Shown here piece after piece: positions 1-64,000 of a stretch of DNA of 64,000 nt. How positions within the stretch are numbered: position 1 is the first letter of the stretch; each line of letters opens with the position of its first letter. The DNA comes from Sphaerobacter thermophilus DSM 20745 (GTDB lineage Bacteria > Chloroflexota > Chloroflexia > Thermomicrobiales > Thermomicrobiaceae). The position numbers were made by a program, and so were the translations under genes. The stretch covers positions 2,108,001-2,172,000 of the forward strand of contig NC_013523.1 of assembly GCF_000024985.1 (NCBI RefSeq), given 5' to 3'. A model generated the notes under the pieces. It saw nothing but the letters and a program-made list of their open reading frames with translations, was not told where the DNA came from and made no database searches.

Positions 1-1610
1 GCGGGCTCTACCAGAAGCAGGTGCGCACTCTGACCCGGATGGCGCTCGACGCCGCCGCGCACCTCATCGCCGACCCGCTGCCAGAAGAGATCCGCCAACG
101 ACACGGGTTGCTGCCGCTGGCCCAGGCACTGGAGGCGGTTCACTACCCCGACTCTGAGGCGGACGAACGGGCAGCCCGCCGTCGCCTCGCCTTCGACGAG
201 TTCCTGGTGCTCCAGATCGGCCTGGTGCAGCGCAAGGTGGAGTGGCAGGCGCAGACCGGACACGCCTTCCGCATTGACGAGGAACTGCTGGCCACCTTCG
301 AAGACCGGCTGCCCTTCACCCTGACCGCCGCGCAGTCGCGCGCCCTGGGCGAGATCCTGGCCGACATGGCCTCCCCGCGCCCGGCCAGCCGCCTGCTCCA
401 GGGCGACGTCGGCTCGGGCAAGACGGTCGTCGCGGCCGCCGCCGCGCTGGTCGCAGTCGCCGATGGGTTCCAGGCGGCCATCCTGGCGCCGACCGAGATC
501 CTTGCCGAGCAGCACGCCCGCAACTTCGCCTCGCTCTACGACGTGCTGCCCGAGGAGCGTCGCCCGCGGCTCGCCCTGCTGACCGGCAGCACCCCCGCCG
601 GCGAGCGGGAGGAGATCGACGCCGGGCTGCGCTCCGGCACGATCGATATCCTGATAGGCACGCACGCCATCCTGGAAGAGCGAGTGGAGTTTGCCCGACT
701 GGGACTGGCGGTGATCGACGAGCAGCACCGTTTCGGCGTCGTCCAGCGTGCCCGGCTGCGGGCGAAGGGCTACAACCCGGACGTGCTGGTCATGACCGCC
801 ACCCCGATCCCCCGCAGCCTGGCGCTGGTCCTCCACGGCGACCTCGATGTCTCGATCATCGACGAGTTGCCGCCCGGCCGACAGAAGATCGCAACCCACT
901 GGATCGAGGGTGACCGGCGCCCCGACGCCTATCGCTTCATTCGCAAGGAGGTCGAGGCCGGACGCCAGGCGTTCATCATCTACCCGCTGGTGGAGGAGTC
1001 GGAGGCGATCGACGCCCGGGCCGCCACCGCCGAGTACGAGCGCCTCTCGACCGAGGTCTTCCCCGACCTGCGCCTCGGACTGCTCCACGGCCGAATGCGC
1101 CCGGCCGAGAAGGACGCCATCATGACCGCGTTCCGCGACCACGAGATCGACATCCTCGTCTCCACCTCGGTTGTCGAGGTGGGGATCGACGTGCCGAACG
1201 CGACGGTCATGCTGATCGAGGGCGCCGACCGCTTCGGTTTGGCGCAGCTCCACCAGTTCCGCGGCCGCGTGGGGCGTGGTGCGGCTCGCTCGGTCTGCAT
1301 CCTGGTCGCCGACGACGTGAGCGAGGAGGGCCAGCGGCGACTCAACGCGCTCGTCGAGACGCAGGACGGCTTCCGCCTCGCCGAGATCGACCTGGAGATC
1401 CGCGGCCCCGGCGAATTCTTCGGCACCCGCCAGAGCGGACTGCCCGATCTCCGCTTCGCCTCCCTGGGCGACCTGGGAACGCTCCAGCGCGCGCGGGAGG
1501 AGGCACACCGCATCCTGTCCGCAGACCCGACGCTCTCCCAGCCGATCCACCGGGCGCTGCGCGAGCGCGTCGACCGCTTCTGGATCCCCGGCGCGGGCGA
1601 TCTGAGCTAG
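1..1610 (+). CDS. recG: ATP-dependent DNA helicase RecG, 3' part (5' end outside window)
   Basis: RecG unwinds branched DNA and regresses stalled replication forks. The reading frame is already open at base 3, so the N-terminal wedge domain lies mostly outside the window; the GTG at 21 is internal. Counting from that GTG, Walker A GDVGSGKT is at about residues 128-135, the DEQH box near 232, the MTATPIP motif near 255 and the motif VI sequence QFRGRVGRG near 411. The tail has the RecG-type segment LEIRGPGEFFGTRQSG. The order of motifs and the DEQH (not DEAH) box are RecG-specific. It ends at TAG 1608-1610, 36 bases before the convergent gene on the other strand. I am very confident of family and only the 5' boundary is artificial. 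Confidence 0.95.
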   Translation, partial: GLYQKQVRTLTRMALDAAAHLIADPLPEEIRQRHGLLPLAQALEAVHYPDSEADERAARRRLAFDEFLVLQIGLVQRKVEWQAQTGHAFRIDEELLATFEDRLPFTLTAAQSRALGEILADMASPRPASRLLQGDVGSGKTVVAAAAALVAVADGFQAAILAPTEILAEQHARNFASLYDVLPEERRPRLALLTGSTPAGEREEIDAGLRSGTIDILIGTHAILEERVEFARLGLAVIDEQHRFGVVQRARLRAKGYNPDVLVMTATPIPRSLALVLHGDLDVSIIDELPPGRQKIATHWIEGDRRPDAYRFIRKEVEAGRQAFIIYPLVEESEAIDARAATAEYERLSTEVFPDLRLGLLHGRMRPAEKDAIMTAFRDHEIDILVSTSVVEVGIDVPNATVMLIEGADRFGLAQLHQFRGRVGRGAARSVCILVADDVSEEGQRRLNALVETQDGFRLAEIDLEIRGPGEFFGTRQSGLPDLRFASLGDLGTLQRAREEAHRILSADPTLSQPIHRALRERVDRFWIPGAGDLS

Positions 1611-1646
1611 CGCGCCGCCTGCCGCGTGGGCGTCCAGCGTCCCCGA

Positions 1647-3602
1647 TCAGGCGACGCGGCTGTAGCGGTACCGGAGCTCATACCGGCTGTCCTGGTCGTC
1701 GCTGACGTACTCGCGGACCTCCACATACTCGAGTGGACGCTTCACGGGTGGGATCGACGTGTTCACATTGACGACGATGTCGTCCTCGGTGGTAAAGCTC
1801 GAGGAGCCAGGCGGCGGCGCGTCGGCGCTGGTCAGCCACGCCAGATCCGTGATCGACAGTCCGATAGTGTCGAAGATGATGGGATCGGCCGGCGCCCAGA
1901 GGGCGATGATCGCATCGACGCCGATTGTGATGCCGGCCGCAATCAGGACAGCAATCGCGCCAAGTTTCCCGAGCTTCGCGAGCGCGCCGCCTCCCCCAAG
2001 CGCCACGATTGCCGCACCGATATAGGCCGCCTGCTCCTTAATGAGGTCCCAGAAGTACTCCGTCCAGTCCGTTATCTCCTGATCGTAGGCGCGCTGGCTG
2101 TCGATCTCATGGCCCAGCACAGCCATCACCATCGCCAGGATGGGCTGATCGTGCTGGAACACAACGCGGGCAATGTCACGGGTGGTACCCGTGTCGAACT
2201 CCACGCCCCGCAGATCTTTGAACGCCTGCTCCTGCATCGGTTCGATCGGCTGGAACATCAGGTCCATCGGGAACGCCATCGTCCGCAGCCCGACCTCGTC
2301 CGACCCCAGCCACTCCGGCGACGTTTCTTTCCGCGCGGAGATCGCCTCGATCACGATCTGGTAGCGCGACGTGGGCGCCGGGATCACGTTGATGAACTCA
2401 ACGTTGGAGACGAGCTCCGCGCCGAAGACGTCGATACCGGTGATATTCGGCAGGACGACCTGGATACTGTAGCGCCCTGGACTGAGATCGTTCGGCACCT
2501 GGAACGTGAGGCGGTCCTGCACGCGGCAGTCGTTGATCAGGACGGTCTGGCCGTTGACCACCTCGGTCACGGGCGTATCCACATCACCCCAGACGTGCGC
2601 CTCCACCTCGCGCACGGTTTCTCCCGTTTGCGGGTTGGAGAACCGGACCTTGGCGTCCACGCTGAAGTAGTTCACTCCTTGCAGCACGACACCATCGCCC
2701 TGCGCAACGTCCAGTACCCGGGCGCAAACCCCTCCCGAAAGCGTGTGACCCGGGCAATCGGTGGTCCGCACCTGACACACCACCTGCGGCTCGCCATCGA
2801 CGATCTTGAGCTCACAATCGTGCTGGAACTCGTCGGGCAGGTAGTCGCCGGGGTTGAGCGGCGGGTAGAAGTTGGCGGTTCGTAGGTCGTTGATGGCGCA
2901 GATGCGCACCTGTGAGAAGAAGTCCTCCCCCTGCGGTTCGTAGATGCGGATGCGTCCGGGACGTTCCTCCTCTGCGGCCTTCGGGTCGTCGAAGACCTGG
3001 ATCCCGATCCGCTGCTTGATCTCCTCAGCCAGCGCCGCCGTCAACGTCGCCTCGTCGAGCGGCTGATCCGGATCCAGATCGAGTGACGATGCAAACAGGC
3101 GCTGGCGCTGGCGCGGAGGCACGGTGTCGAAGGCCGCGACCGCGCAGGACAAGAAGTCACGCGGCATCTGGCCGAGGGTGGCGAACGCCGCGGCTTCCAG
3201 CGGGTTGGCCGCTGGCTTCCCGAGGAGGAAGCGGCGCATCAAATGCACGGTCCCCGCTGCCAACGCGCTCGGCACCTTTACCCGCTCGGCGAGGCGGGCG
3301 AGCTTGTAGTCGCGGTCAAGTTTGTGCTTCGCACCGGGGACCACCGGGAGGCAGGCGCCCACCGGGGGGTAGCACGGCTGGCTCTCCGGCGGCGCGGCCG
3401 GGCCGCCTCCGCCCGGCGCCGCGCACGAGCAGTTGTAGATGTGCACATCTCTGGCAGAGTCGATCCGGATATCGACGTTGCAGCAGTCGCGCCGTCCGAC
3501 GCTTTCCTTCGGATCCTTCGGGTCCTTGGGGTTCTTCGCAGGTGTGCCGCCGCGGCTGATTGAGTTGCCACCGGTTTCCTCGGTCGATCGCGCGGTCGTC
3601 AT
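1647..3602 (-). CDS. Unrecognised 651-aa protein with an IPT/TIG-like segment and a hydrophobic region
   Basis: I do not recognise a characterised family. The start at 3602 is chosen because AGGGGAGGG lies just upstream; an open frame continues 8 codons further to 3626 without a ribosome site. The N-terminal 40 residues are low complexity with Lys-Asp-Pro repeats and no signal peptide. Clustered cysteines follow (CC near 40, CSC near 59, further Cys to about 84). Residues about 290-365 contain a pattern like an IPT/TIG immunoglobulin-like fold (GDGVVLQGVNYFSVDAKV). Residues about 440-515 form a well-conserved-looking block, and about 523-570 is Gly/Ala-rich and hydrophobic, possibly a membrane hairpin. 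A strong minus-strand promoter lies at 4027-4055, giving a leader of about 420 nt. It is monocistronic and convergent with recG. Confidence 0.8.
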   Translation of the reverse strand: MTTARSTEETGGNSISRGGTPAKNPKDPKDPKESVGRRDCCNVDIRIDSARDVHIYNCSCAAPGGGGPAAPPESQPCYPPVGACLPVVPGAKHKLDRDYKLARLAERVKVPSALAAGTVHLMRRFLLGKPAANPLEAAAFATLGQMPRDFLSCAVAAFDTVPPRQRQRLFASSLDLDPDQPLDEATLTAALAEEIKQRIGIQVFDDPKAAEEERPGRIRIYEPQGEDFFSQVRICAINDLRTANFYPPLNPGDYLPDEFQHDCELKIVDGEPQVVCQVRTTDCPGHTLSGGVCARVLDVAQGDGVVLQGVNYFSVDAKVRFSNPQTGETVREVEAHVWGDVDTPVTEVVNGQTVLINDCRVQDRLTFQVPNDLSPGRYSIQVVLPNITGIDVFGAELVSNVEFINVIPAPTSRYQIVIEAISARKETSPEWLGSDEVGLRTMAFPMDLMFQPIEPMQEQAFKDLRGVEFDTGTTRDIARVVFQHDQPILAMVMAVLGHEIDSQRAYDQEITDWTEYFWDLIKEQAAYIGAAIVALGGGGALAKLGKLGAIAVLIAAGITIGVDAIIALWAPADPIIFDTIGLSITDLAWLTSADAPPPGSSSFTTEDDIVVNVNTSIPPVKRPLEYVEVREYVSDDQDSRYELRYRYSRVA

Positions 3603-4026
3603 TGTGGCCCTCCCCTGTGCTCGCACGAACGCCTGGCACCTCTCATCAAGGCGCCCTTGTGGCTATCCAACAACCGGGAGCCGGCACGGCACGATGCCGG
3701 CGCTCTGGACGGGGTATCGTTACCGGGGCGGAGTCGCCCTCCACGGTGCGGCAGACGATAGAATCAGAAAGCTGTCAGCCACCGCTCGGGCGCTCTCCTG
3801 GAACGCGGGGAGACCTCGCCGGCTCGATTGCAGCGTGGTCCTGGATGCGGAAGGAGATACGATCGCGCGGGACCAACCCCTTCGATTCATCCACGCCGCG
3901 GCACTGTATCGGGATCATTCCCGACCCTGTGACAACGCCGCGATAGTTGAACTGACGGATGAACGAGTACCGTTGAAACGTCGCTGATCGCGTCCACCAG
4001 AACGATTTTCGTGTGGATCCTGGAAC

Positions 4027-4055
4027 ATACTAGCGACTTCATTGCATTAAGTCAA
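4027..4055 (-). promoter_or_regulatory. Sigma70-type promoter of the 651-aa protein gene
   Basis: On the minus strand, -35 TTGACT (4055-4050) and -10 TAGTAT (4032-4027) are separated by exactly 17 bases. The predicted start near 4020 leaves a leader of about 420 nt before the ATG at 3602. Apart from this leader, bases 3603-4183 show no convincing gene; the ORFs there have shadow-like composition. Confidence 0.65.
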
Positions 4056-4183
4056 GCCCTTAGAGCAGTGGACATTACGAGTCGGGCATGAGCGAGGCGT
4101 CCGAACTCTGGTATACCCCTTGCATCGAACCGCGGCGCGCCCGGTCGCCCGCGGCATGGAGCACGACGGAGGATAAGAACATC

Positions 4184-4981
4184 GTGGGACTCTGCCTGAT
4201 CGACCATAGCCTGACGACCGCGGCCATCACCTACCCCATCGAGCGCGGCTGGGTCGAGCCGCCGGAAGGCATCGAACTGGTACCCGGACTGACCGCCGAG
4301 ATGGTCGCCGAGCGAGGCGCCTGTGCGCTCCTGGGCAGCATCGACGCCGTCTACCTGGCCGACCGCTACGCCGTCGTCACCGACGTGGCGCTCGTCTCCC
4401 ACCACAACGGCCCCATCATCATCTGGACACCCGGCCGGCCGGACGAGATCGACCACGCGGTGGTCGCGCTCGACGACGTCAGCCGCACCGCAGAAGCGGT
4501 CGCCCGAGCCACCCTCACACACTTCTACGGCTTTCAGGTTACCGGCTGGGACCGCACCACCGACGAGCGCGATGCCGCCGTGCGCGAGGGTGCCGCGGCG
4601 TTCCGGCCCTCCGCGGACGGGCATGTCGGTGATCTCGTGCGGGCCTGGTTCATCCTGAGCGGCTTCCCATTGCCGACGCATCTGCTCATGGCGCCCCGGG
4701 AGCTCGTGGAACGTGACCCGGACACCGTGCGCGCTGTGGTGGAGCAACTCCAGCAACTCCTCAGCATCACCAACGAACGGCGGCGTGAGCTGCGCCGCAA
4801 CCTTGCCGAGGACCTCGGGCTGGACCGCGAGCGGCTGGTCGCCTTCCAGAACGACCAGACCTTCACCGCCAGCAAGACGGTGCGCAAGGCCTGGCTCGAC
4901 CTGGTGCGCCGCACCGCTCGCGCGATGCAGCTTCCGGCGATAGAGGAGCCGGTCGTCTTCACCGCTCGCGAGCGGAGCTGA
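4184..4981 (+). CDS. MqnA/MqnD-like protein (futalosine menaquinone pathway fold)
   Basis: The protein resembles the periplasmic-binding-protein-like MqnA/MqnD family, whose members act on chorismate or cyclic futalosine in menaquinone synthesis. Visible support: an N-terminal segment GLCLIDHSLTTAAITYPIER, a mid-region LLGSIDAVYLADRYAVVTDV followed by a turn and the VALDDVSRTAEAVARATLTH block typical of this family, and a C-terminal ILSGFPLPTHLLMAPREL. The start is placed at GTG 4184, ten bases after GGAGGA (4168-4173), giving 265 aa, the usual length. An ATG at 4088 would add 32 unconserved-looking residues and has no ribosome site. No other mqn gene lies nearby, so the exact reaction is inferred from fold only; it may be a paralogue with another substrate. 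Confidence 0.7.
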   Translation: MGLCLIDHSLTTAAITYPIERGWVEPPEGIELVPGLTAEMVAERGACALLGSIDAVYLADRYAVVTDVALVSHHNGPIIIWTPGRPDEIDHAVVALDDVSRTAEAVARATLTHFYGFQVTGWDRTTDERDAAVREGAAAFRPSADGHVGDLVRAWFILSGFPLPTHLLMAPRELVERDPDTVRAVVEQLQQLLSITNERRRELRRNLAEDLGLDRERLVAFQNDQTFTASKTVRKAWLDLVRRTARAMQLPAIEEPVVFTARERS

Positions 4982-5096
4982 CGCTCGCCGCCATCGCCCC
5001 CTCGGAGCCGAAGCCGGGCACGGGACTGGCGGAAGGTCCGTCCGGGCGCGGGGCGGGTGACCCAACCCGGATAGCGAGCGAGGAGGTGCCAACGGG

Positions 5097-5873
5097 ATGC
5101 AATGGAGCCTGCCGGCCGACCGACGGCGGCGCGTGGTTCAGTGGGTCGGCTTCGGCGTGTGTGAGGTCGCGCTGGTGCTGGCGCTCTTCTGGGTCCACGA
5201 GGTCCTGCGCGGCCTCGCCATGGGCACCCCGGAGGCGGCGACTGCAAACGCCGAGCTGGTCATCGCCGTCGAGCGGTCTGTCGGGCTCTTCTGGGAGGCA
5301 CACGTCCAGGCCTGGGTGCTGGAACATCCCCGCCTGGTCGACATCTTCAACTGGATCTACATCTACGTGCACCTCCCGGCGACCCTGCTCTTCGGCCTCG
5401 GCGTCCTCTGCCTGCGTCCCCACCGGTTCGTCGAGACGCGCAACATCTACCTGACGCTGCTCGTCGTCGCCATCCCGGTCTACCGGCTCTTTCCGCTCGC
5501 GCCGCCGCGCTACTTCCCGGAGCTCGGCTTCGTCGACACCGTCAAGCTCTTCACCAGCACGAACTACGACGCACACGCCGACACGCTCCTCTACAACCCC
5601 TTCGCGGCCATGCCGAGCATGCACGTCGCCTTCGCCCTCTTCGTGGCCCTCGGGGTAATCCGGCTCAGCCGCAGCCGGCTGCGCTGGGCAGCGCTCGGCT
5701 ACTGGGTGCTCGTCAACATCGTCGTGGTCGGCACCGGCAACCACTACATCGTCGACGGGATCGCCGGGTCACTGCTGACCCTCGCCGCCTACGCGCTCGT
5801 CCCCCGCGTCAGCGCTCGGCTCCCCCGCCCCAGCTACCTCCCCTGGACGGGCATCAAGGTGGACAGCTGGTGA
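5097..5873 (+). CDS. PAP2-superfamily membrane phosphatase (inositolphosphotransferase-like)
   Basis: A 258-aa integral membrane protein of the PAP2 superfamily, which removes or transfers phosphate on lipids. The signature motifs are visible: PSMHVAFAL (C2, with the acid-base His) around residues 174-182 and VVGTGNHYIVDGIAG (C3, with the nucleophile His) around 206-220. About six hydrophobic segments alternate with short loops, and the segment RLFPLAPPRYFPELGFVDT matches the Aur1/Ipt1-like subgroup (PAP2_3) rather than soluble acid phosphatases. GAGGAGG at about 5080 precedes the ATG at a suitable distance. It stands alone; the substrate, probably a phospholipid or isoprenoid phosphate, cannot be read from the sequence. 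Confidence 0.85.
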   Translation: MQWSLPADRRRRVVQWVGFGVCEVALVLALFWVHEVLRGLAMGTPEAATANAELVIAVERSVGLFWEAHVQAWVLEHPRLVDIFNWIYIYVHLPATLLFGLGVLCLRPHRFVETRNIYLTLLVVAIPVYRLFPLAPPRYFPELGFVDTVKLFTSTNYDAHADTLLYNPFAAMPSMHVAFALFVALGVIRLSRSRLRWAALGYWVLVNIVVVGTGNHYIVDGIAGSLLTLAAYALVPRVSARLPRPSYLPWTGIKVDSW

Positions 5874-6069
5874 ACCCGCGCTCTTGGGTCACCCCTAATG
5901 CGCACTTACACTCATCGACCACCCAGACCGTTGGGGGTAAGGCGCGTCCGGAACCGGGCAGCAGCCGCTGCCTAACGCTTCTGTAATCTCCGTAGACGAC
6001 CGGGAAGCCGCTCGCTATGCTGCGTGGGCGATCATCGCTTTCGCTCAGCTCCACCGGCGGGTATCTCGC

Positions 6070-6792
6070 ATGCAGCTACGCGCCACCATCGCCCGTCCCG
6101 CCTTCGTCGCTGAAGCGCTTGCCGTGCTGGCGTGGCTCCTCTTCCTGGGTGCCATCCTGACCGGCCGCGACCGGGTACTCTCGCATGACGCGCTGCTCGA
6201 AGGCAGCACCGCGCCCTTCTGGCTGACCCTGCTCGCCTTCCTCGCTGCCTGGCAACTGATGACCGGGGCGATGATGCTCCCCTCCAGCCTCCCGATGATG
6301 CGGCTCTTCGCCCGGACCAGCCGGGGACAGGCACACCCCAGCCTGGTGCTGGGTATCTTCCTGGCGGCCTACTTCGCCGTCTGGACCGGCTTCGCCGCGG
6401 TCGTGCTCGGCGCCGACGCCGGGCTCCACTGGCTCATCGACCGCTGGGACTGGCTCGCCGCGCGGCCCTGGCTCATCTCCGGCTCGGTCCTCCTCGTCGC
6501 CGGGGCGTTCCAGTTCAGCTCCCTGAAGGAACACTGCTTGCACGAGTGCCGCACCCCGTTCACGTTCCTGCGGCAGCACTACCAGCGCGGCCTCGGCCCG
6601 GCCTGGACGCTCGGCGTCCGGCACGGGCTCTCCTGCCTTGGGTGCTGCTGGGCGCTGATGCTGGTGATGTTCGCCGTCGGCGTCGGAAACATCGTGTGGA
6701 TGGTCGGCCTGACCGGCATCATGGTCGCGGAGAAGACGACCCGCTGGGGCCGGCGCCTCGTACCGGTGGTCGGGATTACCCTCCTCGTCTGA
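6070..6792 (+). CDS. DUF2182 integral membrane protein, possibly truncated by an in-frame TGA
   Basis: A 240-aa membrane protein with about seven hydrophobic segments. The block MTGAMMLPSSLPMMRLFA, the LKEHCLHECRTPFTFL cysteine/histidine loop and the HGLSCLGCCWALM segment are the hallmarks of DUF2182, a family described as predicted metal-binding membrane proteins of unknown function. The frame stops at TGA 6790-6792 inside a hydrophobic helix; the same frame then continues GLVVVLRPAWGLLFLP and stops at 6841-6843. The continued peptide completes the membrane helix, so this TGA is either a recent nonsense mutation, a sequence error or a genuine slightly short C-terminus. No strong ribosome site precedes the ATG. 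Confidence 0.8.
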   Translation: MQLRATIARPAFVAEALAVLAWLLFLGAILTGRDRVLSHDALLEGSTAPFWLTLLAFLAAWQLMTGAMMLPSSLPMMRLFARTSRGQAHPSLVLGIFLAAYFAVWTGFAAVVLGADAGLHWLIDRWDWLAARPWLISGSVLLVAGAFQFSSLKEHCLHECRTPFTFLRQHYQRGLGPAWTLGVRHGLSCLGCCWALMLVMFAVGVGNIVWMVGLTGIMVAEKTTRWGRRLVPVVGITLLV

Positions 6793-6987
6793 GGCCTCGT
6801 GGTCGTACTGCGGCCCGCCTGGGGACTCCTCTTCCTGCCCTGACCCGAAGCCACATCCACGCGCGATCACTCGCCCCATCGCCACATGCAACAGCGAGCG
6901 ATCGGCTGGCCGTCCCACCCGGCCGGACAGGGACGGGCATGACCGGTTGGACAGGGGGCAACCCGGACTCCTGGCGCCGACCACGTA

Positions 6988-7016
6988 TTGCACATATCAC
7001 CATATGGTGATAGACT
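6988..7016 (+). promoter_or_regulatory. Promoter with an 18-bp palindromic operator in the spacer
   Basis: A -35 TTGCAC (6988-6993) and -10 TAGACT (7011-7016) are 17 bases apart. The perfect palindrome TATCACCATATGGTGATA occupies 6995-7012, almost filling the spacer and touching the -10. A dimeric repressor bound there would block RNA polymerase. The local composition is strikingly AT-rich for this genome. The site sits 60 bases upstream of the 59-aa ORF at 7073. Confidence 0.6.
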
Positions 7017-7072
7017 AATATCAGTGGACGGCACTGAGTTCGCCGCCCCTCGTACCACGGAGGTGATCAACA

Positions 7073-7252
7073 ATGTCTCGCTTGACCCGTCTGGTTCAGA
7101 TCCTGGCCCCGCGCAGTGGGCGCGATGAGGGGTTCGAGAGCTACTACGGCTCGATCCTGCTGACCAGGCAGGACGGTACCCCGAGCGCTGAGGAGGCGCG
7201 GCGCGACTTCGAGCCGGTCCGCCGCATCATGGATCGCGCGGTGATCTTCTAG
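7073..7252 (+). CDS. Small 59-aa protein of unknown function behind a palindromic operator
   Basis: This ORF begins at ATG 7073 and ends at TAG 7252. It is preceded by GGAGGTGATC (7059-7068), a ten-base match to the 16S anti-Shine-Dalgarno sequence, the best ribosome site in the window, with 9 bases between GGAGG and the ATG. The product starts MSRLTRLVQILAPR, is basic at the N-terminus and has an acidic, helical-looking C-terminal half ending RRIMDRAVIF. No signal peptide or known domain is seen. A dedicated promoter with operator and a downstream terminator hairpin make it a complete little transcription unit. I do not recognise the family; an operator-controlled small protein suggests a conditionally expressed role, but that is inference. 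Confidence 0.75.
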   Translation: MSRLTRLVQILAPRSGRDEGFESYYGSILLTRQDGTPSAEEARRDFEPVRRIMDRAVIF

Positions 7253-7312
7253 TCACCGGGCGACCTAGCTCTAGATCGCCATTTCCCCTCCGCGCTCACG
7301 CGCGGGCAACAC

Positions 7313-7351
7313 CGGGGCCGGTCCGCCCATCGCGGCCGGCCCCGTTCTCTT
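7313..7351 (+). terminator. Terminator-like hairpin after the 59-aa gene
   Basis: A perfect 9-bp stem CGGGGCCGG (7313-7321) pairs with CCGGCCCCG (7336-7344) around a 14-base loop, followed by TTCTCTTG. The short T-rich tail makes intrinsic termination plausible but not certain. Confidence 0.5.
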
Positions 7352-7442
7352 GCTCGGCTCCCACACAGCCCCGATAATCGACCCAACGACCCACACCGCA
7401 CACCGCCGCCGCGCGCGGCACCGCTGAAGGGAGTGCCGAGCG

Positions 7443-7652
7443 ATGACCACCGAACACACCCGGCCGACCCTCACGACGCTGGCCGAGACGATCCGGCAGG
7501 ACCTGTCCGCCGCGGATCTCGGGCTGACCGAACAAGCCTTCACCCGCTTGAGCGAGAACATCGCGCGGGCCATCCTCCTCGCCATCGAGGCCCACACGGC
7601 CGAGAGCCACCGCCCCGAGCCCGAGTACGGCGAACTCGAGCGCAACGGCTGA
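7443..7652 (+). CDS. Small hypothetical protein, 69 aa
   Basis: The ORF starts at ATG 7443, nine to ten bases after GAAGGGAG, and encodes an acidic, alpha-helical-looking protein (TLAETIRQDLSAADLGLTEQ, then NIARAILLAIEAH). The hydrophobic spacing fits an amphipathic helix bundle or a short coiled coil. I recognise no family. It lies just upstream of a hairpin repeat cluster. Coding potential looks better than in the surrounding shadow ORFs, but the length keeps confidence moderate. Confidence 0.5.
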   Translation: MTTEHTRPTLTTLAETIRQDLSAADLGLTEQAFTRLSENIARAILLAIEAHTAESHRPEPEYGELERNG

Positions 7653-7840
7653 TCCCCGGCCTCTGAGCCGAGATCGTCTTGCGCTCTCCTCCCGGTGCGC
7701 TGCCCTGCCCCCGGGGAGCGCCACCACCCTGCGGCGCCACGCCTCGAGGTCACAACCGCGACCACGATGCACCACGATGGCCAGGCACGCGCGTGCTCAG
7801 GGAATCAGGCGAGTTCGTCGAAAGCACACGGTCGACACGG

Positions 7841-8110
7841 GCCCGGGGGTAAACCCCAGGGCACAAGCCACGGTGTCGCGCCTCCTCACCACACCGGATG
7901 TACTCACTGCCTCGTCCCAGTCGGCTTCAGCCGGCTTCGCCTTGTCAGCCCGGGGGTTTACCCCCGGGCACTCACCGGGCGACGGCATGGTTGGGCCACG
8001 TGTGGTATCCCGGCGGCGCGCCATACCAACGCGGCGGCTCTTGCCGCCGCACTCCACATTGATTCCCAGCCCGCCCTCGCGGGCTTTCGTTGTGGGCCCG
8101 GCGGATTCGT
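7841..8110. repeat. Modular hairpin repeat cluster 1
   Basis: Three modules of the family that recurs at 19401, 31067, 48556 and 56375. A GC hairpin GCCCGGGGGTAAACCCC occupies 7841-7862. A compound module (GGCTTCAGCCGGCTTCGCC, then GCCCGGGGGTTTACCCCC) spans 7918-7970. A degenerate third module spans about 8005-8110 with the hairpin GCGGCGGCTCTTGCCGCCGC. The rest of the interval 7653-8278 shows no gene. Confidence 0.8.
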
Positions 8111-8278
8111 TCCCGGGCATGTGCCACCGCCGGAAACCCGATCTCATACAGGCCGACGCGCCAGCCCCCCGCTCCCCAGCCAGCCGTCCTCAGTTCCTGG
8201 CCGGCCCGACCAGGCGCCGCAGCGGAGAAACAACGGCACGCTTCCTGCCACGCGTGCGGCGAGGAAAGGATCGTTCCG

Positions 8279-9478
8279 ATGCGCATCCGATCGCTTCAGG
8301 TCTTCGTGATTACGCTTGCGGTCGCGGCGGCGCTGCTCTTGCCGGTGGCCGGTGGGACAGGTGACGCGCTGGCGGCTGAGTTCCGCTCCGGCTCCAGCCC
8401 CTCGATCGGCTCCGAGGAGCGGATCGATGACGACCTCTACATCAGTGGTGGCATGATCCGCATCGACGGGCAGGTCACGGGCGACCTCGTGGCGACGGGC
8501 GGGACCGTCACCGCTGCCGGGCCGGTAGACGGCAACGTCAACATCGCCTCGGGCAATGTCACGGTCAGCGGGCCCGTCGGGGGCACCGTGCGGGTCGCCG
8601 CGGGGACGATCACGATCGACGGCGAGGTCGCACGGGATGTCGTGGTCGCCGGCGGCACCGTCCGCATCACCTCGAATGCACGTGTGGGTCAGGACCTCGT
8701 CGTCGCGGGCGGCACGGTGACGGTCGACGGTCCGGTAGGCCGCGACGTGCGCGGTGGCGGCGGCGATTTTCGCCTCAACAGCACCGTGGGTGGAGATGTC
8801 CGTTTGGACCTCGACGGCCGCCTGACGCTCGCGGAGAACGCCAGCATCGAGGGCGACCTGATCTACGAAGCTCCCGGCGCGGCCAACATCGCCGAGGGTG
8901 CGACCGTGGCGGGGACCACCACCCGCGAGCAGCCGGCCGGGCAGAGCACCGGGGCGCGCGTGGCTAGCTGGATTATCTCCACGTTGCTCCGGTTGGCGTG
9001 GGCGCTGCTGGTCGGCACCGCGATCGTCCTGCTCATCCCGCGCACCACCCGGATCGTGACCGACACGCTGCGTGAGCGTCCCGTCGTCAGCCTGGGATGG
9101 GGCGTCGCCCTCCTCATCGCCGTGCCGCTCCTGGCGGTCGTGCTCGCGGTCACCATCGTGGGTGTGCCGCTCGCGCTGATCGCCCTCGGCCTGCTCCTCC
9201 TGGCGGCCTACCTGAGTCAGATCGTGGTGGGCATCACGATCGGCCGCCTGCTCCTGCGCCGGCCGACGACGCGCACGGGACTCTGGGCCGCGATGCTCGT
9301 CGGGGTCACGATTGTCGTCCTGATCCGTCTGCTCCCCATTCCCTACGGCTGGACCACCTGGGTCAGCCTGCTCATCGCCGTCCTCGCGATCGGCGCGATC
9401 TGGACCGAGCTGACGGGCTGGGGCCGCTATGCCAGGGTGCCCGAACGCGCAGCCACTGCGCCGCCGCCCCCGGCCTAG
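8279..9478 (+). CDS. Bactofilin/polymer-forming-like exported membrane protein
   Basis: A 399-aa protein with a signal peptide (residues 1 to about 30, ending ALAAEF), a repetitive beta-helix-like domain (about 45-205) and four or so C-terminal membrane segments (about 230-375). The repeats have a period near 17-20 residues with Gly-Val-Thr-Val steps (GDLVATGGTVTAAGPVDG, GRDVRGGGGDFRLN), like bactofilin and polymer-forming cytoskeletal domains. Unlike cytoplasmic bactofilins it should lie outside the membrane. The start ATG 8279 follows AGGAAAGGA; an open frame extends upstream through the repeat cluster but is not used. A Pro-rich tail ends the protein. The architecture is common in Chloroflexi and Actinobacteria as an uncharacterised polymer-forming protein; its role is unknown. 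Confidence 0.85.
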   Translation: MRIRSLQVFVITLAVAAALLLPVAGGTGDALAAEFRSGSSPSIGSEERIDDDLYISGGMIRIDGQVTGDLVATGGTVTAAGPVDGNVNIASGNVTVSGPVGGTVRVAAGTITIDGEVARDVVVAGGTVRITSNARVGQDLVVAGGTVTVDGPVGRDVRGGGGDFRLNSTVGGDVRLDLDGRLTLAENASIEGDLIYEAPGAANIAEGATVAGTTTREQPAGQSTGARVASWIISTLLRLAWALLVGTAIVLLIPRTTRIVTDTLRERPVVSLGWGVALLIAVPLLAVVLAVTIVGVPLALIALGLLLLAAYLSQIVVGITIGRLLLRRPTTRTGLWAAMLVGVTIVVLIRLLPIPYGWTTWVSLLIAVLAIGAIWTELTGWGRYARVPERAATAPPPPA

Positions 9479-9609
9479 GGCACACGCCGCCACAGTCCCG
9501 GCAGCATTCGTGCGACAACCTTGGCCGCTCGCCCTGCCATACTGGTCGACGCCGCCGCGATGCATACTCGGGGCGTGCCTGGCCGTGCTGGACAGGGAGC
9601 GGACGCACG

Positions 9610-10554
9610 ATGGACCGTCGCCGGATTGACAGCCGACTGGGGCCCCGCCGCGGGCTGCCCCCGGTCCTGCTTTCCCTGCTCGCGCTCGTCATCCTGATTG
9701 TGAGCTGCGTGCCGCACCGGTTCGGGGGGAACCAGGCCGCAGCCGAACGCTCCACCGCGACGGGTCAGCCCTCGCCACCAGGAGCAGCGACCGCCGAAAC
9801 CACCCCGGACCCCGCGTCCCCTGCAGCGACACCCTCCCGCACCCGGGTCGTCTACCTGGACCCCGGGCACGGTGGGCCAGACACGGGGACCGGCGGGACG
9901 ACCCTCGACGGAACCTGGGTCCAGGAGAAGGACGTGACGCTCGCCATCGCGCTGCGGACGGCCGAGCGGCTCCGCGCGGCGGGGATTGAGGTGGTCCTCT
10001 CGCGCACCAGCGACGAGTTGCCCGGTCTGGAGCCGCAGGATGTCCAGCCGGACGGCGAGGGGTTGACGGCCGAGGGTGTGCTCCGCGACCTGCAGCGGCG
10101 GATCGACCATGCCAACGCCAGCGGCGCCAACCTCCTGCTCAGCATCCACTTGAACGGCCACGTCGACCCCGCGGCCACCGGCACCGAGACCTACTACGAC
10201 TCAACACGGCCGTTCAGTGACGAGAGCCGCCGCCTCGCCGAGTTGATCCAGCGCCACGTCGTGGAGGGGCTGCGCGAGGCGGGCTACGATGCGGTGGACC
10301 GCGGGGTGTTCGACCAGACCGAACTCGAGGCGCCCGGGCTGGGAGTGCTGCCCGACTACCCACATCTGGTGATGCTCGGCCCGGCCGTACCCGGCAGGTT
10401 GCGCCCCAGCGCGATGCCCGGCGTGCTGAACGAGGTCCTCTTCCTCTCGAACCCGACCGAGGCCTCGCTCGCCCAGCAGCCGGAGATCCAGGACCGCATC
10501 GCCCAGGCCTACACCGACGCCATCCTCGAGTTCCTCGCAGCCGTCAAGTCCTAA
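9610..10554 (+). CDS. N-acetylmuramoyl-L-alanine amidase (Amidase_3), probable lipoprotein
   Basis: A zinc amidase that cuts the bond between N-acetylmuramic acid and L-alanine in peptidoglycan. The catalytic domain starts near residue 78 with VVYLDPGHGGPDTG (zinc His near 87), and continues with a helix bearing the zinc Glu (VQEKDVTLAIALRTAERL), LLSIHLNGH (second zinc His) and EVLFLSNPTEA (catalytic Glu). N-terminally a hydrophobic segment (18-32) ends in IVSC at Cys33, a fair lipobox, followed by a Ser/Pro/Thr linker; so it is probably anchored outside the membrane. GGGAG precedes the ATG at 9610 by about ten bases. An alternative reading frame upstream to 9097 is antisense-like overlap with the previous gene and is not used. 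Monocistronic. Confidence 0.9.
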   Translation: MDRRRIDSRLGPRRGLPPVLLSLLALVILIVSCVPHRFGGNQAAAERSTATGQPSPPGAATAETTPDPASPAATPSRTRVVYLDPGHGGPDTGTGGTTLDGTWVQEKDVTLAIALRTAERLRAAGIEVVLSRTSDELPGLEPQDVQPDGEGLTAEGVLRDLQRRIDHANASGANLLLSIHLNGHVDPAATGTETYYDSTRPFSDESRRLAELIQRHVVEGLREAGYDAVDRGVFDQTELEAPGLGVLPDYPHLVMLGPAVPGRLRPSAMPGVLNEVLFLSNPTEASLAQQPEIQDRIAQAYTDAILEFLAAVKS

Positions 10555-11103
10555 CCGCACACCACATAGATCCTGATCTGGGTGCTCGGTCGCGCGCTCG
10601 ACGTGTACGCGTGCTTCTGCCGGTTTACGCGCTTCACATGAAGAGCAACGTCGGATTGAGACAAGACCAGGTGCGAAAGACGACTGAGTTGTTGACCGGA
10701 ACGCGTAGGTGTGGTCTAAGCGTCGGAGATTGTGGGGGAGAACGCCGGTTCCGATCAACGCGAAGCTACACTCTCATATAGCGAGCACATTGCGCACTCT
10801 TGCGGTACCCTTTCAGGCTACCCCCCGAAGGAAACACCGCGCATGCGGTGCATGAGCGACCGTTTAGCCACACCGGAATAGAGCCGAGCGACGCGATCTG
10901 TTCTGCCAGTTCGCCGCCAGGGCGTTGCCGTCGGGCGGGGAGGCAGAGCGGTCCTGAACGTTGACCGTGTGCCCAACGAAGGGCAACACACCCGCTGAGA
11001 CAGCGTGTGATGGGTTTGGAGCCGCGGTGACGAGGCGCACTGTCAGATGTGCAGTCGAGGACAGGGCAGCCAGAGCCGCAGATAGAGGAGGTTTGGGGCA
11101 TCA
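10555..11103. other. 549-base intergenic region with one weak promoter candidate
   Basis: No convincing ORF is seen; the apparent ORFs have shadow composition. A candidate rightward promoter, -35 TTGACC (10692-10697) and -10 TCTAAG (10715-10720) with a 17-base spacer, could serve the downstream transporter, but its -10 is poor. A short hairpin ACCGC/GCGGT lies near 10835. Confidence 0.35.
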
Positions 11104-12831
11104 ATGGAGAACGGCTACCAGGGGGACCGTCTCGACGTCCTGACGCGCCGGCTGAGTCGGCGACACTTGATCCTGACAGGAATCGGCACAGCGGGCGCGG
11201 CGCTGCTCCAGGCATGCGGTGGTCAGGAGCCGATCCCGCAGAACACCCCCACCTCCTCTGGGGACTCGGGAAGTCAAGGTGGGGCCGGGAGCACGCCGGA
11301 GGGTACCGAAGACACGGAGTCCGGATCGGGCACCACGGAGGAAGTCACCCACCAGCGCGGCGGCATCATCAAGGTTGCCATGATCGGTGAGCCGCCGTCG
11401 GTCGCCGACGCGATGTTCACGACGACCACGGTGACGTCGGACATCACGCGCCACATCTTCGAGGGGCTCTTCGCCCAGGACTCCGAGTTCAACCCACGGC
11501 CGATGCTCGTCGATCGATACGAGATCAGTGACGACGGGCTCCTCTACACGTTCACGCTCCGGAGCGGCATCAAGTTCCATGACGGGTCAGAGCTGACTGC
11601 GGAGGATGTGGTCGCCTCGCTCGAGCGGTGGGGCGTGATGACCGGTCGCGGCAAGATCGTGTACTCGCGGCTCGCCGAAGAAGGGGTGCAGGCCACCGAT
11701 CCGCTGACCGTGACGATGACGTTCGCGCAACCGACCGGTATCCTCCTCGATTTCCTGGCGTTGCACGAAGCGTTCATCATGCCCGCCGCCATCGCTCGCG
11801 AGGTGGGCACAGAGAAGCTGCCCGACGAGAAGACGATCGGCACCGGCCCCTTCTTGCTCAAAGAGCATCAGGTCGATCGCCTCATCCGCCTCGTGCGCTT
11901 CGAGGACTATCAACCACGGACCGAGGATCCGGACGGCCACAGCGGTCGCAAGGAGGTCTACATCGACGAGCTGCACATCATCCCGGTTCCTGATGTCACC
12001 GTGGCGACCAACGGGCTGATCACCGGCGAGTTCCACTTCGCCCGCGACGTCGACCCTGACCAGTTCGAGCTGCTCCAGAGCGACCCAAATGTCGTCCCCA
12101 TCATCGACAAGCCGGGCATGTGGATCTGCGTGAACTTCAACAAGAAGCAGGGTCCCATGACCGACAAGCGCCTGCGCCAGGTCGTCGCGATGGCGTTCGA
12201 CCGGCAGCAGGCCCTGATCGCCGCCTTCGGCAACATCGAACTGACGCGCCTGGACCCGGGGATCGCGATGCAGGAGACCGCCTGGCATACCGATGTCGGC
12301 GACGAGGTCTACCGCAACGTCGACCCGGAAGCCGCGAAGGCATTGCTGGCGGAGACAGACTACAACGGCGAACCGCTCCGCTGGCTCACGACCAAGGAGT
12401 ACCCATACCACTACAACACCGCCGCGTACATCAAGCAGGAGCTGGAGAAGATCGGCGTCAACGTCGAGTTGGTCGTCTCCGACTGGGCGACGGTGGTTCA
12501 GCGCCGCGCGCAGCCTGACTTGTGGGAACTGCTCGTCGTCGGCCTGCCGGGCTCCTGGCACCCGGCCACCCAGATCTTCAATGACAAGGAATGGCCGGGC
12601 TGGTGGGACGATCCCCGCAAGGATGAGATCCTCAGCCGGATGGTCGAGCTGGCAGACCCGGAGGAGCGGTACCAGACCATCGTGGAGTACCAGCAACTGA
12701 TCTATGAGGAGCTGCCGTTCATCAAGATCGGTGACAGCCACACGCTCCAGGCGCGACGGGCAGAGATCCAGGGCTACGTCACCGGCAACGCCTGGTTCTT
12801 CTGGAATGTCAGCCTGAGCCAGGGCAGCTAG
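11104..12831 (+). CDS. ABC transporter substrate-binding lipoprotein, family 5 (peptide/opine/nickel)
   Basis: A 575-aa extracellular solute-binding protein of the dipeptide/oligopeptide (SBP_bac_5) class. The N-terminus has a twin-arginine-like motif (LSRRHLIL, residues 18-25), a hydrophobic stretch and the lipobox LLQAC with Cys38, followed by a long Ser/Thr/Gly/Glu linker. The mature domain begins GGIIKVAMIGEPPSVADAMF and contains the family hallmark FTLRSGIKFHDGSELTAEDVVASLERW near 150. It should deliver a peptide-like ligand to the two permeases encoded next. AGAGGAGG lies 12 bases before the ATG. The ligand cannot be told from sequence. Both the Tat-like motif and lipobox suggest export in a folded state and lipid anchoring. 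Confidence 0.9.
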   Translation: MENGYQGDRLDVLTRRLSRRHLILTGIGTAGAALLQACGGQEPIPQNTPTSSGDSGSQGGAGSTPEGTEDTESGSGTTEEVTHQRGGIIKVAMIGEPPSVADAMFTTTTVTSDITRHIFEGLFAQDSEFNPRPMLVDRYEISDDGLLYTFTLRSGIKFHDGSELTAEDVVASLERWGVMTGRGKIVYSRLAEEGVQATDPLTVTMTFAQPTGILLDFLALHEAFIMPAAIAREVGTEKLPDEKTIGTGPFLLKEHQVDRLIRLVRFEDYQPRTEDPDGHSGRKEVYIDELHIIPVPDVTVATNGLITGEFHFARDVDPDQFELLQSDPNVVPIIDKPGMWICVNFNKKQGPMTDKRLRQVVAMAFDRQQALIAAFGNIELTRLDPGIAMQETAWHTDVGDEVYRNVDPEAAKALLAETDYNGEPLRWLTTKEYPYHYNTAAYIKQELEKIGVNVELVVSDWATVVQRRAQPDLWELLVVGLPGSWHPATQIFNDKEWPGWWDDPRKDEILSRMVELADPEERYQTIVEYQQLIYEELPFIKIGDSHTLQARRAEIQGYVTGNAWFFWNVSLSQGS

Positions 12832-12894
12832 CACGCACGGCGCGGCCGATGGCGTCACGGCCCCGGCCGCGCCGCCTGCCCCGTGGGAGCCGAG

Positions 12895-13836
12895 ATGCTT
12901 GCTTACGCGATTCGCCGCGTCTTCCTGGCCGTTCCGGTCATGCTGATCGTCGCCAGCGCTGTCTTCCTGCTGATGCACTTCGCGCCGGGGGATCCGGTCG
13001 GCGTGATGCTGGGGCCCGACGCCTCCGAAGAGCAGCGGCTGGCATTGCGGGAGAAGCTCGGCCTCGATGATCCCATCGTCGTCCAGTACGTCCGGTGGCT
13101 GAGTCATGTCCTGCGTGGGGACCTGGGACAGTCCTTGTTCCTCGACCAGCCGGTGACGACGGCGTTGGCGGAGCGTGCGCAGCCGACCATCATGCTCGGG
13201 ATACTCTCCCTGATCGTCGCGATTGTCATCGGGCTGACGTCAGGCATCCTCGCGGCTCGGAGTCGTGGCTCCTGGCTCGATCTGTCACTGATGGGCGGCG
13301 CCATGATCGGGATCACCGTGCCGTCCTTCGTGCTCGGGCTGCTCCTCATTTTCTTCTTCGCGATCCAGCTTCGCTGGCTCCCAGTCGCCGGGTATCAGCC
13401 GCTCTCAGCCGGACTGTGGGAATCGTTGCGGTACCTGATCCTCCCGGCCATCACCCTTGGAGCAGGGCAGAGCGCCTTTCTCGGCCGGATGACCCGCTCG
13501 ATGATGCTCGATGTGCTGGGACAGGACTATGTGCGGACCGCCCGCGCCAAGGGCCTGGCTGAGCAGACCGTGATCCTGCGGCACACACTGCGCAACGCCT
13601 TTGTCCCGCTGCTCACCATCATCGGGCTGATGACCGCCACCCTGATGAGTGGCGCCGTCATCACGGAGCAGATCTTCGACATCCCAGGGATGGGGCGCCT
13701 GCTCATCCAGGCAGTGGTGAGACGCGACTTCCCGCTCGTTCAGGGGGCAGTGCTGGTCATCGCCGCCGTCTATGTGCTGATCAACCTTCTGGTAGATCTC
13801 CTGGTCGGTTTCGTCGATCCACGGATCGAGCGTTAG
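12895..13836 (+). CDS. ABC transporter permease, DppB/OppB type
   Basis: A 313-aa inner-membrane permease with six predicted membrane segments. The family-typical N-terminus LAYAIRRVFLAVPVMLIV, the DPIVVQYVRWLSHVLRGDLG segment and the EAA loop (YVRTARAKGLAEQTVILRH, about residues 205-223) that docks the ATPase are all present. ATG 12895 is preferred over GTG 12883 because GGGAG lies six bases upstream of it. It follows the binding-protein gene by 63 bases and abuts the second permease, so the three form one operon. Confidence 0.93.
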   Translation: MLAYAIRRVFLAVPVMLIVASAVFLLMHFAPGDPVGVMLGPDASEEQRLALREKLGLDDPIVVQYVRWLSHVLRGDLGQSLFLDQPVTTALAERAQPTIMLGILSLIVAIVIGLTSGILAARSRGSWLDLSLMGGAMIGITVPSFVLGLLLIFFFAIQLRWLPVAGYQPLSAGLWESLRYLILPAITLGAGQSAFLGRMTRSMMLDVLGQDYVRTARAKGLAEQTVILRHTLRNAFVPLLTIIGLMTATLMSGAVITEQIFDIPGMGRLLIQAVVRRDFPLVQGAVLVIAAVYVLINLLVDLLVGFVDPRIER

Positions 13837-14799
13837 GTGCGGAGAGAAGAGATCGTCGAACAGGGAAACCGCGAGCACACCCGTGCCACGTCTGTCGCGG
13901 GCGGGCGGATCCCGCGCGACGGGTCGTCGCGCGCTCTCCTGCCCCCGTCGCCACTCGAACGGCGGTGGTGGGCACAGCAGTGGTTCCTCCTCCGCCGGCA
14001 CAAGCAGATTCTGATCGGAGGAGCGATCCTCCTCGTCATGATCTTGAGCGCGGTGCTCGCGGCGGTGATCACAACCAACAGCCCGACCTTGATCAACGGC
14101 TACGTGCGGCTACGAGCCCCGAATGAGTACTACTTCTTCGGGACCGACAACCAGGGCCGGGATGTCTATAGCCGCACCGTATACGGTGCACGCCTCTCGC
14201 TGCAGGTCGGGTTCCTCACCTCGGCGTTGACGATCGTGTGCGGGACACTCGTCGGCATGATCGCCGGGTACTACCGGCGCACCGAGGGCGTGATCATGCG
14301 CATCACCGACGGCATGATGGCGTTTCCGGGGATCATCCTCGCCATCGGCATCATGGCCGTCCGCGGCCCGAGCGTGTCGAACGTGGTCATCGCGCTGACC
14401 ATCGTCTCAACGCCGCGCGTCGTCCGCCTGGTGCGCTCGGTGGTCATGGGCCTACGCGAGTCGCCGATGGTGGAGGCAGCCATCGCGACCGGGAACCCGA
14501 ACAGTCGGGTGCTGTGGCGGCACATCTTACCGAACATCGTCTCGCCGCTGATCGTCCAGGCGAGTTTCGTCTTCGCTGAGGCGGTGCTGGCCGAAGCAGC
14601 GCTCTCCTTCCTGGGCGCGGGTGCTCCACCGGAGATCCCGTCCTGGGGCAACATGCTGGCTGACTCCAAGAACCTGCTCCGGCAAGCGCCCTGGACGATG
14701 TTCTTCCCAGGCGCTGCGCTGGCGTTGACCGTCTTCGCGCTGAACCTGCTCGGGGATGGCCTGCGCGACCTCCTCGACCCACGCCTCCGGCAGCGCTAA
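13837..14799 (+). CDS. ABC transporter permease, DppC/OppC type
   Basis: A 320-aa permease of the DppC type with an N-terminal cytoplasmic extension (about 50 residues), a first membrane helix near 60-80, the periplasmic segment FGTDNQGRDVYSRTVYGAR diagnostic of the subfamily, and an EAA loop around MVEAAIATGNPNSRVLWRH. The GTG start directly follows the stop of the DppB-type gene; a start further inside (for example near WWAQQW) cannot be excluded. No ATP-binding subunit follows: the next gene is convergent. The operon therefore depends on ATPases encoded elsewhere. Confidence 0.92.
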   Translation: MRREEIVEQGNREHTRATSVAGGRIPRDGSSRALLPPSPLERRWWAQQWFLLRRHKQILIGGAILLVMILSAVLAAVITTNSPTLINGYVRLRAPNEYYFFGTDNQGRDVYSRTVYGARLSLQVGFLTSALTIVCGTLVGMIAGYYRRTEGVIMRITDGMMAFPGIILAIGIMAVRGPSVSNVVIALTIVSTPRVVRLVRSVVMGLRESPMVEAAIATGNPNSRVLWRHILPNIVSPLIVQASFVFAEAVLAEAALSFLGAGAPPEIPSWGNMLADSKNLLRQAPWTMFFPGAALALTVFALNLLGDGLRDLLDPRLRQR

Positions 14800-15389
14800 C
14801 GTCGATGGCCAAGGCGTCCGCCCAGGCCTGCCATGGCGGCGACCACGCCCCGGCAGACCAGGGCGTCGCCCAGCGCCCGGTGCGTCGGCCGGGGTATGCC
14901 CAGCGCGGCCGCGGCGCGGTCCAGCCGGTGCCACCGGTACTTGCCGGTGACCGGATGACGTTCGCCGGCATACGCGGCGTAGCGCAGCATGGCACAGTGC
15001 CACTCGGCGGTGGGCGGCGGCAGGCAGTGCTGCTGGGCAGTCTGAGCGATGACCCGGCGATCGAACGCCGCGTTGTAGACCACCGCACGCGGGCGCTCGC
15101 GGAAGAGTCGCACCAGTTCGGCATGGACCTCCGGCCACCTGGGAGCACCGGCTACCATGCGGTCGGTGATACCGTGGATGGCCTGCACCTCGGGCGGGAT
15201 CGGCCGCAGCGGGCGCACGAGTGTGTCGAGCAGCACCGTGCCCTGGGCGTCGACGACCGCGATCTCCACGATCTCCGCCTGGCCGTCGAGGCCGGTCGTC
15301 TCGGTATCGAGGAAGAGCACGTCGCGGCGGCGCAGCATCTCTGCCGCCCACGCCACCGCGGCTGCCCGGTCCGAGAGTCCCCCGTACAC
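14796..15389 (-). CDS. DnaQ-like 3'-5' exonuclease (DEDD superfamily)
   Basis: A 197-aa stand-alone exonuclease related to the DNA polymerase III epsilon subunit. The three exonuclease motifs are intact: Exo I LDTETTGL near residues 27-34, Exo II VVYNAAFDRR near 103-112, and Exo III HRALGDALV near 170-178 with the His five residues before the Asp, making it DEDDh. HGITDRMVAGAPRW is also typical. No polymerase-binding clamp motif is evident. Its 3' end overlaps the convergent permease gene by four bases. It may act in proofreading or in general DNA/RNA trimming; the role is not fixed by context. Confidence 0.9.
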   Translation of the reverse strand: MYGGLSDRAAAVAWAAEMLRRRDVLFLDTETTGLDGQAEIVEIAVVDAQGTVLLDTLVRPLRPIPPEVQAIHGITDRMVAGAPRWPEVHAELVRLFRERPRAVVYNAAFDRRVIAQTAQQHCLPPPTAEWHCAMLRYAAYAGERHPVTGKYRWHRLDRAAAALGIPRPTHRALGDALVCRGVVAAMAGLGGRLGHRR

Positions 15390-15529
15390 CCGTACCCCTC
15401 CCGCGCGTCGTTCCTAAGGGCTACCATACCGGCTGGCACTCCGGCAGGAAAGATACCGGAGCGAGGTGGGACGCGCGGTGGTACCATCGTGGCACCGGGG
15501 CGCCGCACGGGGCCGGACAGGAGCGGGAT

Positions 15530-15907
15530 GTGACCGGAGACCAGATCATCGTCGAGGGCATGGTCTTCTACGGCTACCACGGGGTGCACCCGGAGGAGCG
15601 GAAGCTCGGCCAGCGCTTCGTCGTCGACCTGGAGATCACCTGTAACTTGCAACCCGCCGGCCGGAGCGACGCGCTCGACGACACCGTCAGCTACAGCGAC
15701 CTGTACCGGATCACCCGCGAGGTGGTCGAGGGTGAGCCGCGCGCGTTGATCGAGGCGGTCGCCGAGTCGATCGCGAGCGAGATCCTCGCCGCGTTCCCCA
15801 TGGTCACGGCAGTGACCGTGGCGGTCTGGAAGCCGGAGGCACCCATCAAGGGCACGCTCCGGCGGGCCGGCGTGCGTATCCACCGCACGCGGCAGGCGGA
15901 GGGCTGA
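15530..15907 (+). CDS. folB: Dihydroneopterin aldolase FolB
   Basis: Converts 7,8-dihydroneopterin to 6-hydroxymethyl-dihydropterin and glycolaldehyde in folate synthesis. The 125-aa product has the family size and signatures: VEGMVFYGYHGVHPEERKLG with the substrate-binding Glu near 22, and VAVWKPEAPI with the catalytic Lys near 100. The GTG start at 15530 is preferred because AGGAG lies eight bases upstream and the family begins at this point. First gene of folB-folE-folP-folK; the gap to folE is 10 bases. Confidence 0.93.
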   Translation: MTGDQIIVEGMVFYGYHGVHPEERKLGQRFVVDLEITCNLQPAGRSDALDDTVSYSDLYRITREVVEGEPRALIEAVAESIASEILAAFPMVTAVTVAVWKPEAPIKGTLRRAGVRIHRTRQAEG

Positions 15908-15917
15908 GAGGGAGAGG

Positions 15918-16469
15918 ATGGACCGGGAGCGCATCGCCGCCGCCGTCGCTGAGATCCTTCGTGCCATCGGGGAGGACCCCGACCGTCCCGACCTGCGCCG
16001 TACGCCGCGGCGCGTCGCCGACCTCTTCGCCGAGATGTTCGGCGGGCTGGCCATCGATCCACGCACCTACCTGGCGGGCGCGCTACCCGAGGAGCACGGC
16101 GAACTGGTTGTGATCCACGATGTCACCGTGCGCTCGATGTGCGAGCACCACCTCGTGCCGATGGTCGGCCTGGCACACGTGGCCTACCTACCGGCCGGCC
16201 GCATCGCCGGGTTCGACCGGATCGTCAAGGTGGTCGATGCCTACGCACGCCGTCCGCAGATCCAGGAACGCCTCACGCGGCAGGTGGCGGACACCATTGA
16301 TGAGATGCTGTCACCGGCCGGGGTTGCGGTGCGCTTCGAGTTAGAGCACATGTGTATGACGATCCGGGGCTCGCGTCGCCCAGGCAGCCGCGTGGTCACG
16401 ACGGCTTACCGCGGTGTCTTCCGCGACGACCCCGCCTGGCGCGCCGAGTTCCATGCAGCGTTGGAGTAG
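15918..16469 (+). CDS. folE: GTP cyclohydrolase I FolE
   Basis: Catalyses the first step of folate synthesis, GTP to 7,8-dihydroneopterin triphosphate plus formate. The 183-aa protein has zinc ligands in CEHHLVPM (Cys75, His78) and Cys146 in EHMCMTIRGS, and the GTP-site block GRIAGFDRIVKVVDAYARRP. Length matches type IA enzymes. GAGAGGGAGAGG precedes the ATG. It is the second gene of the folate operon; a repeat element with inverted ends separates it from folP. Confidence 0.96.
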   Translation: MDRERIAAAVAEILRAIGEDPDRPDLRRTPRRVADLFAEMFGGLAIDPRTYLAGALPEEHGELVVIHDVTVRSMCEHHLVPMVGLAHVAYLPAGRIAGFDRIVKVVDAYARRPQIQERLTRQVADTIDEMLSPAGVAVRFELEHMCMTIRGSRRPGSRVVTTAYRGVFRDDPAWRAEFHAALE

Positions 16470-16474
16470 GATCT

Positions 16475-16564
16475 CATACGTCATGCGTCACCCGTCCCCC
16501 TCACCCCAACCCCTCTCGGACGAAGCCCCACCAGGGGAGAAGGGACCAGGGCGCATGACGTATG
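16475..16564. repeat. 90-bp element with perfect 13-bp inverted ends, copy 1
   Basis: CATACGTCATGCG at 16475-16487 is the exact reverse complement of CGCATGACGTATG at 16552-16564. The core holds CCCCCTCACCCC and a CCACCAGGGGAGAAGG segment. The same core and ends occur in reverse orientation at 20527-20615. It lies within the folate operon, between folE and folP, and ends 24 bases before the likely folP start. Confidence 0.75.
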
Positions 16565-16588
16565 ACGCATGACGAAAGGACCCCACCC

Positions 16589-17425
16589 GTGTCGACGACG
16601 CTCGCACCCCTGCGCACACCCACCTTCACCTGGGAGTGGGGCCGGCGGACTTACGTCATGGGCATCGTCAATGTGACGCCCGACTCGTTTAGCGGCGACG
16701 GCCTGGCCGGTCAACTCGACGCGGTCGTCGAGCGCGCCCGGGCTATGATCGCCGCGGGCGCTGACGTGATCGATGTCGGGGGAGAGTCGACCCGTCCGGG
16801 CTACACGCCGGTTCCGGCCGAGGAGGAACTGCGCCGCGTCATCCCGGCCATCGAGGCCCTGGCGGACGCGATCGACGTGCCGATCTCAATCGACACCTCC
16901 AAGGCAGTCGTTGCCGAGGCCGCTCTCAAGGCCGGTGCCCATATCGTGAACGACATCCGCGGGCTGAGCGCCGACCCCGAGATCGCCGCCGTCGCGGCCG
17001 CGGCCGGGGCACCCGTCGTCATCATGCACGACCTGAAGATCGAGACGGAGGATCGGCTGATCCCCGACATCGTGCGCGAACTCAGCCTGCGCATCGAGCG
17101 CGCGCTCGCCGCCGGCATCCCCTGGGAGCACATCATCATCGACCCCGGTTTCGGCTTTGGTAAGACGGCCGAGTTGAACCTGGTCCTCCTCCGGCGGCTG
17201 CGGGAGTTGACCGTGCTCGGCCGCCCCATCCTGGCCGGCACCTCGCGCAAGAGCACCATCGGCCGCGTGCTCGGGACCGACCCGGACGACCGGGTCGAGG
17301 GGACCGCCGCCACGGTGGCACTCGCCATCGCCAATGGGGCTGACATCGTCCGGGTGCACGACGTGCCGCAGATGGTCCGCGTGGCGCGCATGACCGACGC
17401 CGTCGTACGTGGATGGAGCGAGTGA
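16589..17425 (+). CDS. folP: Dihydropteroate synthase FolP
   Basis: Joins 6-hydroxymethyl-dihydropterin pyrophosphate to p-aminobenzoate. Motifs: MGIVNVTPDSFSGDG (about residues 24-38), DVGGESTRPGYTPV (about 64-77), SIDTSKAVVAEAAL, VNDIRGL, DPGFGFGKT and a C-terminal GTSRKSTIG. GTG 16589 is preferred: GAAAGGA precedes it by eight bases, whereas the upstream ATG at 16562 falls inside the terminal repeat of an inserted element. This gives 278 aa, the usual length. Its TGA overlaps the folK ATG, so the two are probably translationally coupled. Confidence 0.94.
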   Translation: MSTTLAPLRTPTFTWEWGRRTYVMGIVNVTPDSFSGDGLAGQLDAVVERARAMIAAGADVIDVGGESTRPGYTPVPAEEELRRVIPAIEALADAIDVPISIDTSKAVVAEAALKAGAHIVNDIRGLSADPEIAAVAAAAGAPVVIMHDLKIETEDRLIPDIVRELSLRIERALAAGIPWEHIIIDPGFGFGKTAELNLVLLRRLRELTVLGRPILAGTSRKSTIGRVLGTDPDDRVEGTAATVALAIANGADIVRVHDVPQMVRVARMTDAVVRGWSE

Positions 17426-17928
17426 TGGCTCGGGCCTACTTCGGACTCGGCGCGAACCTGGGCGACCCTGCCGCGGCACTCCGCAGCGCGGTGGATGCGT
17501 TGCGCCAGCACGGCACGCTCGTCGCCGTCTCGTCGCTCTACGAGACCGCGCCCGTCGGCTACACCGACCAGCCGGCGTTCCTCAACGCCGTGATCGCTCT
17601 CGATACGGATGAGTCGCCGGAGGCGCTGCTGGCTGCCGCATTCGAAGCCGAGCGGGCACGGGGCCGGGTGCGCACCTTCCGCAACGCACCCCGAACCCTC
17701 GACGTCGACTTGCTGCTCTACGACGACCTGTGCCGCGATGATCCGGACCTGACGATCCCGCATCCCCGCCTGCACGAGCGCGCGTTCGTCCTCGTCCCGT
17801 TGTCGGAGATCGCCCCGGACATCTCTCACCCCCGCCTCGGCCGCTCCGTGCGCGACCTCCTCGCCGCGCTCGGCGACACCTCCGCCGATGTCCGCCTCGT
17901 CGCCGGCCCGGAGTGGGTGACGGAGTGA
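17425..17928 (+). CDS. folK: Hydroxymethyldihydropterin pyrophosphokinase FolK
   Basis: Transfers pyrophosphate from ATP to 6-hydroxymethyl-dihydropterin, supplying the substrate of FolP. The 167-aa product shows GLGANLGD (7-14), SSLYETAPVG (36-45), QPAFLNAV (49-56), the signature RTLDVDLLLYDD (90-101, magnesium Asp93 and Asp95) and IPHPRLHERAFVLVPL. ATG 17425 shares a base with the folP stop (TGATG); an in-frame ATG at 17413 lies inside folP. Gene order folB-folE-folP-folK covers most of the pterin branch; the dihydrofolate synthase and reductase genes are elsewhere. Confidence 0.94.
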   Translation: MARAYFGLGANLGDPAAALRSAVDALRQHGTLVAVSSLYETAPVGYTDQPAFLNAVIALDTDESPEALLAAAFEAERARGRVRTFRNAPRTLDVDLLLYDDLCRDDPDLTIPHPRLHERAFVLVPLSEIAPDISHPRLGRSVRDLLAALGDTSADVRLVAGPEWVTE

Positions 17929-18068
17929 TGCGGGCAGCGACGCACTCGTGCGTCTCGCCTCCATAACCGATGGTCCTGCATTCCCCTCCGGCCATTGTGG
18001 GGAATGACCCACCGGATACAATGGCCGCGGAGTGGTGCCACGACGAATACGCGGGAGAGGACAAAGCG

Positions 18069-19202
18069 ATGGCGTGCTGGCACGACGCGATGCCGAGGGA
18101 CGTGGGCAGCCCGGCAGCGACAGCCCAGCGCATGGGAGAGGCTGCAGCCAACTTCCTGGCGAGCCTCACCCCGGAGCAACGCGCGAAGGCGTCCTTCCCC
18201 TTCACCCACGATGAGGAACGAACCCGGTGGTTCTACACTCCGAACCCCAGGAATGGCCTCCCCCTCGCGGAGATGGAGCGCCACCAGCAACGGCTCGCTC
18301 ATCAGCTCCTGGCCACCGGCCTGAGCCGCGCGGGCTATGTCACAGCCTCCACCATCATCGGGCTGGAAACGACGCTCGACCACCTGGAGGGCTGGCAACG
18401 ACCCGGCCGGGGCCGGGACCCGCTGCTCTACTACGTCAGCATCTTCGGAGAGCCCACCGACCGCGGCGCCTGGGGCTGGCGCTTCGAGGGACATCACCTC
18501 TCACTGAACTACACCATCGTGGACGGACGCCTGGTCTCTCCGACGCCGACCTTCTTCGGCGCCAACCCGGCTGAGGCGCCCCTGGGCGGGACGGCCTCGC
18601 TGCGCCCGCTGGCCGCAGTGGAGGACCTGGCGCGCGAGCTGATCCACCTGCTCACCGAGGAACAACGCCACGAGGCAGTGATCTCCCCGATAGCCCCGCC
18701 CGACATCGTGCTCGGTAACCGACCCAGGGTCGTGGACGGTGCACTGCCCCTGCCGACGCCGGCCCTCTCGGGCCAGCCGTTGACGCCCGAACTCCAGGCC
18801 GCGACGGAGCAGGAATGGCGGGAGATGGGCCTGACCTCGCGCCATCTCGATGCCCTGCGCTACAGCAGCACCCCGCGGGGTCTGGCCGCCGGCCGCATGA
18901 CCGCCGCCCAGCGCGAGGTCCTCGGCCTTCTCGTCCACGAGTACATCGGCCGCCTCCCGGAGGATGTCGCCGTGTTCGAACTGGCGGAACTCCGGCGCCT
19001 CGGGCTGGAGCGCATCCACTTCGCCTGGGCAGGGGAGATCGAGCCGCGCCGACCGCACTACTATCGACTGCAGGGCCCGCGCTTCGTGGTGGAGTACGAC
19101 AACACGCAGAACGACGCCAACCACATCCACTCCGTCTGGCGCGACCCCGAGGACGACTTCGGCGCCCAACTCCTCGCCCGCCACTACGCCGACGCCCACT
19201 GA
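18069..19202 (+). CDS. DUF3500 family protein
   Basis: A 377-aa protein that I assign to DUF3500 from the blocks FPFTHDEERTRWFYTPNPRN, WGWRFEGHHLSLNYTIVDG, TPTFFGANPAE and the C-terminal IHFAWAGEIEPRRPHYYRLQ followed by EYDNTQNDANHIHSVWRDPE. The many conserved His, Asp, Glu and Trp residues suggest a metal-dependent enzyme, but the family has no established reaction that I can name. No signal peptide is seen. The start at ATG 18069 follows GGGAGAGG by eight bases; the frame is open upstream to 17970 without such a site. Stand-alone gene. Confidence 0.85.
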   Translation: MACWHDAMPRDVGSPAATAQRMGEAAANFLASLTPEQRAKASFPFTHDEERTRWFYTPNPRNGLPLAEMERHQQRLAHQLLATGLSRAGYVTASTIIGLETTLDHLEGWQRPGRGRDPLLYYVSIFGEPTDRGAWGWRFEGHHLSLNYTIVDGRLVSPTPTFFGANPAEAPLGGTASLRPLAAVEDLARELIHLLTEEQRHEAVISPIAPPDIVLGNRPRVVDGALPLPTPALSGQPLTPELQAATEQEWREMGLTSRHLDALRYSSTPRGLAAGRMTAAQREVLGLLVHEYIGRLPEDVAVFELAELRRLGLERIHFAWAGEIEPRRPHYYRLQGPRFVVEYDNTQNDANHIHSVWRDPEDDFGAQLLARHYADAH

Positions 19203-19235
19203 CCCGGCCTCTCGCCTGTCCCCCGCTACTAAAGG

Positions 19236-19277
19236 CCCCTCTCCCAACGTTGGAAGAGGGGACGGGGGTGAGGGCTA
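19236..19277 (+). repeat. CCCTCTCCC-type intergenic palindrome, copy A
   Basis: CCCCTCTCCCAACG pairs with CGTTGGAAGAGGGG and is followed by a GGGGGTGAGGG tail. A near-identical unit lies at 63886-63925. Placed directly after the DUF3500 gene it may double as a terminator, although there is no T-tract. Confidence 0.6.
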
Positions 19278-19400
19278 TTCTCACAGATTGGGTCAGGCGA
19301 GGACGCCAGCGCTCTTCGGCTGCGCAATGCGTGGTTGACGGTCTCTAACTATGGCAGGTGCCTCGAGAAGGGAGGCATGAAGGATCCCACGCCGTGGCAC

Positions 19401-19530
19401 GTGCCCCGGGGCTAAAGCTGCCGGGCTCGCAATGAAAAGCCGGCTGAAGGCAGCATTGGAGCAATTGGTGTCGATGCTGCCCCAAAGGGGTGAGTTGCCT
19501 GCGGGTTCACCCCCGGGCAACTCACCGACC
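19401..19530. repeat. Modular hairpin repeat cluster 2
   Basis: Two degenerate modules in opposite orientation. One at 19401-19455 carries GCCCCGGGGCTAAAGC and AAAGCCGGCTGAAGG. The other at 19473-19530 carries GCTGCCCCAAAGGGG and GGGTTCACCCCCGGGC. No gene is seen between 19203 and 19556. Confidence 0.7.
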
Positions 19531-19556
19531 GCATCTGCTTCGTTCGTCGGACCCCG

Positions 19557-20498
19557 TCAGTTCGCCAGGGCGACCAGCACGCGGGAGAGGCGCTCCTCTT
19601 CCTGGGCAAGATCGGACACTGGGATGGCCATGACGAGCAACTCGTCGATGCCGTCGCCAAGGAGCCCGGCGAGCCGCTCCTGCACCCGCGCCTCGTCGCC
19701 CCAGACGACCAGGTGGTCCAGCAGGTCGTCGCTGACGACCCCGCCGTCCACCGGGAACCCGGCGTCGGCGAACATCGCAGCGTAGAACGGCAGGCGCGCG
19801 TAGCCGCCGACCCTCGGGCGAGCGACCTCCAGCATCTGGGCCCGGTCGGACGTCATCGCCACCGGGACATGGGCGACCAGTCGCGGTGTTGCCCGACCCG
19901 CGGCCTGCGCGGCCTCCGCCATCGCCAGTGCCGCGGTTTCCCGCAGGTAGTCGGCAGGGCACATCCAAGAGATCGCGCCGTCGGCGAGTTCACCCGCCAG
20001 GCGGTACGCGTTCGCGCGCAAGGCGGAGATGTAGATCGGCACCTGGGCCGTCTGGCCGGTCTCGAGATGCACCGAGAAATATCGGCCCTCGAAGTCGACC
20101 GCGCCTTCCCAGAGCAGCGCGCGCAGGACGATCAGGTACTCCCGCAAGTGCGCCAGCGGCCGGTCCATCGGGATACCAAGGCTGTTCTCGATCACCGGCC
20201 GGTGGCTCGGGCCGATGCCGAGCCGGAAGCGCCCGGGCGCCAGTTGCTCCACCGCCAGTGCCTGCGATGCGAGCACCGCGGGATGCCGGGGATAGGTCGG
20301 CACGACCGCGGTGCCCAGGCCAATGCGGCTGGTACGTACTGCCCCCGCAGCGAAGAACGTCATGGCGTCGGGCGCCCCACGCCGGATCGTGGACCACACC
20401 ATCGGCACGCCGCGGGCTTCCGCCCGGACGATCGCATCCACCGCTTCCGGCACCCGCAGTTTCTCCGTCAGATCCAATCCCACACGCGGCAGATCCAT
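19557..20498 (-). CDS. LLM class (luciferase-like, probably F420-dependent) oxidoreductase
   Basis: A 313-aa TIM-barrel oxidoreductase of the bacterial luciferase-like superfamily, which uses reduced FMN or F420. Visible signatures: the N-terminal strand VGLDLTEKLRVPEAVDAIVRAEA, VRTSRIGLGTAVVPTYPRHP (flavin-site strand), ALAVEQLAPGRFRLGIGPSH (the classic LLM block) and a substrate-loop region FEGRYFSV. The start at ATG 20498 has GGAGG seven bases upstream; the frame is open to 20528 but this adds residues without support. The substrate is unknown. A repeat element with inverted ends lies immediately upstream (20527-20615), so its promoter must lie within or beyond it. Confidence 0.88.
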   Translation of the reverse strand: MDLPRVGLDLTEKLRVPEAVDAIVRAEARGVPMVWSTIRRGAPDAMTFFAAGAVRTSRIGLGTAVVPTYPRHPAVLASQALAVEQLAPGRFRLGIGPSHRPVIENSLGIPMDRPLAHLREYLIVLRALLWEGAVDFEGRYFSVHLETGQTAQVPIYISALRANAYRLAGELADGAISWMCPADYLRETAALAMAEAAQAAGRATPRLVAHVPVAMTSDRAQMLEVARPRVGGYARLPFYAAMFADAGFPVDGGVVSDDLLDHLVVWGDEARVQERLAGLLGDGIDELLVMAIPVSDLAQEEERLSRVLVALAN

Positions 20499-20526
20499 CG
20501 CGGTAACCTCCGGTGAGTCGTACGTC

Positions 20527-20615
20527 ATGCGTCATACGTCATGCGTGGTGCTCCCCTCTCCCCTGGTGGGCTCCGTCCGAGCGGGGCCGGGGGGTGAGGG
20601 GGACGTATGACGCAT
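20527..20615. repeat. 90-bp element with perfect 13-bp inverted ends, copy 2
   Basis: ATGCGTCATACGT at 20527-20539 is the exact reverse complement of ACGTATGACGCAT at 20603-20615. The core (CCCCTCTCCCCTGGTGGG, GGGGGGTGAGGGGG) matches the core of the copy at 16475-16564 read on the other strand. To the right, about 40 bases of degenerate repeats of CGCATCACG continue to about 20655. Confidence 0.75.
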
Positions 20616-20649
20616 CACGCATCACGCAACACGGAACACGCATCACGTC

Positions 20650-22248
20650 TCACGCCTCATACACCGTCTCGCCGCCGATAATGGTCTGGGAGACGCGCAC
20701 CGCGCCGATCGCCTCGGGCTCGACCGCCCGCGGATCCTGCTCCAGCACGGCAAAGTCGGCCAGCATCCCGGGCTGGATGCGCCCCTTGCGCCCCTCCTCA
20801 AACGTGGCATACGCCCCCGCCACCGTATACAGCGGCAGTGCCTCCTCCACCGTGATCGCTTCCTCCAGCGCATAGGAGCGCCCCGAGCCCGTCCGCTCCG
20901 TCACCGCCGCCTGCACGCTCTTGAGCGGCACGTACGACGACACCGGACAATCCGACGAGAAGACCACCCGGATCCCCGCCTCCAGCAGGCTGCGGAACGG
21001 GTAGGTGAGCTGGATCCGCTCCAGCCCCAGGTGCCGGATGAAGCCGTCCCCGTACTCGGTGATGAAGATCGGCTGCGTCACCACCAGCACCCCCAGCCGC
21101 GCGATCCGCTCGATCAGATCCGGACGCAGGATGCCGCAGTGCTCGATCCGGTGCCGGTGATCGGCCCGTGGCAGCCGCGCCAGCGCCCGCTCGTAGGCGT
21201 CCAGCACCATCTCAATGCCGCGGTCGCCGATGGCGTGCACCGCCACCTGGAACCCCGCCTGGTGCGCCTGCCACACGTAGTCGTCGAGCGCCTCCTGCGC
21301 CATCATCGTCAGCCCCAGGTTGTCCTCGCGCGGATCCTCCAGGAACGGCCGACTCACCGCCGCGGTGCGTCCGATCAGACTGCCGTCGATGAAGAGCTTG
21401 ACCGGCCCAACCCGCAACCGGTCGTCGCCGAACCCTTGCTTGATCCCCAGCCCGAGCAGGTGCGGCAGCAGGTGCTCCCGGATCATCATCGAGGTGCGCA
21501 GTTTGAGCGCCCCCTCGCGCACCGCCCGCTGGTAGGCCTCCAGGTGCTCGGGCAGCGAGGAGCCGGCATCCTGGCTGGAGGTGATCCCCGCCGCGACATA
21601 GGCGTCGTTGCAGCGGCGCAGGGCCGCGACGTGGTCCTCGACCGTCGGCGGCGGGATGACGGCGCGCACCAGCTCCTGCGCCGTCTCCTGCAGGAGGCCG
21701 GTCGGCTCCCCGTGCTCGTCCCGCACGATGTGCCCGCCCTCCGGGTCCGGCGTGTCGCGCGTGATCCCGGCCAGGCGCAGCGCCAGCGAGTTGACGACCG
21801 ACATATGCCCGGAGCCGTTGACCACCATGACCGGGTGCTCGGGTGCGGCGGCGTCGAGGTCGTGGCGGGTAGGGTGGCGGCGCTCCGCCAGCTTGTTGTC
21901 GTCGTAGCCCCGCCCCAGGATCCAGGTCCCCGGCGGCACCTGGCGGGCGCGCTCGGCGACGTTGCGCACGATGTCGGCGATCGCGCGGACCTCCGGGTAG
22001 CCGGCCGGGACGTGGCCCAACGCGGTGCCGAAGCCGATCATGTGGTTGTGCGCCTCGTTGAAGCCGGGCAGACACACCCGCCCTGCCAGGTCCAGGGTGC
22101 GGTAGCCCCGCGGCAGGGCAGCTTCGACCAGGCGCCGCTGCCCCACCGCCACAATGCGCTCCCCGATGACCCCGACCGCCTCCACCTCCGGTTGCGCCGG
22201 ATCCATCGTCAGGATCGTCCCGTTGGTGATCAACTGCGCTCCCGCCAT
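20650..22248 (-). CDS. Amidohydrolase, YtcJ-like (Amidohydro_3)
   Basis: A 532-aa metal-dependent hydrolase of the amidohydrolase superfamily, YtcJ/ExeX-like. Motifs: an N-terminal beta-sandwich (LITNGTILTMDPAQPEVEAV), the metal-site strand CLPGFNEAHNHMIGFG (HxH-like pair NHM), GWARGYDDN-type segment seen as GRGYDDNKL, the VAVHAIGDRGIEMVLDAYE block with the metal His, RIEHCGIL and FSSDCPVSSYVPLKSVQAAV. The start ATG 22248 has GGAGAA upstream; the frame is open to 22446 through repeat DNA, which is not coding. The substrate is unknown; relatives act on amides or cyclic imides. Stand-alone. Confidence 0.9.
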   Translation of the reverse strand: MAGAQLITNGTILTMDPAQPEVEAVGVIGERIVAVGQRRLVEAALPRGYRTLDLAGRVCLPGFNEAHNHMIGFGTALGHVPAGYPEVRAIADIVRNVAERARQVPPGTWILGRGYDDNKLAERRHPTRHDLDAAAPEHPVMVVNGSGHMSVVNSLALRLAGITRDTPDPEGGHIVRDEHGEPTGLLQETAQELVRAVIPPPTVEDHVAALRRCNDAYVAAGITSSQDAGSSLPEHLEAYQRAVREGALKLRTSMMIREHLLPHLLGLGIKQGFGDDRLRVGPVKLFIDGSLIGRTAAVSRPFLEDPREDNLGLTMMAQEALDDYVWQAHQAGFQVAVHAIGDRGIEMVLDAYERALARLPRADHRHRIEHCGILRPDLIERIARLGVLVVTQPIFITEYGDGFIRHLGLERIQLTYPFRSLLEAGIRVVFSSDCPVSSYVPLKSVQAAVTERTGSGRSYALEEAITVEEALPLYTVAGAYATFEEGRKGRIQPGMLADFAVLEQDPRAVEPEAIGAVRVSQTIIGGETVYEA

Positions 22249-22290
22249 CAACGTTCTCCATGCTTCTGCCGTACCCCAGAACGTGCAGCT

Positions 22291-22303
22291 ACGTATGACG
22301 CAT
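22291..22303. repeat. Solo copy of the 13-bp terminal repeat
   Basis: ACGTATGACGCAT here is identical to the right end (20603-20615) of the 90-bp element, without a partner nearby. It may be a remnant. Confidence 0.5.
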
Positions 22304-22397
22304 CCCGGGAAGCGTGTCAATGACAGCGGTGCGGAACACGAGGAGGCGAGGGAATCGAACCGTCCGGCGCGCAGAGTCGGGAGGGAGGTGTCGAGAG

Positions 22398-22444
22398 ATG
22401 CGCTCGTGAGGAGATCCTTCGCTGCGCTCAGGATGACATCGGTC
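22398..22444. repeat. Short dispersed repeat (GATCCTTCGCTGCGCTCAGG type)
   Basis: The run AGATCCTTCGCTGCGCTC with the following AGGATGACATC is a motif I have seen scattered in intergenic DNA of many GC-rich bacteria. Only one copy is in this window. In reverse it reads as a spurious peptide beginning MTDVILSAAKDL. Confidence 0.5.
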
Positions 22445-22501
22445 ACTCAGGTAGTCCTGAGCCGATCAGGATGATCCGACCGAGCGCCTGCCTGCACTGG
22501 A

Positions 22502-22547
22502 ATGAGAAACCGCCCGGCGTGGGTGCGATCAGGGCCACGTCGGGCGG
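22502..22547 (-). terminator. Rho-independent terminator of the gatC-gatA-ftsB-like operon
   Basis: On the minus strand, CCGCCCG (22547-22541) pairs with CGGGCGG (22516-22510) over a 24-base loop, followed by TTTCTCATT. It sits about 40 bases after the stop of the last gene of the leftward operon. Confidence 0.6.
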
Positions 22548-22588
22548 CTATTGGTCATGTCATTCGGCAGTTGTAGGCTGTGGCAGCG

Positions 22589-23002
22589 TCAGGGCAACCC
22601 GAAGAGGTCTAGCCAGGCGCGCCAGGCGGGGTCACTGGCCGTCCGCTCGCCCGGCTCCGGCGTCGGAGTCGGGGTTGGCTCCGGCGCGGGTCGCAGCCGG
22701 AGCAGAATGACCGTCTCGCCGGGGCGGGAGAGGTTGAGGTCGCGCCGCGCGATGCGCTCCACGTAGCTCTCGTAGTCGGAGCGGTAGCGCACCAACTGCC
22801 AGGCAAGCTCGTCGTGCCGCGCCTGCATCGCCGCCAGGGCTTCCCGACGTCCGGCGATCTCCGCCTGCAACGCGCGCGCCCGCCACGCCTGCTCACCGAA
22901 GGCCACGACGAAGTAGAGCCCGATGGCCAGCACGATCAGCGCGACCACGCGCCCGCGGACGCGCTCGGCGTAGGCGCGGAAGGCGGTCAACCGGTCGCCC
23001 AC
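22589..23002 (-). CDS. FtsB/DivIC-like septum formation initiator family protein
   Basis: A small bitopic membrane protein like FtsB/DivIC, which forms the FtsQLB-type complex at the division site. One membrane helix (VVALIVLAIGLYFVVAFG) follows a short cytoplasmic N-terminus; after it comes a coiled coil (about 40 residues, ALQAEIAGRREALAAMQARH) and the YVERIARRDLNLSRPGETVILL block typical of the family, then a Pro-Thr-rich tail. The start is set at GTG 23002, nine bases after GAGGAG; an ATG at 23038 would add 12 residues and overlap gatA by 23 bases. Third gene of the gatC-gatA operon. Confidence 0.82.
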   Translation of the reverse strand: MGDRLTAFRAYAERVRGRVVALIVLAIGLYFVVAFGEQAWRARALQAEIAGRREALAAMQARHDELAWQLVRYRSDYESYVERIARRDLNLSRPGETVILLRLRPAPEPTPTPTPEPGERTASDPAWRAWLDLFGLP

Positions 23003-23015
23003 GCCCGCCGACTCC

Positions 23016-24509
23016 TCACTTGGTATCGCCCGATGCATCCGCGCGCGCCATGTCGAGCGGCGGCCGGCGCTCGGACCACCCCGCCGCCTGCTCGTAGGCG
23101 TGCGCCACTCGAAGCACCGTCGCCTCGTCGAACGCTCGGCCGAGCAACTGCAAGCTCACCGGCATCCCGTGGGCGAAGCCGCAGGGTATCGCCACGCCGG
23201 GGATCCCCGCCATGTTCGCCGGGATGGTGAAGATATCGGCCAGATACATCTGGATCGGGTCGTCCACCCGCTCGCCGATCCCGAACGCAACCGTCGGCGA
23301 TGTCGGCCCGGCGATCACGTCCACCTTCTCGAAAGCCTCGTCGAAGTCGCGCTTGATGAGCGTGCGGACCTTCTGGGCCTTCACGTAGTAGGCGTCATAG
23401 TAGCCGGAGCTGAGGGCATAGGTGCCGAGCATGATCCGGCGCTTGACCTCCGGCCCGAATCCCTGCCCGCGCGTCTGGAGATAGTCTTCAAGCAGGGTGT
23501 CCTCCTGGATGCTCAAGCCGTACTTCACGCCGTCGTAGCGCGCCAGGTTGGCGCTGGCCTCAGCCGGAGCGATGATGTAGTACGTCGCCAGCGCATAGCT
23601 CGTGTGCGGCAGGCTGACCTCGACCAATTCGGCACCGAGACGCTCCAGCTCGGTGATGGCGGCCTGCACCACCCGCTCGACCTCGGGGTCGACTCCCTCG
23701 ACCTGGTACTCCCGCGCGATGCCGATACGCATCCCGCGGATGTCCTGCCCCAGCGCGTCGACATAGGACGGGACCGGCAGATCCACCGATGTCGAGTCGT
23801 TCGGATCGCGCCCGCTGATGGCTTCCAGCAGCACCGCGGCGTCCGCCACGCTGCGCGCGAACGGCCCGATCTGGTCCAGGCTGCTGGCGAAGGCGAGCAG
23901 GCCATAACGCGAGACACGACCGTACGTCGGCTTGACCCCAACCACGCCGCAGAAGCCGGCTGGCTGCCGGATCGAGCCGCCGGTGTCCGAGCCCAGCGCC
24001 AGGATCGCCTCGCCCGCCGCAACCGCGGCCGCCGAGCCCCCACTGCTGCCGCCCGGGACCCGGTTGAGATCCCACGGGTTGCGGGTGACGAAGAACGCCG
24101 AGTTCTCGGTCGAGGACCCCATGGCGAACTCGTCGGTGTTGGTCTTGCCGACGAAGACCGCGCCCTGCTCGCGCAGCCGGCGGACGACCGTCGCGTCGTA
24201 GGGACTCTGATAGTTGCGCAGGATCTTGGAGGCGGCTGTGGTCGGCGCGTCCACCGTGCAGAGGATGTCCTTGAGCGCGACCGGGATCCCGGTCAGCGCG
24301 GTCGCCTCCCCGGCAGCGATGCGCCGGTCCGCCTCACGCGCCTGAGCGCGGGCCACATCCGCCATGACGGTGATGAAGGCGTGGAGGTGCGGTTCCAGGC
24401 GCTCGATCCGCTCCAGATGCGCCTCAGTCAACTCGACCGCGCTTACTTCGCGGCGATCCAGCCGCCGCCGCGCCTCGATGGCACTCAGATTCGTCAGTTC
24501 GGCCGTCAC
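23016..24509 (-). CDS. gatA: Asp-tRNA(Asn)/Glu-tRNA(Gln) amidotransferase subunit A
   Basis: Subunit A of GatCAB releases ammonia from glutamine for transamidation of misacylated Glu-tRNA(Gln) or Asp-tRNA(Asn). The 497-aa protein carries the amidase triad: Lys80 ([10 protein letters not shown]), cis-Ser155 in [15 protein letters not shown] and Ser179 in [13 protein letters not shown], with [18 protein letters not shown] following. The start is GTG 24509. gatC lies 38 bases upstream; gatB is not in the window. Confidence 0.96.
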
Positions 24510-24547
24510 CGTTGCCTCGCTCCCCGGTCCGCCCGCGATCCGCCGAC

Positions 24548-24841
24548 TCAGGACTCGTCCAGCACCGCGTTCACTTTGAACATGCCGTCCTCGTGCTGTG
24601 GCGCGTTGCGCAGGACATCAGCGAGCGGCAGGGACGGCTGAACCTCATCATCCCGCATCACGTTCTGCAGCGCGATCACCTGGGCCGTCGGCGGGATCGC
24701 CTCCGTGTCAAGCTCGCGCAGCCGGTTGATGTGCTCCATGATCGAGGAGAGTTGGACGCGCATCCGCTCGCGCTCCTCCGGCTCCAGGCCGAGGCGCGCC
24801 AGCATCGCCACATGGTCCACTTCTTCGCGGCTCAGGGTCAT
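24548..24841 (-). CDS. gatC: Asp-tRNA(Asn)/Glu-tRNA(Gln) amidotransferase subunit C
   Basis: GatC is the small subunit that stabilises the GatAB complex. The 97-aa product starts [20 protein letters not shown], continues with the helical segment [20 protein letters not shown] and ends [20 protein letters not shown], all typical. It heads the operon gatC-gatA-ftsB-like. An extended -10 promoter candidate lies about 65 bases upstream. Confidence 0.95.
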
Positions 24842-24910
24842 CGGTCGATCGACCTTTCACGATGGAGACTCGCCACGCTTGGTGCCGGCCAGGCACGGCC
24901 GCGAGAGTCG

Positions 24911-24919
24911 AGTGTAGCA
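24911..24919 (-). promoter_or_regulatory. Extended -10 promoter candidate for gatC
   Basis: On the minus strand TGCTACACT gives a TGn extension and a -10 TACACT, with no clear -35. The start would fall near 24905. The remaining bases 24920-25280 hold no gene that I can support. Confidence 0.4.
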
Positions 24920-25280
24920 CACCACCCCGCGCCCCACCACGCCCACGCGTACGGACGCACTCGGAACGAGCGACCTCCCCTCCACCACGCCGAAGCGACG
25001 ACACCCCCCAACTCGTTCTCGACCAGGCAATCGTTTCCGGCCCAACTTGCCCGTTTCGCTCATCTTGACGACAAGGGCCAGTTTTCGCATCATGCCCTTA
25101 CCGTTGCTTGTGTTCTGGGTGTGGGCGTTGCATCCGTGGGAAGTCGGATGCGACATCGGTCCAGTTGCGACCTCAGCCTCTGCGCCTCCGCCTTCGACAG
25201 CCCCCAACCAAGACGCCGACCCGAGGGGTGTCGTAGATGACACAGCCCGCGCTACCAATCCGTCGTGAGGAAGGACCGCC

Positions 25281-25414
25281 GTGCGAAAGCTCACCAGCGA
25301 GCCAGAGTTACAGGCAGCCAGGGAGGCCTTCCACCGCGTGTTCCGTTCGCGGGATGCCTTCACCGCCCAGAGAAGGGACGCACGCTCCTCGCGGAGGCCG
25401 GACTGATCCACTGA
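25281..25414 (+). pseudogene. Frameshifted small ORF (about 44 codons when repaired)
   Basis: GTG 25281 follows AGGAAGGA by about five bases and reads VRKLTSEPELQAAREAFHRV and on to DAFTAQ, then leaves frame and stops at 25404-25406. The next frame, from 25370, reads EKGRTLLAEAGLIH and stops at 25412-25414. Adding one C to the CCC run at 25365-25367 would join them as DAFTAPEKGRTLLAEAGLIH. Either the gene is freshly broken or the sequence lacks one base. No family is recognised. Confidence 0.5.
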
Positions 25415-25429
25415 AACGCTCTCTCCTAA

Positions 25430-25600
25430 GATGGGAATGCGAGGCTCACCGGGTTTGGAGCCGGAACGGCGGAGATCATCGCTCGCTCCGACTCCGGCGG
25501 GAGCCAGAGCTTTCTGCGCGATGTCCTCGACTCGACGCTGGCTTTACAAACAGGCAGGGACACGATCGACGTGACCCGGGGGGTGCGCGACCTACTCCTC
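25430..25600 (+). pseudogene. Fragment of an unidentified gene lacking a start
   Basis: In one frame this stretch reads ARLTGFGAGTAEIIARSDSG and continues SQSFLRDVLDSTLALQTGRD and TIDVTRGVRDLLL, a strongly protein-like sequence. It opens only after a TAA at 25427-25429 and has no start codon; an ATG lies at 25431 in another frame, so a frameshift near the start is likely. It breaks off where the 3' end of the minus-strand P460 relic begins. I cannot name the family. Confidence 0.45.
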
Positions 25601-26216
25601 TCCCGGCACGTAGCAAGGTTGGCGGGCTGGGCGGTCGCACACGGTGTACTGCGGCTCCTCCGTCTGCATGAAGGCGAGCAACTCCGATAACGAGAAGACG
25701 TAGTCCGAGGCCCGAGCACGGGCATGGCAGGCGTGGCAGAGCGCTTGGTTCAGCCCTTGGGGCCACGATGGAGTGCAGGTCCCCGGGGATGGGCTGTCCG
25801 TGCGCGTCGCGCAGCACGCTGCCGTCGGCGTTGTGCTTGGGCTCGTAGGACTCCATGATGATGAGCGTACCCTCGGGGAGCGTGCGCGCCACCGTCGCGT
25901 AGCGGAAGACGCGCGTGCGGTAGTCCGCCGGCACCGCCAGGAGACCCCCGTCAACAGGTGCCAGGAGCAGAGGCGCATGCGGTGAAGCCTAGGGCGAGGT
26001 GGGCGGGGACGGTGCCGGCTCCACGGTGGCGATGGCGGGCCGCTGGCCCCGTGGGATAGCCGTAGGTTCTCCCCGCATCGTGACAGATCGGGTTGGTTCG
26101 GCCGGTGCGTTTTGTTCCGGTGGCGCCTCCAGCCGCGCCGGGTCAGCGTTACGGCACCCCTGCACGACCAGCACCGTCCAGGCCAGCACGAGGAGCCACA
26201 GAATACGCTTACTCAT
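25592..26216 (-). pseudogene. Disrupted cytochrome P460-family lipoprotein gene
   Basis: Reading leftward from ATG 26216: a lipoprotein signal (LLVLAWTVLVVQGC), a Pro-rich linker ending PSPPTSP, then an in-frame TAG at 25991-25989. The same frame continues LLLAPVDGGLLAVPADYRTR and FRYATVARTLPEGTLIIMES, the start of a P460-type domain, with an apparent deletion after FRYATV. After GQPIPGDLHSI the frame is lost; one frame over, LNQALCHACHARARASDYVF gives the C-terminal CxxCH haem motif and its DYVFS follower, ending at TAG 25592-25594. So signal, domain start and haem site are all recognisable but split by a nonsense codon, a frameshift and one or two internal deletions. Intact members are periplasmic mono-haem proteins. 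The first 75 codons could still be translated as a small lipoprotein. Confidence 0.7.
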
Positions 26217-26288
26217 CACAATCAGCTCTTTAGGGAGAATCTCGCGATGTAGGCATGATTGTACCAAACCCGGCGCTGGCTGCGGGTC

Positions 26289-26297
26289 TGCTACAAT
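26289..26297 (+). promoter_or_regulatory. Extended -10 promoter candidate for the beta-propeller lipoprotein
   Basis: TGCTACAAT has a TGn extension and a -10 TACAAT (26292-26297) one mismatch from consensus, about 58 bases upstream of the GTG at 26355. No good -35 is seen. Confidence 0.45.
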
Positions 26298-26354
26298 GTG
26301 GGCCGACCACCGCGAGCATGCCGGTTCGTCGCCGGCGGGAGGAGTGGGGAACCT

Positions 26355-27578
26355 GTGGCCGTGCCACCGGTTCGGAGTCACGATGCAGCGAAACGGCCGG
26401 CCGCTGTCGTCCTGGCGCTGCTACTGGCGCTGGCGCTGCTCGCGGCCGGGTGCGAGGAGGTCGATCAGGCAGCCGTGCCGGTCGGCCGGCCCGACGACCC
26501 CATCAGCATCGCCTCGCCCTCGGCGAGCACTCCCGCACCGACCGCGCGGATACAGTCGATTCTTCCTCCTGAGGCGCCGCTCTCTGTCCCTCATGCCAGC
26601 CGGGTCTACTTCACCAGCGGTGGCGACCTGTGGCAGATGCCACGGGAAGGCCCGCCCGCGCCGGTCGTCACCGGCCGGGATATCCTCGCGTTCGGCCCCT
26701 CGCCGGACGGGGAGCAGGTGGCCGTCGTCTTCGCGACCCAGCCGGAAATGAACGGCAACAGCACGGTCGGGATCATGGCGGCGGACGGCAGCGTCGTGCT
26801 GGAGTTGCCTGACCCGGCGCCGGCCGAGAGCCAGGCGCCCGTCCGCGCGATCGCCTGGTCCCCGACGGGATCGGCGGTCGCCGTGGCCCGGCAGGACGGG
26901 TCGCTGACGCTGGTGGACATCGGCGGCACGGTGCAGTTTCTGGCTCCGCCCCAGCCGGAGAGCCTGCCCGACGACCTGAGCTGGTCGCCGGACGGTACGA
27001 TGCTGGCCTACCGGGATCCATCGCTCCCGGGACAGGCAAGCAGCCTGTACGTCGTCTCGGCCGCGACCGGAGAGCGCACTCAGTTGGTCGCGGGGGAGAC
27101 GGACGGTGCCGTGCTGGATCTGATCTGGCTGCCCGGCCGGCAGGCGATCGCCTACGTCCGCTCCTCACCCGCGAGCATCGAGGGTGGTGGCGACGTGTTC
27201 GTCGTCCCGGCGTCGGGCGGGCCCAGCCAGTTGCTCGTCTCGGCCGGGCGGTTCGCGCCGGTGGCGGGCGTGGTGAACCTGGCGGCCGCGCCGGACGGTC
27301 GCACCCTGGCGATGTCGGTCTACATCCCCGGTACCGACCACCCGCTCTTCCACGGCTTGTGGCTGCTCGACACGTCCACGATGGACCTCACCCAGGTGCC
27401 GACGGAGCGGGGCGAGGCAGTGACCGACCTCTGGTGGGTCGACCGCCGGCTCGTCTTCCGGGCGGTGGACGAGTCCCGGCTGGTGCATGCCGGGATCTAC
27501 ACCGGCACCGAGCCATTCGCCCTCTACGAGGTCGATCCAGCCACCCTCCAGGTCCGTGAGCGCCACCGCGGACCGTAA
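26355..27578 (+). CDS. Beta-propeller (TolB/WD40-like) lipoprotein
   Basis: A 407-aa exported lipoprotein. After a hydrophobic signal, the lipobox LLAAGC is at about residues 28-33, followed by a disordered linker. The remainder consists of TolB-like repeats built on the pattern SPDG: FGPSPDGEQVAVVFAT, AWSPTGSAVAVARQDG, SWSPDGTMLAYRDPSL and AAPDGRTLAMSVYIPG. Such propellers are usually scaffolds rather than enzymes. GTG 26355 follows GGGAGGAG (26336-26343) by about 11 bases; a further GTG at 26361 is possible. It diverges from the P460 relic. No partner gene shows its job. Confidence 0.85.
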   Translation: MAVPPVRSHDAAKRPAAVVLALLLALALLAAGCEEVDQAAVPVGRPDDPISIASPSASTPAPTARIQSILPPEAPLSVPHASRVYFTSGGDLWQMPREGPPAPVVTGRDILAFGPSPDGEQVAVVFATQPEMNGNSTVGIMAADGSVVLELPDPAPAESQAPVRAIAWSPTGSAVAVARQDGSLTLVDIGGTVQFLAPPQPESLPDDLSWSPDGTMLAYRDPSLPGQASSLYVVSAATGERTQLVAGETDGAVLDLIWLPGRQAIAYVRSSPASIEGGGDVFVVPASGGPSQLLVSAGRFAPVAGVVNLAAAPDGRTLAMSVYIPGTDHPLFHGLWLLDTSTMDLTQVPTERGEAVTDLWWVDRRLVFRAVDESRLVHAGIYTGTEPFALYEVDPATLQVRERHRGP

Positions 27579-27677
27579 AACGCCATCCGTATTTCCATCA
27601 TGCACAGACACCTTGGGCATACCGGCGGCCGGGCTTGTGCGGTGCAGGAATGCGCACGCATGAGGACGGAGGGGTCA

Positions 27678-28232
27678 ATGGACGCTTCGACCGGTCGCAA
27701 CGCCGCCGCCCTGGTGATCGGGACGACCCTGGTGATCGTGGGGATCGTGCTGTTCGTCGCCCGGATCACCGGGGCCGAGGTATTCGGCCTGCTCTGGCCG
27801 CTGTTCGTGATCCTGCCGGGCGTGGTGCTGCTGGCAGTGGCGCTGAGCGGCACTGGAGCGATCGCCGCACTGATCTTCCCGGGGGCGGTTCTCACGACCG
27901 TCGGGTTGGTCTTGCTCTATCAACGCTTGACCGGGCACTGGGAGAGCTGGGCGTATGCCTGGACGCTGGTCGTCCCGACGTCGATCGGGATCGCCATGAT
28001 GATCTATGGCGTCCGCGAGGGAAAGATCCGGACCGGGCGGAGGGGCGTCATGACCGCCGGCATCGGCCTGGTCCTGTTCCTCGTACTGCTGGTCCTCTTC
28101 GAGTTCGTGCTGAACATCTCCGGCCGGTTCAGCGGCGAGGCGACAGGGATCGTCGGAGGGGCGCTCCTCGTCGCCGCCGGGTTGATCGTGCTCGGGTTGA
28201 GCGCGCTCCGGCCGCGGCGACGGGCGCGGTGA
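27678..28232 (+). CDS. Integral membrane protein of unknown function
   Basis: A 184-aa protein with about six hydrophobic segments separated by very short loops, for example ALVIGTTLVIVGIVLFVARI, LLWPLFVILPGVVLLAVALS and GIGLVLFLVLLVLFEFVLNI. It resembles the membrane modules found in LiaF/LiaI-type proteins, but no conserved soluble domain follows, so I leave it unnamed. ATG 27678 has GGAGGGG just upstream. It ends eight bases before the convergent dnaX. Confidence 0.8.
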   Translation: MDASTGRNAAALVIGTTLVIVGIVLFVARITGAEVFGLLWPLFVILPGVVLLAVALSGTGAIAALIFPGAVLTTVGLVLLYQRLTGHWESWAYAWTLVVPTSIGIAMMIYGVREGKIRTGRRGVMTAGIGLVLFLVLLVLFEFVLNISGRFSGEATGIVGGALLVAAGLIVLGLSALRPRRRAR

Positions 28233-28239
28233 ACCGCGG

Positions 28240-30009
28240 CTACTCCGGCTCGATCTCCTCGGCGTTGAAGATGCTTCGTGCCGCGCGCAGCCGGCGCTCG
28301 TCGTCCTGATCCGCTGGAGACTCGGCTGCGGATGGCGACGCGCCGCCGTTCGCGGGCGGTGGCGTGGGTGTGGGTGTGGCCTCCGTCGGCATCGGGGCCG
28401 CCGGCGCCACGTCGCGGATCTCCTCCGGGGCTAGGCAGACGACGCGGTAGGGTCCACCCATGTACCGGCCGAGCACGTCCTCGACGACGGCGCGGATCCC
28501 GTCGTCGTTCAGTTTGTTACGGTGGAACTCGTAGGGGGAGACCAGGACGACCTCCTCCCCCCGCACGTCCAGCGGGTCCACCGAGCTGAGGAGGGCAGCG
28601 ACGCGGGAGTTGGCCATCTTCACGTCGCGCCGGATCTGCCCCCAGCTCGCGACCAGCCGTTCCAGCGCGGAGCCGGCTGCGGGGCGTGGCGTCGCGGCCG
28701 GCGTCGGGGCAGGCCGCGGGGAATCGACCGGGCGCACCGTGCGGAGCACGGGTGACGGCTCCCGCACCGGGGGTTGCCGTCGCGCGGGTTCCGGTCGCGG
28801 CGACGGCGCAACCGCACGCGCCGGCTCGGCCGGCCGGATCGGCGGGGGCTGCGGCGATTCCGCGGGCGGAGCCGCGGCCGGCGTGGCGCCGACGATCGAC
28901 TCCACCAGAGCGATCTCCAAGGGCAACTGCGCGTAGGAGCCCTTGTTCAGCGCCCCCTCGATCGAGCTGAAGGTTCGCACCAGCGCGGCCAGCTCCGCCA
29001 CGGTGAACTGCTCCGCCTGGGCGCGAGCGTCGTCCCCGGCCTCGTCGCTGGTGCCACCGGCGCGGATCAGGAGCAGCGTGCGGAGGTAGGCCACAAGCTG
29101 ACGGTTGAGCTGATGGATATCCTCTCCGCTCTCGGTGGCCTCGGCGATGACGCGTAGCCCGGCGCCAGCGTCCTTCTTTGCCAGCGCGTCCACGAGCGCC
29201 ACCAGGCGATCGCTTCGGCTCATGCCGGTGACGCGCCGCACGGCGTCCGCGGTGATCACCAGCTTGCCGTCGACCGTCTCCCCGAAGAGGGCGAGCTGCT
29301 CCAGCAGGCCAAGCGCGTCCCGCATACTGCCGGTGGCCTGACGCGCGATCAGCCGCAGCGCCTCGTCCTCGGCTTCCATACCCTCGCGCTCGCAGACCGC
29401 GCGCAGGTGCTCCACGACATCGCTGAGCGCGAAGCGGCGGAAGTCGAAGCGCTGGCAACGTGAGGCGATGGTGTCCGGCAACTTGTCCGGCTCGGTGGTC
29501 GCGAGGACGAACTTGACATGCCCCGGCGGCTCTTCCAGCGTCTTGAGGAAGGCGTTGAAGGCATCACGGGTGAGCTGGTGCGCCTCGTCGATGATGTAGA
29601 ACTTGACCCGGAGCTGGGTCGGGGCGTACTTGACCTTCTCGCGCAGGTCGCGGATATCGTCGACCCCGCGGTTCGATGCCGCGTCGATCTCGATGATGTC
29701 GACTGCCGTCCCGGCGTTGATGGCCTCGCAGGCCTCGCAGGCATTGCAGGGGCGCGCCTCGGGGTCAGGAGCCAGGCAATTGACCGCCTTCGCCAGCAGC
29801 CGGGCGGTGCTGGTCTTCCCCGTGCCGCGCGGTCCACAGAAGAGGTACGCATGGGCGACCCGGTCGAGCACGATGGCGTTGCGCAGCGTCCGGGCGATGT
29901 GCTCCTGACCCACGAACTCGCCCGGCGCGAACGATCGCGGGCGATACTTCCGGTACAATGACTGCGACTGCGCCGCCGTCTCGGCGCGACCGCTCGGCTC
30001 CTGGGGCAT
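28240..30009 (-). CDS. dnaX: DNA polymerase III subunit gamma/tau
   Basis: The clamp-loader ATPase of the replicative polymerase. In 589 aa: Walker A GPRGTGKT (59-66), a zinc module (Cys78, Cys88, Cys91, Cys94), Walker B/DEAH (141-144), the sensor-1 region FVLATTEPDKLPDTI, followed by the collar domain and a Pro/Ala-rich linker at about 375-440. The C-terminal domain (about 445-530) corresponds to tau domain V. A TATAAT -10 lies about 50 bases upstream. I see no obvious A-tract slippage site for a separate gamma product. Confidence 0.96.
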   Translation of the reverse strand: MPQEPSGRAETAAQSQSLYRKYRPRSFAPGEFVGQEHIARTLRNAIVLDRVAHAYLFCGPRGTGKTSTARLLAKAVNCLAPDPEARPCNACEACEAINAGTAVDIIEIDAASNRGVDDIRDLREKVKYAPTQLRVKFYIIDEAHQLTRDAFNAFLKTLEEPPGHVKFVLATTEPDKLPDTIASRCQRFDFRRFALSDVVEHLRAVCEREGMEAEDEALRLIARQATGSMRDALGLLEQLALFGETVDGKLVITADAVRRVTGMSRSDRLVALVDALAKKDAGAGLRVIAEATESGEDIHQLNRQLVAYLRTLLLIRAGGTSDEAGDDARAQAEQFTVAELAALVRTFSSIEGALNKGSYAQLPLEIALVESIVGATPAAAPPAESPQPPPIRPAEPARAVAPSPRPEPARRQPPVREPSPVLRTVRPVDSPRPAPTPAATPRPAAGSALERLVASWGQIRRDVKMANSRVAALLSSVDPLDVRGEEVVLVSPYEFHRNKLNDDGIRAVVEDVLGRYMGGPYRVVCLAPEEIRDVAPAAPMPTEATPTPTPPPANGGASPSAAESPADQDDERRLRAARSIFNAEEIEPE

Positions 30010-30059
30010 CCATTGATCCTTACGAGCTGGCTCCTGCGCGGCGTCAAGTGTCCGTACGC

Positions 30060-30065
30060 ATTATA
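30060..30065 (-). promoter_or_regulatory. Consensus -10 upstream of dnaX
   Basis: The minus strand reads TATAAT at 30065-30060, a perfect -10, giving a start near 30053 and a leader of about 45 nt. The -35 region is GC-rich and poor. Confidence 0.5.
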
Positions 30066-30098
30066 CCCCGCCGGGCGAGCCGGGTGAAAGACACGGGC

Positions 30099-30956
30099 AT
30101 GGCCGGCACCCTGTACCTCGTCGCGACCCCGATCGGCAACCTGGAAGACATCACGCTCCGTGCCCTGCGCATCCTGCGCGAGGTGTCCCTGATTGCCGCC
30201 GAGGACACGCGCCACTCCGGCCGCCTGCTCAAGCACTTCGGCATCGAGACACCAATGGTGAGCTACCACGGCCACAGCGGGCCCGGGCGGATCGACGAGA
30301 TCCTGGCGGCGCTGGAGACCGGCGACGTGGCCGTCATCTCCGATGCCGGGATGCCGGGCATCTCCGACCCGGGCTTCGAGCTGGTGCGCGCCGCGGCGGA
30401 ACGCGGGATCCGCGTCGAGCCGATTCCGGGTCCATCGGCCGTCATCGCCGCCGTCGCGGCCTCCGGCCTGGTGCCTGGTGGGTTCCTCTTCCTCGGCTTC
30501 CCACCGCGCCGTCCGTCGGAACGTCGGAAGCTCTTCGCGTCGCTGGCCGACCTCCCGTTCCCGCTCGTCCTCTACGAGGCACCGCACCGCCTGCGCGCGA
30601 CGCTTGCAGACCTCGAGTCGGTCCTGGGCGATCGGCCGGTCACTCTGTGCCGCGAGCTCACCAAGGTGCACGAGGAGATCATCCGCACGACCATGGCCGC
30701 CGCGCACGCGGCCTTGGAGGAGCGCCCCCCGCGCGGTGAATACGTCGTGGTCGTCGGAGCACCCGAGCCGCGCACCCGGACCGATCCGGAACAGGCCGCG
30801 GACCTGCTGCGAGACCGGCTCGCAGCGGGCGAGTCACCCAGCGCCGCCGCCCGCGCCGTCGCCCGCGCAACTGGCCTTCCCCGCAGCGACCTCTACCGCC
30901 AGGCCCTGGCGCTGCGGGAGAGGGAGGTGAGCGACAAGCCGCGGTCGAAGGATTAG
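30099..30956 (+). CDS. rsmI: 16S rRNA (cytidine(1402)-2'-O)-methyltransferase RsmI
   Basis: RsmI methylates the ribose of C1402 in 16S rRNA with S-adenosylmethionine. The 285-aa product has the family signatures LYLVATPIGNLEDITLRAL (residues 4-22), EDTRHSGRLLKHFGI, VISDAGMPGISDPG (the SAM-site block), PGPSAVIAAVAASGL, and FLGFPPRR. The C-terminal segment SPSAAARAVARATGLPRSDL is the typical HTH-like tail. ATG 30099 matches the family start; a GTG at 30084 is also in frame and the ribosome site is weak for both. Divergent from dnaX. Confidence 0.94.
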   Translation: MAGTLYLVATPIGNLEDITLRALRILREVSLIAAEDTRHSGRLLKHFGIETPMVSYHGHSGPGRIDEILAALETGDVAVISDAGMPGISDPGFELVRAAAERGIRVEPIPGPSAVIAAVAASGLVPGGFLFLGFPPRRPSERRKLFASLADLPFPLVLYEAPHRLRATLADLESVLGDRPVTLCRELTKVHEEIIRTTMAAAHAALEERPPRGEYVVVVGAPEPRTRTDPEQAADLLRDRLAAGESPSAAARAVARATGLPRSDLYRQALALREREVSDKPRSKD

Positions 30957-31066
30957 GGGAGGGGTAGCGAGCGGCGTCTGGCGAAGAAGATGCATCCCCG
31001 AGGTTTGTCCTGGCCCGACGTTCTTGCGTTTGGGCGGATACGATAGGGATACCATTGCCGGAATGG

Positions 31067-31445
31067 GTCGGGGGTAAACCCCCGGGCGCACAATGGAAAG
31101 CCGGCTAAAGCCGGCTGAGGTCACACAGCGTTAGCTACCGAATGGTGTGGAACCGGCCGAGGTCAGGGCCCGGGGCTAGCGCCGCCGGGCTGAATAGGGA
31201 AAGCCCACTGAAGGGGCTGTCCTGTCCCATACCTGGGCTCACGCGATCCAACCTTCCACCGGGCCCAGCGTCCCCAGCCCCTTTAGTGGGCTTCGCCTTC
31301 TCAGCCCGGGGGTTTACCCCCGGGCACGCGCCGACCGGCCCACACCATGTCACCTGGGTCATCACCCGGGTCTGAACCGCAATGTGTCCCAGCCGGCTTC
31401 AGCCGGCTTCTTCTGTGAGCCCGGTGGCTTCAGCCCCTGGGCCCT
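31067..31445. repeat. Modular hairpin repeat cluster 3, including a long inverted pair
   Basis: A module at 31067-31117 carries CGGGGGTAAACCCCCGGGC then AAAGCCGGCTAAAGCCGGCT. Two facing modules at 31166-31221 and 31273-31326 form an inverted pair of about 55-base arms around a 50-base spacer (AAGCCCACTGAAGGGGCT facing AGCCCCTTTAGTGGGCTT). A fourth, degenerate module lies at 31388-31445. Apart from these and the RNA unit next to them, 30957-31945 holds no gene. Confidence 0.8.
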
Positions 31446-31565
31446 TTCCACCGCACGAAGACCCAGCAGCACACGCCCCCGCACGCATGAACCCGCGGCC
31501 GCGCACCCACGGTCAAACAGCCACCACGGTGATCAATCAGTGTCCCTGAGACACAAAAAGAGGGC

Positions 31566-31790
31566 ACAAAAACGCGATCCCGACGAGCCTCGTGGTTTCC
31601 GACGCCATCCTGTCGGTCTCTCCCACACCAGGTTTCCTCATCGGATTCCCGTATGGCCTGTACCGACGACCGCACCATCGTTGCCTCTGATGCGATCGAC
31701 CTCCCCGGTTTCCCGGTTTGGTCTGGATCTTCCAAATCGGTTGGCCGATCTGGAAGTGCGCCGGCCCTTCGAACAACTCCTCGGGACCGC
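31566..31790 (-). ncRNA. Candidate structured small RNA, copy A
   Basis: This unit is read leftward from a strong promoter (31797-31825). The predicted 5' end begins within two bases of GGTCCCGAGGAG (31788-31777), which can pair, with one mismatch and one GU, with CTCGTCGGGATC (31587-31576) at the 3' end. Five U follow at 31572-31568. Inside are a hairpin CCAGATCGG/CCGATTTGG and a 26-nt nested hairpin at 31723-31698 (outer GACC/GGUC, inner CCGG-GAAA-CCGG). The copy at 39962-40189 shares the promoter layout, closing helix, nested hairpin (23 of 26 bases) and 3' end. No long ORF with a ribosome site is conserved between the copies. I cannot match it to 6S, tmRNA, SRP or RNase P RNA. Confidence 0.6.
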
Positions 31791-31796
31791 ATAGTC

Positions 31797-31825
31797 AGAG
31801 TAGCACTCCGGTGCCGGCCTGTCAA
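31797..31825 (-). promoter_or_regulatory. Promoter of small RNA copy A
   Basis: The minus strand carries a perfect -35 TTGACA (31825-31820), a 17-base spacer and a -10 TACTCT (31802-31797). It points away from the E2 gene and into the candidate RNA. Confidence 0.65.
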
Positions 31826-31945
31826 CCCCCTCAGGCCACGAATTGCTACGTTCGGATTTGGGCGGTGCGTGCCCGCTGAAATGCGCGACCGGGGCGGGTT
31901 TTCCCGCCCCGGTCGTATCCAGTCGTCTGAGATGACCCCGCGACG

Positions 31946-33277
31946 CTAGCTGATGGCCAGCAGCATCGGCTTCTCAAGGTAGCGCTTGACCTCCGCCAGG
32001 AACCGCGCCGCCTCGGCACCGTCGGTGACCCGGTGGTCGGCCGAGATCGTGATGCGCATCAGGTCGACCGGCACGAACACGCCGTCCTGATAGACCGGCT
32101 CCTTGCGGATGCTGCCGACGGCCAGGATCCCCGCCTGCGGCGGGTTGATGACAGCGATGAAGCTCTCGACATCGTACATGCCGAGGTTGCTGATGGTGAA
32201 CGTGCCGCCCTGGTACTCCTCGGGGCGCAGCCCGCCCTCGCGGGCGCGCTGGATCAGGTCCTTAGTGATCGTCGCGATCTCGCCCAGCGACTTGCGGTCG
32301 GTGTCGGGGATGAACGGGGTGATGAGCCCGCCCTCCACCGCGACGGCGATGGCGATGTCGATCCGCTCGTAGACGCGCACCTGGTCGCCCGCGAAGCTGG
32401 CGTTGAGCATCGGGAACTTGCGCAACGCCAGCGCCGTGGCCCGGACGATCAAGTCGTTGACCGAGACCTTCTGCTCCGCCTCGACCTGCTCGTTGATCTG
32501 CTCGCGCAGGGCGAGCGCGGCGCCCATGTCCACCGTGGTGGTGACGTAGAAGTGGGGCGCCTGGAAGCTCTCGGTCATACGCCGGGCAATGGTCTGGCGC
32601 ATGCGCGAGAGGTCGCGCAGCTCGCTCGGCGGCGCGCCTGGGGGCGCGGCCACTGCTGCGGGCGCTGCGACCGGCGCGGCCGGAGCAGCCGGGGCAGCGG
32701 CGGGTTCGGCCGGGGCCGCCGGCTCGGGCGCAGCCGCGGGAGCGGCCGGGCGGCCGATCAGCGGCATGATGTCTTCCTTGACGATCCGTCCGCCGGGTCC
32801 GGAGCCTGCCACGGTACTCAGGTCGATGCCGTGCTCGGCGGCCAGACGGCGGACCAGCGGCGAGGCACGCACGCGCTCGCCCGGCGCCCGCTCGACCACC
32901 TGAGCCACCGGCTGGGGCTGGGACTCCGGCTGTGGCGCCTCGCGGACACCGTCAGTCGGGCTGGGGGCGGCGGGGGTGCCGGCTTCGGGCACCGTCGCCT
33001 CGGTCTGCGCAGGGGTCTCCGGCACGTCGATCGGCTCGTCCGGGTCGCCGACAATGGCGATCGCCTGGCCGACCGGGACGGTCGCGCCCTCGCTGACGAG
33101 GTGCTTGCGCACGACGCCGGACTCGAACGACTCGATCTCCAGGTTGACCTTGTCCGTCTCGATCTCGGCGATCGGCTCGCCACGCTCGACCCGTTCGCCC
33201 TCCTGCTTCAGCCAGCGCAGGAGCGTCCCTGCATCCATGTCGTAGCCCATCTGGGGCATCACGACGGTCTTGGCCAT
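31946..33277 (-). CDS. 2-oxoacid dehydrogenase E2, dihydrolipoamide acyltransferase
   Basis: The core acyltransferase of a pyruvate or branched-chain 2-oxoacid dehydrogenase complex. In 443 aa: a lipoyl domain with the lipoylated Lys43 in ETDKVNLEIES, a Pro/Glu-rich linker, a peripheral-subunit-binding domain (about 136-170, VRRLAAEHGIDLSTVAGSG), an Ala/Pro-rich linker, and the catalytic domain ending SADHRVTDGAEAARFL with His415 and Asp419. Single lipoyl domain. Third gene of the operon after E1 alpha and E1 beta, 39 bases downstream of the latter. Whether the substrate is pyruvate or a branched-chain oxoacid cannot be decided here. Confidence 0.93.
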   Translation of the reverse strand: MAKTVVMPQMGYDMDAGTLLRWLKQEGERVERGEPIAEIETDKVNLEIESFESGVVRKHLVSEGATVPVGQAIAIVGDPDEPIDVPETPAQTEATVPEAGTPAAPSPTDGVREAPQPESQPQPVAQVVERAPGERVRASPLVRRLAAEHGIDLSTVAGSGPGGRIVKEDIMPLIGRPAAPAAAPEPAAPAEPAAAPAAPAAPVAAPAAVAAPPGAPPSELRDLSRMRQTIARRMTESFQAPHFYVTTTVDMGAALALREQINEQVEAEQKVSVNDLIVRATALALRKFPMLNASFAGDQVRVYERIDIAIAVAVEGGLITPFIPDTDRKSLGEIATITKDLIQRAREGGLRPEEYQGGTFTISNLGMYDVESFIAVINPPQAGILAVGSIRKEPVYQDGVFVPVDLMRITISADHRVTDGAEAARFLAEVKRYLEKPMLLAIS

Positions 33278-33316
33278 CCGTTGCTCCTCTGCTCGATGCT
33301 GTGCTGATCCGGCGCG

Positions 33317-34312
33317 TCAGCGGGCTGCCGCGAGATCCTGGTACAACACCTCACGGACCGCCGCCACCACCTCGTCCTTGCCGGGAATGACCAGCCGTTC
33401 GAGGTTCTTGGCGTACGGCATCGGCACCTCGACGCTTCCAACCCGCGCGATCGGGGCGTCCAGATAGTCGAACGCGTGCTCTTGGACCGCCGCCGCGATC
33501 TCCGCGCCCATGCCCAGAGTCCGCCAGCTCTCCTCGACGATGACCAACCGGTTGGTCTTCTGCACCGAGCGGACGACGGTGTCGATGTCGAGCGGGCGCA
33601 GCACCCGCATGTCGATCACCTCGGCCTCGATCCCCTCGCGCGCCAGCTCCTCCGCGGCTCCCATCGCCAGGTAGTAGCCGCGCGACCAGGAGACGATGGT
33701 GACGTCGCTTCCCTCGCGGCGAACCTCCGCGCCTTCCAGCGGCAGCAGGTACTCGCCCTCCGGCACCTCGCCCCGGTTGCGGTAGATCAGCGAGTGCTCA
33801 ATGAACATCACCGGGTCGTCGCTGCGGATGGCCGACTTCAGGAGCCCCTTGGCGTCCTTCGGCGTCGCCGGCATCACCACCCGCAGCCCGGGCACGTGCG
33901 CGTACCACGCCTCGAAGGTCTGTGAGTGGGTCGCGCCCAACTGGCCCCAGCCAGAAGCGGTCCGGATCACGATCGGCACCGAGAACTGGCCGTTGAACAT
34001 GTAGTGGATCTTGGCGGCGTGGTTGACGATCTGGTCCATCGCCAGCAGGCTGAAGTTGATCGTCATCAGCTCGACCACGGGGCGCAGCCCACCCATCGCC
34101 GCCCCGTTGGCCAGCCCCACGATCGCCAGCTCGGAGATCGGGGTATCCCTCACCCGCTTCCTGCCGTACTCCTGCAGGAAGCCGCGGGTGACCACGTAGG
34201 AGCCTTCGTAGGCCCCGATATCCTCGCCCATGAGGAAGACGCGCTCGTCACGGTCCATCTCTTCGCGGAGGGCCTCCCGGAGCGCGTCGCGGTAAGTAAT
34301 CTCTCGCGCCAT
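33317..34312 (-). CDS. 2-oxoacid dehydrogenase E1 component, beta subunit
   Basis: A 331-aa transketolase-type subunit that with E1 alpha forms the heterotetrameric thiamine-diphosphate decarboxylase. Signatures: ITYRDALREALREEMDRDERVFLMGEDIGAYEG at the N-terminus (the Glu contacting the thiazole-pyrimidine ring in GEDIG), DTPISELAIVGLANGAAMGGLRPV, and ASGWGQLGATHSQTFEAWYAHVPGLRVV, then a C-terminal transketolase domain (VTIVSWSRGYYLAMGAAEEL). It starts 40 bases after the E1 alpha stop. Confidence 0.94.
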   Translation of the reverse strand: MAREITYRDALREALREEMDRDERVFLMGEDIGAYEGSYVVTRGFLQEYGRKRVRDTPISELAIVGLANGAAMGGLRPVVELMTINFSLLAMDQIVNHAAKIHYMFNGQFSVPIVIRTASGWGQLGATHSQTFEAWYAHVPGLRVVMPATPKDAKGLLKSAIRSDDPVMFIEHSLIYRNRGEVPEGEYLLPLEGAEVRREGSDVTIVSWSRGYYLAMGAAEELAREGIEAEVIDMRVLRPLDIDTVVRSVQKTNRLVIVEESWRTLGMGAEIAAAVQEHAFDYLDAPIARVGSVEVPMPYAKNLERLVIPGKDEVVAAVREVLYQDLAAAR

Positions 34313-34352
34313 GTCGCCTGTCGTCTCCCCTGCTCCGAGCGATGCGGTCGCT

Positions 34353-35363
34353 CTAGCGTACCGCTACCGGCTCCGTGTACACGTGCTTGGTCAACGTGGA
34401 CGGATCCGGCACCGGGCTCTCGTCGGCGAAGCGCACCGCTTCCTCCATCTGCGCATCGACCTCGCTGTCGATGGCATTCAGCTCATCCTCGGTCGCCACA
34501 CCCTCGGCGAGAAGCTTCCCGCGGAAGCGGAGGATCGGGTCCTCCTGCCGCCACTTTTCGACCTCTTCCTTGGTGCGGTACGCCTCGGGGTCGGCCATCG
34601 AGTGGCCGCGGAAGCGGTAGGTCATTGCCTCAATGAAATATGGGCCATTACCCGCGCGGCAGTGGTCAAGCGCCTTCTTGACCGCCTCCCGCACTTCCAG
34701 TACGTCCTGGCCGTCGATCCGCTCCGACGGAATGTCGTAGGCGGTGGCCTTTTTGGCCATCTCTCGCACCGCGGAGGCGTACTCGACAGCGGTGCCCATG
34801 CCGTACTGGTTGTTCTCACAGATGAAGAGCACCGGCAGCTTCCAGAGGGACGCGAAGTTGAGCGCCTCATGGAAGGCCCCGTTGTTCGTCGCCCCATCGC
34901 CGAAGAAGCAGAGGACGACGTAGTCCTGTTCCAGGTACTGGCTGGCCAGCGCCAGGCCGGCTGCGATCGGCAGGTGCCCCGCGACGATCGCATAGCCACC
35001 CCAGAAGTTGCGCTCGGCGTCGGCGAAGTGCATCGAGCCGCCGCGGCCACCGGCGACCCCCGTGGAGCGGCCGAAGAGCTCGGCCATCAGCAGGCGCGGG
35101 TCGGTCCCCAGCGCGATCGCATAGCCATGGTCGCGGTAGTGGGTCACGACGTGGTCGCGCTCCTCCATGGCGTCGATTGCGCCGACGGCGATCGCCTCTT
35201 CACCGATGTACAGATGCAGGAACCCGCCGATCTTGCCGTGCGCGTACTGCTCCGCCGCCCGCTCCTCGAATTTCCTGATCGCCACCATCTGCCGGTAGAG
35301 ATGGAGCAAGTCATCCTTCCCCAGCGTCAGATCCTTGGTTCGGCTGCCGTCTGGGCTTGTCAT
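34353..35363 (-). CDS. 2-oxoacid dehydrogenase E1 component, alpha subunit
   Basis: A 336-aa subunit that binds thiamine diphosphate through the GDG(X)nNN motif, here GDGATNNG (155-162) to ENNQYGMG (183-190). HLYIGEEAIAVGAI, HYRDHGYAIALG, and TYRFRGHSMADPEAYR are also typical. GGAGGCAGGGTAGGT precedes the ATG at 35363, so this is the first gene of the leftward E1 alpha, E1 beta, E2 operon. No E3 gene is adjacent; the complex must borrow a lipoamide dehydrogenase from elsewhere. Confidence 0.94.
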   Translation of the reverse strand: MTSPDGSRTKDLTLGKDDLLHLYRQMVAIRKFEERAAEQYAHGKIGGFLHLYIGEEAIAVGAIDAMEERDHVVTHYRDHGYAIALGTDPRLLMAELFGRSTGVAGGRGGSMHFADAERNFWGGYAIVAGHLPIAAGLALASQYLEQDYVVLCFFGDGATNNGAFHEALNFASLWKLPVLFICENNQYGMGTAVEYASAVREMAKKATAYDIPSERIDGQDVLEVREAVKKALDHCRAGNGPYFIEAMTYRFRGHSMADPEAYRTKEEVEKWRQEDPILRFRGKLLAEGVATEDELNAIDSEVDAQMEEAVRFADESPVPDPSTLTKHVYTEPVAVR

Positions 35364-35594
35364 ACCTACCCTGCCTCCAGACTATGACGCTGTACGTGCC
35401 CAGGGGAATGCTCCGGAGTGCTGCTGGTCGGCGGGGTTTCCCTGCCCCATCACCGTCCCGGCCCGCGGGCACGAGCCGCACACGCATTCAACTCCGGATT
35501 CTACCCCAACACGTGAGGTAGAGCCACGCAGACGCGGCCCTTTCTCATCCAAACCGTAGCTATATGAGTGTTTGCCCGGCTCCTGGTTCGCCGC

Positions 35595-36098
35595 TTAGGC
35601 ACTCCCGGGGCCCAGCTTGTAGCCGAACCGACGGAGCAGATCCTGTCGCGCCCTGACCTGCTCCGGAGTCTCCACCCCGAGCGGCTTGAACCCGTCCACC
35701 ACGCCGAGCACCGCCCGGCCCTCGCCCACGTCCGCCAGGATGACTTCGGTCGGGTTGGCCGTGGCGCAGAAGATGGTGCAGACCTCCTGCACAGCGCGCA
35801 CCGCGGGAAGGACGTTGATCGGGAACGCGTTGCGCAGCATGATGAGGAAGCAGTGCCCCGCGGCGATCCCCAGCACGTTCTTCTGCGCCAGCGCGATCAA
35901 CTCCTCGTCCGTCCCGCTCCAGCGCACCAGGCGGTCGCCGGACGCCTCGCTGAACGCGAGGCCGAACTGGATGCCCGGCACGCTGCCGACGAGCGCCTCG
36001 TGGAGATCCTCGACCGTCTTAATGAAGTGGCTCTGTCCGAAGATGATGTTGACGTCGTCAGGCTTCTCGATGCGGTAGCTGGTGAGTTCGATCGGCAT
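35595..36098 (-). CDS. Adenosine-specific kinase-like protein
   Basis: A 167-aa member of a small conserved family annotated as adenosine-specific kinase from archaeal structural work. Nearly the whole length fits: YRIEKPDDVNIIFGQSHFIK, VEDLHEALVGSVPGIQFGLA, FSEASGDRLVRWSGTD, IAAGHCFLIMLRNAFPINVL, FCATANPTEVILAD, then VVDGFKPLGVETPEQVRAR and the C-terminal RFGYKLG. The start ATG 36098 has GAGGGGAGGG upstream; an open frame to 36245 is not used. The true cellular function is not firmly established. Stand-alone. Confidence 0.88.
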   Translation of the reverse strand: MPIELTSYRIEKPDDVNIIFGQSHFIKTVEDLHEALVGSVPGIQFGLAFSEASGDRLVRWSGTDEELIALAQKNVLGIAAGHCFLIMLRNAFPINVLPAVRAVQEVCTIFCATANPTEVILADVGEGRAVLGVVDGFKPLGVETPEQVRARQDLLRRFGYKLGPGSA

Positions 36099-36240
36099 AC
36101 CGCCCTCCCCTCGGCTGAGCCGCCACGGCGCACCGCCGCCGGGACACCCTCCTGCGGTCATCCTATCACGGTTCTCGCGATGCGGACGCTGCCGCTCGGA
36201 TTCCGTTTCGGCACGTGATCTACCCGGGGTCAGGGGCGGG

Positions 36241-36279
36241 CGCAAAAGACAGAGCGCCTGCCGTACACGGCAGGCGCTC
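36241..36279 (-). terminator. Rho-independent terminator of the MFS transporter gene
   Basis: A perfect 12-bp stem, GAGCGCCTGCCG with CGGCAGGCGCTC (36279-36268 and 36263-36252), and a 4-base loop, followed on the minus strand by TGTCTTTTGCG. It lies 30 bases after the MFS stop codon and upstream of the adenosine-kinase-like gene. Confidence 0.85.
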
Positions 36280-36308
36280 GTCCGGTGACCGCGAGGGGTG
36301 CGGGGCGG

Positions 36309-37928
36309 TTAGCGCCCTTCGAGAGCCAGATCCTCCTGCTCTTCGATGCCGTAGATCCGCCGGTGCCGGACCGTGACCACCGCGCTGATCACGACCACGA
36401 GCAGCGCCAAGATTCGGAAGAACCACTGGACGTTGAGGGTCTCCGTGTTCAGCGTCGGCATCAGGAACTGGTCCGCCGCCACCAGCGCCACGATGGTCAG
36501 GCCGACCAGGGAGCCGAAGATAGCCGGCGAGTACCCCCGCTGGCGCGTCTCGATCCCCTCGATCGTGTTGTCCTTCGTCTCGCGCAGCAGGAGCGAGCCG
36601 ACGACGAAGGTGATGGCCGCAACCGTGACCGGGTAGATCAGGCCCACGTACGGCGCGTACCGCGACAGGGAGCTGTTGTCCTGCGCGGCGACGACCAGCG
36701 CCGTGGCAATCAGCGGCAGGAAGCCACCGAAATAGCCGTTCCCGATGTGATACGGAAGCGACACCGAGGTGTAGCGGACCCGCGCCGGGAACGACTCGAC
36801 GAGGAAGGCGGCGATCGGGCCGTAGACCATCGTCACGAAGAGGACCAGCACGAAGACGCAGAAGATGAGGACCACCGGGTTGTAGTTGCCCCCGACCGGC
36901 GTATGCGCCCGCATCAGGACGAAGATCGGGATGGTGAAGATCGCGGCGAGCAGGTTCCCCGCCATCATCACCGTCTTACGGCCGAGTCGGTCGGAGAGGG
37001 CACCGAAGACGACGAAGAACGGGGTTCCGAGTGCCAGCCCGATGGCGACGATCCAGTTCGTATCGACGAACGGCACGCCCGCCGTCGATTCGTTCTGCAG
37101 CCAGCTCAGCGTGTAGAACTGGCCTGTGTACCAGACCACTGCCTGCCCGGCAGCAGCACCCCAGAGAACCAGCAGGATCGTCTGCCACTTGGCCTTGCTG
37201 CCGAAGCTCTCCATGATCGGCGCCTTGGAGGTCTTCCCGGCGTCCTTAATCTTGGTGAAGAGCGGGGATTCCTTCAGGCGGAGTCGAATGAAGAGCGACA
37301 CAGCGACCAGGACGATCGAGAGCAGGAACGGAACACGCCAGCCCCAACTCTCCCACGCCGACTGCGACATGGATTCACGCACGGCCAGGATGACGAGTAG
37401 GGACAGGAACAAGCCGAGTGTCGCGGTCGTCTGGATGAAGCTGGTATAGAAGCCGCGCTTGTGGTCGGGGACGTGCTCGGCGACATAGACCGCGGCGCCA
37501 CCATACTCGCCGCCGAGGGCGAGGCCTTGCAGCACACGGATGGTGACGAGGATGATCGGTGCAGCAATGCCAATCGTGGCGTAGCCGGGCAGGATACCGA
37601 TGAGGAACGTCGCCCCACCCATGATCAGGAGCGTGACGAGAAAGGCGTACTTGCGTCCGACCCGGTCGCCGATGCGGCCGAAGAAGAGCGCGCCGAAGGG
37701 ACGCGCCGCAAACCCGGCTCCAAATGTCGCCAACGTGGCGAGCAGCGCGGCTACCTGATTGCCGCTGGGGTAGAAGTGCAGGGAAATCACCGTAGCCAGG
37801 CTGCCGAAGATATAGAAGTCATACCATTCAATCATCGTGCCCACGGCCGAGGCGCCGATGACCCGGAAGATGCTGGAATCCCCCTGACGACCTGCGGGTG
37901 TGGATGCTGGAAGTGCCCCGCTGGACAT
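36309..37928 (-). CDS. MFS transporter, metabolite:H+ symporter (MHS) type
   Basis: A 539-aa major facilitator with 12 or more membrane helices. The start of helix 1, GTMIEWYDFYIFGSLATVIS, and the loop FGRIGDRVGRKYAFLVTLLIMG are signatures of the MHS subfamily (proline/betaine, shikimate, alpha-ketoglutarate). The second-half loop FGALSDRLGRKTVMM mirrors the A-motif. The substrate is likely an organic acid or compatible solute. GGGGGAG precedes the ATG. A minus-strand promoter at 38185-38213 gives a leader of about 250 nt, and a strong terminator follows the gene. Confidence 0.9.
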   Translation of the reverse strand: MSSGALPASTPAGRQGDSSIFRVIGASAVGTMIEWYDFYIFGSLATVISLHFYPSGNQVAALLATLATFGAGFAARPFGALFFGRIGDRVGRKYAFLVTLLIMGGATFLIGILPGYATIGIAAPIILVTIRVLQGLALGGEYGGAAVYVAEHVPDHKRGFYTSFIQTTATLGLFLSLLVILAVRESMSQSAWESWGWRVPFLLSIVLVAVSLFIRLRLKESPLFTKIKDAGKTSKAPIMESFGSKAKWQTILLVLWGAAAGQAVVWYTGQFYTLSWLQNESTAGVPFVDTNWIVAIGLALGTPFFVVFGALSDRLGRKTVMMAGNLLAAIFTIPIFVLMRAHTPVGGNYNPVVLIFCVFVLVLFVTMVYGPIAAFLVESFPARVRYTSVSLPYHIGNGYFGGFLPLIATALVVAAQDNSSLSRYAPYVGLIYPVTVAAITFVVGSLLLRETKDNTIEGIETRQRGYSPAIFGSLVGLTIVALVAADQFLMPTLNTETLNVQWFFRILALLVVVISAVVTVRHRRIYGIEEQEDLALEGR

Positions 37929-38184
37929 ACGGCTCCCCCTTCTGTGTCGTTGCGTGCCGGAACTCTCATCTGACGTGAGTCGTTGCGGTCGTCACCGACA
38001 AGACCAGGAACCCAATCCGCGCTGCGTTGTCGAAACGGATCACGCTGGGCGACAGGCTACCGACTCCCCACTTCCCGGCCTGTCGGCCCGCTTACGTGCG
38101 GGACATGTCCGTGGGCTACTTTCCGGTACCCGGTGCCACCTCCTATCTATGTGAACGTAACGCTCTATTGTCGCGGTAGTTGCT

Positions 38185-38213
38185 ATTTTATCGACACATA
38201 CCTAATCTTGCAA
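38185..38213 (-). promoter_or_regulatory. Promoter of the MFS transporter gene
   Basis: The minus strand reads TTGCAA (38213-38208), 17 bases, TAAAAT (38190-38185), in the most AT-rich stretch of the 37929-38449 interval. No other gene is supported in that 520-base gap, which also has to contain the pyk promoter. Confidence 0.6.
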
Positions 38214-38449
38214 TAACTTCTTGTCGAATGCGTACGCGTCCGCGTCGCAGCGCGAGGTGAGCGATCCTCCCACCCGCGGGCGTTTCACCGATGGAGAGAC
38301 CGATTTGGTAAAGGAGTTGACGCACGCTCGGCCCATTTCTCTGCTGCTCTACCGGGCACGAACAGTGCGTGGTATCGTGGATGCCGGACCCGAGAAAAGC
38401 AGGTGCTGCACTATCCCGCCCGGCGGCTGAGTCGAGGAGTACCAGTATC

Positions 38450-39880
38450 GTGAACGCCCCACGCCGCACCCGAACGACCAAGATCGTGGCAACGATCGGC
38501 CCCGCGTCCTGGGATGCGCAGACACTCGAGCGCCTGATCCGCGCGGGCGCCGATGTGATCCGCATCAACACCGCCCACAACGCCGTTGAGGAACGCTACG
38601 CGATCGTGCAGATCATCCGCTCCGTCACGCGCGAGACCGGCCGCCACATCGGCATTCTTCAGGACCTGGCCGGCCCCAAACCTCGCACCGGCCCGGCCGC
38701 GGACGGCGAGGCGATCATCTTGGAGCGGGGCGCGCTGGTCCAGCTCACAGCGGGCGATGACCCGCTCGAGCCCGATCGCATCTCGATCGACGATCCGGAG
38801 CTGGTCAGCGCACTGGGCGCCGGGCAGCGGGTGTTGATGAGCGATGGCCTGATCGAACTGATCGTCACCGCCCGTAGGGGAGATAGTGTGACGGCGCGGG
38901 TGGTGCGCGGCGGGCGCCTGCGCGGCCGCCAGGGCGTCACGGTGCCGGGCGCCCCGGCGCCGGTACGTACCCTCTCAGCCACCGAGGCGACCGACATCGC
39001 CTTCGCCGCGGAGCAGGACCTGGAGTACCTCGGCGTGAGCTTCGTCACCTCCCCGGCCGACATCATCATGGTCCGCGACGAGCTGCGCCGGCACGGCGGC
39101 CGCGCCGCCGTGGTCGCGAAGATCGAGCGTCCTGAGGCGCTGCGCGCCATCCACGAGATCAGCCACGTGGCCGACGCCCTCATGGTCGCCCGGGGGGATC
39201 TGGGCGTGCAGCTCCCGCCGGAGGAGGTGCCGATCGCCCAGAAGCACATCGTCGACGTGGCGCGCTCCCACGGGAAACCCGTCATCATCGCCACGCAGAT
39301 GCTGGAGACAATGACCAGTCAGCCGCTCCCGACGCGCGCGGAGACGAGCGACGTGGCTTATGCCGTGCTCGATGGGGTCGACGCGGTCATGCTCTCGGCC
39401 GAGACGGCCACCGGCAAGTACCCGGTGGAGGCCGTCGAGATGATGGACCGCATCGCCCGGACGGTGGAGACCGCCTTCCCGGTGAGCCCGCGGCCGCAAA
39501 GCGACCGAGCCGACACGATCGCCTCCACCATGGCTCGCGCCGCCAGCGACCTCGCCCGCCGCTCGACGCTGGTCAACTTAATTGCCGTCATTACCCGCAG
39601 CGGCTACTCCGCCCGCGAGGTGGCCCGCGAGCGGCCGGCCGTCCCGGTGGTCGCCGTGACGAACAGCGAGTTCGTCGCGAATCAGCTCGCGCTGGTGTGG
39701 GGGGTTGAGACGGTAGTGATGGAGTTCGCCAGCGACACCGAGACGCTGGTCCGCGATATCGGCGAGCGGCTCGTCGCCACCGGCCACGCGCATCCCGGGA
39801 TGCACGCCCTCTTCGTCGGTAGCCTCACCGTCCACCACGAGCCCGGCCACGTCGACGTGCTCCATCTCCGCCGGCTGTGA
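38450..39880 (+). CDS. pyk: Pyruvate kinase
   Basis: Makes pyruvate and ATP from phosphoenolpyruvate and ADP in glycolysis. The 476-aa protein has TKIVATIGPAS at the N-terminus, the adenosine/K+-site strand as VIRINTAHNAVEE (where NFSHG is usual), DLAGPKPRTG, AAVVAKIERPEA with the catalytic Lys, DALMVARGDLGVQLPPEEVP and IIATQMLETMTSQPLPTRAE. GPK rather than GPE fits potassium-independent enzymes, consistent with loss of the Ser of NFSHG. GTG 38450 follows GAGGAG by ten bases. The C-terminal domain (about 350-476) is complete. Confidence 0.92.
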   Translation: MNAPRRTRTTKIVATIGPASWDAQTLERLIRAGADVIRINTAHNAVEERYAIVQIIRSVTRETGRHIGILQDLAGPKPRTGPAADGEAIILERGALVQLTAGDDPLEPDRISIDDPELVSALGAGQRVLMSDGLIELIVTARRGDSVTARVVRGGRLRGRQGVTVPGAPAPVRTLSATEATDIAFAAEQDLEYLGVSFVTSPADIIMVRDELRRHGGRAAVVAKIERPEALRAIHEISHVADALMVARGDLGVQLPPEEVPIAQKHIVDVARSHGKPVIIATQMLETMTSQPLPTRAETSDVAYAVLDGVDAVMLSAETATGKYPVEAVEMMDRIARTVETAFPVSPRPQSDRADTIASTMARAASDLARRSTLVNLIAVITRSGYSAREVARERPAVPVVAVTNSEFVANQLALVWGVETVVMEFASDTETLVRDIGERLVATGHAHPGMHALFVGSLTVHHEPGHVDVLHLRRL

Positions 39881-39961
39881 GGCGGAGACAAGTCAGGCGT
39901 TCAGGGGCAACCGCACCTGGCGCGTTCTCTGGGTGTTATGCGGAGGAAAGCTGTTCTCGGA

Positions 39962-40189
39962 CACAAGAAACGATCCCGACGAGCCTGCGTCTCGACGCCA
40001 TCCCACTGACCGATACGTTCCTGGCTTGCCGACGAGCGCCGGCTGCCCTGGTTCGCTCGTGCCAGCGACCGCTCCCCAGCTTCCTGGTTTGCGGCCGACC
40101 GCCCCGGCTTCCCGGTTGGGTCGGGATCAGCCCCGAGGGTGGGCCTCGGTGGCTGTGCGTCGATCCGTCGGTCGACTCCTCGGGATCGT
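39962..40189 (-). ncRNA. Candidate structured small RNA, copy B
   Basis: Read leftward from a strong promoter (40196-40224). The 5' GATCCCGAGGAG (40187-40176) can pair with CTCGTCGGGATC (39983-39972), closing the whole unit; CGTTTCTTGTG follows. Inside: a strong hairpin CAGCC-CCGAGG/CCUCGG-GGCUG near 40150-40123, the 26-nt nested hairpin at 40122-40097 (GACC/GGUC around CCGG-CCGG), repeated ACCAGG-type hairpins, and a GCGTCGAGACGC hairpin near the 3' end. The layout equals copy A at 31566-31790, while the loops differ. No convincing gene lies in 39881-40262, so the transcript is probably non-coding and ends near the pyk 3' end. Confidence 0.6.
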
Positions 40190-40195
40190 GTATGT

Positions 40196-40224
40196 ACAGT
40201 ACCACACGTGTGCCGGCTTGTCAA
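40196..40224 (-). promoter_or_regulatory. Promoter of small RNA copy B
   Basis: The minus strand has a perfect -35 TTGACA (40224-40219), a 17-base spacer and -10 TACTGT (40201-40196). The sequence between (GCCGGCAC shared) resembles the copy A promoter. Confidence 0.65.
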
Positions 40225-40262
40225 GCCCTTGCGTTCGAACGCACGCGCGGGGGACGGCGGCC

Positions 40263-41108
40263 CTACCGAACCAACCGGTACGTCGCCTGCTCGTCCGCGC
40301 CCTCCTGGATGACGCGTCCGTCCTCGATCAGTTTCTCCAGGTGCGCGTACACCGTCGAGCGGGCGGCGTACACGTTCCGTGGGGCCAGATCAGGGTAGAT
40401 GCGCGCAACGAGGTCAGGGATAGTAGTGACACCGGCGGCCAGGTATTCGGCGATCTGCTCCTCGCGCGCCAGCCGGTGCTCGATGTAGCGCCGCAGCGTG
40501 GCCGGTCCGTTGTCAATCACCGGGCCGTGTCCCGGCAGGAGCCGGGTGACACCGCGGTCGAGCAGGCGCTGGAGCGACGCCAGGTAGGCGCGCATGCTGC
40601 CGTAGGGCGGGAAGATGCCGACCGTGCCCCGCCCGTGCACCAGGTCCCCCGCGAGCGTCACACCGGAGTTCCGTTCGACAAAGACGACATGCCCCGCGGC
40701 GTGACCCGGCGTCAACACCGCATCGAAGACCAGCCCGGCGACCTCGAAGGTCTGACCGTCCTTGAGGTAGTGGTCCACGGGGAGGGGTTCTTTCAGTCGC
40801 TCGGCGACCGGCAGGTCGTCCGGGTGCAGCCAGATCGGCGCCCCCGTCGCCTCGCGCAGTGCCGCCGCCCCTGCGGCATGATCGACGTGAGCGTGGGTCA
40901 GCAGGATGTCACGCACCGGCGGGTCACCCAGCTTTGCCAGCGCGGCCAGGATCACCTCGGTCCCCGCCGCGGATCCAGGGTCGACGACCACCACCGGTCC
41001 ACCCTGCTCGGGGGAGTGGACGATGTAGGCGTTCGTCTCTTCTTCCATGATGCCGTCGTTGGGCACCGGCACGCTGATGATCTTGCTCGCGATGTCCACC
41101 GTCTCCAC
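40263..41108 (-). CDS. MBL-fold metallo-hydrolase with C-terminal winged helix (LACTB2-like)
   Basis: A 281-aa metallo-beta-lactamase-fold hydrolase. The binuclear metal site is visible as LTHAHVDHAAGA (HxHxDH), with later ligands in LTPGHAAGHVVFV, GDLVHG and LPGHGPVID. The C-terminal 60-70 residues (REEQIAEYLAAGVTTIPDLV, then VYAHLEKLIEDGRV) match the winged-helix extension seen in LACTB2-like proteins, some of which are nucleases. GTG 41108 is chosen because GGAGGAG lies nine bases upstream; the frame is open to 41177. Substrate unknown. Confidence 0.88.
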   Translation of the reverse strand: METVDIASKIISVPVPNDGIMEEETNAYIVHSPEQGGPVVVVDPGSAAGTEVILAALAKLGDPPVRDILLTHAHVDHAAGAAALREATGAPIWLHPDDLPVAERLKEPLPVDHYLKDGQTFEVAGLVFDAVLTPGHAAGHVVFVERNSGVTLAGDLVHGRGTVGIFPPYGSMRAYLASLQRLLDRGVTRLLPGHGPVIDNGPATLRRYIEHRLAREEQIAEYLAAGVTTIPDLVARIYPDLAPRNVYAARSTVYAHLEKLIEDGRVIQEGADEQATYRLVR

Positions 41109-41289
41109 TGGCAGATCTCCTCCGAGCCGGAGTTCTTCCCCACGCCGGGGCCGCGCCCCGCTCCGCTCTGCGGACATGCTACCAGACGCGTCCAGCGCGG
41201 CTTCGCCCCGCTCGGGCTATCATTGTGCCAGTGCTCCTGGCACGCCGCGAGGATGGCGAGCATGTCAGGCATGGAGGAGGTCGATGGCC

Positions 41290-42390
41290 ATGACGACCAC
41301 GCCCACCAAGCAGACCACCGCCGACCTGGACGACCTGGCCTGCGCCCTCTTCAGGCCGCTGAACCTCGATGACCTGCTCGCCGCACTCCCCGGGCTGCTG
41401 GCCGCGGCGCTCGGCGATGGGCTGGAGTGGCGCGTGAGAATCGCGGCGGACGATCGCCCCTTCGAGGCCCCCGCGCTCGCCGAGGCGCGCTGGCAGGTCA
41501 GCCTGCCGCTCCGCCATGACGGGCGCCTGCTCGGCGCCATCGTCGCCGGCAGCCGGAAGGCAGTCGCGCCCGATTGGTGGGACGAGGACCGGGCCGGGCG
41601 CGCCGCGTCCCTGATCGCAGCCGCGATCGACCACCACCAGCGCGCCGCACGCCCGGCGGGCCGGCTGGCAAGCCAGGGCGCCCACCTGCGGTCGGATCTG
41701 GCGGCCATCCTCTCCCACGAGATGCGCACACCGCTGGCGTCGATCAAGGGCTACGCCTCGGCCTTACTCCTGGAGGACGCCTACTGGGACGAAGAGACCC
41801 GGCGCGAGTTCCTGCTGGCGATCGACGCCGAAACCGACCACCTGACGCAACTAATCGAAGACGTGCTCGATGCCTCGATCATTGAGGCCGGGGCGCTGCG
41901 CATCGAGCCGGAGCCGATCCTCCTGCCGCATATGGTTCGCCGCGCCATCGATAAACTGGCGCTCCGCACCGATCGCCACCGCTTCGTCCTCTCCTTCCCG
42001 CCCGACTTCCCGGCGGTGATGGCCGACGCCCTGCGGATCGATCAGGTCCTGAGCAACCTGCTTGATAATGCAGTCAAGTACTCGCCGCAGGGCGGGCTGA
42101 TCGTCGTGAGCGGCCGGGTCGCGGGAGACGAGGTGGTCGTCAGCGTGGCCGACCAGGGGATCGGGATCGCGCCGGAGCATCTGAACAAGCTGTTCGAGCG
42201 GTACTTCCGCGCCAGCACGAACGGCCGCCGCGTGGCCGGCACCGGTCTGGGGCTGCCGATCTCCGACGCCATCATCCGCGCGCACGGGGGTCGCATCTGG
42301 GCCGAGAGCACTGTCGGGCAGGGAACGGTCTTCTCCTTCACCCTGCCGCTGGCGCCCCGCGATACCGAAACTGACGCAGAAGGGAGCTAG
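41290..42390 (+). CDS. Sensor histidine kinase with N-terminal GAF-like region
   Basis: A 366-aa soluble kinase without membrane segments. An N-terminal sensor of about 125 residues (DDLACALFRPLNLDDLLAAL onward) looks GAF-like. The kinase core has the H-box LSHEMRTPLASIKGY with His143, the N-box QVLSNLLDNAVKYSPQGG, G1 VADQGIGIAPEH, the F-box FERYFRAS and G2 GTGLGLPISDAII. ATG 41290 is preferred, eight bases after GGAGGAGGT; an ATG at 41284 is too close. It pairs with the response regulator four bases downstream. It presumably senses a cytoplasmic signal. Confidence 0.9.
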   Translation: MTTTPTKQTTADLDDLACALFRPLNLDDLLAALPGLLAAALGDGLEWRVRIAADDRPFEAPALAEARWQVSLPLRHDGRLLGAIVAGSRKAVAPDWWDEDRAGRAASLIAAAIDHHQRAARPAGRLASQGAHLRSDLAAILSHEMRTPLASIKGYASALLLEDAYWDEETRREFLLAIDAETDHLTQLIEDVLDASIIEAGALRIEPEPILLPHMVRRAIDKLALRTDRHRFVLSFPPDFPAVMADALRIDQVLSNLLDNAVKYSPQGGLIVVSGRVAGDEVVVSVADQGIGIAPEHLNKLFERYFRASTNGRRVAGTGLGLPISDAIIRAHGGRIWAESTVGQGTVFSFTLPLAPRDTETDAEGS

Positions 42391-42393
42391 CGC

Positions 42394-43116
42394 GTGCCGT
42401 CGTCGACACACCGTGCCACGATCCTGGTCGTCGAAGACGAGCCGCGCCTGGTCCGTCTCATCGAATCGATCCTCCGCACAGCAGACTACCGGGTACTGAC
42501 CGCGGCTACCGGCGCCGACGCGCTGGAGATGGTCGCGCTGGAGGCGCCCGACCTGATCCTGCTCGACCTCCTGCTGCCCGGCGACATCGACGGCTTCGAC
42601 GTCTGCCGCCGGGTGCGCGAGTTCTCGGACGTGCCGATCATTATGTTGACGGCTCGGACCCAGGAGACGGACAAACTGCGCGGCTTCGAGCTCGGCGCGG
42701 ACGACTACGTGACCAAGCCTTTCAGTGCCAAGGAGTTGCTGGCACGGGTGCAGGCAGTGTTGCGTCGCAGCCGTGGCTTTGCCGCCGGTCCTGCGCGCCT
42801 CACCGTCGGCGATCTGGTCATCGACCTGGCCGCCCACCGGGTAACACGCGGCGGCGAAGATATCCATCTGACGCCGACCGAGTTCCGGCTGCTCGTGGCG
42901 CTGGCGCGCCGGCCTGGGCGCGTCATCCCGCACGATCAACTCCTGACCGAGGTCTGGGGTGCCGAGTACCGCGACGAGGTGGAGTACCTGCGCACCTACA
43001 TGCGCTACCTGCGCCAGAAGCTCGAACGCAACCCCACTCGCCCCACTCACCTCTTGACCGAGCCCGGCGTCGGCTACGTTCTTGCCGCCGAGCCGGAGAA
43101 CAACGACCCTGCCTGA
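42394..43116 (+). CDS. Response regulator, OmpR/PhoB family
   Basis: A 240-aa two-domain regulator. Receiver domain: acidic pair Glu14-Asp15, phosphoacceptor Asp58 in LILLDLLLPGDIDG, Thr86 in IIMLTARTQ, and Lys108 in DDYVTKPFS. DNA-binding domain (about 140-235): a winged helix with LTPTEFRLLVALARRPGRVI, EVWGAEYRDEVEYLRTYMRY and the wing LTEPGVGYVL; it is KdpE-like. GTG 42394 lies three bases after the kinase stop, so the pair is co-translated. Three copies of an 11-bp direct repeat (43165-43218) just downstream are candidate binding sites. Confidence 0.93.
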   Translation: MPSSTHRATILVVEDEPRLVRLIESILRTADYRVLTAATGADALEMVALEAPDLILLDLLLPGDIDGFDVCRRVREFSDVPIIMLTARTQETDKLRGFELGADDYVTKPFSAKELLARVQAVLRRSRGFAAGPARLTVGDLVIDLAAHRVTRGGEDIHLTPTEFRLLVALARRPGRVIPHDQLLTEVWGAEYRDEVEYLRTYMRYLRQKLERNPTRPTHLLTEPGVGYVLAAEPENNDPA

Positions 43117-43164
43117 TCCGGAGGGTTGCGCCCCCGAGCCTCGCCTAGCGTTCGCCGCATCGGC

Positions 43165-43218
43165 ATTCTCACGCAATTCTTACGCCGGATGGCCACCTTC
43201 CTATGGGATTCTCACGCC
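43165..43218 (+). promoter_or_regulatory. Three 11-bp direct repeats, candidate response-regulator operator
   Basis: ATTCTCACGCA (43165-43175) and ATTCTTACGCC (43176-43186) are in exact tandem with an 11-base period, and ATTCTCACGCC recurs at 43208-43218, 32 bases further on, close to three helical turns. OmpR/PhoB-family regulators bind such tandem repeats. The site is 73 bases upstream of the dehydrogenase gene and downstream of the regulator. Confidence 0.55.
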
Positions 43219-43290
43219 CGAATCTACGAGAATCGGGGCGGCGGGCGCCGGTGTCCCGCCCGTGGGACGGCAAAAGGAGAGAAGGTGGTT

Positions 43291-44613
43291 ATGCAGCAAC
43301 AGGAGCAAGCCGAGGTCGCAGGCAGGTCGGTCGACGTACGTGCCCGCGAGCGACAGGGCTCAACTCTCCTCGAGGACGCCAGCGCACAGTTCCGTGCAGC
43401 AGCGGCGCACCTCGGCCTCGATCCCGGATTACAGCAGGTGTTGGAGACGCCCGAGCGCGAGATGAGCGTCGCGCTCCCGATCGAGATGGACGACGGCCGC
43501 ATCGCGGTCTTCCAGGGCTACCGCGTGCAGCACTCCCGCCTGCGCGGCCCGGCCAAGGGCGGCATCCGCTACCATCCCTCGGTCGATCTCGACGAGGTAC
43601 GCGGCCTGGCAGCCCTCATGACCTGGAAGTGCTCCCTCCTGGACCTCCCATACGGCGGCGGTAAGGGCGGGGTCAACTGCGACCCATCGCTCTTGTCCGC
43701 AGGTGAACTGGCGCGGATCACGCGAGCCTACGCCACGGCCATGCTGCCGATCATCGGCTCGCGCGTCGATGTCCCCGCGCCGGACGTCAACACCGACGAG
43801 CAAGTCATGGCCTGGTTCCTGGACGCCGTCGAGACGCAGACCGGTGTCTTCGATCCGGCAGTTGTTACCGGTAAGCCCCTCGCCCTTGGCGGCATCCCGG
43901 GACGCGGTGAGGCCACCGGCCGCGGCGTCGCCCTGATCACCATGGAAATGCTCAAGCGCCGGGGGATCGCGCTTGAGGATGCCCGGATCGCGGTCCAGGG
44001 CTTCGGCAAGGTCGGCGGACACACGGTTCGCACCCTCGCCGACGCCGGCTGCCGCATCGTGGCCATCAGCGACGTCAGCGGCGGACTCTACAACCCCAAG
44101 GGGCTGGACATCCCGCGCATCGTCGCCCACACCCGCAACCACCCGCGCGGCCTCCTCGAGGGGTACCCCGGTGAAGACGCCGAGCCCATCGGCGCGGCCG
44201 AGCTGCTGACCGTCGACTGCGACGTAGTGATCCCCGCCGCGCTCGAGGGGCAGATCACCACGGCCAACGCGGGCGATATCCGCGCGCCGATCATCGTCGA
44301 GGCGGCCAACGGACCGACCACAGGCGAGGCCGACCGCATCCTGGAGGATCGCGGCATCACGGTCGTGCCCGACATCCTGGCCAACGCCGGGGGCGTCGTC
44401 GTCTCCTACTTTGAATGGATCCAGGGACTCCAGGGCACGAAGTGGACTCTGGAGGACGTTCGCGCGCGGCTTGACCGCATGATGCTCGACGCCTTCGAGG
44501 CCGTGATCCAGCGGGCAGAGGCGGAGGATGTCAGCCTGCGGCTGGCCGCGTATCTGATCGCCGTCGGCCGGGTGGCTGAGACCGCCGCGCTTCGGCGGAC
44601 GGCCGGCGCGTAA
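43291..44613 (+). CDS. Glu/Leu/Phe/Val-type amino acid dehydrogenase (glutamate dehydrogenase)
   Basis: A 440-aa NAD(P)-dependent dehydrogenase that interconverts glutamate and 2-oxoglutarate plus ammonia, judged by overall similarity to GdhA/RocG types. Signatures: VQHSRLRGPAKGGIRYHP with the substrate Lys, MTWKCSLLDLPYGGGKGGV with the catalytic Lys, PAPDVNTDEQVMAWFLD, the Rossmann turn VQGFGKVGGHT, and AANGPTTGEAD with VPDILANAGGVVVSYFEW. AAGGAG (43274-43279) could serve GTG 43285 or ATG 43291. Two small genes follow closely and probably share its transcript. Confidence 0.92.
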   Translation: MQQQEQAEVAGRSVDVRARERQGSTLLEDASAQFRAAAAHLGLDPGLQQVLETPEREMSVALPIEMDDGRIAVFQGYRVQHSRLRGPAKGGIRYHPSVDLDEVRGLAALMTWKCSLLDLPYGGGKGGVNCDPSLLSAGELARITRAYATAMLPIIGSRVDVPAPDVNTDEQVMAWFLDAVETQTGVFDPAVVTGKPLALGGIPGRGEATGRGVALITMEMLKRRGIALEDARIAVQGFGKVGGHTVRTLADAGCRIVAISDVSGGLYNPKGLDIPRIVAHTRNHPRGLLEGYPGEDAEPIGAAELLTVDCDVVIPAALEGQITTANAGDIRAPIIVEAANGPTTGEADRILEDRGITVVPDILANAGGVVVSYFEWIQGLQGTKWTLEDVRARLDRMMLDAFEAVIQRAEAEDVSLRLAAYLIAVGRVAETAALRRTAGA

Positions 44614-44653
44614 CCCGGTGAGACCGGTACCCGGAGGAATAGAGGGTTTCGTC

Positions 44654-45184
44654 ATGGCAGAGGTCCTGAGCGCCCCAGCGGAACTGGATCACACCGCCCC
44701 CGAGATGATCGAGCAGGCGGTGGCAGTCACGGCGCGCCGGATGCACCTTCCAACACCCCTCGCCGCGTTCGCGCGGCTCGAGGCGAACGACCCGACCGCC
44801 GTTTCCTACTTCCGCTACGAGTTGGCGCGCCAGGTCGCGATGCTGCTTCTGCGCTACGATCGGAACGTTGTCGCTCTCTACGAGGAGCAGGACGTCCCGG
44901 ACGGGGAGGAGTTGGCACCGCCGGAGGCGTCGCTGTACGATGCCCTCCGCGTCTATGTGCTCGTCGAGCAGGCCACGCACGCCCTCGACCACCTGCTGGA
45001 GGCACTGGACCGGGCGCTGGTGGGCGCGATCGCGCAGCGCTTCGGGCAGCCACTCAGCCGGTACCTGCAGGCAGTGGTGGTGGATCCGGCGCGAGCCAAC
45101 CTGCTCCGGCCCCGTGCGCGCGGCTACCGACCCCGCCCGGCCCTGGTCCTGGCACGCGAGTCGATCGCGGAGATGAGCGACTAG
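44654..45184 (+). CDS. Hypothetical protein, 176 aa, helical
   Basis: I do not recognise this protein. It is predicted all-helical and acidic at the N-terminus, with a Leu/Ala-rich middle (YDALRVYVLVEQATHALDHL, EALDRALVGAIAQRFG) and an Arg/Pro-rich tail. No signal peptide or cysteine is present. The ATG at 44654 follows AGAGGG; GTG 44618 is an alternative. It sits 40 bases after the dehydrogenase gene and only three bases before the next small gene, suggesting one operon and possibly a joint function. Confidence 0.7.
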   Translation: MAEVLSAPAELDHTAPEMIEQAVAVTARRMHLPTPLAAFARLEANDPTAVSYFRYELARQVAMLLLRYDRNVVALYEEQDVPDGEELAPPEASLYDALRVYVLVEQATHALDHLLEALDRALVGAIAQRFGQPLSRYLQAVVVDPARANLLRPRARGYRPRPALVLARESIAEMSD

Positions 45185-45187
45185 CGG

Positions 45188-45427
45188 ATGCTGTTCCGAC
45201 GGGACGAGGTGTTGCACATCACCGGCGCCAGCGAGGAAGAGCTGGCCCGGTTGGAACAGAAACGGCTGGTAGTACCGGTCCGGCCCTGGTGGACACTGGG
45301 GCTGGGCCGGTACTACCGTGAGAACCACCTGGATGTGGTGCGCTGGCTGGTAGAGGCCCAGCGCGCCGAGCAAGATTCCCTCGAACCTGGGAAGAGTTCC
45401 GGCCCCAGCCTCGGGCGCCGAGGATAG
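45188..45427 (+). CDS. Small MerR-like winged-helix protein, 79 aa
   Basis: The product begins LFRRDEVLHITGASEEELAR and continues with GRYYRENHLDVVRWLVEAQ, which fits the helix-turn-helix plus wing of MerR-type DNA-binding or chaperone-modulator (CbpM-like) domains, without an effector domain. Its start is three bases after the upstream stop codon, so it is probably translationally coupled to the 176-aa protein. It may be a DNA-binding partner of that protein; this is inference. Its stop codon abuts the transhydrogenase promoter. Confidence 0.65.
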   Translation: MLFRRDEVLHITGASEEELARLEQKRLVVPVRPWWTLGLGRYYRENHLDVVRWLVEAQRAEQDSLEPGKSSGPSLGRRG

Positions 45428-45456
45428 TTGACGCTGGCCCATCGCGGCGGTACGCT
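45428..45456 (+). promoter_or_regulatory. Promoter candidate of the transhydrogenase operon
   Basis: TTGACG (45428-45433), 17 bases, TACGCT (45451-45456). It starts immediately after the stop codon of the small MerR-like gene and lies about 125 bases upstream of pntAA. Confidence 0.5.
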
Positions 45457-45581
45457 ACCCGTTGTGGGAACACATCGGTCGACGTGCCGCGCGCGACACC
45501 TGCGGCCATGTGCCTCGACGATCCCGGTCATGACTGTGGGGGATTCGTCCACCCACAGCGAGTATCAAGGAGTGGTTGGTC

Positions 45582-46751
45582 TTGGTGTCTTCACAGCCCG
45601 AATCCGGCCCCACGCTCACGGTAGGGGTGCCTCGGGAGACGATCCCTGGGGAGCGACGGGTCGCCCTCACGCCGGATGTCGTCAAGCGACTGTCCGGCCG
45701 CGGCTTCCGCATCCTGGTAGAGCGCGAGGCTGGCGTCGCAGCCAGCTACCCTGACGAGCTCTACACGGAGGCCGGCGCGACGATCGTCCCCGAAGTCGCC
45801 CAACTCTACCGCGAAGCGGACGTGATCCTCAAGGTGCAGCGGCCGACCGACGAGGAGGTGCCGCTGCTGCGCGAGGGTCAGGTAATCATCGCGTTCCTCT
45901 CGCCGCTCACCCGCCCCGAACTGGTGGTGCAGTTGGCCGAGCGCAAGGTCACCGCGCTCAGCATGGACGCGATCCCGCGCATCACCCGCGCCCAGCCGAT
46001 GGACGCGCTCTCATCGATGAGCACCATCGCCGGCTACAAGGCGGTGCTGCTCGCCGCGAATGCGCTGTCCAAGTTCTTCCCGCTGCTCATGACCGCCGCG
46101 GGGACGATCCCCCCAGCCCGAGTGCTCGTCCTCGGGGCTGGTGTGGCCGGGCTCCAGGCGATCGCCACCGCCCGCCGCCTCGGTGCCGTGGTGGAGGCGT
46201 TCGACACCCGCCCAGTGGTGAAGGAGCAGGTCGAGAGCCTGGGCGCCACCTTCCTCGAGCTGGACATCCAGAGCTCGCAGGACGCGAGCGGCTACGCCAC
46301 TGAGCTAGAGGAGGAGCACATCAAGCGGGAGATCGCCCTCATTAAGGAACACGCGGCCCGCTCCGATGTGATCATCACGACCGCACTCATCCCCGGCCGC
46401 CCCGCGCCGCTGCTCTTGCCGGAGGACACGGTTGCCAACATGCGGCCCGGCTCGGTGATCGTCGACCTGGCCGCGGAGATGGGCGGCAACTGCGAGCTGA
46501 CCAAGCCCGGTGAGACGATCGTCCGCCACAACGTCACGATCATGGGCCCGCTCAACCTGCCGAGCGAGATGGCCTACCACGCCAGCCAGATGTACGCCAA
46601 GAACATCGGCGCGCTCCTCGAGCACCTGGCGCCGAACGCCAACCTGACGTTCGACATGGAGGACTCGATTACCGCGGGCGTGGTCCTGACCCGGGACGGT
46701 GAGGTCCTGCACGGGCCGACCCGCGAGTGGATGAAGGAGCGAGTGGCGTGA
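45582..46751 (+). CDS. pntAA: NAD(P) transhydrogenase subunit alpha part 1 (domain I)
   Basis: The NAD(H)-binding domain of the proton-translocating transhydrogenase. LTVGVPRETIPGERRVALTP opens the alanine-dehydrogenase-like fold, and VLVLGAGVAGLQAIATARRL with VVEAFDTRP forms the NAD site. A long helix-rich loop and VDLAAEMGGNCELTKPGET complete it. About 389 aa, the length of split-type PntAA. The start is uncertain among TTG 45576, TTG 45582 and GTG 45585; AAGGAG at 45567-45572 favours 45582. Its TGA overlaps the next GTG. Confidence 0.94.
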   Translation: MVSSQPESGPTLTVGVPRETIPGERRVALTPDVVKRLSGRGFRILVEREAGVAASYPDELYTEAGATIVPEVAQLYREADVILKVQRPTDEEVPLLREGQVIIAFLSPLTRPELVVQLAERKVTALSMDAIPRITRAQPMDALSSMSTIAGYKAVLLAANALSKFFPLLMTAAGTIPPARVLVLGAGVAGLQAIATARRLGAVVEAFDTRPVVKEQVESLGATFLELDIQSSQDASGYATELEEEHIKREIALIKEHAARSDVIITTALIPGRPAPLLLPEDTVANMRPGSVIVDLAAEMGGNCELTKPGETIVRHNVTIMGPLNLPSEMAYHASQMYAKNIGALLEHLAPNANLTFDMEDSITAGVVLTRDGEVLHGPTREWMKERVA

Positions 46752-47044
46752 GTCAAGAGCTCATCCTGGGCGCCTACGTCTTTCTCCTGGCGCTCTTCCT
46801 CGGCGTGGAGGTCATCGGCCGCGTCCCATCGACGCTGCATACACCGCTGATGTCGGCCACCAACGCCATCCACGGCATCGTGCTCATCGGCGCGATCCTT
46901 GTCGCGGGGACGGCCGATTCGCCCCTCCTCTACGTGCTGGCCTTCGTGGCGATCGTGCTCGGGGCCGGCAACGTCTTCGGGGGCTTCGCCGTCACCGATC
47001 GGATGCTGGAGATGTTCAAGAAGAAGCCGGTGGAGAAGCGGTGA
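46748..47044 (+). CDS. pntAB: NAD(P) transhydrogenase subunit alpha part 2
   Basis: A 98-aa membrane subunit carrying the first three or so membrane helices of the transhydrogenase (YVFLLALFLGVEVIGRVPST, ATNAIHGIVLIGAILVAG, LLYVLAFVAIVLGAGNVFGG). SATNAIHGIV and NVFGGFAVTDRML are family signatures. GTG 46748 overlaps the pntAA stop (GTGA), and the pntAB stop overlaps the pntB start the same way. Confidence 0.95.
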   Translation: MSQELILGAYVFLLALFLGVEVIGRVPSTLHTPLMSATNAIHGIVLIGAILVAGTADSPLLYVLAFVAIVLGAGNVFGGFAVTDRMLEMFKKKPVEKR

Positions 47045-48447
47045 TTACTGACGCTCGCGCAGCCATTATTGCAGTCGCCTATCTCATCTCCGCGATCCTC
47101 TTCATCTTTGGTCTCAAGCGTCTCAGTTCCCCGGCCACTGCCCGCCACGGCAACCGCCTTGCCATCCTCGCCATGACGATCGCGGTCGCGGTCACCCTCC
47201 TCGACCGCTCGATCACCTGGAAGCCGATCAACATCGCCATTATTGTGGTCGGCACCGCCATCGGCGCCGTGGTCGGTGTCTACTTCGCCCGCACGGTGCA
47301 GATGACGGCCATGCCGCAGATGGTGGCGCTGTTCAACGGCATGGGCGGTGGTACCGCGGCCTTCGTCTCGGTCGCGGAGTTCCTTCGGTTCAGCGAAGAA
47401 GGTTCCATCGGCGCCGGGGAGGCGCTCTCCGTCTCGGCCGGCACGGCCATCGGCGCGCTCTCCCTCACCGGCAGCCTGATCGCCTTCGGCAAGCTGCAGG
47501 AGTTGATCTCCGGGCGGCCGATCCGCTTCCCGGGCCTGTCGGCACTCAACGTGATCCTCTTCGTGGCGATCCTCGCCCTGGGCACGGTCGTGGTCGGCTT
47601 CGATGGGGGCAACCTGTTCGTCTGGCTCCTCCTGGCCGTGGCGATGGTCCTGGGCGTGCTGGTCGTGCTCCCGATCGGCGGCGCCGACATGCCGGTCGTG
47701 ATCGCGTTGCTCAACTCCTTCACCGGCATCGCCGCCGCGCTGACCGGCTTCGTGGTCCACAACCAGATCCTGATCGTCGCGGGCGCGCTGGTCGGCGCCT
47801 CCGGTGGCTTCCTCACCGTGCTCATGAGCCGCGCCATGAACCGCCCGCTCAGCAATGTGCTCTTCGGCGCCTTCGGCGCGGCGTCCACGGCCGGCGCCAA
47901 GGTCGGCGAAGAGAAGCCGATCCGCGAGACGACCCCCGAGGACGCGGCGGTGGTCATGGCCTACGCCAACGAGGTCATCATCGTCCCGGGCTACGGCCTG
48001 GCGGTGGCCCAGGCCCAGCACCAGATCCGCGAGCTGGCCGACGAGCTGGAGAAGCGCGGCGTCACGGTCAAGTACGCCATCCACCCGGTCGCCGGGCGCA
48101 TGCCGGGCCACATGAACGTGCTGCTGGCCGAGGCGAACGTGCCGTACGACCAGCTCTTCGAGATGGATCAGATCAACAACGAGTTCGCCCACGCCGACGT
48201 GGCCCTGGTCGTCGGGGCCAACGACGTGGTCAACCCGGCCGCGCGCACCGACCCGAGCAGCCCGATCTACGGCATGCCCATCCTCAACGTGGATCAGGCG
48301 CGCACCATCATCGTCCTCAAGCGGTCGATGCGCCCCGGCTTCGCCGGGATCGAGAACGAACTGTTCCACGATCCGAAGACGGTCATGCTCTTCGGCGACG
48401 CCAAGGAGTCGCTCACCAAGCTCACGAACGCCGTCAAGGCAGCCTGA
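47041..48447 (+). CDS. pntB: NAD(P) transhydrogenase subunit beta
   Basis: The membrane and NADP(H)-binding subunit. Residues 1 to about 270 carry eight or nine membrane helices, including the proton-path region FNGMGGGTAAFVSVAEF. The C-terminal domain III has VIIVPGYGLAVAQAQHQIRE, YAIHPVAGRMPGHMNVLLAE, VALVVGANDVVNPAARTDPS and VIVLKRSMRPGFAG-like IIVLKRSMRPGFAGIENELF, the NADP site. 468 aa. The three-subunit arrangement is like that in Rhodospirillum. A strong terminator follows 28 bases after the stop. Confidence 0.97.
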   Translation: MITDARAAIIAVAYLISAILFIFGLKRLSSPATARHGNRLAILAMTIAVAVTLLDRSITWKPINIAIIVVGTAIGAVVGVYFARTVQMTAMPQMVALFNGMGGGTAAFVSVAEFLRFSEEGSIGAGEALSVSAGTAIGALSLTGSLIAFGKLQELISGRPIRFPGLSALNVILFVAILALGTVVVGFDGGNLFVWLLLAVAMVLGVLVVLPIGGADMPVVIALLNSFTGIAAALTGFVVHNQILIVAGALVGASGGFLTVLMSRAMNRPLSNVLFGAFGAASTAGAKVGEEKPIRETTPEDAAVVMAYANEVIIVPGYGLAVAQAQHQIRELADELEKRGVTVKYAIHPVAGRMPGHMNVLLAEANVPYDQLFEMDQINNEFAHADVALVVGANDVVNPAARTDPSSPIYGMPILNVDQARTIIVLKRSMRPGFAGIENELFHDPKTVMLFGDAKESLTKLTNAVKAA

Positions 48448-48475
48448 GCGAGCGCCTCTCATCCGCACGCAACCA

Positions 48476-48511
48476 GCCCCTCGCCCACCGCTGGGCGAGG
48501 GGCATTTTTTC
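48476..48511 (+). terminator. Rho-independent terminator of the transhydrogenase operon
   Basis: GCCCCTCGCCC (48476-48486) pairs perfectly with GGGCGAGGGGC (48493-48503) around a 6-base loop, followed by ATTTTTTCC. The clearest intrinsic terminator in the window. Confidence 0.92.
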
Positions 48512-48555
48512 CTCCAGGATGTCCACCACGTGCGAAGGCCGTGCGTGAGCGGTAC

Positions 48556-48996
48556 GTGCCCGGAGGTAAACCCCAGGGCTGACAACGGAAAGTCCGCTGA
48601 AGCGGGCTGAGTCGGTGCGAGGCTCACCTTCAGGTGATACGGTTCTGACATCCAGGTATGTGCCCGGGGGTAAACCCCCGGGCTGAGAAATCGAAGCCCA
48701 CTAAAGGGGCTGGGAACACGGCAACCATCGAGATTCCGGATCGGATCCACCCGGGCGTGGCCGTCCAAGCCCCTTCAGTGGGCTTGCCCGTATTCAGCCC
48801 GGTGGCTTTAGCCCCGGGCACATGCCACGGCGCGGGATCTTCGCGTCACCCAGCCCATGCCACGACACTGGCGCGGAACCAGCCCCGGCGCGCGGCTGAT
48901 GCCGCGCGATACCAAAGCGGCGGCTGGAGCCGCCGCACTCCAAAGCCGGCTTCAGCCGGCTTCGCCTTGTCAGCCCGGGGGTTCACCCCCGGTCAC
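48556..48996. repeat. Modular hairpin repeat cluster 4
   Basis: A module at 48556-48611, then an inverted pair (48661-48711 facing 48767-48821; CGAAGCCCACTAAAGGGGCT facing AGCCCCTTCAGTGGGCTT) with a 55-base spacer, then a long module at 48883-48994. The last has four successive hairpins: CGCGCGGC/GCCGCGCG, GCGGCGGC/GCCGCCGC, AGCCGGCT/AGCCGGCT and CCCGGGGG/CCCCCGG. Its first 43 bases recur without change at 56522-56564. Bases 48512-49147 hold no supported gene. Confidence 0.85.
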
Positions 48997-49147
48997 AGAC
49001 CACGACGCGGGGATCCGCGCGAGCACGGACAGCATGGAGGAATGACGCCCAGACGACTCCCCGGCCTTGACAGGTCGCGGCTCCGGCGTCAGGCTCACCG
49101 TGGTAACCGAGACCCGTATCCGCCCACGGCAGGGGAGGGAGAACAGA

Positions 49148-51106
49148 ATGGCAGCGGAGCGATTGCTCCCCTTCGAGCAGGCAGTCAGTGCCACGCTCGT
49201 GACCGACGTTCAGATCTCGCCGGACGGCCGGCACGTCGCCTACGTGACGGCACCGGCCTCGAAGGAGGGAGAACACCCGGTCAGCGCGATCTGGTTGGTC
49301 GCCGCAGACGGCGGTACGCCCCGGCGCCTGACCACCTCCGAGGCGGCGGACGGCGCTCCACGCTGGTCACCCGATGGGCGGCGGCTGGCATTCGTCTCCG
49401 ATCGACTCGAGCGCGGCAAGCCGCAGGTCTACGTGCTGGACCTCGCCGGTGGCGAGGCGGTGCGCGTCACCGCCGCCGAAGGGGGTGTCGGCCAGGCGGC
49501 CTGGTCGCCCGACGGGTCGTTGCTGGCCTACACCGCGATGGACGCCGAGACCGAGGAGGAGAAGCGGCGCCGCGAGGAGCGCGACGACGCCCGCCTCGTT
49601 GACGCCGACGTGAAGCGCGCCAGCCTCTGGGTCATCGCCGTGCCGGAGGCCACGGCCGCCATCGACCCGAACGCCCTCCCCGAGCCGCGCCGGATCAGCC
49701 CGGAGGGGATCCACATCGGCACCGAGGCGGACGCGGGGTTCACCTGGGCGCCGGATGGGAAGTCCTTCGTCGTCCTCGCCTCGCCCGACCCCAAGGCCCA
49801 CTACACGTTCGCGCCCGAGATGGCGATCCTCAGCCTGGACGGGGAGTTGCGCAGTCTCGGCCGCTTCGAAGGACTGCTGACAGCGCCGAAGTTCAGCCCG
49901 GACGGGAAGACGCTCGCCTTCGTTGCCGCCGAAGAGGTCATGCCCGCCTTCTTCTCCCTCCAGACGATGCCGGCCAGCGGCGGTCAGCCCCACATCGTTG
50001 CACCCGGCTTCGAGGGATCGTTCCGAGACTTCCACTGGCTGCCGGACGGGGAGCGGATCGTCACCTCGGTCGAGATGGGCCAGCAGGTGACGGTCAAAGT
50101 CTTCAACCTCACCTCCGGGGAGGTCAGCGACGCATTCGCGCCGTTCGAGCGGGTGGGCGTGGTGACCGCCTTCCGACTGAGCGCGAGCGGCGACCGTGCC
50201 GCGTTCGTCTACGCCCACGACGAGTCGTACGGCGACGTCTACGCAGCCGACCTGGGTGGCGAGCCGCGCCGGTTGACCGACCTCAACCCCTGGACTCGCG
50301 ACTACGAGTGGGGTGAGGTGCGGGATATCCGCTGGACCTCGACCGACGGGCTGGAGATCGAGGGGATGGTGATCCTCCCCGTCGGCTATGAGGAGGGGAA
50401 GCGCTATCCCCTGCTGGTCCACATCCACGGCGGGCCGTGCGGTGCCTGGCTCCACCACCTGTATGCCGGCTGGCACGACTGGGGGCAGTTCTTCGCCCAG
50501 CGGGGCTACGCGGTCTTCCTGCCCAACCCGCGCGGCTCCTCCGGCCGCGGCACCGCGTTCCTCTGCGGCATCGTCGGCTGCTACGGCGAGCCCGACTGGG
50601 AGGACATCAACAGCGGAGTGGACTACCTGATCGAACAGGGAATCGCCGACCCGGACCAGCTCGTCGTCGGTGGCTGGAGCGGTGGCGGCTTCCTGACCAA
50701 CTGGGCCATCACCCACAGCGATCGTTTCAAGGCGGCCGTCTCCGGCGCCGGGATCTCCAACTGGGTCAGCTTCCAGGGCACCGCCGATGTTCGCAGCGTC
50801 TTCGACCGCTACCTCGGTCCGGTCGACGAGGAGGTTGAGACCCACTGGCGCCTGTCGCCGATTCGCGTCATCAGCCGGGCGACCACGCCGACCCTGATCC
50901 TCTACGGCGAGAACGACATCCGCGTGCCGCCCAGCCAGGGGTTCGAGCTCTATGAGGGGCTCAAGAGCCGCGGCGTGGAGACGCAACTGGTACTCTACCC
51001 GCGCGAGCCGCACGTGATCATGGAGCGCAAGCACCAGATCGATGTCCTGCAGCGGGCAATCGACTGGTATGAGCGGCACCTGGGCCGGGCGGCACAGGAC
51101 GCATAG
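49148..51106 (+). CDS. S9 family serine peptidase (acylaminoacyl-peptidase/DPP-like)
   Basis: A 652-aa prolyl-oligopeptidase-family peptidase. The N-terminal beta-propeller (about 1-390) shows SPDG blades (VQISPDGRHVAYVTAP, PRWSPDGRRLAFVSDR, PKFSPDGKTLAFVA). The C-terminal alpha/beta hydrolase domain has the oxyanion strand YPLLVHIHGGP, nucleophile Ser in GGWSGGGFLTNWAIT, Asp in LYGENDIRVPPSQ and His in YPREPHVIMERKHQ. No signal peptide, so it should act in the cytoplasm on short peptides. ATG 49148 follows GGGAGG. It is followed 28 bases later by an M20 peptidase gene. Confidence 0.93.
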   Translation: MAAERLLPFEQAVSATLVTDVQISPDGRHVAYVTAPASKEGEHPVSAIWLVAADGGTPRRLTTSEAADGAPRWSPDGRRLAFVSDRLERGKPQVYVLDLAGGEAVRVTAAEGGVGQAAWSPDGSLLAYTAMDAETEEEKRRREERDDARLVDADVKRASLWVIAVPEATAAIDPNALPEPRRISPEGIHIGTEADAGFTWAPDGKSFVVLASPDPKAHYTFAPEMAILSLDGELRSLGRFEGLLTAPKFSPDGKTLAFVAAEEVMPAFFSLQTMPASGGQPHIVAPGFEGSFRDFHWLPDGERIVTSVEMGQQVTVKVFNLTSGEVSDAFAPFERVGVVTAFRLSASGDRAAFVYAHDESYGDVYAADLGGEPRRLTDLNPWTRDYEWGEVRDIRWTSTDGLEIEGMVILPVGYEEGKRYPLLVHIHGGPCGAWLHHLYAGWHDWGQFFAQRGYAVFLPNPRGSSGRGTAFLCGIVGCYGEPDWEDINSGVDYLIEQGIADPDQLVVGGWSGGGFLTNWAITHSDRFKAAVSGAGISNWVSFQGTADVRSVFDRYLGPVDEEVETHWRLSPIRVISRATTPTLILYGENDIRVPPSQGFELYEGLKSRGVETQLVLYPREPHVIMERKHQIDVLQRAIDWYERHLGRAAQDA

Positions 51107-51134
51107 CGGCAGCGGACGCGAGAGGGGGGGCGCG

Positions 51135-52496
51135 ATGACCGATCTATCACCCGTCTATGCCTACGTAGACGAGCACGCCGACCGCATGGTCGCCGACCTC
51201 CAGCGGCTCATCCGCCAGCCGTCCATCTCCTCGGCGAACCTCGGCGTGCGCGAGTGCGCCGAACTGCTGGTCGAGATGATGGGCGACGTTGGGATCACCG
51301 CGCGGGTGATCGAAACCGACGGGCTGCCGGTGGTCTACGGTGAAATCAACAGCGACCGGCCTGAGGCGCCGACGCTGCTGATCTACACGCACTACGACGT
51401 GCAACCCGCCGACCCTGAATCCGACTGGGAGTCGCCGCCCTTCGAGGCCCGGCGCGTGGGGGACCGCATCATCGGCCGCGGCGCGACCGACGCCAAGGGC
51501 AACCTGATGGCGCACTTGAAGGCGGTGGAGGCGCTGCGGGCTACGACCGGTCTGCCGATCAACGTGAAGTTCATCTTCGACGGCGAGGAGGAGAGCGGCA
51601 GCCCCAGCCTGCCCGCTTTCGTTGAGCGCCACCGCGACCTGCTGGCGGCCGATGCCGCCCTCTCGTTCGACGGCGGCTTCGACGCCGGCGATGTGCCGCG
51701 CGTCAGCCTCGGCACCTCCGGCCTCCTCTTCGTGCAGATGCGCGCCCACGGCGGCAGCAAGGATCTCCACTCCGCCCGCGCCCGGCTGGTGCCCAACCCG
51801 GCCTGGAAGCTCGTCTGGGCGCTGGCGTCGATCAAGGGTCCGGACGGGCGCGTGCGCATCGAGGGCTTCTACGACGCCGTACGCCCGCCAACGCCGCTCG
51901 AGCGCTCCCTGTTGGAGCAGGCGGGATGGGACGACGAGGCGCAGAAGCGGGACCTCGGCGTGGACGAGTTCCTCGGCGGCGTCTCCGGGGTGGACGCGCT
52001 GGAGCAACTGCTGTTCACGCCGACCTGCAACATCGCCGGGTTCGCCTCCGGCTACGTCGGCGAGGGCAACAAGACGCTCCTGCCCGCGACCGCCGCGGTG
52101 AATGTCGACTTCCGCCTCGTCGTCGACCAGGACCCGGCCGACATCTTCCAGCGGCTGCGGAAGCACCTGGACGACCACGGCTTCGCCGACGTGGAGCTGC
52201 ACGACCTCGGCAGCATCGAACCCTCGCGCGTCCCGGCCGACTCGCCCTTCGCGCGCGTGGTGGTGGAGGCTGCGCGCCGCGTCTACGGTCGTGAGCCGTC
52301 GCTGCGGCCGAGCGAGTCGGCCTCCGGGCGCCAGGCGGTGTGGCTCGCCGGCAAACTGGGCATCCCCGGCGCCGGGACGGGGATCGGCCCGCCCGACTGG
52401 CGCGGCCACGCCGCCAACGAGTTCATCACCGTCCGTCACTACCTCGCCGGGATCAAGTACGCCGCGACCATCTGGTCGCTCTTCGGCGAGGGCTGA
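51135..52496 (+). CDS. M20 family dipeptidase
   Basis: A 453-aa zinc exopeptidase of the M20 family (dipeptidase/CNDP-like). Metal-site motifs: LLIYTHYDVQPADPESDW (His ligand), IGRGATDAKGNLMAHLKAVE (bridging Asp), FIFDGEEESGSPSLPAF (catalytic Glu pair), and SFDGGFDAG. The inserted dimerisation domain (about 190-350) contains GGSKDLHSA. It probably removes amino acids from peptides released by the flanking S9 enzymes. Part of the run S9, M20, S9, all rightward with short gaps. Confidence 0.92.
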   Translation: MTDLSPVYAYVDEHADRMVADLQRLIRQPSISSANLGVRECAELLVEMMGDVGITARVIETDGLPVVYGEINSDRPEAPTLLIYTHYDVQPADPESDWESPPFEARRVGDRIIGRGATDAKGNLMAHLKAVEALRATTGLPINVKFIFDGEEESGSPSLPAFVERHRDLLAADAALSFDGGFDAGDVPRVSLGTSGLLFVQMRAHGGSKDLHSARARLVPNPAWKLVWALASIKGPDGRVRIEGFYDAVRPPTPLERSLLEQAGWDDEAQKRDLGVDEFLGGVSGVDALEQLLFTPTCNIAGFASGYVGEGNKTLLPATAAVNVDFRLVVDQDPADIFQRLRKHLDDHGFADVELHDLGSIEPSRVPADSPFARVVVEAARRVYGREPSLRPSESASGRQAVWLAGKLGIPGAGTGIGPPDWRGHAANEFITVRHYLAGIKYAATIWSLFGEG

Positions 52497-52625
52497 TGAC
52501 CGCATCCGTCAGCAAACCCATCCGGTCCACTGGCAGGGTCCGGCACAAGCCCGCCCTGCCGGTGGACCACGACACACGGAACACGCAATACGCAACACGC
52601 AGTAGTCCCGAAAGGACACGCACCC

Positions 52626-54617
52626 ATGCCCCGACCGATCGAGATCGCCGATCTGGCGCGTATTCGCTACCTGGGGGATCCCCAGATCGCACCGGACGGC
52701 CGGCGCGTCGCCTATGTCGTCACCGAGATCGACCTGGAGGGGAAGCGCTACCGCTCTGCCATCTGGGTCGTCAACGCCGACGGCAGCGGACGGACGCGCT
52801 TCACTGCCGGGACGCACAAGGACACCAGCCCTCGCTGGTCGCCCGACGGCAGCCGGCTGGCGTTCCTCTCCGACCGCGACGGCGTGACCCAGCTCTACGT
52901 CATGCCGAGTGACGGCGGCGAGCCGGAGCGGATCACCGACCTGAAGCACGGCGTGGCTGATCCGGTCTGGTCGCCGGACGGCGCCTGGCTGGCGTTCGTC
53001 AGCAAGGTCGGGCCCGAGGGCCCCGTCCAGCGCGCGGACGAGACCGAGGAGGACCGAAAGCGCGCGGCACAGCGCAGCGACACGAAGGTCATCCGCTCGC
53101 TCAAGTACAAGCTGGACGGCGAAGGCTTCTTCGACGACCGACGCCGCCACATCTTCATCGTCCCGGCCACGGGCGGCACGCCGCGCCAGATCACCGACGG
53201 CGACTGGGACGACACCCAGCCGGCCTGGTCGCCGGACGGCCGCGCCATCGCCTTCGTCTCCAACCGCACCGACGACCGGGAGCGCAATACCTTCTCGGAT
53301 ATCTGGATCGCGCCGCTCGACGGCGGCGAGCCGCGCCGGATCACCCCCAGCGACGGTGTCTACAATTCCCCGGCCTTCTCGCCCGACGGGGACTGGATCG
53401 CCTACGTGGGCAACCCGATCGTCGAACCCTACGGCCCGACGACGCTCACCGGCCTGTGGGTCGCTCCCACCACCGGGGGCGAGGCGCGCAACCTGACCGC
53501 CGCGCTCGACCGCGAGGTGGGCAACACCGTGCTCTCGGACCAGCACTACGCGGTGGCGCCTCAGCGACCCCTCTGGCTGCCCGACGGCAGCGGACTGCTG
53601 ACGCTCATCAGCGATCAGGGCACGGTGCCGGTCCTGCGCGTGAGCCTCGACGGCGAGACCACGGTCGTCGTCGGCGGCGACCGGGAAGTCGCAAATGTGA
53701 GCGTTGCCGGCGACGGCACGCTCGCCTTCCTCGCCTCCTCGCCCACCCGGCCGCTGGAGGTCTATGTGGCCGCGGCCGACGGCAGCAATGAGCGGGAGGT
53801 AAGCGAGGCCAACGCCGACTTCCTGGCCGAGGTAGAGCTCGTCCCCGCCGAGCGCATCACCTATCCCGCTGAAGGCGGGGTGGAGATCGGGGGCTGGCTG
53901 CTCAAGCCGCCTGGCTTCGACCCGTCCGTCCGCTACCCGCTCATCCTCCAGATCCACGGCGGCCCGCACGCCATGTACGGCAGCGCCTTCTTCCATGAGA
54001 TGCAGGTCCTGGCCGCCCGCGGCTACGTCGTCCTCATGACCAACCCACGCGGCAGCACCGGCTACGGGCAGGCGTTCGTCTCCGCGGCCATGGGCGACTG
54101 GGGCGGGGTCGACTACCGCGACGTCATGGCCGGGGTCGACTACGTGGTCGCACAGGGCTACATCGACGAGCAGCGCCTGGGTGTCACCGGCGGCTCCTAC
54201 GGCGGCTACCTGACCAACTGGATCGTGACCCAGACCGACCGCTTCAAGGCGGCCGTGACCCAGCGCAGCACCTGCAACCGCCTCAACCTGTTCGGCACAA
54301 GCGACATCGGTTGGTCCTACACTCCATGGGAGTTCCGCGGCAGCGCCTACGACAACCCGTCCTTCTACCTGGAGCGCTCCCCGATCACCTACGTCAAGAA
54401 CGTGACGACGCCGATCCTCATCCTCCACAGCGAGCAGGACCTGCGCTGCCCCATCGAGCAGGCCGAGCAGTGGTTCGCTGCGCTGCGCTACCTGGGGAAG
54501 GAGGCAGTCTTCGTCCGCTTCCCGGAGGAGAGCCACGGCCTGTCGCGCACCGGGCGGCCCGACCGGCGCATCGAGCGGCTGCAGTGGATCGTCGACTGGT
54601 TCGCCGAGCACCTGTAG
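52626..54617 (+). CDS. S9 family serine peptidase (dipeptidyl aminopeptidase/acylaminoacyl-peptidase)
   Basis: A 663-aa paralogue of the S9 peptidase at 49148. Propeller blades include PQIAPDGRRVAYVVTEID, PRWSPDGSRLAFLSDRDG, PAWSPDGRAIAFVSNRTD and PAFSPDGDWIAYVGNPIV. Catalytic domain: YPLILQIHGGPHAMYGSAFF, NPRGSTGYGQAF, Ser in GVTGGSYGGYLTNWIVT, Asp in ILHSEQDLRCPIEQAE and His in EESHGLSRTG. Here the nucleophile elbow is GGSYGG, the common form, whereas the first paralogue has GWSGGG. No signal peptide. AAAGGA precedes the ATG at 52626. Confidence 0.93.
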   Translation: MPRPIEIADLARIRYLGDPQIAPDGRRVAYVVTEIDLEGKRYRSAIWVVNADGSGRTRFTAGTHKDTSPRWSPDGSRLAFLSDRDGVTQLYVMPSDGGEPERITDLKHGVADPVWSPDGAWLAFVSKVGPEGPVQRADETEEDRKRAAQRSDTKVIRSLKYKLDGEGFFDDRRRHIFIVPATGGTPRQITDGDWDDTQPAWSPDGRAIAFVSNRTDDRERNTFSDIWIAPLDGGEPRRITPSDGVYNSPAFSPDGDWIAYVGNPIVEPYGPTTLTGLWVAPTTGGEARNLTAALDREVGNTVLSDQHYAVAPQRPLWLPDGSGLLTLISDQGTVPVLRVSLDGETTVVVGGDREVANVSVAGDGTLAFLASSPTRPLEVYVAAADGSNEREVSEANADFLAEVELVPAERITYPAEGGVEIGGWLLKPPGFDPSVRYPLILQIHGGPHAMYGSAFFHEMQVLAARGYVVLMTNPRGSTGYGQAFVSAAMGDWGGVDYRDVMAGVDYVVAQGYIDEQRLGVTGGSYGGYLTNWIVTQTDRFKAAVTQRSTCNRLNLFGTSDIGWSYTPWEFRGSAYDNPSFYLERSPITYVKNVTTPILILHSEQDLRCPIEQAEQWFAALRYLGKEAVFVRFPEESHGLSRTGRPDRRIERLQWIVDWFAEHL

Positions 54618-54753
54618 CCGTTCGGTGCCAGTCGGCGCGGAATTTGCTTGCCAAGAGCGAGTATGGCCCGGAGCGGAGAAGTACGGCTAAGATAGGCTCT
54701 GGCCGGCCCCGGTGGCCGTGCCAACGGGACGATACCGCGAGGAGGCTACACCC

Positions 54754-56163
54754 ATGCGTGGCTATTCGTCTGTTCAGGAGCTGATCGACGACCTGAAACC
54801 CGCTGCCGAGATCCGGGACGGCGCCCTCTCGATCACCGACGAGCGGGCGTTCCGGGAGCAGAAGGTTGATCGCCTGGTCTACGGTGCCGTCTTCGGCGAT
54901 GACGAGGTCAAGCCGGCCTGCCGCTGGATCATCTGGCAGGCGGCCCAGGCGCTCGGCGCGCTCCCGGCCTCGATCCACGAGTACTACATGGCCGGCGGGC
55001 GCGGCGAGTGGCACCACCGCACGACCCCGGCGATCAATATCCGCGGCCTGACCTACGACACCGCGCGGGCAGTCTTCCGCACTGCGATGCGCTACGACTG
55101 CAAGCAGTTCATCTTCGAGATCGCCCGCTCGGAGATCGGCTACACCCAGCAGCGGCCGGAGGAGTACGTCTCCAGCGTGCTCGCCGCCGCGCTGCGCGAG
55201 GGCTACCGCGGCCCGGTCTTCATCCAGGGCGACCACTTCCAGATCAGCGCCAAGGGCTACGCCAAGGATCCCCAGAAGGAGATCGAGGGCGTTGAGAAGC
55301 TAATCCTCGAAGCGCTCGACGCCGGGTTCTACAACATCGACGTCGACTCCTCCACACTGGTCGACCTGAGCAAGCCGACCGTGGCCGAGCAGCAGACCCT
55401 CAACTACCAGCACTGCGCCGACCTGACCGCCTTCATCCGGAAGCACCAGCCCGAGGGGGTCATGGTCTCCGTCGGCGGCGAGATCGGCGAGGTGGGCGGC
55501 AAGAACAGCGACGTCCACGAGCTGCGCGCCTTCATGGACGGCTTCAACCGAGTCCTTGCCGAGAAGGGCGGCGACCTGGTCGGCATCAGCAAGATCAGCG
55601 TCCAGACCGGCACCAGCCACGGCGGCGTCGTCTTGCCGGACGGCACCATCGCCGACGTCAAGGTCGACTTCGACACGCTGGCCGAGCTCTCCGAGGTCAG
55701 CCGCAAGGAGTACGGCCTGGCCGGCGCGGTCCAGCACGGCGCATCGACCCTGCCCGAGGTCGCCTTCAACCGCTTCGCCGAGGCGAACGCCTGCGAGGTG
55801 CACCTGGCGACGGCGTTCCAGAACCTGATTTACGACAGCGACCTCTTCCCCAAGGACCTGCGCGACGAGATCTACGCCTACCTGGCGGAGAACCATGCCG
55901 ACGAGCGCAAGCCGGACATGACCGACGCGCAGTTCTACTACACGACCCGCAAGCGGGCCTTCGGCCCCTTCAAGCAGCAGATGTGGGACCTCTCGGACGA
56001 CGTGCGCCAGGGGATCAGCAAGCTGCTCGAGGAGCGCTTCGATCTCATCTTCGACCGGCTCAACGTCGGCGGCACCAGCAGCCTCGTCGAGAAGTACGTC
56101 ACCCCGACCAAGCGCGACAAGCCGATGCCCGAGTCCCTCCGCACCGCCGCGCAGGTCTCCTAG
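54754..56163 (+). CDS. Class II fructose-bisphosphate aldolase-like protein, unusually long
   Basis: A 469-aa protein related to zinc-dependent class II aldolases. Visible signatures: PVFIQGDHFQISA (metal His), ALDAGFYNIDVDSSTLVDLS (aspartate strand), SVGGEIGEVGG (metal Glu), VQTGTSHGGVVLPDGT (third metal His) and AVQHGASTLPEVAFNRF. Typical class II enzymes have about 285-360 residues; here there is an extra N-terminal segment of about 110 residues (with an EYYMAGGRGEWHHRTTPAIN stretch) and a C-terminal extension of about 90. It may act on another ketose bisphosphate. GAGGAGG precedes the ATG by ten bases. A palindrome follows at 56179. Confidence 0.85.
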   Translation: MRGYSSVQELIDDLKPAAEIRDGALSITDERAFREQKVDRLVYGAVFGDDEVKPACRWIIWQAAQALGALPASIHEYYMAGGRGEWHHRTTPAINIRGLTYDTARAVFRTAMRYDCKQFIFEIARSEIGYTQQRPEEYVSSVLAAALREGYRGPVFIQGDHFQISAKGYAKDPQKEIEGVEKLILEALDAGFYNIDVDSSTLVDLSKPTVAEQQTLNYQHCADLTAFIRKHQPEGVMVSVGGEIGEVGGKNSDVHELRAFMDGFNRVLAEKGGDLVGISKISVQTGTSHGGVVLPDGTIADVKVDFDTLAELSEVSRKEYGLAGAVQHGASTLPEVAFNRFAEANACEVHLATAFQNLIYDSDLFPKDLRDEIYAYLAENHADERKPDMTDAQFYYTTRKRAFGPFKQQMWDLSDDVRQGISKLLEERFDLIFDRLNVGGTSSLVEKYVTPTKRDKPMPESLRTAAQVS

Positions 56164-56178
56164 TCCCGTCGCACGCAA

Positions 56179-56210
56179 CCCCCTCGCTCCCGCCTTTGGG
56201 AGCGAGGGGG
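56179..56210 (+). terminator. Perfect 13-bp hairpin after the aldolase-like gene
   Basis: CCCCCTCGCTCCC (56179-56191) pairs with GGGAGCGAGGGGG (56198-56210) over a 6-base loop. There is no T-tract after it, so it may be a repeat unit or an RNA-stabilising 3' end rather than an intrinsic terminator. Confidence 0.55.
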
Positions 56211-56374
56211 ATCCCTCGCCCGACCCCGGCACGTTCCCGTTCGGGATATCCTCGACCATCCCGGCAACCCCGGGCAGGCACGTCCGGTGTTGCCGCGTTC
56301 TCGGATTCACCTGGCCAGCCTGTACCCGGGGCTAACGGAGTCTGCCGACTTACATGGACGTACGCGGTCGACGC

Positions 56375-56640
56375 GTGCCCGGGGGTGGGTGGCGGGAAGG
56401 TGGCCGCGCCGTGGCCCGTGCCCGGGGCGGTGATCCGCACGCTACCCATCCCCGGGCACGCGCAAGGGTGCGGGATCCTTCGCACCACCGATCGCGCGTC
56501 CCCAGGTCGACGCGGCACCGACCCCGGCGCGCGGCTGATGCCGCGCGATACCAAAGCGGCGGCTCGGGCCGCCGCACTCCAAAGAGCCGGCTTCAGCCGG
56601 CTTTCGTTGTCAGCCCGGGGCTTGAGCCCCGGGCACGCGC
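56375..56640. repeat. Modular hairpin repeat cluster 5
   Basis: Degenerate modules at about 56375-56470, then a full module at 56522-56637 with the hairpins CGCGCGGC/GCCGCGCG, GCGGCGGC/GCCGCCGC, GAGCCGGCT/AGCCGGCT and GCCCGGGGC/GCCCCGGGC. Its first 43 bases equal those of the module at 48884. No gene is supported in 56211-56771. Confidence 0.8.
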
Positions 56641-56771
56641 CGAGCGGTGAGACCAGATGCCCCGCGGCGTTCGCGGTCAATCCGCCGTGACCTGTGCCCA
56701 GGCGCAGCGAAGCATGACACGAGGGGGAGCGGGTGGCGGGTAGCCGAGACGAATTCGTCAATGCTCGTTCG

Positions 56772-57101
56772 TTACCGCTCCTGGCCCTGCCCCTGCCGGC
56801 GAAGGCGTGGGAAGGGGTCTTCGGCGGGCCGGAGGTAGACGAGATACTCGTCGAGCCCGATCTTGAGGATGCGGCGCACCGAGTAGCTGTGGCCGGCAGT
56901 ACGGATCACGCGACCAGGCTCGATCCGCCCCGCCCGAAGCTCGCGCGACGTTCGCGTGACGATCTCGTAGGTGACCCGCCCGCAGGCGTGGCAGCGGTAG
57001 TACTGGTCTGTCGCATTGATGGGCCCAGCCAACCCGCGCTGAACGAAGTCCACGCGATCACTGCCGCAGTCGGGACAGATCCGGCCACCGGAGAGGGTCA
57101 C
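56772..57101 (-). CDS. Zinc-ribbon protein of unknown function
   Basis: A protein of about 109 aa with a two-knuckle zinc ribbon: CPDCGSD near residues 9-15 and YRCHACGRVTYEIV near 36-49. A basic Arg/Tyr-rich segment (GRVIRTAGHSYSVRRILKIG) and a short Arg/Gln tail follow. Such ribbons bind nucleic acid or stabilise small proteins; no partner is evident. The start is uncertain. GTG 57101 overlaps the stop of a 15-codon ORF (57145-57098) that has an excellent ribosome site, and GTG 57137 would add 12 residues. Monocistronic and leftward. Confidence 0.65.
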   Translation of the reverse strand: MTLSGGRICPDCGSDRVDFVQRGLAGPINATDQYYRCHACGRVTYEIVTRTSRELRAGRIEPGRVIRTAGHSYSVRRILKIGLDEYLVYLRPAEDPFPRLRRQGQGQER

Positions 57102-57160
57102 AGATGCGCTCGTTTCCTTCCTGGACACGGCGGGCACGCCAGCATGAACGCCTCACCTCC
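57098..57160 (-). promoter_or_regulatory. Possible 15-codon leader ORF coupled to the zinc-ribbon gene
   Basis: GGAGGTGA (57160-57153) precedes an ATG at 57145 that encodes MLACPPCPGRKRAHL and stops at TGA 57100-57098. The stop overlaps the zinc-ribbon GTG as GTGA, as in translational coupling. The alternative is that a frameshift has separated the true N-terminus. Confidence 0.4.
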
Positions 57161-57504
57161 AGATGCTGCTATTCTACGCGATCTCTACACTGAACGATAG
57201 AGAAGTCAATCATCCGGCGCGCAAGGATCAGGACGCGACGGTAACCTGTGGTACGATCCATACCAAGGGGAGAGCGGCCCGGGAGTCACCAGCAACGGGG
57301 CCGCGCGGCGTGTCCGCCGCGTCGCTGACGGGTCGAGCGCGCCGCGGGCGGCGGCGCGCTGCGATCACACGACCCACCACCGGTCGGAACGCAGATTGCG
57401 AGTCCACCCTCGCATCTCGGCGACCGTTCGGTCGTGCTCTACCTCCCTGGTGACGATCTCCAGCGCCGCACAGGTTCACCAGCACGATGGGATGAGAGGG
57501 ACAG
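57161..57504. other. Intergenic region between the zinc-ribbon gene and otsA
   Basis: No gene is supported here. The region must hold divergent promoters; a TACGAT at about 57254 could be a -10 for otsA, without a clear -35. An imperfect GC-rich inverted repeat (GCGCGGCGTG, CGCCGCG) occurs near 57301-57330. Confidence 0.3.
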
Positions 57505-59079
57505 GTGGCCGACGAGCATGGAGCGACAGTCAACGCTGACGTCAGGCGACGAGATCTGCCGGATCCGGCCCGGGATCTCCTCAGCCGGGTAACCCTCATC
57601 ATCGCGTCGAACCGCGGTCCGGTCGAGTTCCACCGTGAACCGGATGGCTCCTTCTCCACCCGGCGCGGCACCGGTGGGGTTGTGACCGCGATCAGCGCGG
57701 TCAGCCGCTTCACCGACGCGATCTGGGTGGCCGCCGCCATGACCGACGGCGACCGCCTGCGTGCCGAGCTCGCCGCCGAGCGCGGTGAGGCCGTCATCGA
57801 ACCGGACAACGCCGACTTCCGCGTCCGCTTCGTCGTGTCCGACCCGGAGGACTACGACCGGTACTACAACCACATCAGCAACCCGCTCCTCTGGTTCCTG
57901 CAGCACTATCTGTGGGACACCCCGCGCCAGCCCGACATCGACCACATCACCTGGGACGCCTGGAACAACGGCTACGTCACGGTGAACCGGCAATTCGCCG
58001 AGGAGATCCTGGCCGTGGCCGATTCCAGCGCGCAACCGCCGATCGTCATGCTGCAGGACTACCACCTCTACCTCGTGCCCGGCTACCTGCGCGAGGCACG
58101 CCCCGACCTGATCCTGCAGCACTTCGTCCATATTCCCTGGCCCGACCCCGACTACTGGCGCCTGCTGCCGGTGGAGTTCCGCCGGGCCATCTGCCACAGC
58201 ATGCTCGCCAACGACATCGTCGGATTCCAGACGCCCCGCCACGCCCGCAGCTTCGTCTACACCTGTGAGGCGACGCTCGACGACGTCGATATCGACTACC
58301 GCCGCCGCGAGATCCGCTACCGCGGCCACACCACTTATGTCCGCTCCTACCCCATCTCGATCGACGTCGACGCCGTGCGCCGCGTGGCCGCTAGCGAGGA
58401 CGCCCTGCGCCACGAGGAGCACATCAAGACCTTCCTCAACGAGCACACCATCCTGCGGGTGGACCGGGCAGAGCCGAGCAAGAACATCGTGCGCGGCTTC
58501 CAGGCCTACGACCGCTTCCTCGAACTCCACCCGGAGTTCCTGGGCCGGGTCAACTTCCTGGCGTTCCTGGTGCCGTCGCGATTGGAGGTCGCCGAGTACG
58601 TCGACTACCTTGACGACATCAACACCATCGTCGGGCGGATTAACACTAAGTACGCCAACGTGGCTGAGCGCGACGGGGTGGCCTGGGAGCCCGTCCGCCT
58701 CTTCATCGGCGACGACTACCCACGCGCGCTGGCCGCGATGAAGTACTACGACGTGCTCCTGGTGAACGCGATCTTCGACGGCATGAACCTGGTGGCCAAG
58801 GAAGGGGCGCTGCTCAACCGCCGCAACGGCGTGCTGATCCTCTCGGAGGGGGCGGGCGCCTACCAGCAACTGAGCGAGCACGCGCTGAGCGTGTCTCCGG
58901 CAGACGTCGAGAGCACCGCCCACGCGATCTATCAGGCGCTCACGATGCCACCCGAGCAGCGGGCCTACCACGCCCAGGCGCTGCGCCGGCTGGTGATTGA
59001 GCAGGACATCCTGGCCTGGATCTACTCTCAACTCGAAGACCTCGCCGCCACCGTCGGCGGGAGCCTCGTCCGGGAGTAA
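57505..59079 (+). CDS. otsA: Alpha,alpha-trehalose-phosphate synthase (GT20)
   Basis: A 524-aa family GT20 glycosyltransferase that makes trehalose 6-phosphate from a nucleotide-glucose and glucose 6-phosphate. Visible: VTLIIASNRGPVEF near the N-terminus, GGVVTAISAV (donor loop), a WVAAAMTDGD strand, YNHISNPLLWFLQHYLW, VMLQDYHLYLVPGYLRE, HFVHIPWPDPDYWRLLP, NDIVGFQTPRHARSFVYTCE, VDRAEPSKNIVRGFQAYDRF, and DGMNLVAKEGALLNRRNGVLILSE. GTG 57505 follows AGAGGGACAG. No trehalose phosphatase gene is adjacent. The product is a compatible solute, in keeping with a thermophile or stress-tolerant host. Confidence 0.92.
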   Translation: MADEHGATVNADVRRRDLPDPARDLLSRVTLIIASNRGPVEFHREPDGSFSTRRGTGGVVTAISAVSRFTDAIWVAAAMTDGDRLRAELAAERGEAVIEPDNADFRVRFVVSDPEDYDRYYNHISNPLLWFLQHYLWDTPRQPDIDHITWDAWNNGYVTVNRQFAEEILAVADSSAQPPIVMLQDYHLYLVPGYLREARPDLILQHFVHIPWPDPDYWRLLPVEFRRAICHSMLANDIVGFQTPRHARSFVYTCEATLDDVDIDYRRREIRYRGHTTYVRSYPISIDVDAVRRVAASEDALRHEEHIKTFLNEHTILRVDRAEPSKNIVRGFQAYDRFLELHPEFLGRVNFLAFLVPSRLEVAEYVDYLDDINTIVGRINTKYANVAERDGVAWEPVRLFIGDDYPRALAAMKYYDVLLVNAIFDGMNLVAKEGALLNRRNGVLILSEGAGAYQQLSEHALSVSPADVESTAHAIYQALTMPPEQRAYHAQALRRLVIEQDILAWIYSQLEDLAATVGGSLVRE

Positions 59080-59267
59080 CACCCGGCGGGAGCGCGAGGG
59101 CGTCGCACGGAGCACCGCCCGGTCCCGAGCGCAAGGAGCGCCGGCGACGTGTCGGCTCCCGTTCCCTCACCGCGCCCTGCTGCACCTGTCCGGCTTCGGC
59201 CCCTGGGCTTCCTCCTTCTATAGCAGCTGTAGTAGCATGCAGCAGTACATAGGAGGGAGCACAGTTA

Positions 59268-60527
59268 ATGATCGACCGCGTGATGCAGGCAGTCGATGAT
59301 CTCTGGGATGCCGAAGTCCAGTTTCTCCAGGGTCTCGTCCGTCGTCCGAGTACGCTTCACCATGAAGCGGAGATCCAGAACTGGATCGCACGTGAGCTGG
59401 CAGAGATGGGGCTTGAGGTTGATCGGTGGGAAATCGACCCAGGCGCCCTGAAGTCTCTTCCCGGCTACAGTCCAGTCGAGTGGTCATATCATGGCCGACC
59501 CAACCTCGTCGGCACCCTGCGGGGCAGCGGTGGGGGCAAATCCCTCCTGCTGAACGGCCACGTCGATGTCGTCAGCGTGGAGCCCATCCACTTCTGGTCG
59601 CACGACCCGTGGGGCGGAGAGATCGTAGACGGACGCATGTACGGCCGCGGATCGGCCGACATGAAGTCGGGCATCGCCGCCATGATCTTCGCGGTCAAGG
59701 CCCTTCAACGGGCCGGAGTCCGGCTGAAGGGTGACGTGTACCTCAACACCGTCATCGAAGAGGAGTGCACGGGTGCGGGAGCGCTCTCGACCATCGCGCG
59801 AGGGTACCGCGCCGATGCCGTCGTCATCCCGGAGCCGTTCGGCCAGACGGCGCTGATCTCGCAGGTTGGGGTTCTCTGGGCTCGCGTCACCGTCCGTGGG
59901 GCGGGAGCACACGCGCGCAGCGCCAGTGCCGCAACGAATGCCATCTTCAAGGCGCTGCCTCTACTCCAAGCGGTGAAGGAGCTGGAGGCAGAGGTCAACC
60001 GCCCGGAGGCCAAGCCGGCTGTTTGGCGGGACATTCCCCACCCGATCAACTACAACGTCGGGCAGTTCCACGCGGGCGATTGGACCTCGACCGTGCCGGC
60101 CGAGGCCGTCTTCGAGGTGCGGATCGGCACGTATCCTGGCGAGAACCTGGAAGACGTCAAGGCGCGCTTCAAGGACCGCATCATGGAGGCTGCCCGCCGC
60201 GACCCGTGGCTGCGTGACCACCTCCCCGAGGTGATCTTCTACGCCTTCCATGCCGAGGGGGCCGATTTCGATCCGAACCAGGAGATCTTCGCAGCGCTCG
60301 CCGACGCACACCAGGCGGTCACCGGCACCCCGATCCGCCATGAGGTCACCACGGCGACGACCGACGCGCGCTTCTTCCAGCTCTACCAGGGAGTCCAGAC
60401 CACCTGCTACGGCCCGAGCGGCGACAACCTCCACGCCGCTGATGAGTGGGTCGATCTCGAAAGCGTGCGCTCGGTGACCAAGGTCCTCGCGCGGTTGATG
60501 ATGGATTGGTGCGGTGCTGACGCCTGA
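59268..60527 (+). CDS. M20 family deacylase/peptidase (ArgE/DapE type)
   Basis: A 419-aa zinc hydrolase of the ArgE/DapE/ACY1 group. Motifs: LLLNGHVDVVSVEPIHFW with the His ligand, MYGRGSADMKSGIAAMIFAV with the bridging Asp, TVIEEECTGAGALSTIARG with the catalytic Glu pair, VVIPEPFGQTAL, and a dimerisation insert with AGAHARSASAATNAI. The C-terminal metal His is in YGPSGDNLHAADEWV. GGAGGGAG lies eight bases before the ATG. Substrate uncertain: acetylornithine-like or a general N-acyl amino acid. Convergent with the P1 peptidase gene. Confidence 0.92.
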   Translation: MIDRVMQAVDDLWDAEVQFLQGLVRRPSTLHHEAEIQNWIARELAEMGLEVDRWEIDPGALKSLPGYSPVEWSYHGRPNLVGTLRGSGGGKSLLLNGHVDVVSVEPIHFWSHDPWGGEIVDGRMYGRGSADMKSGIAAMIFAVKALQRAGVRLKGDVYLNTVIEEECTGAGALSTIARGYRADAVVIPEPFGQTALISQVGVLWARVTVRGAGAHARSASAATNAIFKALPLLQAVKELEAEVNRPEAKPAVWRDIPHPINYNVGQFHAGDWTSTVPAEAVFEVRIGTYPGENLEDVKARFKDRIMEAARRDPWLRDHLPEVIFYAFHAEGADFDPNQEIFAALADAHQAVTGTPIRHEVTTATTDARFFQLYQGVQTTCYGPSGDNLHAADEWVDLESVRSVTKVLARLMMDWCGADA

Positions 60528-60549
60528 TCCCAGAGGCTGACTTGACACT

Positions 60550-60592
60550 GGCAGGCGCAGGCTCCGCCGCCTGAAACGGGGCCGCGCCTGCC
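60550..60592. terminator. Inverted repeat between convergent peptidase genes
   Basis: GGCAGGCGC (60550-60558) pairs with GCGCCTGCC (60584-60592), with an inner AGGC/GCCT stem. It sits between two convergent stop codons and may end transcripts from both sides, although T-tracts are lacking. Confidence 0.4.
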
Positions 60593-60593
60593 C

Positions 60594-61718
60594 TTACCGC
60601 ACCACACCGGCGCGGCGGAGGATCGCCAGTGTCTCGTCGAGAGGAAGCGCGTAGCGGACGTGGCCGTCGCGACCGGTCATCGTCGTGGCGGCGAAGAGGG
60701 CGTTGATCACCGCCTCCTCGGTCGCCTCGACCGCTGCCTGGAACAGGCCGTCGATCAGCGCCCCGTCCTCCACAATGTGGGGCAGCGTCAGCACGCGCTC
60801 GCTCGGTTCGTGGGGAATGCGCACCGCGTTGGAGAAGGCGATGATGTAGTCGCCGCTGCCGTGCCCGGCGATCGAGCCGGTCCGCGCTAGCCCCAGCGCC
60901 GCGCGCCGCGCCAGCCGCCGCAGCGCTCGATCGAGCATCGGGGCATCGGTCGCCAGGATAACCATCACCGATCCGCTCTCGGGCGGCTCCGGCGCGGCGT
61001 CCGGCCGCCAGCCGGCCAGCTCCCGTCCGACCGGCACCCCTGCAATCGTCAACTGGTCCCGCCGCCCGAAGTTGCCGAGCACCAGCGCGCCGACCGTGTA
61101 GCCGCCGAGCCGCTCGGGCAGCCGGCGCGAGGCCGTGCCGATGCCGCCCTTGAAGCCGAACAGGCTCATCCCCGTCCCGGCGCCGACGCACCCCTCAGCC
61201 ACCAGTCCCGGCGAGGCCGCCGCGATGGCCTCCAGCACATGCTCCTGCCGCACGTGGCGGCCCTGCATATCGTTCAGGTAGGCGTCGGAGCACTCGCCGA
61301 CCACCGGGTTCACGGTCGATGTCGTGATGCCGATGTCAGGGTTGGTGCGGATGGCGTGCTCGACCAGCCCGTCGGCCACCACGCCGACGTTCATCGTTCC
61401 CGTCAGCGCGATGGGCGATTCGATCACGCCCAGCTCGTCGATCTGTTCCTGGCCCAGACACTTACCGAAGCCGTTCAGCACGAAGATCCCGGCTGGGACC
61501 TTCTCCCGGAACACGTTCCCCTCGTGGGGCAGGATCACCGTCACGCCGGTGCGCACCGGCCCCTGGCCTGGCACGAGCGGGCCATCGCCTTCGATGAGCG
61601 TCACATGCCCCACCCGGACGCCGGCGACATCGGTGATCGTGTTCTCCGGACCAGGCGGCAGCGTCCCCAGCACCACCCCGGCCTCCCGCGCCCGGGGCCG
61701 CGATCCGCTCACAGCCAC
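60594..61718 (-). CDS. P1 family peptidase (DmpA/L-aminopeptidase)
   Basis: A 374-aa self-processing N-terminal nucleophile hydrolase like DmpA or BapA, which removes N-terminal residues from peptides. Signatures: NTITDVAGVRVGHVTLIEGD, GTMNVGVVADGLVEHAI, VVGECSDAYLNDM, GCVGAGTGMSLFGFKGGIGT, and GHGSGDYIIAFSNAVRIPHE, where the Ser of GSGD is the expected autocleavage nucleophile. GTG 61718 is chosen because AGGAGGTAGGAG lies directly upstream; the open frame to 61865 is not used. It overlaps the end of the LysE gene by ten bases, so the two form an operon. Confidence 0.92.
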   Translation of the reverse strand: MAVSGSRPRAREAGVVLGTLPPGPENTITDVAGVRVGHVTLIEGDGPLVPGQGPVRTGVTVILPHEGNVFREKVPAGIFVLNGFGKCLGQEQIDELGVIESPIALTGTMNVGVVADGLVEHAIRTNPDIGITTSTVNPVVGECSDAYLNDMQGRHVRQEHVLEAIAAASPGLVAEGCVGAGTGMSLFGFKGGIGTASRRLPERLGGYTVGALVLGNFGRRDQLTIAGVPVGRELAGWRPDAAPEPPESGSVMVILATDAPMLDRALRRLARRAALGLARTGSIAGHGSGDYIIAFSNAVRIPHEPSERVLTLPHIVEDGALIDGLFQAAVEATEEAVINALFAATTMTGRDGHVRYALPLDETLAILRRAGVVR

Positions 61719-62347
61719 GCTCCTACCTCCTGCACCGCTCGGACCGCGAACGAGAGGGCGAAGCCGATCAGGACCACCCCGCTTATGAAGTTCACCCAGC
61801 GAAAGAGCCGGTCGGACACGAACCGCTGCCCCCCGTGGACCAGGAGCGACAGCCCGGTGACCCACAGGCCAAGCCCGAGGATCACCCCGAGAACGATGGC
61901 GAACGTCCCGGTCGTGTCGGTCTGCGCCACCGCCGACGCCACCAGGCCACCGCCGATCGAGGCCCAGAAGACGATGCCCATCGGGTTGAGCAGGGCGATC
62001 AGCAGCCCGGTCGGGTAGGAGCGGCGCATGAAGCCGCCCGAATCGGGCTTGTCGATGAAACTCCCCGTGGCAAAGGCGGCGCGGATGCTGCTATAACCCA
62101 GGAAGACGAGGAACGCCGCGCCTGCGACCCACAGGACCGTGCGCACGGCGGCGCGGTCGACAAGCGGCGTGATACCGGCGATGACGAGCAGGCAGTAGAG
62201 CGTGTCGGCGCTGATCGCGCCGACCCCGACCAGCCAGCCGGAGAGGAACCCGGAGCGAAGCCCGCGGCGCACGATCTCGATGTTCACCGGACCGATCGGC
62301 GCAGCCAGCGCCAGGCCGATGGCAATCCCACGCAGTGCCAGTTCCAT
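61709..62347 (-). CDS. LysE family exporter
   Basis: A 212-aa inner-membrane exporter of the LysE/RhtB family with about six membrane segments. Diagnostic: GIAIGLALAAPIGPVNIEIV at the N-terminus, the FLVFLGYSSIRAAF segment, and PTGLLIALLNPMGIVFWASI, containing the NP motif of helix 4. It exports amino acids or related small molecules. Its neighbour P1 aminopeptidase could create the amino acids it exports, which would guard against overload during peptide degradation. The ATG 62347 has a weak ribosome site. The open frame upstream to 63883 is antisense to the M48 gene and not coding. Confidence 0.9.
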   Translation of the reverse strand: MELALRGIAIGLALAAPIGPVNIEIVRRGLRSGFLSGWLVGVGAISADTLYCLLVIAGITPLVDRAAVRTVLWVAGAAFLVFLGYSSIRAAFATGSFIDKPDSGGFMRRSYPTGLLIALLNPMGIVFWASIGGGLVASAVAQTDTTGTFAIVLGVILGLGLWVTGLSLLVHGGQRFVSDRLFRWVNFISGVVLIGFALSFAVRAVQEVGAWL

Positions 62348-62608
62348 GCGAGGGTGTCCGCTCCTCTCCGCCCCGCACACAAGGTCATCGCTCACGCGCC
62401 GGTCCCGCCCGCGGCAGCGGCAGCGTGTGCGACCCGGAGCATCGCCCGGGCTAGCCCGCCGCCAGAGCGCGGCAACATGCGGCGGGTGAGCCGCACGGGA
62501 GGGACTGATTTCACCCCTTCCCGGAGGGACGCCAATCCCGGGTCCGGCGCGTAAGGATAGCAAATCTCCGGCGGCAGCGGGCCATCGGAGGGCGGGAAGG
62601 ACGGTATC

Positions 62609-63853
62609 GTGGTGTCCTGGCCGATGATCATCCGCGGCGCGCTTGCGCTCCGCCGTCTCGCGGCGGACGGCGCTTCCCCCGGTGCGCGCACGGTCGATCC
62701 GGAACGGCTGCGCCGCGCGCGCCGCTACAACCGGACCAAAGAGCAGCTCTTCCTCGTGGGGCTCGTCACCAGCCTCGTCACCGGCGCGCTGGTGGTCTTC
62801 TCCGGCGCGGCGGCCAGAGTGCGGACCGCCGTGCAGCGCCGCACGGGGCGCGGCCTCCCGGGCGACGCGGCCACGACCACGGTCTACTCGCTGCTCGGCT
62901 GGCTGGCGGCGCTCCCGCTCGACTACATCAGCTCCTACGTCGTCGAGCACCGCTACGGCCTGAGCAACCAGACGCGCACCGCGTGGCTGACCGACCACCT
63001 GAAGGGCCTGGGGGTGGGCCTGGTGCTCCAGACGCCGTTGGCCCTGGCCGGGTACACCGCGATTCGCCGCTGGCCGCGCACCTGGTGGGCGATCGTCAGC
63101 GCCGCGGCGATCCCACTGACCGTCCTGCTGGCCCAGCTCGGCCCGGTGCTGATCATGCCGCTCTTCAACAAGTACGAGCCGCTCAAGGACCGCGAACTGG
63201 CCGAGCGACTGAAGGCTCTGGCCGCCCGATCCGGCATCGAAGTGGCCGACGTGCTCCAGACCGACATGAGCCGGCAGACCAAGAAGGCTAACGCCTTCTT
63301 CGCCGGGCTGGGGCGCACCAAGCGCATCGTCCTCGCCGATACCCTGCTGGAGCAATTCACCCCGGAGGAGATCGAGGTCGTGGTTGCGCACGAGATCGCG
63401 CATCAGGCCCACCGCGACATCTGGCGCTTCATCGCCCTCGGCAGCGTCTTCACCGTCGCCCTCTCGTTCCTGGTGGACCGCCTGGCGCGCGGCACCCTGG
63501 CCCGCTTCGGCTCCCGCATCGGCACCGACCGGCTGGGAGACGTGGCCACGATGCCGCTCCTGAGCTGGTTCCTCTCGATCGCCGGGCTGCTCCTGGGGCC
63601 GGTGCAGAACTGGTACTCGCGCCGCATCGAGCGGCGGGCCGACGCGTTCGCGCTCGAATTGACGCGCGACCCGGTGGCCTTCGGCTCGGCCATGACCCGG
63701 CTGGCGGCGGTCAACCTGTCCGACCCGAAGCCGCCCGCCCTGGTGCGCTTGCTCCTCTACGGCCACCCGAGCATCGCCGAGCGCATCGACCACGCCCGCG
63801 CCTTCGCCGCCGAACACGGCCTCCCGGCCCCCGAGCCGATCACGGTGGAGTAA
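62609..63853 (+). CDS. M48 family metalloprotease (Ste24/CAAX-protease-like)
   Basis: A 414-aa membrane zinc protease. The N-terminal part contains several membrane segments (LVGLVTSLVTGALVVFSGAA, LLGWLAALPLDYISSYVVEH) and the RYGLSNQT motif of the M48 N-domain. PLFNKYEPLKDRELAERLKA and SRQTKKANAFFAGLGRTKRI precede the zinc site VVVAHEIAHQAHRD (HEXXH, near residues 255-259), with the third ligand in RRIERRADAFALEL. A membrane segment lies between. Its role would be processing or quality control of membrane proteins. GTG 62609 follows GGAAGGA. Confidence 0.92.
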   Translation: MVSWPMIIRGALALRRLAADGASPGARTVDPERLRRARRYNRTKEQLFLVGLVTSLVTGALVVFSGAAARVRTAVQRRTGRGLPGDAATTTVYSLLGWLAALPLDYISSYVVEHRYGLSNQTRTAWLTDHLKGLGVGLVLQTPLALAGYTAIRRWPRTWWAIVSAAAIPLTVLLAQLGPVLIMPLFNKYEPLKDRELAERLKALAARSGIEVADVLQTDMSRQTKKANAFFAGLGRTKRIVLADTLLEQFTPEEIEVVVAHEIAHQAHRDIWRFIALGSVFTVALSFLVDRLARGTLARFGSRIGTDRLGDVATMPLLSWFLSIAGLLLGPVQNWYSRRIERRADAFALELTRDPVAFGSAMTRLAAVNLSDPKPPALVRLLLYGHPSIAERIDHARAFAAEHGLPAPEPITVE

Positions 63854-63885
63854 GCACCTCGCCCATCCCAAACCAAGCAGCACCC

Positions 63886-63925
63886 CTCTCCCAACTTTGG
63901 GAGAGGGGTCGGGGGGTGAGGGCCG
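63886..63925 (+). repeat. CCCTCTCCC-type intergenic palindrome, copy B
   Basis: CCCCTCTCCCAACTT pairs with TTGGGAGAGGGG, followed by GGGGGGTGAGGG. Almost identical to 19236-19277. Located between two convergent stop codons. Confidence 0.6.
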
Positions 63926-63945
63926 CTCCCCTAGGGAGGCGACCG

Positions 63946-64000
63946 CTACTGCCGCGGCTTCCGCGCCTTGAACAGCCCCTTCTCGTCCGTGTGGGCCACG
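63946..64000 (-). CDS. 3' end of an unidentified gene (truncated by window)
   Basis: The last 17 codons read VAHTDEKGLFKARKPRQ and end in TAG at 63948-63946. The rest lies outside the window. The basic tail is not enough to name a family. It is convergent with the M48 gene, with the palindrome between them. Confidence 0.5.
   Translation of the reverse strand, partial: VAHTDEKGLFKARKPRQ

Follow-up and report, generated by a model that had tools for sequence, protein, structure and literature searches.

6S RNA is a standalone transcript of ~200 nt with a long closing helix, and in some bacteria two paralogues are present per genome. Y RNA and YrlA, which occur with Ro60, have a variable interior enclosed by a conserved stem that joins the two ends and bears a small internal loop, a possible site for a protein, and the CsrA/RsmA-sequestering RNAs (RsmY/RsmZ and CsrB/CsrC) are paired, independently transcribed and hairpin-rich, with repeated loop motifs. 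Few structured noncoding RNAs have been described from Chloroflexota; one of them, the Chloroflexi-1 RNA motif (RF01698), is listed only for Chloroflexus aggregans (Weinberg 2010, PMC2864571).

The window analyzed here is a 64 kb stretch (contig 1, 2108001-2172000) of the 3,993,764-base, two-contig genome of Sphaerobacter thermophilus, and it contains two related units, copies A and B. We are highly confident that a real new structured RNA family is present. The sequence comparisons below further give reasonable, if limited, confidence that copy B, with its paralogue copy A, belongs to an undescribed family of standalone structured noncoding RNAs of about 185-285 nt. The kind of molecule is already known, but the family itself appears to be new; judged from the genomes compared, it is characteristic of the order to which Sphaerobacter, Thermomicrobium and Thermalbibacter belong, where both the transcription unit and the fold are shown by comparison to be conserved.

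Comparison with described RNA classes

Searches against Rfam release 15 (4227 families) gave no match at gathering score across the 64 kb window, including to the Chloroflexi-1 motif from the same phylum, and none to the copy B unit even at E values up to 10. Twenty diverse homologous loci searched at E values up to 5 gave no match within the RNA; their only two matches (E = 3.2 and 3.4) were far below the gathering scores and outside the RNA. No description of such an RNA was found in the open literature on this Chloroflexota clade. The only genome matches to 6S RNA (RF00013, C1:1341265-1341421, 60.1 bits), SRP RNA (RF00169, C1:1101471-1101570, 75.6 bits) and RNase P RNA (RF00010, C1:1710922-1711286, 102.1 bits) all exceed the Rfam cut-offs and lie away from both copies, consistent with the preliminary description, which had recognized no hallmarks of these classes in copy B. 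A diverged housekeeping RNA (6S, SRP, RNase P, tmRNA or Y RNA) would match copy B in size range, in having its own promoter and in its closing helix. With 6S, SRP and RNase P RNAs found elsewhere, no Rfam match, and no tRNA or tmRNA detected by ARAGORN within the window, this identity is highly improbable.

The family shares with 6S RNA a length of ~200 nt, a long closing helix and the occurrence of paired copies, but 6S RNA is a single rod with a central bubble, whereas the RNA described here is multibranched and has a separate 6S RNA elsewhere in its genome. A conserved end-to-end stem around a variable interior is common to Y RNA and YrlA; the present RNA is, however, about twice the size, has no Rfam match and is carried almost entirely by genomes without the TROVE protein. 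Ro60 (TROVE, PF05731) is absent from 21 of 21 genomes of the window's family and was found in only 4 of the 61 genomes of the order, and the Y RNA reading was rejected because this partner protein is missing from nearly all carriers. In contrast to the CsrA/RsmA-sequestering RNAs, the core is closed by two helices, P1 and P2, and inspection of the folds by eye revealed no GGA-in-loop motif common to the whole family.

The predicted copy B transcription unit and its paralogue

The preliminary description gave the extent of copy B as 39962-40189; a unit is indeed present there, but its limits are adjusted, as the folded part runs from 40189 to 39970 and the tail to about 39960. Its parts (window coordinates) are as follows.

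40196..40224, minus strand: promoter TTGACA-N17-TACTGT, a layout kept among homologues
40190..40195, minus strand: discriminator ACATAC, the 6 nt from the -10 to the expected +1, from the sequence
39970..40189, minus strand: copy B structured RNA, 220 nt from closing helix to closing helix
40174..40189, minus strand: P1 5' arm ACGATCCCGAGGAGTC, starting at the expected +1
40157..40163, minus strand: P2 5' arm TCGACGC, pairing with 39998-39992, 100% of cells paired
40128..40155, minus strand: P3 hairpin, with compensatory change in 7 of 11 pairs across six Sphaerobacter-type sequences
40097..40122, minus strand: P4 hairpin GACC-CAA-CCGG-GAAG-CCGG-GGC-GGTC, from the fold comparison
40067..40096, minus strand: P5 hairpin, helices 8 and 9 of the copy B fold
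40005..40066, minus strand: P6 long arm, helix 10 of the copy B fold
39992..39998, minus strand: P2 3' arm GCGTCGA, from the copy B fold laid on six sequences
39970..39985, minus strand: P1 3' arm GGCTCGTCGGGATCGT, pairing with 40189-40174
39959..39969, minus strand: U-rich tail TTCTTGTGTCC, the probable termination region, with the end expected near 39960

The promoter proposed earlier was found at 40224-40196 on the minus strand, in a layout conserved among homologues. Within the 64 kb window, the pattern TTGACA-N17-TAYTNT has exactly two occurrences, one ahead of each copy, and it appears in none of 100 shuffles. Generic promoter and terminator scans made no call at the copy B signals; the promoter scan misses the site because TACTGT retains only three of the six -10 consensus bases, so that the argument for the promoter rests on its conservation across homologues. 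There, the -35/-10 spacing is exactly 17 and the -10/+1 spacing 6 nt in 30 of 36 units fitting the spacing pattern. The copy B discriminator with its adjoining bases (window 40199-40190) reads TGTACATACA, which can be compared with TGTACGTACA in family f5. In the f5 promoters, TGTACGTACA is kept between the -10 and +1 (for example, at G054:C64:48834-48878), often with a second TGTACG half, upstream, overlapping the -10, and the arrangement looks as though a regulator binds there.

The closing helix had been predicted between the 5' end and a segment about 200 bases on, and the 16 first bases of copy B (40189-40174) are complementary to its 16 last (39985-39970); TTCTTGTGT comes next. The U-rich end is equally a feature of the homologues, in which the 12 bases after P1 contain a mean of 6.2 T against 2.2 in the background nearby. 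Mechanical ORFs run across the unit, yet no reading frame is stop-free in all family members (unit length 184 to 284 nt), in agreement with the earlier view that it contains no credible ORF.

The homologous unit noted 8.4 kb away is copy A, which is 65% identical to copy B across about 270 bases.

31797..31825, minus strand: copy A promoter TTGACA-N17-TACTCT, from the pattern scan
31574..31790, minus strand: copy A paralogous RNA, 217 nt, with the architecture of copy B
31562..31573, minus strand: copy A U-rich tail GTTTTTGTGCCC, from the sequence

Both copies are intergenic. Copy B has a metallo-beta-lactamase-fold gene (40263-41177, minus strand) on one side and a convergent pyruvate kinase gene (38369-39880, plus strand) on the other; elsewhere, its position is kept near a histidine kinase, according to the neighbor-gene comparison. 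Copy A is flanked by an E2 acyltransferase gene (31946-33277, minus strand) and convergent rsmI (29958-30956, plus strand), with dnaX (28240-30009) beyond, and this place is retained in two genera; the same rsmI-dnaX order is kept in genus g3, which suggests that the copy A locus is old. With its stem and the U tract behind it, the unit looks like a riboswitch terminator, as would be expected if it acted in cis on a downstream gene as a leader, attenuator or riboswitch. However, the next gene downstream is convergent for both copies, and the homologues are flanked by differing genes, with no common neighbor beyond rsmI-dnaX for copy A and the histidine kinase for copy B. As neither RNA stands directly ahead of a co-oriented gene, regulation in cis is very unlikely; the diversity of the neighbors and, in the window, the convergent orientation of the downstream genes speak for a trans-acting RNA.

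Homologues across the order

The scan of Chloroflexota genomes suggested in the preliminary description found members across the order. It used a sequence-only model, R1, comprising the promoter plus the 5' frame, with DNA patterns alongside and the 3' half of the unit left out. Among 158 genomes of the class, confident R1 matches were confined to the window's own order, and R1 and the DNA patterns together place the family in about 50 of its 61 genomes, a count read from match lists after evident chance matches were dropped and with the 3' arm checked for part of the units. By family, the window's own has members in 18 of its 21 genomes, the three lacking a match being 54-78% complete; the figures are 4 of 5 for f3 and 28 of 32 for f5. 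Two different copies per genome are usual, as in G021, G023, G025, G029, G037, G054, G055 and G056. In a sample of 400 genomes of the phylum, nothing convincing was met outside the order; the single weak match, in G401, looks like coding sequence, lacks the arms and was rejected. A pattern scan of 84,980 species returned 48 stretches, 42 from Chloroflexota and six scattered singletons. The six out-of-phylum matches were rejected because they have no recognizable 3' arm, which makes them a useful negative control. In the searches among the relatives, reversed patterns gave almost no matches.

In 36 of 40 units, 9-10 of 10 positions of the outer 5' arm pair with the 3' segment, which was unused in the search; this segment lies nearly always inside GGCTCGTCGG-like sequence, with a T run next. 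Two of the four remaining units are sequences of another kind. Matches this good are not rare in shuffled sequence for some units taken singly, and it is the consistent place and sequence of the segment that give the result its strength. Family f5 adds 15 new units with the same 3' pairing, and some of these new units carry ACAGTTCCGA/TCGGAACTGT where others have ACAGTCCCGA/TCGGGACTGT.

Two other kinds of locus were met in the relatives. At L137, L138, L152 and L052 (genus g5), caught through chance similarity to the 5' frame, a promoter-like TTGACA-N17-TA...T and, after it, the palindrome GATATCGCGATATC stand directly ahead of a conserved reading frame, MGELLVGRPALKL... A second RNA-like unit, of about 80-88 nt, is found at L130, L131 and L139-L142 (genus g4) and at L145 and L054 (family f5). 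It has the promoter layout of the large family, and its closing helix, GGTCCCGA...TCGGGACC, has a T run directly after it; its interior is near-invariant in g4 (GGGAGGGAAATCGAAAGCCGAAAGGCGAGTAGAAAGTACC), and in some cases it lies just upstream of an apparent GYD-type protein gene. The small unit has no Rfam match, and a pattern search did not find it in the window's genome.

Conserved fold and its possible role

The predicted folds of both copies are unusually stable (copy B, -130.6 kcal/mol, z = -6.4; copy A, -121.6 kcal/mol, z = -7.5), with none of 200 shuffles as good in either case. For P1, 44 distinct arm pairs gave 96.1% of cells paired, double changes at six pairs (46 cells) and a covariation score of 0.335, compared with 0.093 or less in slid registers. 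All members share P1 starting from the expected +1, with inner CCGA-N-GAG paired with CUC-G-UCGG, then P2 and a core that branches into several hairpins. The inner P1 columns, CCGA/UCGG and GAG/CUC, are near-invariant, and the outer pairs covary. As the inner CCGA/UCGG pairs hardly vary, they provide no covariation evidence themselves; an invariant inner P1 with covarying outer pairs fits recognition of sequence as well as shape.

For the core, the minimum-energy fold of copy B was computed from its sequence alone and then laid on six Sphaerobacter-type sequences, limiting circularity. In this comparison, 91.6% of cells were paired with 20 double-change pairs, many of them in P3, against 27-44% paired and 1-8 double-change pairs in slid registers. 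Treated in the same way, ten sequences of the distant subfamily f5 gave 82% paired and 28 double-change pairs (slid registers, 38-44% and 11-19). As the sequences are related, the double changes do not count as independent events, although the slid controls preserve the relatedness. Compensatory changes thus support a common fold, which is the general test for a structured noncoding RNA. Both the internal hairpins reported earlier (P3-P6) and the suggestion of selection on RNA structure are upheld, the abundant compensatory changes falling away once the register is slid.

These results also bear on the possibility that the unit is a MITE-like small nonautonomous mobile element, whose terminal inverted repeats would form the closing helix, as arms of 14-16 bp flank a unit of 185-285 bp present twice in the genome. 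Such elements would not account for the covarying internal helices, and beyond the arms the promoter and T tract are conserved, each at a fixed spacing. With only two copies per genome, about 65% identical, no target duplication at the arms of either window copy, and the place of copy A beside rsmI and dnaX held in two genera, this origin is very unlikely.

Core length and loops depend on the lineage, and from one family to another the core structures show only a loose likeness. CCGG-GAAR-CCGG hairpins occur in Sphaerobacter and g4 genomes (the inner CCGG-GAAR-CCGG of P4 does not vary within the Sphaerobacter genus), GGAGGTGA-type segments in the core of g4, g5 and g6 units, and paired TTGCGGGG-like hairpins in the core of f5 units. 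Loops of this kind could be displayed on the closed scaffold to pair with mRNAs or the 16S 3' end, making the two copies a pair of base-pairing regulatory sRNAs. Some loops are conserved within subfamilies: the (A/G)UUGCGGGG(U/C)-like hairpins, found twice per RNA in f5, would suit this reading, as would the GGAGGUGA or GGGGGUGA of genera g4, g5 and g6, which is complementary to the anti-Shine-Dalgarno end in its general form, UCACCUCC, and two paralogues per genome are common for such sRNAs. However, no one loop motif runs through the whole family; in Sphaerobacter, copy A retains at most GGAGGU and copy B lacks it, and the RNA is more rigid than is usual for an sRNA that acts by pairing, with conservation that peaks in a helix rather than a loop; we therefore consider sRNA function unlikely, though with a real share of the probability. 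Its anti-Shine-Dalgarno version was rejected, as the complementary motif is present in some genera only.

The family is, instead, probably RNP-forming. The RNA would be made as an independent transcript from a sigma-70-like promoter at fixed distance, with P1 and the U tract terminating the transcript and sealing its ends against nucleases. The invariant inner P1 (CCGA-N-GAG with CUC-G-UCGG) may then be a docking site for a common protein, and the fast-evolving core may give each paralogue its own specificity. A trans-acting RNA of this RNP type would be closer in working style to 6S or the CsrA-sequestering RNAs than to a riboswitch. That a common protein reads the closing helix while the core differs between the paralogues is a mechanism to which we give slightly less than even weight: the conserved inner P1 could equally stem from promoter-proximal DNA constraints or terminator strength, and a single function shared by families with only loosely alike cores is not proven.

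A large, strongly structured RNA that is retained, usually paired, by most genomes of the order is unlikely to be dispensable. As the host Sphaerobacter thermophilus is cultured, the RNA's transcription, structure and partner proteins are directly testable, and more than 60 units form a comparative set for discovering a new RNA-protein system. More tentatively, the family may constitute a new bacterial noncoding RNA machine, an order-wide pair of closed, multibranched RNAs with a shared protein-bound closing helix and two distinct functional cores that are maintained together; if true, it would rank with 6S or OLE RNA at the time of their discovery.
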